From an uncultured Elusimicrobiales bacterium (GTDB lineage Bacteria > Elusimicrobiota > Elusimicrobia > Elusimicrobiales > Elusimicrobiaceae), in the NCBI GenBank assembly GCA_934644855.1, contig CAKUDJ010000008.1, positions 1-12,121 of the forward strand: DNA of 12,121 nucleotides. The letters run 5' to 3'. This document shows positions 1 through 12,121 of this stretch, in pieces. The stretch's first letter is position 1, and each line of letters starts with the position of its first letter. The notes beneath the pieces are model-generated. The model was not told the origin of the DNA. It was given only the letters and a program-made list of their open reading frames with translations, and made no database searches. The position numbers were made by a program, and so were the translations under genes.

Positions 1-949
1 ACCAATCAATCAGGCTATACCCCAACGCTTCGTAATAAACGGGAGGAGTGCTGCCCATTACGCGCGCGCCGGTTTCCACTAGTACCGGGCCGGCGGCGGT
101 TAATTTTACTTCACTATGGGAAGAACCGTACTTAATGCCCAGGGCGTCCAATACTTGAAAAGTGTAGCTGACGGCTTGCTGTATGCGCTCATCTAATTTA
201 TGAATCAGGCGGCTGGCTTCATACATAGGCACGCCGCCGGACGTGAGCACTTTATTATATAAAATGACATCCGTTAAAACGTGTTTGCCGTGGCGGGACA
301 CACAGTTGACTACCAGTTCATCCCCCTCCACATAAGGCTGCAAAAGCAGGGCATCATTAAAAGCGCCGATACCGTCATAGCGGTTCAAATAACAATGTTC
401 AAAATAGGCCCGTATTTCCGCCTCGCTCACGCAACTTTTTACACCGTCGGTTCCGGCGCTGCGCGGCGGCTTGATAATAATGCGGGAATGCCCGCTTGTT
501 TTGAACCATTGTACGGCGGTTTCCACATCCGCCGTAAGCACGGAATCAATATGCGCCAGGCCGGCGTCTTCCAATGCTTTTTGCATGAGGTATTTGTCCC
601 GGCGGGCATAAAGGAGCGCGGGGCTGTTGACGGGCAGACCTAACTTGCGTGCAATTTGTTCGGCGGCAATTACGCCCGATTCCGTACCCGGAATAACGGC
701 CGCAAAATTGTATTTTTTTAAGAGTTGGACCGCCTCATCCACAGACTCCGGCATTACAAAACATTTTTCGTATTTACCGGCTATTTGCCCGGCAATATAC
801 TTATCCATAAAATCCGCCGGGAGCGAGGAGGTTTTTTCAAGCCCGGAAGTAATATGGAAAGGAACCAACCCGCGCGCGCGTGCGGCCGCGGCATATTGAT
901 TCCCGGTGGCAAACCCGTCTACAATTAAAATGTTTTTACCGGGCGTCAT
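1..949 (-). CDS. ATP-grasp ligase, resembling L-amino-acid ligases (3' end outside window)
   Basis: The first 316 residues are visible and the gene runs off the left edge. Residues 1-110 form a Rossmann-like pre-ATP-grasp domain starting KNILIVDGF, with PGTESGV at 87-93. ATP-grasp signatures follow: RDKYLMQ (117-123), KPPRSAGTDGV (160-170) with the lysine and glycine-rich loop that hold ATP, QPYVEGDELVV (204-214), HSEVKL (278-283) and LVETGAR (290-296), whose acidic residues should bind magnesium. Known members activate a carboxylate as an acyl-phosphate and join it to an amine. The HSEVKL plus ETGAR pattern looks most like the L-amino-acid ligase and carnosine synthase branch; this comparison is from memory. 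The start ATG at 949 lies inside the end of the acetyltransferase gene (14-base overlap), so the two are probably translationally coupled. Substrate unknown. D-Ala-D-Ala ligase or a carbamoyl-phosphate-synthase-like enzyme seems less likely. Confidence 0.85.
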   Translation of the reverse strand, partial: MTPGKNILIVDGFATGNQYAAAARARGLVPFHITSGLEKTSSLPADFMDKYIAGQIAGKYEKCFVMPESVDEAVQLLKKYNFAAVIPGTESGVIAAEQIARKLGLPVNSPALLYARRDKYLMQKALEDAGLAHIDSVLTADVETAVQWFKTSGHSRIIIKPPRSAGTDGVKSCVSEAEIRAYFEHCYLNRYDGIGAFNDALLLQPYVEGDELVVNCVSRHGKHVLTDVILYNKVLTSGGVPMYEASRLIHKLDERIQQAVSYTFQVLDALGIKYGSSHSEVKLTAAGPVLVETGARVMGSTPPVYYEALGYSLIDW

Positions 950-1409
950 CTTTGGAGACTTCCCACAAGTTATACTTGGATTCTTTCCACCCAATCCGGC
1001 GGTACAAGGGCACTACGGCTGTATTTGTTTTGGCTACATAAAAGCGCACGCCGATAATATCCGGACTTTTTTGGTAAAAATCCATCAAGTGTTGGTTCAG
1101 TAATTTGAAAACGCCCTGTTTGCGGTATTCCGGCAGTACATATAAATCGGTAAGCCACATATAGTTTTTATCCTGCCATGTGCTCCACTCAAACACATAC
1201 ATTAGCTGGCCCACCACTTTATCGCCGTCGCACGCCAACCAATAAACGCCTTTGCGTTCATCTTCCAAAATATGCTTCATACTGCTGCGCAGTACCGCTA
1301 AATCCAGGGGGTGGCCTTCCGACTCTACCGCAATGCGGTTATTAAAATCCACCAATATATCTAAATCTTTTTCTTCGGCTCTGCGAAGTGTAAATTTTTT
1401 TTGGGACAT
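936..1409 (-). CDS. GNAT family N-acetyltransferase
   Basis: A 157-residue protein that fills one GNAT domain. GNAT enzymes move an acetyl group from acetyl-CoA to an amine. Visible features are the N-terminal strand FTLRRAEEKD (6-15), the central strand VVGQLMYVFEWS (65-76), and motif A, DLYVLPEYRKQGVFKLL (88-104), where R96-x-x-G99 should bind the pyrophosphate of CoA. The C-terminal TNTAVVPLYRRIGW (128-141) is the usual Asn/Ala/Tyr/Gly-aromatic ending. The ATG at 1409 is chosen because AAGGAG lies 10 bases upstream (1420-1425). Longer in-frame starts up to 1487 would place the promoter inside the gene. It is the first gene of an operon with the ATP-grasp ligase, which suggests they modify the same small molecule or peptide. 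The real acceptor cannot be read from the sequence. Confidence 0.9.
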   Translation of the reverse strand: MSQKKFTLRRAEEKDLDILVDFNNRIAVESEGHPLDLAVLRSSMKHILEDERKGVYWLACDGDKVVGQLMYVFEWSTWQDKNYMWLTDLYVLPEYRKQGVFKLLNQHLMDFYQKSPDIIGVRFYVAKTNTAVVPLYRRIGWKESKYNLWEVSKDDAR

Positions 1410-1436
1410 AAAACAAAAACTCCTTACCTTTTTTAT

Positions 1437-1465
1437 ATTGTAGCTTTTAGACGGGGAAAACTCAA
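1437..1465 (-). promoter_or_regulatory. Sigma70-type promoter for the GNAT/ATP-grasp operon
   Basis: On the minus strand, TTGAGT (1460-1465) and TACAAT (1437-1442) are separated by exactly 17 bases. The predicted transcript would start near 1430, about 20 bases before the ATG, with the Shine-Dalgarno AAGGAG inside this short leader. It is one of the best consensus promoters in the window. Confidence 0.65.
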
Positions 1466-1540
1466 AATTATTTTTAATTTTTTCCAAAATCCAAAAACGG
1501 CAGCACCGCCCCGGTAAAAACCGCGCCGCTTTTAGATGTA

Positions 1541-1572
1541 AAAACCCACCCCCGGTGGAGGGTGGGTTAAAA
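1541..1572 (-). terminator. Rho-independent terminator after the DUF4402 gene
   Basis: A perfect 9-bp stem (1543-1551 with 1560-1568) encloses an 8-base loop. Read on the minus strand it is followed by a T-run. It lies about 20 bases beyond the stop of the DUF4402 gene, so it ends that transcript and shields the GNAT promoter downstream. Confidence 0.75.
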
Positions 1573-1589
1573 TGTCTTTTAATAAGTAA

Positions 1590-2060
1590 TTAGTAGGTCA
1601 CCGTCACAGAGTAATTGCCCGTGTAAGAACCTGCGGCCTGGTTCGCGCCAACGGTTAAATCACCGCCTACATACAAGGTCTCGTTGGCTTTCCCGGTGAC
1701 AGAAGTGGCGCTCAGTTTCAACGCTACCGACATTTTATCCCCGCCACTCGCAATTTCCACGGTAGCAGGCACGGACACCGCATACGTCACCGCCGTATCC
1801 AAGTTGGATAAGGTGAACTTATCGGAACTGACAGCCCCGGCCGCCCTCGTCATACCGCCGTCATTCGGGTTTGGGTTGGCCACCGCAGGCACAGAAACCG
1901 TACCGCCCGCCGTGTTGGAAACAAGCACACCAAAGCCCAAAGCACCAGTTTCATGCGTCAACACAGCCGCTTGGATGATTTTGGCTTTGGCAGTACCCTC
2001 AGCCGATACCGATTCCGCAGCGTAGGACATTGCCGTTGCAAAGATAAATACAATCAACAA
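1590..2060 (-). CDS. DUF4402-like secreted protein with a disrupted N-terminus
   Basis: About 156 residues are open. The protein is rich in Ala, Thr, Val and Gly with alternating beta-strand character, and ends in GSYTGNYSVTVTY. That ending and the size match the DUF4402 family of small secreted, pilin- or adhesin-like beta proteins of unknown role. The open frame starts without an ATG: only TTG codons are available, inside a hydrophobic stretch LLIVFIFATAMSYA that looks like the middle of a signal peptide. Just upstream, in another frame, ATGAAAATGAAA begins at 2079. Removing one G near 2062-2063 would join the two into MKMKACLLIVFIFATAMSYA, a classical signal peptide with AMSYA before the cleavage site. 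So there is either a one-base insertion (a young pseudogene), a sequencing error, or recoding. With the repaired start the gene would be 1590-2079. Confidence 0.7.
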   Translation of the reverse strand: MLIVFIFATAMSYAAESVSAEGTAKAKIIQAAVLTHETGALGFGVLVSNTAGGTVSVPAVANPNPNDGGMTRAAGAVSSDKFTLSNLDTAVTYAVSVPATVEIASGGDKMSVALKLSATSVTGKANETLYVGGDLTVGANQAAGSYTGNYSVTVTY

Positions 2061-2088
2061 ACCAAGCTTTCATTTTCATATCATTCAC

Positions 2089-2101
2089 AGTATAGCAAAA
2101 A
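2089..2101 (-). promoter_or_regulatory. Extended -10 promoter of the DUF4402 gene
   Basis: The minus strand reads TTTTTGCTATACT: a T-run, the TGC of an extended -10, and the hexamer TATACT (2089-2094). No good -35 is seen. Only 9 bases separate the hexamer from the ATG at 2079 and no Shine-Dalgarno is present, so the mRNA would have almost no leader. Confidence 0.5.
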
Positions 2102-2147
2102 TTCATTAGCCGGGCATAAGAACGCCCCGGGGTACGCAAAACGGGAT

Positions 2148-2600
2148 TTACCTTACGCTTACCTCGGTTTGTTTTTCTACCCGGTTTGTATATATGTTAA
2201 ATAACAGTTTGAACCCGGTTAGTTTTTTCTCATTTTTATCATAGTCCAAAAGAGCAATATAAACCGATTCTTTCGCGTGTTTTTTGTAAGCATCCACTTC
2301 GTTCATTAAATGCGGGTCTGCCGAAATCACGGCAATATAACGCTGGTTGCCTTCCGGCTCCACAGAACAAGTATACGTATTGGAAACCGTTTGATTCTGT
2401 TGGGAACGGTTTGCTTCGGCAAGCGTCAACTTGCATTGGGATAAATAAGGGAAAATCTTTTCAACTTGCGGGTTTGCCAAAAAATATTGGGTCAGGATTT
2501 GGGCCGCCGCCTGTGCATTACTTAAATCCGGCATAGGTTTGTCGGCTTGGCACGCACCCAACAAAAGGCACGCACAACCTAGATAAAAAAACTTTTTCAT
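2148..2600 (-). CDS. Predicted lipoprotein of unknown function (150 aa)
   Basis: The N-terminus MKKFFYLGCACLLLGAC is a lipoprotein signal peptide: two lysines, a hydrophobic core, and the lipobox LGAC with the lipidated cysteine at position 17. The mature part is about 133 residues. It has two more cysteines (C56 and C78) that could form a disulfide, and a mixed alpha/beta pattern (QRYIAVISADP, SVYIALLDYD, KLTGFKLLFNIY). I recognise no family. The ATG at 2600 is chosen because AAAGGAA lies 6 to 7 bases upstream and because it starts the signal peptide cleanly; the in-frame ATG at 2618 would add a pointless six residues. A terminator separates it from the small lipoprotein gene upstream. Its promoter must lie between that hairpin and the start, but I cannot place it with confidence. 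Confidence 0.8.
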   Translation of the reverse strand: MKKFFYLGCACLLLGACQADKPMPDLSNAQAAAQILTQYFLANPQVEKIFPYLSQCKLTLAEANRSQQNQTVSNTYTCSVEPEGNQRYIAVISADPHLMNEVDAYKKHAKESVYIALLDYDKNEKKLTGFKLLFNIYTNRVEKQTEVSVR

Positions 2601-2628
2601 GGGAAATTCCTTTTGCATAAATTACAAG

Positions 2629-2664
2629 AAAAGCACCCCGGCAGAACACCAGGGCACTTTTTTT
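2629..2664 (-). terminator. Terminator after the 50-aa lipoprotein gene
   Basis: In the minus-strand RNA, AAAAGUGCCC pairs with GGGGUGCUUUU around a 12-base loop, giving 10 pairs of which two are G-U, and ends in a U-rich tail. The plus-strand RNA would have C-A mismatches instead of the G-U pairs, so the hairpin works best for minus-strand transcripts. Confidence 0.55.
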
Positions 2665-2677
2665 GCAACAGAATAGT

Positions 2678-2830
2678 TTATTTGCCGCAGGGAGAGACTA
2701 ATTCGCTGATAGACAAAACGCCCAACAAATAGTCATTGGTGCAAACTTTTTTACCGCCGATAGTACCGCGGGTACCCGTGCAGGCGGCCATAAAGGCACA
2801 AGCCATCATCAACAATACGATTTTTTTCAT
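2678..2830 (-). CDS. Very small lipoprotein (50 aa)
   Basis: This short gene is complete. MKKIVLLMMACAFMAAC is a lipoprotein signal peptide with the lipobox MAAC and cysteine 17. The mature peptide is only 34 residues, begins CTGTRGTIGGKKVC and ends ELVSPCGK, with two further cysteines at 30 and 48 that may pair. A strong Shine-Dalgarno, GGAGGAG, sits 6 bases before the ATG at 2830, and a hairpin terminator follows the TAA. Those flanking signals are the main reason to believe it is real. I recognise no named family with confidence; function unknown. It may belong to the class of tiny envelope lipoproteins such as entericidins, but that is only a comparison of size and type. Confidence 0.8.
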   Translation of the reverse strand: MKKIVLLMMACAFMAACTGTRGTIGGKKVCTNDYLLGVLSISELVSPCGK

Positions 2831-2856
2831 ATACTTCTCCTCCGTGTTGGTATAAA

Positions 2857-2870
2857 GGTAATTACATACC
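2857..2870. promoter_or_regulatory. Possible operator dyad upstream of the 50-aa lipoprotein gene
   Basis: GGTAATTACATACC is an imperfect dyad with GGTA and TACC arms six bases apart, in the 5' region of the small lipoprotein gene. A further GGTA lies at 2849-2852. I could not identify a convincing promoter here, so regulatory function is only a suggestion. The rest of the gene-free stretch 2831-2968 is AT-rich and shows nothing else I can name. Confidence 0.2.
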
Positions 2871-2968
2871 TTCGTTTTATTTTATATTTTTTTCATTTTT
2901 ACCACAATGAATATATGAATATTTTTCCCCGCCAAAACCGTTTGGGGGAAAGAGCGCCCCTTCTGCAA

Positions 2969-2996
2969 AAAACCACGGGTTCAAGCCCGTGGTTTT
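2969..2996 (-). terminator. Rho-independent terminator after the NlpE-like gene
   Basis: A perfect 11-bp inverted repeat (AAAACCACGGG with CCCGTGGTTTT) encloses a 6-base loop. On the minus strand it is followed by a T6 run. It lies 28 bases beyond the TAG of the NlpE-like gene and stops transcription before the next small gene. Confidence 0.8.
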
Positions 2997-3023
2997 ATGT
3001 AAAGCTGCTTCGGTTATTGCCGT

Positions 3024-3503
3024 CTATTCGTTTACTTTTTTTAAGATGTAATACGGCGCCAACTCCCCTTGTGCGGGTTTTTTATCTTGGTCCAGCAGGG
3101 TGGCGGTATCTCCTTCCAAGCGGTAGTAGCGCGGGGCGTCCTGTTCCGCCTGCAACGTAATCACATCCCCTTGGCGCGTATAAGTGCCCACCTGGGTAAA
3201 AGACGCATCACGTCCCTCATACGTTTCGTCCAACGCAAAGCGGCCGTTTTCAAACAAAACGAGCGTGGTTTTTATGCCCGCCGCATCTGCCGCCGGGAGG
3301 GTGCCTTCGTACTTGGTATATTTGGCGGTTTGTTCCGGGGCGGCGCTTACTTCTTCCACCCGCACCCCGGATTTAGGATTTACCAAAGTACCCGGCGTGA
3401 AAGATTCCACTACTTGCGTTTCCGGCTCCGGCGCGGGCGCGGTAGAAGTACCGCACGCACCTAATAAAATACCCGCCGTTAAAACCACAAAAGATTTATT
3501 CAT
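3024..3503 (-). CDS. NlpE-like lipoprotein lacking the cysteine pair
   Basis: A 159-residue lipoprotein: signal peptide and lipobox LGAC with Cys17, then a short Pro/Ala/Glu-rich linker, then an NlpE N-terminal type domain at about 62-157. Family hallmarks are YEGTLPAADAAGIKTTLVL (65-83), FALDETYEGRD (89-99), VGTYTRQGDVITL (105-117) and YYRLEGDTATLLDQD (126-140). NlpE in enterobacteria is an outer-membrane lipoprotein that reports surface contact and lipoprotein-traffic faults to the Cpx system. Its LPCADC motif has become LPAADA here (A71 and A74), so redox or copper roles tied to those cysteines cannot apply. Only the N-terminal domain is present. GGAG lies 8 bases before the ATG at 3503, so the TTG two codons upstream was rejected as the start. 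The domain assignment is firm; a Cpx-like role is not. Confidence 0.8.
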   Translation of the reverse strand: MNKSFVVLTAGILLGACGTSTAPAPEPETQVVESFTPGTLVNPKSGVRVEEVSAAPEQTAKYTKYEGTLPAADAAGIKTTLVLFENGRFALDETYEGRDASFTQVGTYTRQGDVITLQAEQDAPRYYRLEGDTATLLDQDKKPAQGELAPYYILKKVNE

Positions 3504-3547
3504 ATTCAAAACTCCTTTTTTATTTATTTTACCAAATTAACTAACCC

Positions 3548-3577
3548 ATTTTAGCAACTGCCAAGTGTGCTTATCAA
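3548..3577 (-). promoter_or_regulatory. Promoter of the NlpE-like gene (extended -10)
   Basis: On the minus strand TTGATA (3572-3577) is followed after 18 bases by TAAAAT (3548-3553), which is preceded by TGC to make an extended -10. Transcription would start near 3541, about 38 bases before the ATG. It is back to back with the promoter of the plus-strand gene at 3666. Confidence 0.6.
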
Positions 3578-3591
3578 TCCTGTTTTTGTAC

Positions 3592-3597
3592 TATAAT
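3592..3597 (+). promoter_or_regulatory. -10 box of the plus-strand gene at 3666
   Basis: A perfect TATAAT follows a T-run and TG (TTTTTGTAC). No convincing -35 hexamer is seen at the right distance. The predicted leader of about 60 bases contains the palindrome at 3636-3649. Confidence 0.5.
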
Positions 3598-3635
3598 AAA
3601 GAAAACGGACCTTTACAATGTGTTTACTCTCTTAT

Positions 3636-3649
3636 AAACGGGCCCGTTT
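3636..3649. promoter_or_regulatory. Perfect 14-bp palindrome before the Shine-Dalgarno site
   Basis: AAACGGGCCCGTTT is its own reverse complement. It sits between the TATAAT and the GGAGG of the downstream gene. It could be an operator for a dimeric repressor. It has no loop, so it is unlikely to act as a terminator. Confidence 0.35.
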
Positions 3650-3665
3650 TGGGGAGGAACCATTC

Positions 3666-4154
3666 ATGAACAGCCAAAAAGAAATATCCATCCGCACGCT
3701 TGAAACCCCCACCGAGCAAGAGCGCTACGAAACGTATTATGTTTTCCGGCAGAACGACAATCAGCGGATATTGCCGTATTTTGCGGTATTTTACCCCGGT
3801 AAAGGCATTTTATTTGTTTCCAAAATATTGGGCCTTATTCCCCTAACCCCCAAAGACATTGCCAACACCGCCCAATTAAAAGAACAACTGGAGCCTTTTG
3901 CCAAACAGGCTTTTACCGAACACCCGGAAGAAATTATGCGTAAATGGATTGCGGGCCTGCGGCTTACCAAAGATACGGATAACGAATCCCCCGTAAATTA
4001 CGTATTTTTGGATAAACCGCTTACGTTGCCTATACCTATCACCGATACCCTGGTAAAAAGCGCCGACGGGCCGCTCATCCGTCAAAAAGCGTATGATATT
4101 GCCATTACTTTTGACCAACTGTTTATGGCCATACACTCTTGTAAACAACACTAA
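3666..4154 (+). CDS. Conserved-looking cytoplasmic protein of unknown function (162 aa)
   Basis: The protein starts MNSQKEISIRTLETPTEQER and has no signal peptide or membrane segment, so it should be cytoplasmic. The composition is that of a globular alpha/beta domain: a beta-rich first half (YETYYVFRQ, LPYFAVFYPGKGILFVSKI), a charged helix around 64-100, and a proline-rich strand region, FLDKPLTLPIPITDTLV (114-130). I recognise no family or catalytic motif. The ATG at 3666 is preferred over the upstream ATG at 3618 because GGAGG (3652-3656) lies 9 bases before it, and the extra 16 residues of the longer form look untranslated. It stands alone as a monocistronic unit with a TATAAT box, a palindrome in the leader and a strong hairpin after the stop. 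Confidence 0.75.
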   Translation: MNSQKEISIRTLETPTEQERYETYYVFRQNDNQRILPYFAVFYPGKGILFVSKILGLIPLTPKDIANTAQLKEQLEPFAKQAFTEHPEEIMRKWIAGLRLTKDTDNESPVNYVFLDKPLTLPIPITDTLVKSADGPLIRQKAYDIAITFDQLFMAIHSCKQH

Positions 4155-4181
4155 GTGTTCTTATGCGGTAGCAACACAACA

Positions 4182-4215
4182 AAACGGGAGGCTTCCTACA
4201 ACAAGCCTCCCGTTT
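4182..4215. terminator. Shared terminator hairpin between converging genes
   Basis: A perfect 13-bp inverted repeat (AAACGGGAGGCTT with AAGCCTCCCGTTT) encloses 8 bases. It lies 27 bases past the plus-strand stop at 4154 and 60 bases past the minus-strand stop at 4275. The T-tails are short on both strands, but position and stem strength suggest it serves both genes. A second small GGGG/CCCC hairpin is possible at 4236-4248. Confidence 0.65.
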
Positions 4216-4274
4216 CACGTGTGGTACTTTCCCATGGGGTACCTCCCCCTTTCCCTTGGATTAGGAAATAAATT

Positions 4275-5033
4275 TTATAAATACAGTAATTTGAAACCAA
4301 TGCTCACCCCCCAATCCTTTTGTTTCCAGTTGCCGCCCGCGTGTGTGCTCACATTGGCGTAAAAAGCGGTGCCTTCGTTTACCAAAGTGCCAATTTCCGC
4401 TTCCGGTGCAAATTCATGCTGCAAGTCGTTTTCAAAATCCACATAATAATAAAGCGTGGTTAAAACATACCATTGGGCCGGCGAGGTATACCCCACCGTC
4501 AGGCGCGGGCGGCCGTAATTAACCGTACTGCGCCCGCCGTCCCCCGCCACACTTACATAATGTTTATACTCCCCGTGTATGTAAAACTGGTGGGGCAAAT
4601 TAATAACCGCAAAGGCGGACGGACTAATCACCCATTTCCCGGTGCCCAGGGCCTCTTTGGTGGCGGTGGGGAGCATGGTTTCCAACTTGGCCCCCACGTC
4701 TATACCGCTATGCAGTTTATGTACCCCGGTGGCGGATAAACTAATATCGCCTATCCCGTTGACGGAATGGCCCGGCGTTTCAAAACGCAGCAGCGGCAAT
4801 TCCGCCCCCCAGTTAAAATTTTCGTCAATCACCCGGTAGCTTTTTAACGTCACCCCGCTGGTGGAAATCCCCTCTTTATTATCAATTACCGTCAGCGTGG
4901 GGTTTACTTCCAGCGTGGTGATGTTTTCCGTCGGCTTTACGCCAAAATGCCAAGTATCCTGCAACTGGGCGAACCCCGGCCCGGCCCATAAAACGGCGGC
5001 TACTACCGTCAACATTGGTTTTGTTTTGTGCAT
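4275..5033 (-). CDS. Outer-membrane beta-barrel protein (phenol-degradation MetA / transporter-like)
   Basis: This 252-residue protein has a signal peptide, MHKTKPMLTVVAAVLWAGPGFA, with likely cleavage between A22 and Q23. The rest alternates polar and hydrophobic residues as transmembrane beta strands do (ISLSATGVHKL, QFYIHGEYKHYVSV, WYVLTTLYYYVDF). The stretch NGIGDISLSATG (92-103) followed by LPTATKEALGTGKW (121-134) matches the pattern GxGD...LPTG...LGTGKW of the family annotated as MetA-pathway of phenol degradation or putative transporter. That family name does not establish a substrate here; a small diffusion barrel is a safer reading. The last strand ends GFKLLYL, not in the usual final Phe. 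The ATG at 5033 follows a GGGGGAG only 3 bases away, a tight spacing, but no better start exists. It is divergent from the GH3 gene. Confidence 0.75.
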   Translation of the reverse strand: MHKTKPMLTVVAAVLWAGPGFAQLQDTWHFGVKPTENITTLEVNPTLTVIDNKEGISTSGVTLKSYRVIDENFNWGAELPLLRFETPGHSVNGIGDISLSATGVHKLHSGIDVGAKLETMLPTATKEALGTGKWVISPSAFAVINLPHQFYIHGEYKHYVSVAGDGGRSTVNYGRPRLTVGYTSPAQWYVLTTLYYYVDFENDLQHEFAPEAEIGTLVNEGTAFYANVSTHAGGNWKQKDWGVSIGFKLLYL

Positions 5034-5051
5034 TCACTCCCCCTTTTTTAC

Positions 5052-5079
5052 AGTTTACTACTTTTACATTACAATTCAA
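5052..5079 (-). promoter_or_regulatory. Promoter of the beta-barrel gene
   Basis: On the minus strand TTGAAT (5074-5079) and TAAACT (5052-5057) are spaced by 16 bases. The start point would be near 5045, so the GGGGGAG ribosome site would lie at the very 5' end of the mRNA. Confidence 0.5.
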
Positions 5080-5111
5080 GCCCTTATTCTTTCTTACGCG
5101 CCGGGCGGCAT

Positions 5112-5124
5112 TTTTTGCTACAAT
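5112..5124 (+). promoter_or_regulatory. Extended -10 promoter of the GH3 gene
   Basis: TTTTTGCTACAAT combines a T-run, TGC and the hexamer TACAAT (5119-5124). No -35 match is seen at the expected distance, so recognition would rely on the extended -10. The predicted leader is about 17 bases and holds AAGGAGG (5135-5141). Confidence 0.55.
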
Positions 5125-5147
5125 AACCGCATATAAGGAGGATTTTT

Positions 5148-6764
5148 ATGAAAATACGCGGCTTTTTAATGGCCTTGTTTTTGACCCCAGCCCTGACGGC
5201 CGGACCCCTTCAAGTAGACGATTTAACGCCGGAAGAACTAATCGGCCAAACCCTGGTGGTACGCATAGATGCCGGCCAACAGGCCCCTTATGAACAAGCC
5301 GTAAAAAGCGGCCTTATCGGCACGGTGCTGATTAAAGGCGGGCTGACCGGGCAGGAAGACCCGGCCACCAAACGCGCCCAAACCTTGCAAACCATCCGCC
5401 AACTGCGCCAATGGGAAAAAGACTCCCGCCACCAAATCCCGCTTTTAATTGCGTTTGATTACGAATCCGGCTCCGTCATTTCCCCCTTATTTTTAGGCAT
5501 GAAGCGCCTGCCGTCCAATATGCTTTTGGGCGCGGGGCAAAGCCAAAAAACGGTGCGGGCCGTTTACGGGGCGGCGGCGGACGAAATACGCGCCCTGGGC
5601 GGGCAAATCAATTTTGCGCCGGATTTGGACGTAAACACCAACCCGAATAACCCCATTATCGGCACGCGCTCTTTTGGGGCGTGGCCGCAAGGCGTGGCGC
5701 AAAATGCGCAAGCGGCCGTCAAAGGCTTGCAGGCCCGGCAGGTGGCCGCATTTGCCAAACACTTCCCCGGCCATGGGGATACGGCGGTGGATTCCCACAC
5801 CGGCTCCCCGGTGACGGATTTGCCGCTTAAAGAATTAATGGAACAGCATATCGCGCCGTTCCGCGCCGCCATAGATGCGGGCATTTGGGGCATTATGTCC
5901 TCCCACGTTATTTATCCGGCCTTGGATAAAGAACACCCCGCCACCTTTTCCCGCCGCATTTTAACGGACCTTTTACGCGGGGAGCTAGGCTTTGAGGGGG
6001 TAATAGCCACCGACAGTTTGGATATGGAAGGCGCCAAACGCGCCAACGGCACCCCGCAAGCCGTATTGGAAGCCTACCAAGCCGGGGCGGATATGCCGCT
6101 TATCGGCAAAGATTTACCGTACGATACGATTACTTACATACAAGCCCAATACGGCAAAACGCTCACCCCACAACGCCTGAAACAAAGCGCGCGGCGGGTG
6201 TGGGAGCTTAAACAAAAAACAGGTTTATTTGCGCCGCAAGCCAAACCCAAAAAGCAAACGGATTTTGAAAAATCCGCCCTGCAAGCGGCGCGCCTCGGGG
6301 TCACGTTGGTAAAAGGAAAACCGTTTGCCAAGCGCCCGCAAAGCGTATGCACGGTATTTTTTACGGAGCCGGCTTTGGAATATATGTTGCCTGAGTTTAC
6401 CCAAACCCTGGAAGAAGCCCGCGTAAAAACCCAAAGCGTGTTTGTGCCTATGTCCCCGGAGCCGGAAGAACTCTCCGCCGCCCGGGCGTGCGCCAAAGAA
6501 CAGCAAACATTGGTTATCGGCTCGTACCAAAAATACGGCACGCCGGACGCCGCCCAACAGCAAATTATTAATACCCTGCTGAAAGAAAACCAGGGCGCGG
6601 TATTTATATCCCTTTTAAGTCCGTATGATTTGGCTTTTTATCCGCAGGCCCAAACGGCCCTGGCACTTTATGGCCCCACCCCGCAAACCCTGCGTACGGC
6701 GGCGGAAATTCTGTTGGGCAAGCGCAAAGCCCAAGGGAACCTATCCCCTGCGTTGCGCCATTAA
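5148..6764 (+). CDS. Exported GH3 beta-N-acetylhexosaminidase (NagZ family) with C-terminal domain
   Basis: NagZ enzymes remove N-acetylglucosamine from peptidoglycan fragments by a retaining mechanism. This 538-residue copy begins with a signal peptide (MKIRGFLMALFLTPALTA), so it should act in the periplasm, unlike the cytoplasmic, roughly 340-residue NagZ of enterobacteria. The GH3 barrel spans about 25-360. It has GTRSFG (172-177), KHFPGHGDT (204-212), the Asp-His pair D215/H217 expected to act as general acid/base, and ATDSLDM (287-293) with D289 as the likely nucleophile. Residues about 378-538 form a second alpha/beta domain like the extra domain of Bacillus NagZ. The usual DQEGG loop reads DYESG (104-108). 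AAGGAGG lies 6 bases before the ATG. A DigH-like glycosidase follows 71 bases downstream, beyond a terminator. Confidence 0.9.
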   Translation: MKIRGFLMALFLTPALTAGPLQVDDLTPEELIGQTLVVRIDAGQQAPYEQAVKSGLIGTVLIKGGLTGQEDPATKRAQTLQTIRQLRQWEKDSRHQIPLLIAFDYESGSVISPLFLGMKRLPSNMLLGAGQSQKTVRAVYGAAADEIRALGGQINFAPDLDVNTNPNNPIIGTRSFGAWPQGVAQNAQAAVKGLQARQVAAFAKHFPGHGDTAVDSHTGSPVTDLPLKELMEQHIAPFRAAIDAGIWGIMSSHVIYPALDKEHPATFSRRILTDLLRGELGFEGVIATDSLDMEGAKRANGTPQAVLEAYQAGADMPLIGKDLPYDTITYIQAQYGKTLTPQRLKQSARRVWELKQKTGLFAPQAKPKKQTDFEKSALQAARLGVTLVKGKPFAKRPQSVCTVFFTEPALEYMLPEFTQTLEEARVKTQSVFVPMSPEPEELSAARACAKEQQTLVIGSYQKYGTPDAAQQQIINTLLKENQGAVFISLLSPYDLAFYPQAQTALALYGPTPQTLRTAAEILLGKRKAQGNLSPALRH

Positions 6765-6777
6765 CGCCATTCTTCAT

Positions 6778-6810
6778 AAACGCCCCTTTACCGGGGCGTT
6801 TGTTTGTTTT
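6778..6810 (+). terminator. Rho-independent terminator after the GH3 gene
   Basis: A 9-bp stem (AAACGCCCC with GGGGCGTTT) encloses a 6-base loop and is followed by the T-rich tail TGTTTGTTTT. It lies 13 bases past the stop and separates the GH3 gene from the next gene, which has its own promoter. Confidence 0.85.
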
Positions 6811-6818
6811 CCCCACAA

Positions 6819-6829
6819 ATTGATAAACT
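6819..6829 (+). promoter_or_regulatory. Extended -10 promoter of the DigH-like gene
   Basis: AATTGATAAACT contains TGA followed by the hexamer TAAACT (6824-6829). Only six bases separate it from the ATG at 6836 and no Shine-Dalgarno is present, so the predicted transcript would start at or beside the ATG (leaderless). Confidence 0.5.
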
Positions 6830-6835
6830 AACAGT

Positions 6836-8158
6836 ATGCGTAAATTATTCCCCCTTTTGATGTTTGTTTTTCTGGCGGCCGCGTGCGCGGTGCCGTCTGC
6901 CCGGCAAACGGGCCCCGCTCCGCTGACGGATGCCATCCGGCAACAAGCGGTAAAACCCGCCGAGGTTCCCCCCAAAACGCCCCGCAAACCGCAACCCCCG
7001 GCCCTGAAAAACCCGTCTGTTTTAGACGAGCCGGACGCCCGCTACAAAGCCCTGCCTCTGCCGCAAGAAATGCGTGGCGTGTGGATAGCCAGCGTGGAAA
7101 ATATGGATTGGCCCTCCAAACCCGGCCTGCCGCCTGCGGCCCAACAAAAAGAATTTACCGATTTACTGGATTTACTCAAACAGTTAAATTTTAATACCGT
7201 TATTGTGCAAGTGCGCCCGGCGGCGGACACGTTTTGGCCCTCCCTCCAGGAGCCCTGGAGCTATTATTTAACCGGGCGGCAAGGGGTGTCCCCCCACTAT
7301 GACCCGCTTGCCTTTATGATAAAAGAGGCCCACAAACGCGGGCTTGCCTTTCACGCCTGGTTTAATCCGTTCCGCGTGCAAAATGTTTCCAAAGCCGCCC
7401 TGTCGGAAAACCACCCCATTAAAAAGCACCCGGATTGGCTAGTTTCTTACGGCGGGCGCAAATACTATAACCCGGCTATTGCCGCGGCGCGCCGCCACAG
7501 CATAAACGTCATTGCCGAAGTAGCCGAAAAATACGACGTGGACGGCATCCACCTGGACGATTATTTTTACCCCTACCCCGTCAAAAAGAACGGCAAAACC
7601 GTGCCGTGGCCGGATGCGGAACTTTATAAAAAGTACGGCAACGGGCAGCCGTTAGCCGCGTGGCGGCGCAGTAATGTCAATACGTTTGTGCATGATTTAC
7701 GCCAACGCCTCAAAGCCACCAAGCCGGAACTGCCGTTGGGGATTAGCCCGTTTGGCGTGTGGCGCAACCAATCCAAAGACCCGACAGGCTCCCCCACACG
7801 GGCCTTTTCCGCCTATGACGACGGCTTATATGCCGATTCCCGCCTATGGATTGAACAAGATTGGATTGATTATGTGGTGCCCCAACTGTATTGGCACTTT
7901 GGGCACCGCGTGGCCCCATACGGCGTACTGCTCAAATGGTGGAATAAAGAAATGGAACGCAACCCGCAGGTAAAGCTCTATATCGGTCTGGGGACTTATA
8001 AACACGGTGACGAATGGAAAGACCCGGCCGAATTAGACAAGCAGATGACGGAGCTGAAAAAATACAAAAATGTGGCCGGGGCCGTACACTTTAGCGCCAT
8101 ACGCATTAAAAACAACCAGGGGCAAGTGCAAAAGACCCTTAAAAAACATTATAAGTAA
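6836..8158 (+). CDS. DigH/YddW-like glycosyl hydrolase lipoprotein (GHL10/DUF187)
   Basis: This 440-residue protein is almost the same length as E. coli DigH (YddW), an outer-membrane lipoprotein that cleaves peptidoglycan strands stripped of stem peptides. The signal peptide ends in the lipobox AAAC with Cys17, followed by a Pro/Lys-rich tether (18-75). The barrel begins with EMRGVWIASVENMDWPS (78-94). Family motifs are VRPAADTFW (126-134), EPWSYYLTG (139-147), FHAWFNPFR (172-180), DGIHLDDYFYPYP (236-248), LGISPFGVWRN and WIDYVVPQLYW. The acidic pair D241/D242 in the HLDDY motif is in the place expected for catalytic acids. The family match is strong; the exact substrate is inferred from DigH. 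No Shine-Dalgarno is seen before the ATG, and a promoter -10 lies six bases upstream. It follows the NagZ-like gene but has its own promoter and terminator. Confidence 0.9.
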   Translation: MRKLFPLLMFVFLAAACAVPSARQTGPAPLTDAIRQQAVKPAEVPPKTPRKPQPPALKNPSVLDEPDARYKALPLPQEMRGVWIASVENMDWPSKPGLPPAAQQKEFTDLLDLLKQLNFNTVIVQVRPAADTFWPSLQEPWSYYLTGRQGVSPHYDPLAFMIKEAHKRGLAFHAWFNPFRVQNVSKAALSENHPIKKHPDWLVSYGGRKYYNPAIAAARRHSINVIAEVAEKYDVDGIHLDDYFYPYPVKKNGKTVPWPDAELYKKYGNGQPLAAWRRSNVNTFVHDLRQRLKATKPELPLGISPFGVWRNQSKDPTGSPTRAFSAYDDGLYADSRLWIEQDWIDYVVPQLYWHFGHRVAPYGVLLKWWNKEMERNPQVKLYIGLGTYKHGDEWKDPAELDKQMTELKKYKNVAGAVHFSAIRIKNNQGQVQKTLKKHYK

Positions 8159-8203
8159 AATATAGCAAGTTCTTATGCACAGGATATTTTACCAACCTGC
8201 CAC

Positions 8204-8236
8204 AAAAAACCGGGCCTATAAAAAGCCCGGTTTTTT
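8204..8236. terminator. Strong bidirectional terminator
   Basis: A perfect 12-bp inverted repeat, AAAAAACCGGGC with GCCCGGTTTTTT, encloses 9 bases. Both strands end in T6. It lies between the stop of the DigH-like gene (plus) and the stop of the helical-protein operon (minus) and terminates both. Confidence 0.9.
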
Positions 8237-8259
8237 GATATGCGTAAAAACACGCCGCG

Positions 8260-10113
8260 TTATTGTGCCGCTCCCTCGGGCATAGGCACTTGAATTTGCT
8301 GCAACTGCTGTTGGGCGCGCTCCTGGATTTGCTTGGAGGCTTCCTCGTAAGATTTTTGGTCCTTGGCGCTTGCAGCGGCTTGCGCCAGTTCTTTGGCCAT
8401 ACCGTCCAAAATAGCGCGGGCCTGTTTTTCATAGGATTTTTTGGCTTCCGCCGGCAACTGGCGCATTTCGTCGCTAGTCATAATCTTATTCAGGAAAGTT
8501 TCATTTTGTTTTTTAACGGCCTGTTCCATTTGCTCGGCCTGTTTCTTTTTGGTTTCCGGGTTATTTTGGGCTTTTTCCAATAGTTGCCGGACCGCTTTAT
8601 TGCGTTTTTCAACGGCAGCTTGGTTCTTTTCGTTAACAGACAAGCGGCCTTCGTCACTAGATAGGTTTTCCAGCACTTCGCGCTCGTATTCTTCGTCAAT
8701 AGCGGCAAACTGTTGGGCAACATCCGCACCGTAGGCCTCCGCCACGGATTTTTGGTCCTTTTGACGTTGGGCGGCAAACTGGTCTTTGTATTTTTGCTTT
8801 ACTTCTTCCGATACCACCACCCGCTCGTCACGCACTTTGCCCGATTCTACATCTTCCTTTTGCTTTTCTAATTGTTTATGCGCGTTTTGGGTGTTAATTT
8901 CATTCAAAGTGCGTCCGGCGTTAGGGTCCGTTTGGTTATGTTGAAAAACCGCCTCTTTCACTTTATCGTCACTTTCTTGTTTTAACTTTAAGTATTTTTC
9001 CTGGTACTCCGCCGCAGGCAGGCCTTCTTTCATAAGGGCCATTTTTTTAGCGGTAAAGTCATCCAGTACCGTCCGGGCCGCCGCTTCCGTTTCGGGGTTA
9101 AATTTATCCCGCAAGAGGGTTAAATATTCCTCATTTTCCCGGCGTTGTTCGGCTTCTATTTTATTAAAAGTTTCATCATGCGCCAACTGGCCTAACTGGC
9201 GTTGGTATTTGCGGTTGATTTTGCGGATAGCGTCCCCTTTTTGCTGTTGGGTTAAATCCTTACGGTTTGCGGTGGCGGCGGCTTCTTTGCGGAAGTTATC
9301 CATAATATTGCCTGCTTTACGCCCCGCAGAGGCCCCAAAGTTGCTAGCCATACCATTCACTACCGAGGATTTTTGCGATTCAATTTGAGATAAGACAGAC
9401 CCAAACGGCCCGCCCTGTTGGGAAACGGCTTCCGGCCCGCCGCCGCGGGTGTATTTTTCCACCATGGTTGCCCGTTTGGATTTGGGCGCCATGGCCCGGG
9501 CCACCGCGCGGTCTATGGCGCTGGAAATACCGGCCATTTGGCGGCGCAGGGCCTCTTGTTTGCGGCGGTCTTTTTTATTGCCCATATAAGACAAAATAGC
9601 CTCATTGGCGGCATCATACGCGGTTGCGTTTGTTTCCCCGTTAAATACGGGGCGTTGGGCACGGGATTCCGGGGCGTAGCTTGCCCCGCCCTTGCCGGCA
9701 CTGGAGGCCGAGTCCGACCCTCCCGCCAAATGCGCCTTTTGCACGGCATCGCCCGCACGGCCGGAACGCGCGGAATAAGCGGCGGGAGATTGGCCCGGCA
9801 CATACCGCGGGGTGTTTTTCAAGCTGTTGGGCCCGGCAGGAAATGCCGCCCGGGGAGAAACAGGCGCCAACGGGGCGCGTTGTTGCATTGCGGCGGGAAG
9901 CGCCGTTTGAGCGGCCCGGGACTCCCCTAAAAATTCCTGTTCTTTTAATTCTTCCAAGGCGCTGACGCGGCCCGCCCCCGGCCCGATTGCGCCCGGTTCC
10001 CGCGCGGCCCCCGCTTGCGGAACGGAGCCGGAGCGGTTCCAAAACACAACCGCAAGAGCCAGTAAAATACCCACCAGTAAACCAAAGGAAAATACTTTTT
10101 TCGTATCGCGCAT
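8260..10113 (-). CDS. Membrane-anchored, helix-rich repeat protein of unknown function (617 aa)
   Basis: Residues 7-25 (VFSFGLLVGILLALAVVFW) form one N-terminal membrane anchor after a short basic start, so the rest should face the periplasm. Residues 28-160 are low-complexity Ala/Gly/Pro/Ser and probably disordered. From about 165 to 608 the protein is dominated by Lys, Glu, Gln and Ala and should be long helices or coiled coil. By eye it holds a repeated unit starting at F259 (FGASAGRKAGNIM), F338 (FNPETEAAARTVL) and Y461 (YGADVAQQFAAID), and more weakly near Y561. Each has a second helix about 40 residues on, as in RKYQRQL (301-307). The same unit occurs in the lipoprotein encoded just upstream. 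No known family recognised. The ATG at 10113 has GGGAG 5 bases upstream; an in-frame ATG at 10125 overlaps the upstream TAA and would add four residues. Confidence 0.8.
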   Translation of the reverse strand: MRDTKKVFSFGLLVGILLALAVVFWNRSGSVPQAGAAREPGAIGPGAGRVSALEELKEQEFLGESRAAQTALPAAMQQRAPLAPVSPRAAFPAGPNSLKNTPRYVPGQSPAAYSARSGRAGDAVQKAHLAGGSDSASSAGKGGASYAPESRAQRPVFNGETNATAYDAANEAILSYMGNKKDRRKQEALRRQMAGISSAIDRAVARAMAPKSKRATMVEKYTRGGGPEAVSQQGGPFGSVLSQIESQKSSVVNGMASNFGASAGRKAGNIMDNFRKEAAATANRKDLTQQQKGDAIRKINRKYQRQLGQLAHDETFNKIEAEQRRENEEYLTLLRDKFNPETEAAARTVLDDFTAKKMALMKEGLPAAEYQEKYLKLKQESDDKVKEAVFQHNQTDPNAGRTLNEINTQNAHKQLEKQKEDVESGKVRDERVVVSEEVKQKYKDQFAAQRQKDQKSVAEAYGADVAQQFAAIDEEYEREVLENLSSDEGRLSVNEKNQAAVEKRNKAVRQLLEKAQNNPETKKKQAEQMEQAVKKQNETFLNKIMTSDEMRQLPAEAKKSYEKQARAILDGMAKELAQAAASAKDQKSYEEASKQIQERAQQQLQQIQVPMPEGAAQ

Positions 10114-10124
10114 AACATCTCCCA

Positions 10125-11168
10125 TTAAAAAGCCTGCGCCGGACGGCGGGCCTTTTTCAAACGCGCATTAAAGTTATGTTGCATAGCCGCTAATTTTTGA
10201 CGGTAAATGGCATTCAAACGGGCCAGTTCTTCTTTTTTATAACTTAAACGCGTGTTAGCCGCACCCACGGCAGCGGCGTTCTTCAAAATTTGGTTAAAAA
10301 ACGGGCGGAGTTCCAAAACGGCTTCTTTGCCGTATAAATATTCAAACCGGGTCTCGGCCTCTTGATAAGCCGCTATCATTTCCGCACGCATGGCCTGCAA
10401 TTCGTCTTCGCTCATGGACACTTTCGGGTCCCCGTATTTGGCCACCACTTGGCGCAAGGCTACATCCGCTTCTACCGACACCTGCCCCACCCGCTTTTCC
10501 ATTTCTTCCACGGTTTTGGAAGCAGAAAGGGCGGTTAAATAATCTTCTAACGCTTTATTTAATACCGGGGCCGCTTGGGCGGCACAGGCAGAACCGTACA
10601 TATTTCTTATTTCTTCCTGCATGGCCTTATTTTTGGCGGCCATTTCCGCGCGGGCGTCAGCTAATTGCTTTTGCGAAGGCGGGAACCACCCGTTCATGGC
10701 TTCTTTTTGTAAAAAAGCGTTTAATTTTTGTTGGTAGCTGCCATCTAACTCTTTGAGTTTTTCCGCCAGTTGGGCGGGAGAATCGGCCGTTTTGGCCGCC
10801 TGCGTAGCCGCCTGGTGATACGCCATAATCAGCGCTCCGGCCCGGGCGGCGGCTTCGTCTCCATAGGCTTGGCGCACGCGGCGTTCCAAATTAGCCTTTA
10901 CCGCTTGCATTTGGGCGGGCAAATCGGGCATTTCTTCCGGCGCAAGCGCCACATTCAGCGTAGCGGTATCCACCGGGTTTTTAATATCCAAAGGTTTGCG
11001 GCGCTCTTGGGCGCGCAGGTTGTTTTGTTTGGCCTTTTCCATATAGTGGGCCACATTGGCCTGCCGGGTAGGGCGCACGGAAACGGCTTTTTCATCCGCG
11101 GGCGCTTTCCCGCCGCAGGCCATTAAAAATAAAAGAAAAACAGGGAAAAAAACAGTTAATTTTATCAT
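10125..11168 (-). CDS. Predicted lipoprotein with three tandem helical-hairpin repeats (347 aa)
   Basis: MIKLTVFFPVFLLFLMAC is a lipoprotein signal peptide with the lipidated cysteine at 18. After a linker (19-80) the protein is almost wholly helical. Three units align without gaps over about 53 residues, beginning YGDEAAARAG (102), YGSACAAQAA (191) and YGKEAVLELR (279), spaced 89 and 88 residues. Units 1 and 3 share SYQQKLNAF and IYRQKLAAM at the same offset. Units 2 and 3 also share a preceding helix with RAEM in register (174 and 261). No named family recognised. The ATG at 11168 begins the signal peptide; an upstream in-frame start (11204) would lie inside the promoter. It is first in an operon with the 617-residue protein (11-base gap, or a 1-base overlap if the longer start is used). 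I infer a partnership between the two from linkage and shared repeats. Confidence 0.85.
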   Translation of the reverse strand: MIKLTVFFPVFLLFLMACGGKAPADEKAVSVRPTRQANVAHYMEKAKQNNLRAQERRKPLDIKNPVDTATLNVALAPEEMPDLPAQMQAVKANLERRVRQAYGDEAAARAGALIMAYHQAATQAAKTADSPAQLAEKLKELDGSYQQKLNAFLQKEAMNGWFPPSQKQLADARAEMAAKNKAMQEEIRNMYGSACAAQAAPVLNKALEDYLTALSASKTVEEMEKRVGQVSVEADVALRQVVAKYGDPKVSMSEDELQAMRAEMIAAYQEAETRFEYLYGKEAVLELRPFFNQILKNAAAVGAANTRLSYKKEELARLNAIYRQKLAAMQHNFNARLKKARRPAQAF

Positions 11169-11174
11169 ACTTTC

Positions 11175-11204
11175 ATTATGCAAAAATTGCGGCGTGTTTG
11201 CCAA
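11175..11204 (-). promoter_or_regulatory. Promoter of the repeat-protein operon, predicted leaderless
   Basis: On the minus strand TTGGCA (11199-11204) and CATAAT (11175-11180) are 18 bases apart, with a T-run and TG directly before the -10. The ATG at 11168 follows the -10 after only six bases, so the RNA should start at the ATG itself. No Shine-Dalgarno is present. Confidence 0.6.
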
Positions 11205-11221
11205 CGCGCGCGTAAATAAAA

Positions 11222-11253
11222 ACCCCGGGGTGTTTTTTACAAGGCCCCGGGGT
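11222..11253 (-). terminator. Rho-independent terminator after aspS
   Basis: Two 9-base arms, ACCCCGGGG (11222-11230) and CCCCGGGGT (11245-11253), pair around 14 bases. On the minus strand the hairpin is followed by TTTTTATTT. It begins 6 bases beyond the aspS stop. Each arm is itself nearly palindromic, so alternative folds are possible. Confidence 0.75.
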
Positions 11254-11258
11254 GTAAA

Positions 11259-12121
11259 CTATTTGACGATAGACAACGCCAATTCTTTTAGCTGTGCTTC
11301 ATCCACCACGTTGGGGGAATCGGTCAGCGGGCAAACCGCTTGAGCCGTTTTGGGGAACGCGATAACCTCACGGATGGAATCTTCCCCGGCCAACAAGGCG
11401 GTAATGCGGTCCAACCCGAGGCCAATGCCGCCGTGTGGAGGCGCCCCCGCTTCCAACGCGTTTAAGAGCATACCGAAACGGCGGGCGGATTCTTCTTTGG
11501 AGTATTTCATCAAAGCCAAAATGCGTTCCTGCACGTCACGGCGGCAGTTGCGCACGGAGCCGGAGGCTAATTCGTTGCCGTTCAGCACCAAGTCAAACTG
11601 ATAGGAGCGCACGGAACCGGGGTCGGTTTCCAGCTTGTCCAAATCGTCCTCGTGGGCGGCGGTAAAGGGGTTGTGGGCGGCATCCCAGCGGCCTTCTTCC
11701 GGCAAGTATTCCAAAAGCGGGAAGTCCGTAATCCACACGAAAGCCCATTTGCATTTGGGCGTTAAATTTTTTACCAATTCTTTGCGTAAAGCACCCATAA
11801 ACGGGCAGACGGTGTTGTGCTTATCACTGCCGAGCAAGATTAAATCACCCTCGCCGGCGCCGCTGGCTTCTTTTAAGGACTCCAATTCCTGCGCGGTAAA
11901 GAATTTGGCGGTCGGGCTTTCCAGCTTGCCGTCTTTTACTTTGAGCCACACCAGACCTTTGGCCCCGTTCTTTTTGGCCAGTTCGGTCAGCTTATCAATA
12001 TGCCCGCGGGAGAGCGAGGCTCCGCCGGCAGCCACCAGGGAGCGCACTTCGCCGCCGTGGGCAAGTACGTCCGCAAATACTTTGAACGCGGTGTTTTTGA
12101 AAACGCCGGACACATTTTTCA
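11259..12121 (-). CDS. aspS: Aspartyl-tRNA synthetase, C-terminal part (5' end outside window)
   Basis: AspRS joins aspartate to its tRNA in the cytoplasm using ATP. About 287 C-terminal residues are visible and the frame stays open to the right edge, so the true start lies outside. In order: the bacterial GAD insertion domain (GGASLSRGHIDKLTELAKK, then GAKGLVWLKV), the GDLILLGSDK strand, WITDFPLLEYLPEEGRWDAAHNPFT from the catalytic core, LVLNGNELASGSVRN, FGMLLNALEAGAPPHGGIGLGLDR (class II motif 3, whose arginine binds ATP) and EVIAFPKTAQA. The catalytic stretch often written GGGSIRI reads ASGSVRN, a variant I recall from the alphaproteobacterial type of AspRS. The usual AHHPFT is AHNPFT. The GAD domain shows it is the bacterial form. 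Whether it charges only tRNA-Asp or also tRNA-Asn cannot be decided without the N-terminal anticodon-binding domain. Confidence 0.97.
   Translation of the reverse strand, partial: KNVSGVFKNTAFKVFADVLAHGGEVRSLVAAGGASLSRGHIDKLTELAKKNGAKGLVWLKVKDGKLESPTAKFFTAQELESLKEASGAGEGDLILLGSDKHNTVCPFMGALRKELVKNLTPKCKWAFVWITDFPLLEYLPEEGRWDAAHNPFTAAHEDDLDKLETDPGSVRSYQFDLVLNGNELASGSVRNCRRDVQERILALMKYSKEESARRFGMLLNALEAGAPPHGGIGLGLDRITALLAGEDSIREVIAFPKTAQAVCPLTDSPNVVDEAQLKELALSIVK

Follow-up and report, generated by a model that had tools for sequence, protein, structure and literature searches.

A helical module repeated in a lipoprotein and in the neighbouring membrane-anchored protein of Elusimicrobiota

In this study, a stretch of 12,121 nucleotides (hereafter the window) from an uncultured gut bacterium of the Elusimicrobiales was analysed, and we observed that two adjoining minus-strand genes, for a lipoprotein and for a membrane-anchored protein, encode tandem copies of one module of 75-85 residues, three in the former and four in the latter. 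Judging from sequence comparison, the two proteins are almost certainly paralogues derived from one ancestor, and a co-linear alignment of their family profiles extends over about 280 residues (lipoprotein 31-310, membrane protein 214-497), taking in a short box that precedes the modules. They point to an envelope module without a description in the curated libraries searched, as well as to a probable case of a membrane-anchored protein and a lipoprotein neighbour being mutual paralogues and not unrelated partners, and they provide an entry point for tests on the envelope of a phylum that has few members in culture.

The locus and its two proteins

Both reading frames of the preliminary description are present, with a lipobox on one product and a single N-terminal hydrophobic segment on the other (Table 1). 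The stop codon of the lipoprotein gene overlaps the first ATG of the larger gene by base 10125 alone; in the database copy, the membrane protein begins 12 bases further on, at MRDTKK. The promoter-like pattern could be due to chance, as four such patterns were counted in positions 8100-11400 vs 2.4 expected, and the terminator-like hairpins at 11218..11253 and 8200..8238 are both absent from the output of a pattern scan. Downstream of the membrane protein gene, the window holds a convergent gene assigned by Pfam to GHL10 (PF02638), a family that includes DigH, and an adjoining GH3 gene.

Table 1. Coordinates of the features of the gene pair in the window
Feature	Position	Strand	Remarks or basis
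Terminator-like hairpin followed by TTTTTATTT	11218..11253	-	Between aspS and lipoprotein gene; -19.9 kcal/mol, z only -1.7
Promoter-like TTGGCA-18-CATAAT	11175..11204	-	Upstream of lipoprotein gene
Lipoprotein gene	10125..11168	-	347 aa; three modules behind a signal peptide with lipobox Cys18 and an N-box
Signal peptide and lipobox (MIKLTVFFPVFLLFLMAC)	11115..11168	-	Cys18 invariant in 21 aligned sequences
Lipoprotein N-box RxxN[LIV]xxYxxKA	11031..11078	-	Profile alignment; homologous to membrane protein box
Module L1, residues 80-163	10680..10931	-	Module comparison; model helices 85-102, 104-127, 131-159
Module L2, residues 166-250	10419..10673	-	Module comparison; model helices 166-191, 193-216, 220-245
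Module L3, residues 251-347	10128..10418	-	Module comparison; model helices 254-279, 281-303, 308-340
Membrane-anchored module protein gene	8260..10125	-	621 aa; 617 aa if second ATG (10113) is the start
N-terminal membrane segment, about residues 12-29	10039..10092	-	Sequence and hydropathy scan
Low-complexity Ala/Gly/Ser/Pro-rich leash and conserved pre-box stretch, residues 31-213	9487..10035	-	Composition
PKSK[KR]xxNIEKY box, residues 214-226	9448..9486	-	Profile alignment and residue frequencies
Module M1, residues 238-321	9163..9414	-	Best match of L1, score 66.5
Module M2, residues 322-402	8920..9162	-	Best match of L2, score 47.8
Module M3, residues 433-528	8542..8829	-	Module comparison
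Module M4, residues 529-616	8278..8541	-	Matches to L1 and L3 weaker than those of other modules
Two-way terminator-like hairpin	8200..8238	.	Between membrane protein gene and convergent GHL10 gene; z about -5.4 on both strands

The window lipoprotein displays the signal peptide and lipobox cysteine of bacterial lipoproteins. Asp was not found at residue +2 after this cysteine in the 38 of 39 lipoproteins that could be parsed, the absence of Asp at this position being a sorting rule of E. coli, and LolA (PF03548) was detected in 17 of the 20 lipoprotein genomes tested and not found in the other three. The N-box is conserved at R35 (97%), N38 (94%) and Y42 (97%), and among the modules the distal one, L3, is the most conserved.

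In all but one of the 63 family members, the N-terminal hydropathy peak of the membrane protein exceeds 1.6, the remaining sequence being cut by a contig end, and no second membrane segment was detected by hydropathy in any of the 63. A positive-inside comparison gave mixed counts, the net charge before the anchor being higher than that after it in 29 of the 63, equal in 21 and lower in 13. Conservation in this protein is lowest in residues 31-170 (0.94 bits) and highest in the box, whose K224 and Y225 occur in 100% of the family, and in M1. Module M4 was not recovered in 11 of the 63 members, which form one clade that is also without the lipoprotein.

Common origin and the repeated module

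The alignment of the two family profiles scored 155.9 (E 7e-20; 152.1 in a rerun), vs a mean of 20.6 and a maximum of 20.7 for 60 column shuffles (columns 161-621) and 19.1 for the reversed family. A repeat common to both proteins, as first supposed from the letters of this DNA, is thus recovered well beyond coiled-coil composition. Shuffling in 36-column blocks, which preserve whole module pieces, gave a score of at most 106, and a single-sequence BLASTP of the lipoprotein against the membrane protein was not significant (E 0.5). The motifs that had been compared by eye fall in register in the profile alignment, with YGDEAAARAGALIM opposite FGASAGRKAGNIM and SYQQKL opposite KYQRQL. The suggestion that the genes arose from one another is backed, as regards a common origin, by the co-linearity of this alignment, and to it we can add that the homologous stretch takes in a [KR]xxN[IL]xxY box, which lies N-terminal to the modules in both proteins.

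The seven modules were also cut out individually and compared pairwise. All 21 pairs aligned in register, and 18 of them did so with a probability above 70%; the weak pairs were L1-M4, L3-M2 and L3-M4 (7-24%), and reversed-module controls scored 9.8-16.5. Module L3 has no clear partner in the membrane protein. Since L1 is nearer to M1 (66.5) than to L2 (42.7) or L3 (40.3), and L2 is closest to M2 (47.8), the module array seems older than the gene split; the module tree was uninformative on the order of duplication, its only clean groups being L2 and L3.

Structure prediction of the lipoprotein, at moderate confidence (pTM 0.42), gives three helices per module with helix breaks between modules at 159-166 and 245-254, and the packing of these modules into a rod is a proposal. 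The module is therefore a predicted three-helix unit, and while the earlier idea of a repeat unit common to both proteins stands, the two-helix layout ascribed to it does not agree with the model.

Distribution and gene neighbourhood in Elusimicrobiota

Strong matches to the membrane protein were noticed in 62 of 340 Elusimicrobiota genomes, and to the lipoprotein in 39. All 39 lipoprotein genes directly precede a membrane protein gene: 38 were linked by profile, with gaps of 23-228 bases, and in the 39th genome (G192) the neighbour, a short protein of 377 aa, was found by reading the locus. The tight linkage anticipated in the preliminary description is thus the rule, with no lipoprotein alone or unlinked in the 39 genomes. 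The two genes are not equally dispensable, as no lipoprotein could be detected in 24 of the 62 genomes with the membrane protein, and in 21 of these 24 the membrane protein gene follows aspS on one contig. For this reason, the membrane protein has the appearance of the core component, on which the lipoprotein seems to depend as a partner. On an aspS tree of 51 tips, lipoprotein presence undergoes seven changes, with the lipoprotein at the midpoint root, and it seems to have been lost repeatedly. In the lipoprotein-less locus L077, a search for remains of the lipoprotein gene matched nothing but its upstream leader (E 4e-4).

When the 340 genomes were searched with the lipoprotein profile, scoring up to six candidates in each at E<=1e-3, 54 matches were obtained beyond the 39 lipoproteins, comprising 50 membrane proteins from 48 genomes, four small lipoproteins and nothing else. 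Of the 63 membrane-protein loci, 41 have a TPR-SpoIID gene downstream on the other strand, with no gene in between in 36; it was assigned by Pfam for two loci and by BLASTP for the others, and hisS and aspS are equally conserved as neighbours.

A possible two-membrane partnership and its alternatives

The two genes almost certainly go back to the duplication of one ancestor, which seems to have possessed the N-box and several three-helix modules by then. We further propose, as a possibility that falls somewhat short of an even chance, a partnership across two membranes. The membrane protein would be the core, with its one N-terminal helix in the inner membrane and its rod of modules extending into the periplasm on a long flexible leash, and the lipoprotein would be a dependent partner with a like rod, whose most likely destination is the outer membrane. 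The two would probably bind each other directly via like modules or the common box, and their presumed function would be that of a scaffold that links the inner to the outer membrane and can be released. Such a bridge cannot be obligatory, because the membrane protein occurs without a detectable lipoprotein in the 24 genomes mentioned above. The conservation of L3 in the lipoprotein, and of the box and M1 in the membrane protein, fits the expectation for binding surfaces. A broader version, which we regard as doubtful though worth stating, would extend one undescribed three-helix module family of Elusimicrobiota from the two proteins of the operon to giant J-domain proteins, a lipoprotein with a single module and one large lipoprotein that stands alone; in the operon, duplication would have put rods into opposite membranes that dock like-with-like, giving a two-membrane link from a self-binding module. 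If docking by like modules is true, an inner-to-outer-membrane link could arise through a single gene duplication.

The main rival to the two-membrane partnership, although unlikely in our estimation, is a Lif-like membrane-anchored periplasmic chaperone, in which an anchor and a disordered leash would carry client-holding three-helix minidomains, with the lipoprotein as the holder of the same client on the outer-membrane side. This would account for a membrane protein that works alone, and the order of parts, read for our protein from its sequence and its homology to the lipoprotein model, appears to be that of Lif/LipH (PF03280, Lipase_chap) in the excerpts of PMC7046727 and PMC13381987: an N-terminal membrane helix, a variable unstructured linker and periplasmic helical three-helix mini-domains. 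The Lif linker is commonly 30-55 residues long (PMC13381987, excerpt), vs 97-204 residues from anchor to box in the 54 of 63 membrane proteins measured. The consensus module matched PF03280 at E 0.36 over positions 113-186 of 192, and nine controls, reversed or shuffled, did not bring up this family; however, the match is at noise level (11.2 bits vs a cut-off of 25.7), eight families outscore PF03280 against the consensus, which when reversed matches other families equally well. The Pfam families listed for 21 lipoproteins and for 30 membrane proteins at E<=0.1 do not include PF03280, two genomes tested gave no match to it, and no lipase was noticed among the neighbours assigned by Pfam. The foldase motif RXXFDY(F/C)L(S/T)A, as given in the excerpt of PMC7046727, occurs in 0 of 39 lipoproteins and 0 of 63 membrane proteins, with a looser R..FD[YF] in one lipoprotein. 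Membership of the Lif family was rejected on this missing motif and insignificant score, and the pair differs further from Lif in its four modules and its lipoprotein paralogue.

It is improbable, in our view, that the paralogues are merely co-transcribed with unrelated jobs, their linkage being a relic of tandem duplication: this by itself makes paralogues adjacent, a little-rearranged hisS-aspS locus would preserve the order regardless, and the membrane protein stands alone in 24 genomes, but the lipoprotein is never alone or unlinked (0/39) despite its seemingly repeated loss. A role as adaptor or regulator of peptidoglycan enzymes, like E. coli helical lipoproteins such as NlpI, which is built of helical repeats, is distinctly improbable. 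The TPR-SpoIID gene in 41 of the 63 loci and the GHL10 and GH3 genes in the window speak for it, along with the excerpted reports that a SpoIID homologue cleaves glycan strands (PMC6635528), that DigH is a denuded-glycan hydrolase (PMC12288456) and that NlpI acts as a scaffold (PMC7049810), but convergent genes are weak functional evidence, a terminator-like hairpin separates them in the window, hisS and aspS are conserved to the same degree without such meaning, and Pfam listed no TPR or peptidoglycan-binding domain for either protein.

With reference to other known systems, the lipoprotein resembles the NlpI-type outer-membrane scaffolds (PMC7049810, excerpt) in its helical repeats and presumed periplasmic action, and is unlike them in that Pfam listed no TPR for the window proteins or 21 lipoproteins and that the adjoining gene encodes a membrane-anchored paralogue. 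Similarly, the membrane protein would reach toward the outer membrane from a membrane anchor as the TolA/TonB force transducers do (PMC12204202, excerpt), with the difference that no TolA or TonB domain is among its Pfam matches and its partner is a paralogue.

The initial impression that no described family is involved was borne out by the searches, as no convincing Pfam family was found for the window proteins, 21 lipoproteins, 30 membrane proteins or the consensus module, NCBIfam and PHROGs gave no convincing match for the window proteins, and the sequences of the PDB gave no significant one. Matches of the membrane protein profile to ZipA (E 0.052), of the consensus module to FliG (E 0.022) and of the window proteins to arcadin-3 in NCBIfam (E 0.036) were discarded as chance, as were single-member Pfam matches of membrane proteins, down to E 0.0003. 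A deep-alignment protein search, with candidates picked by exact words, returned 15 proteins, all close relatives, and the titles and abstract openings of the literature searched held no description of the gene pair, which is weak evidence of absence.

Spectrin-like (PF18373) and DUF1542 (PF07564) repeats are tandem helical folds like ours, and both scored weakly with the consensus (E 0.11 and 0.33), at noise level. In spectrin repeats the helices are continuous from one repeat to the next, whereas the lipoprotein model has helix breaks between modules, and a spectrin repeat was accordingly rejected. DUF1542 matches three of the 30 membrane proteins, the best at E 0.004.

Relatedness of the lipoprotein and the membrane protein

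Compared as single sequences, the lipoprotein and the membrane protein gave a BLASTP E of 0.5, which is insufficient alone. A protein database yielded 10 relatives of the lipoprotein and 14 of the membrane protein, and whole genomes supplied more. Using hhalign, 25 lipoproteins aligned with 36 membrane proteins in one co-linear match of 247 columns (probability 99.2), which sets lipoprotein residues 31-310 against membrane protein residues 214-497. The profile score of 155.9, against a maximum of 20.7 (mean 20.6) over 60 shuffles of columns 161-621, bears out the resemblance claimed in the preliminary description. The reversed family scored 19.1, and block shuffles preserving 7, 11, 18 and 36 adjacent columns reached at most 37.6, 56.4, 89.0 and 106.0, respectively; hence, the likeness is not explained by composition.

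Both proteins also carry a box ahead of their modules (75-85-residue repeats), which is an addition to the preliminary description, where it was absent. With the window counted in, it reads RxxN[LI]xxYxxKA in 39 lipoproteins (R35 97%, N38 94%, Y42 97%) and PKSK[KR]xxNIEKY in 63 membrane proteins (N 76%, K224 and Y225 100%). Since the profile alignment sets the two boxes opposite each other, the homology extends past the repeats.

When the seven modules (L1-L3 of the lipoprotein, M1-M4 of the membrane protein) were cut out, all 21 pairs aligned in register, 18 of them with a probability above 70%; the weak pairs were L1-M4, L3-M2 and L3-M4 (7-24%), and reversed pieces used as a control scored 9.8-16.5. 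The closest module of L1 was M1 and that of L2 was M2, both above the remaining lipoprotein modules, from which the array seems to be older than the split of the two genes. L3 had no such partner, its top scores being 40.3 (L1), 38.4 (M1) and 37.3 (M3). Counted at domain E<=0.01, and thus as a lower bound, three modules were detected by the module profile in 36 of 41 lipoprotein frames (including both pieces of the broken L005 gene), and four, three and two modules in 28, 20 and 15 of the 63 membrane proteins. No family covered the module in Pfam searches. Modelled with AlphaFold from 10 sequences (mean pLDDT 72.7, pTM 0.42), the lipoprotein is predicted to have three helices per module, the Tyr-Gly pair standing at the end of the first; confidence is low for the signal, the part after the Cys and the linker.

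Gene arrangement and distribution in Elusimicrobiota

In the window, one base is common to the stop codon of the lipoprotein gene and the first ATG of the membrane protein gene. A hairpin with a T run (z only -1.7) separates aspS from the lipoprotein gene, and a strong two-way terminator-like hairpin (z about -5.4) lies 3' of the membrane protein gene. A pattern scan of the region reported neither hairpin, and its promoter-like site 5' of the lipoprotein gene is no more than chance predicts for the region. The two genes may form their own unit here.

Coordinates of the genes discussed, in the window and in locus stretches of relatives (L numbers)
Feature	Location	Strand	Remarks
Lipoprotein gene, 347 aa	window 10125-11168	-	directly before membrane protein gene
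Membrane protein gene, 621 aa	window 8260-10125	-	one N-terminal membrane segment
aspS end	window 11259-12113		upstream of lipoprotein gene; continues past window edge; BLASTP
Small predicted lipoprotein, NlpE N-terminal domain	window 3024-3509	-	PF04170, E 8e-22
Lipoprotein gene with in-frame stop	L005:5426-6451	+	close relatives with intact gene exist
TPR protein with SpoIID domain	L001:10146-12320	-	equivalents in other loci
~112-aa single-module lipoprotein	L154:2524-2862	-	
~112-aa single-module lipoprotein	L155:2061-2399	+	
~112-aa single-module lipoprotein	L156:2020-2367	+	
~112-aa single-module lipoprotein	L157:2002-2337	-	
Giant DnaJ-domain protein, 1370 aa	L159:1873-5985	-	module E 1.1e-5
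Giant DnaJ-domain protein, 1250 aa	L158:48-3800	+	module E 4.4e-6
870-aa predicted lipoprotein, genome G039	L204:2547-5165	+	module match E 2.5e-5

Among 340 genomes of the phylum, strong profile matches were found in 62 for the membrane protein (E<1e-30) and in 39 for the lipoprotein (E<1e-70); outside Elusimicrobiota, relatives were sought only with methods that detect close relatives. The expected gene linkage held by profile in 38 of the 39 lipoproteins, which adjoin the membrane protein on the same contig (gaps of 23-228 bases), their genes lying upstream on the same strand; the 39th, in genome G192, stands directly 5' of a 377-aa frame of like build that the profile missed. Conversely, 24 genomes have the membrane protein with no detectable lipoprotein: in 21 its gene follows aspS on the same contig, in L087 and L180 it has another position, and a contig end truncates L188. 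The lipoprotein was never found without its neighbour and the neighbour is often alone, which points to the membrane protein as the core and the lipoprotein as a dependent partner.

Upstream of the lipoprotein, aspS was present in 36 of 40 loci (window included), with another gene intervening in L160, and was not found in the stretches of the other four. A midpoint-rooted aspS tree of 51 tips (frames >500 aa only) placed the lipoprotein at the root, with 7 changes. For 11 of the 63 membrane proteins, the search recovered no fourth module; all 11 have 512-564 residues, lack the lipoprotein and group as one clade on the membrane-protein tree. Because these 11 cases may be a single event, a link between loss of the module and loss of the lipoprotein is only suggestive.

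Of the 63 membrane-protein loci, 41 have a TPR-SpoIID gene downstream and on the other strand, 36 of them as immediate neighbour; in the window that position belongs to a GHL10 protein, with a GH3 gene beside it. Prepilin-like genes (beginning GFTLIELLVVVLIIGIL) are dispersed over many loci (L004, L068, L082, L154, L160 and others), and some adjoin the operon.

Anchoring and possible joint assembly

Outer-membrane sorting of the lipoprotein is plausible, given the lipobox, a +2 residue other than Asp in the 38 parsed of 39 lipoproteins, and the presence of LolA in 17 of the 20 genomes tested. An N-terminal hydrophobic segment was observed in 62 of 63 membrane protein frames, and the distance from anchor to box is 97-204 residues in the 54 of 63 measured; with up to four modules following this spacer, the protein could possibly reach across the periplasm. 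Net charge before versus after the anchor was higher in 29, equal in 21 and lower in 13 of the 63, which does not settle the orientation, so that export of the module array is inferred from homology to the lipoprotein. The charge counts slightly raise the likelihood of two paralogues doing unrelated jobs, an arrangement we consider unlikely, and slightly lower that of the docking proposed next.

The two proteins would dock through their like modules or through the shared box, and the docked pair would make a releasable scaffold between the two membranes, a reading that we put forward tentatively. Its strongest rival is a chaperone working like Lif, whose order of parts (PMC7046727, PMC13381987) is similar to that of the membrane protein; placing the pair within the Lif family was rejected, as neither motif nor score agreed. 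Convergent neighbour genes are the sole basis for a possible connection with peptidoglycan enzymes.

Other proteins bearing the module

At E<=1e-3 in the 340 genomes, the lipoprotein profile gave 54 matches besides those to the 39 lipoproteins themselves, 50 falling in the membrane protein of 48 genomes and four in a small lipoprotein, among the best six candidates at most per genome (best three at most for the membrane protein profile). The latter profile matches lipoproteins too and, weakly, two giant J-domain proteins, an 872-aa frame of G039 and places in G024, G164, G182, G192, G195 (anchor region only) and G199.

The ~112-aa predicted lipoprotein, with a single module and two extra conserved cysteines, was strongly matched in five genomes; four of these encode the longest membrane proteins (711-736 aa), and the fifth encodes the 377-aa form. 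In G039, where the profiles matched no lipoprotein-membrane protein pair, the 870-aa predicted lipoprotein holds at least one module, perhaps several, and its reversed sequence was unmatched. Both DnaJ-domain proteins carry the module near the C-terminus. The module-profile search gave matches in at least 59 of 294 genomes, the profile's own members matching by construction.
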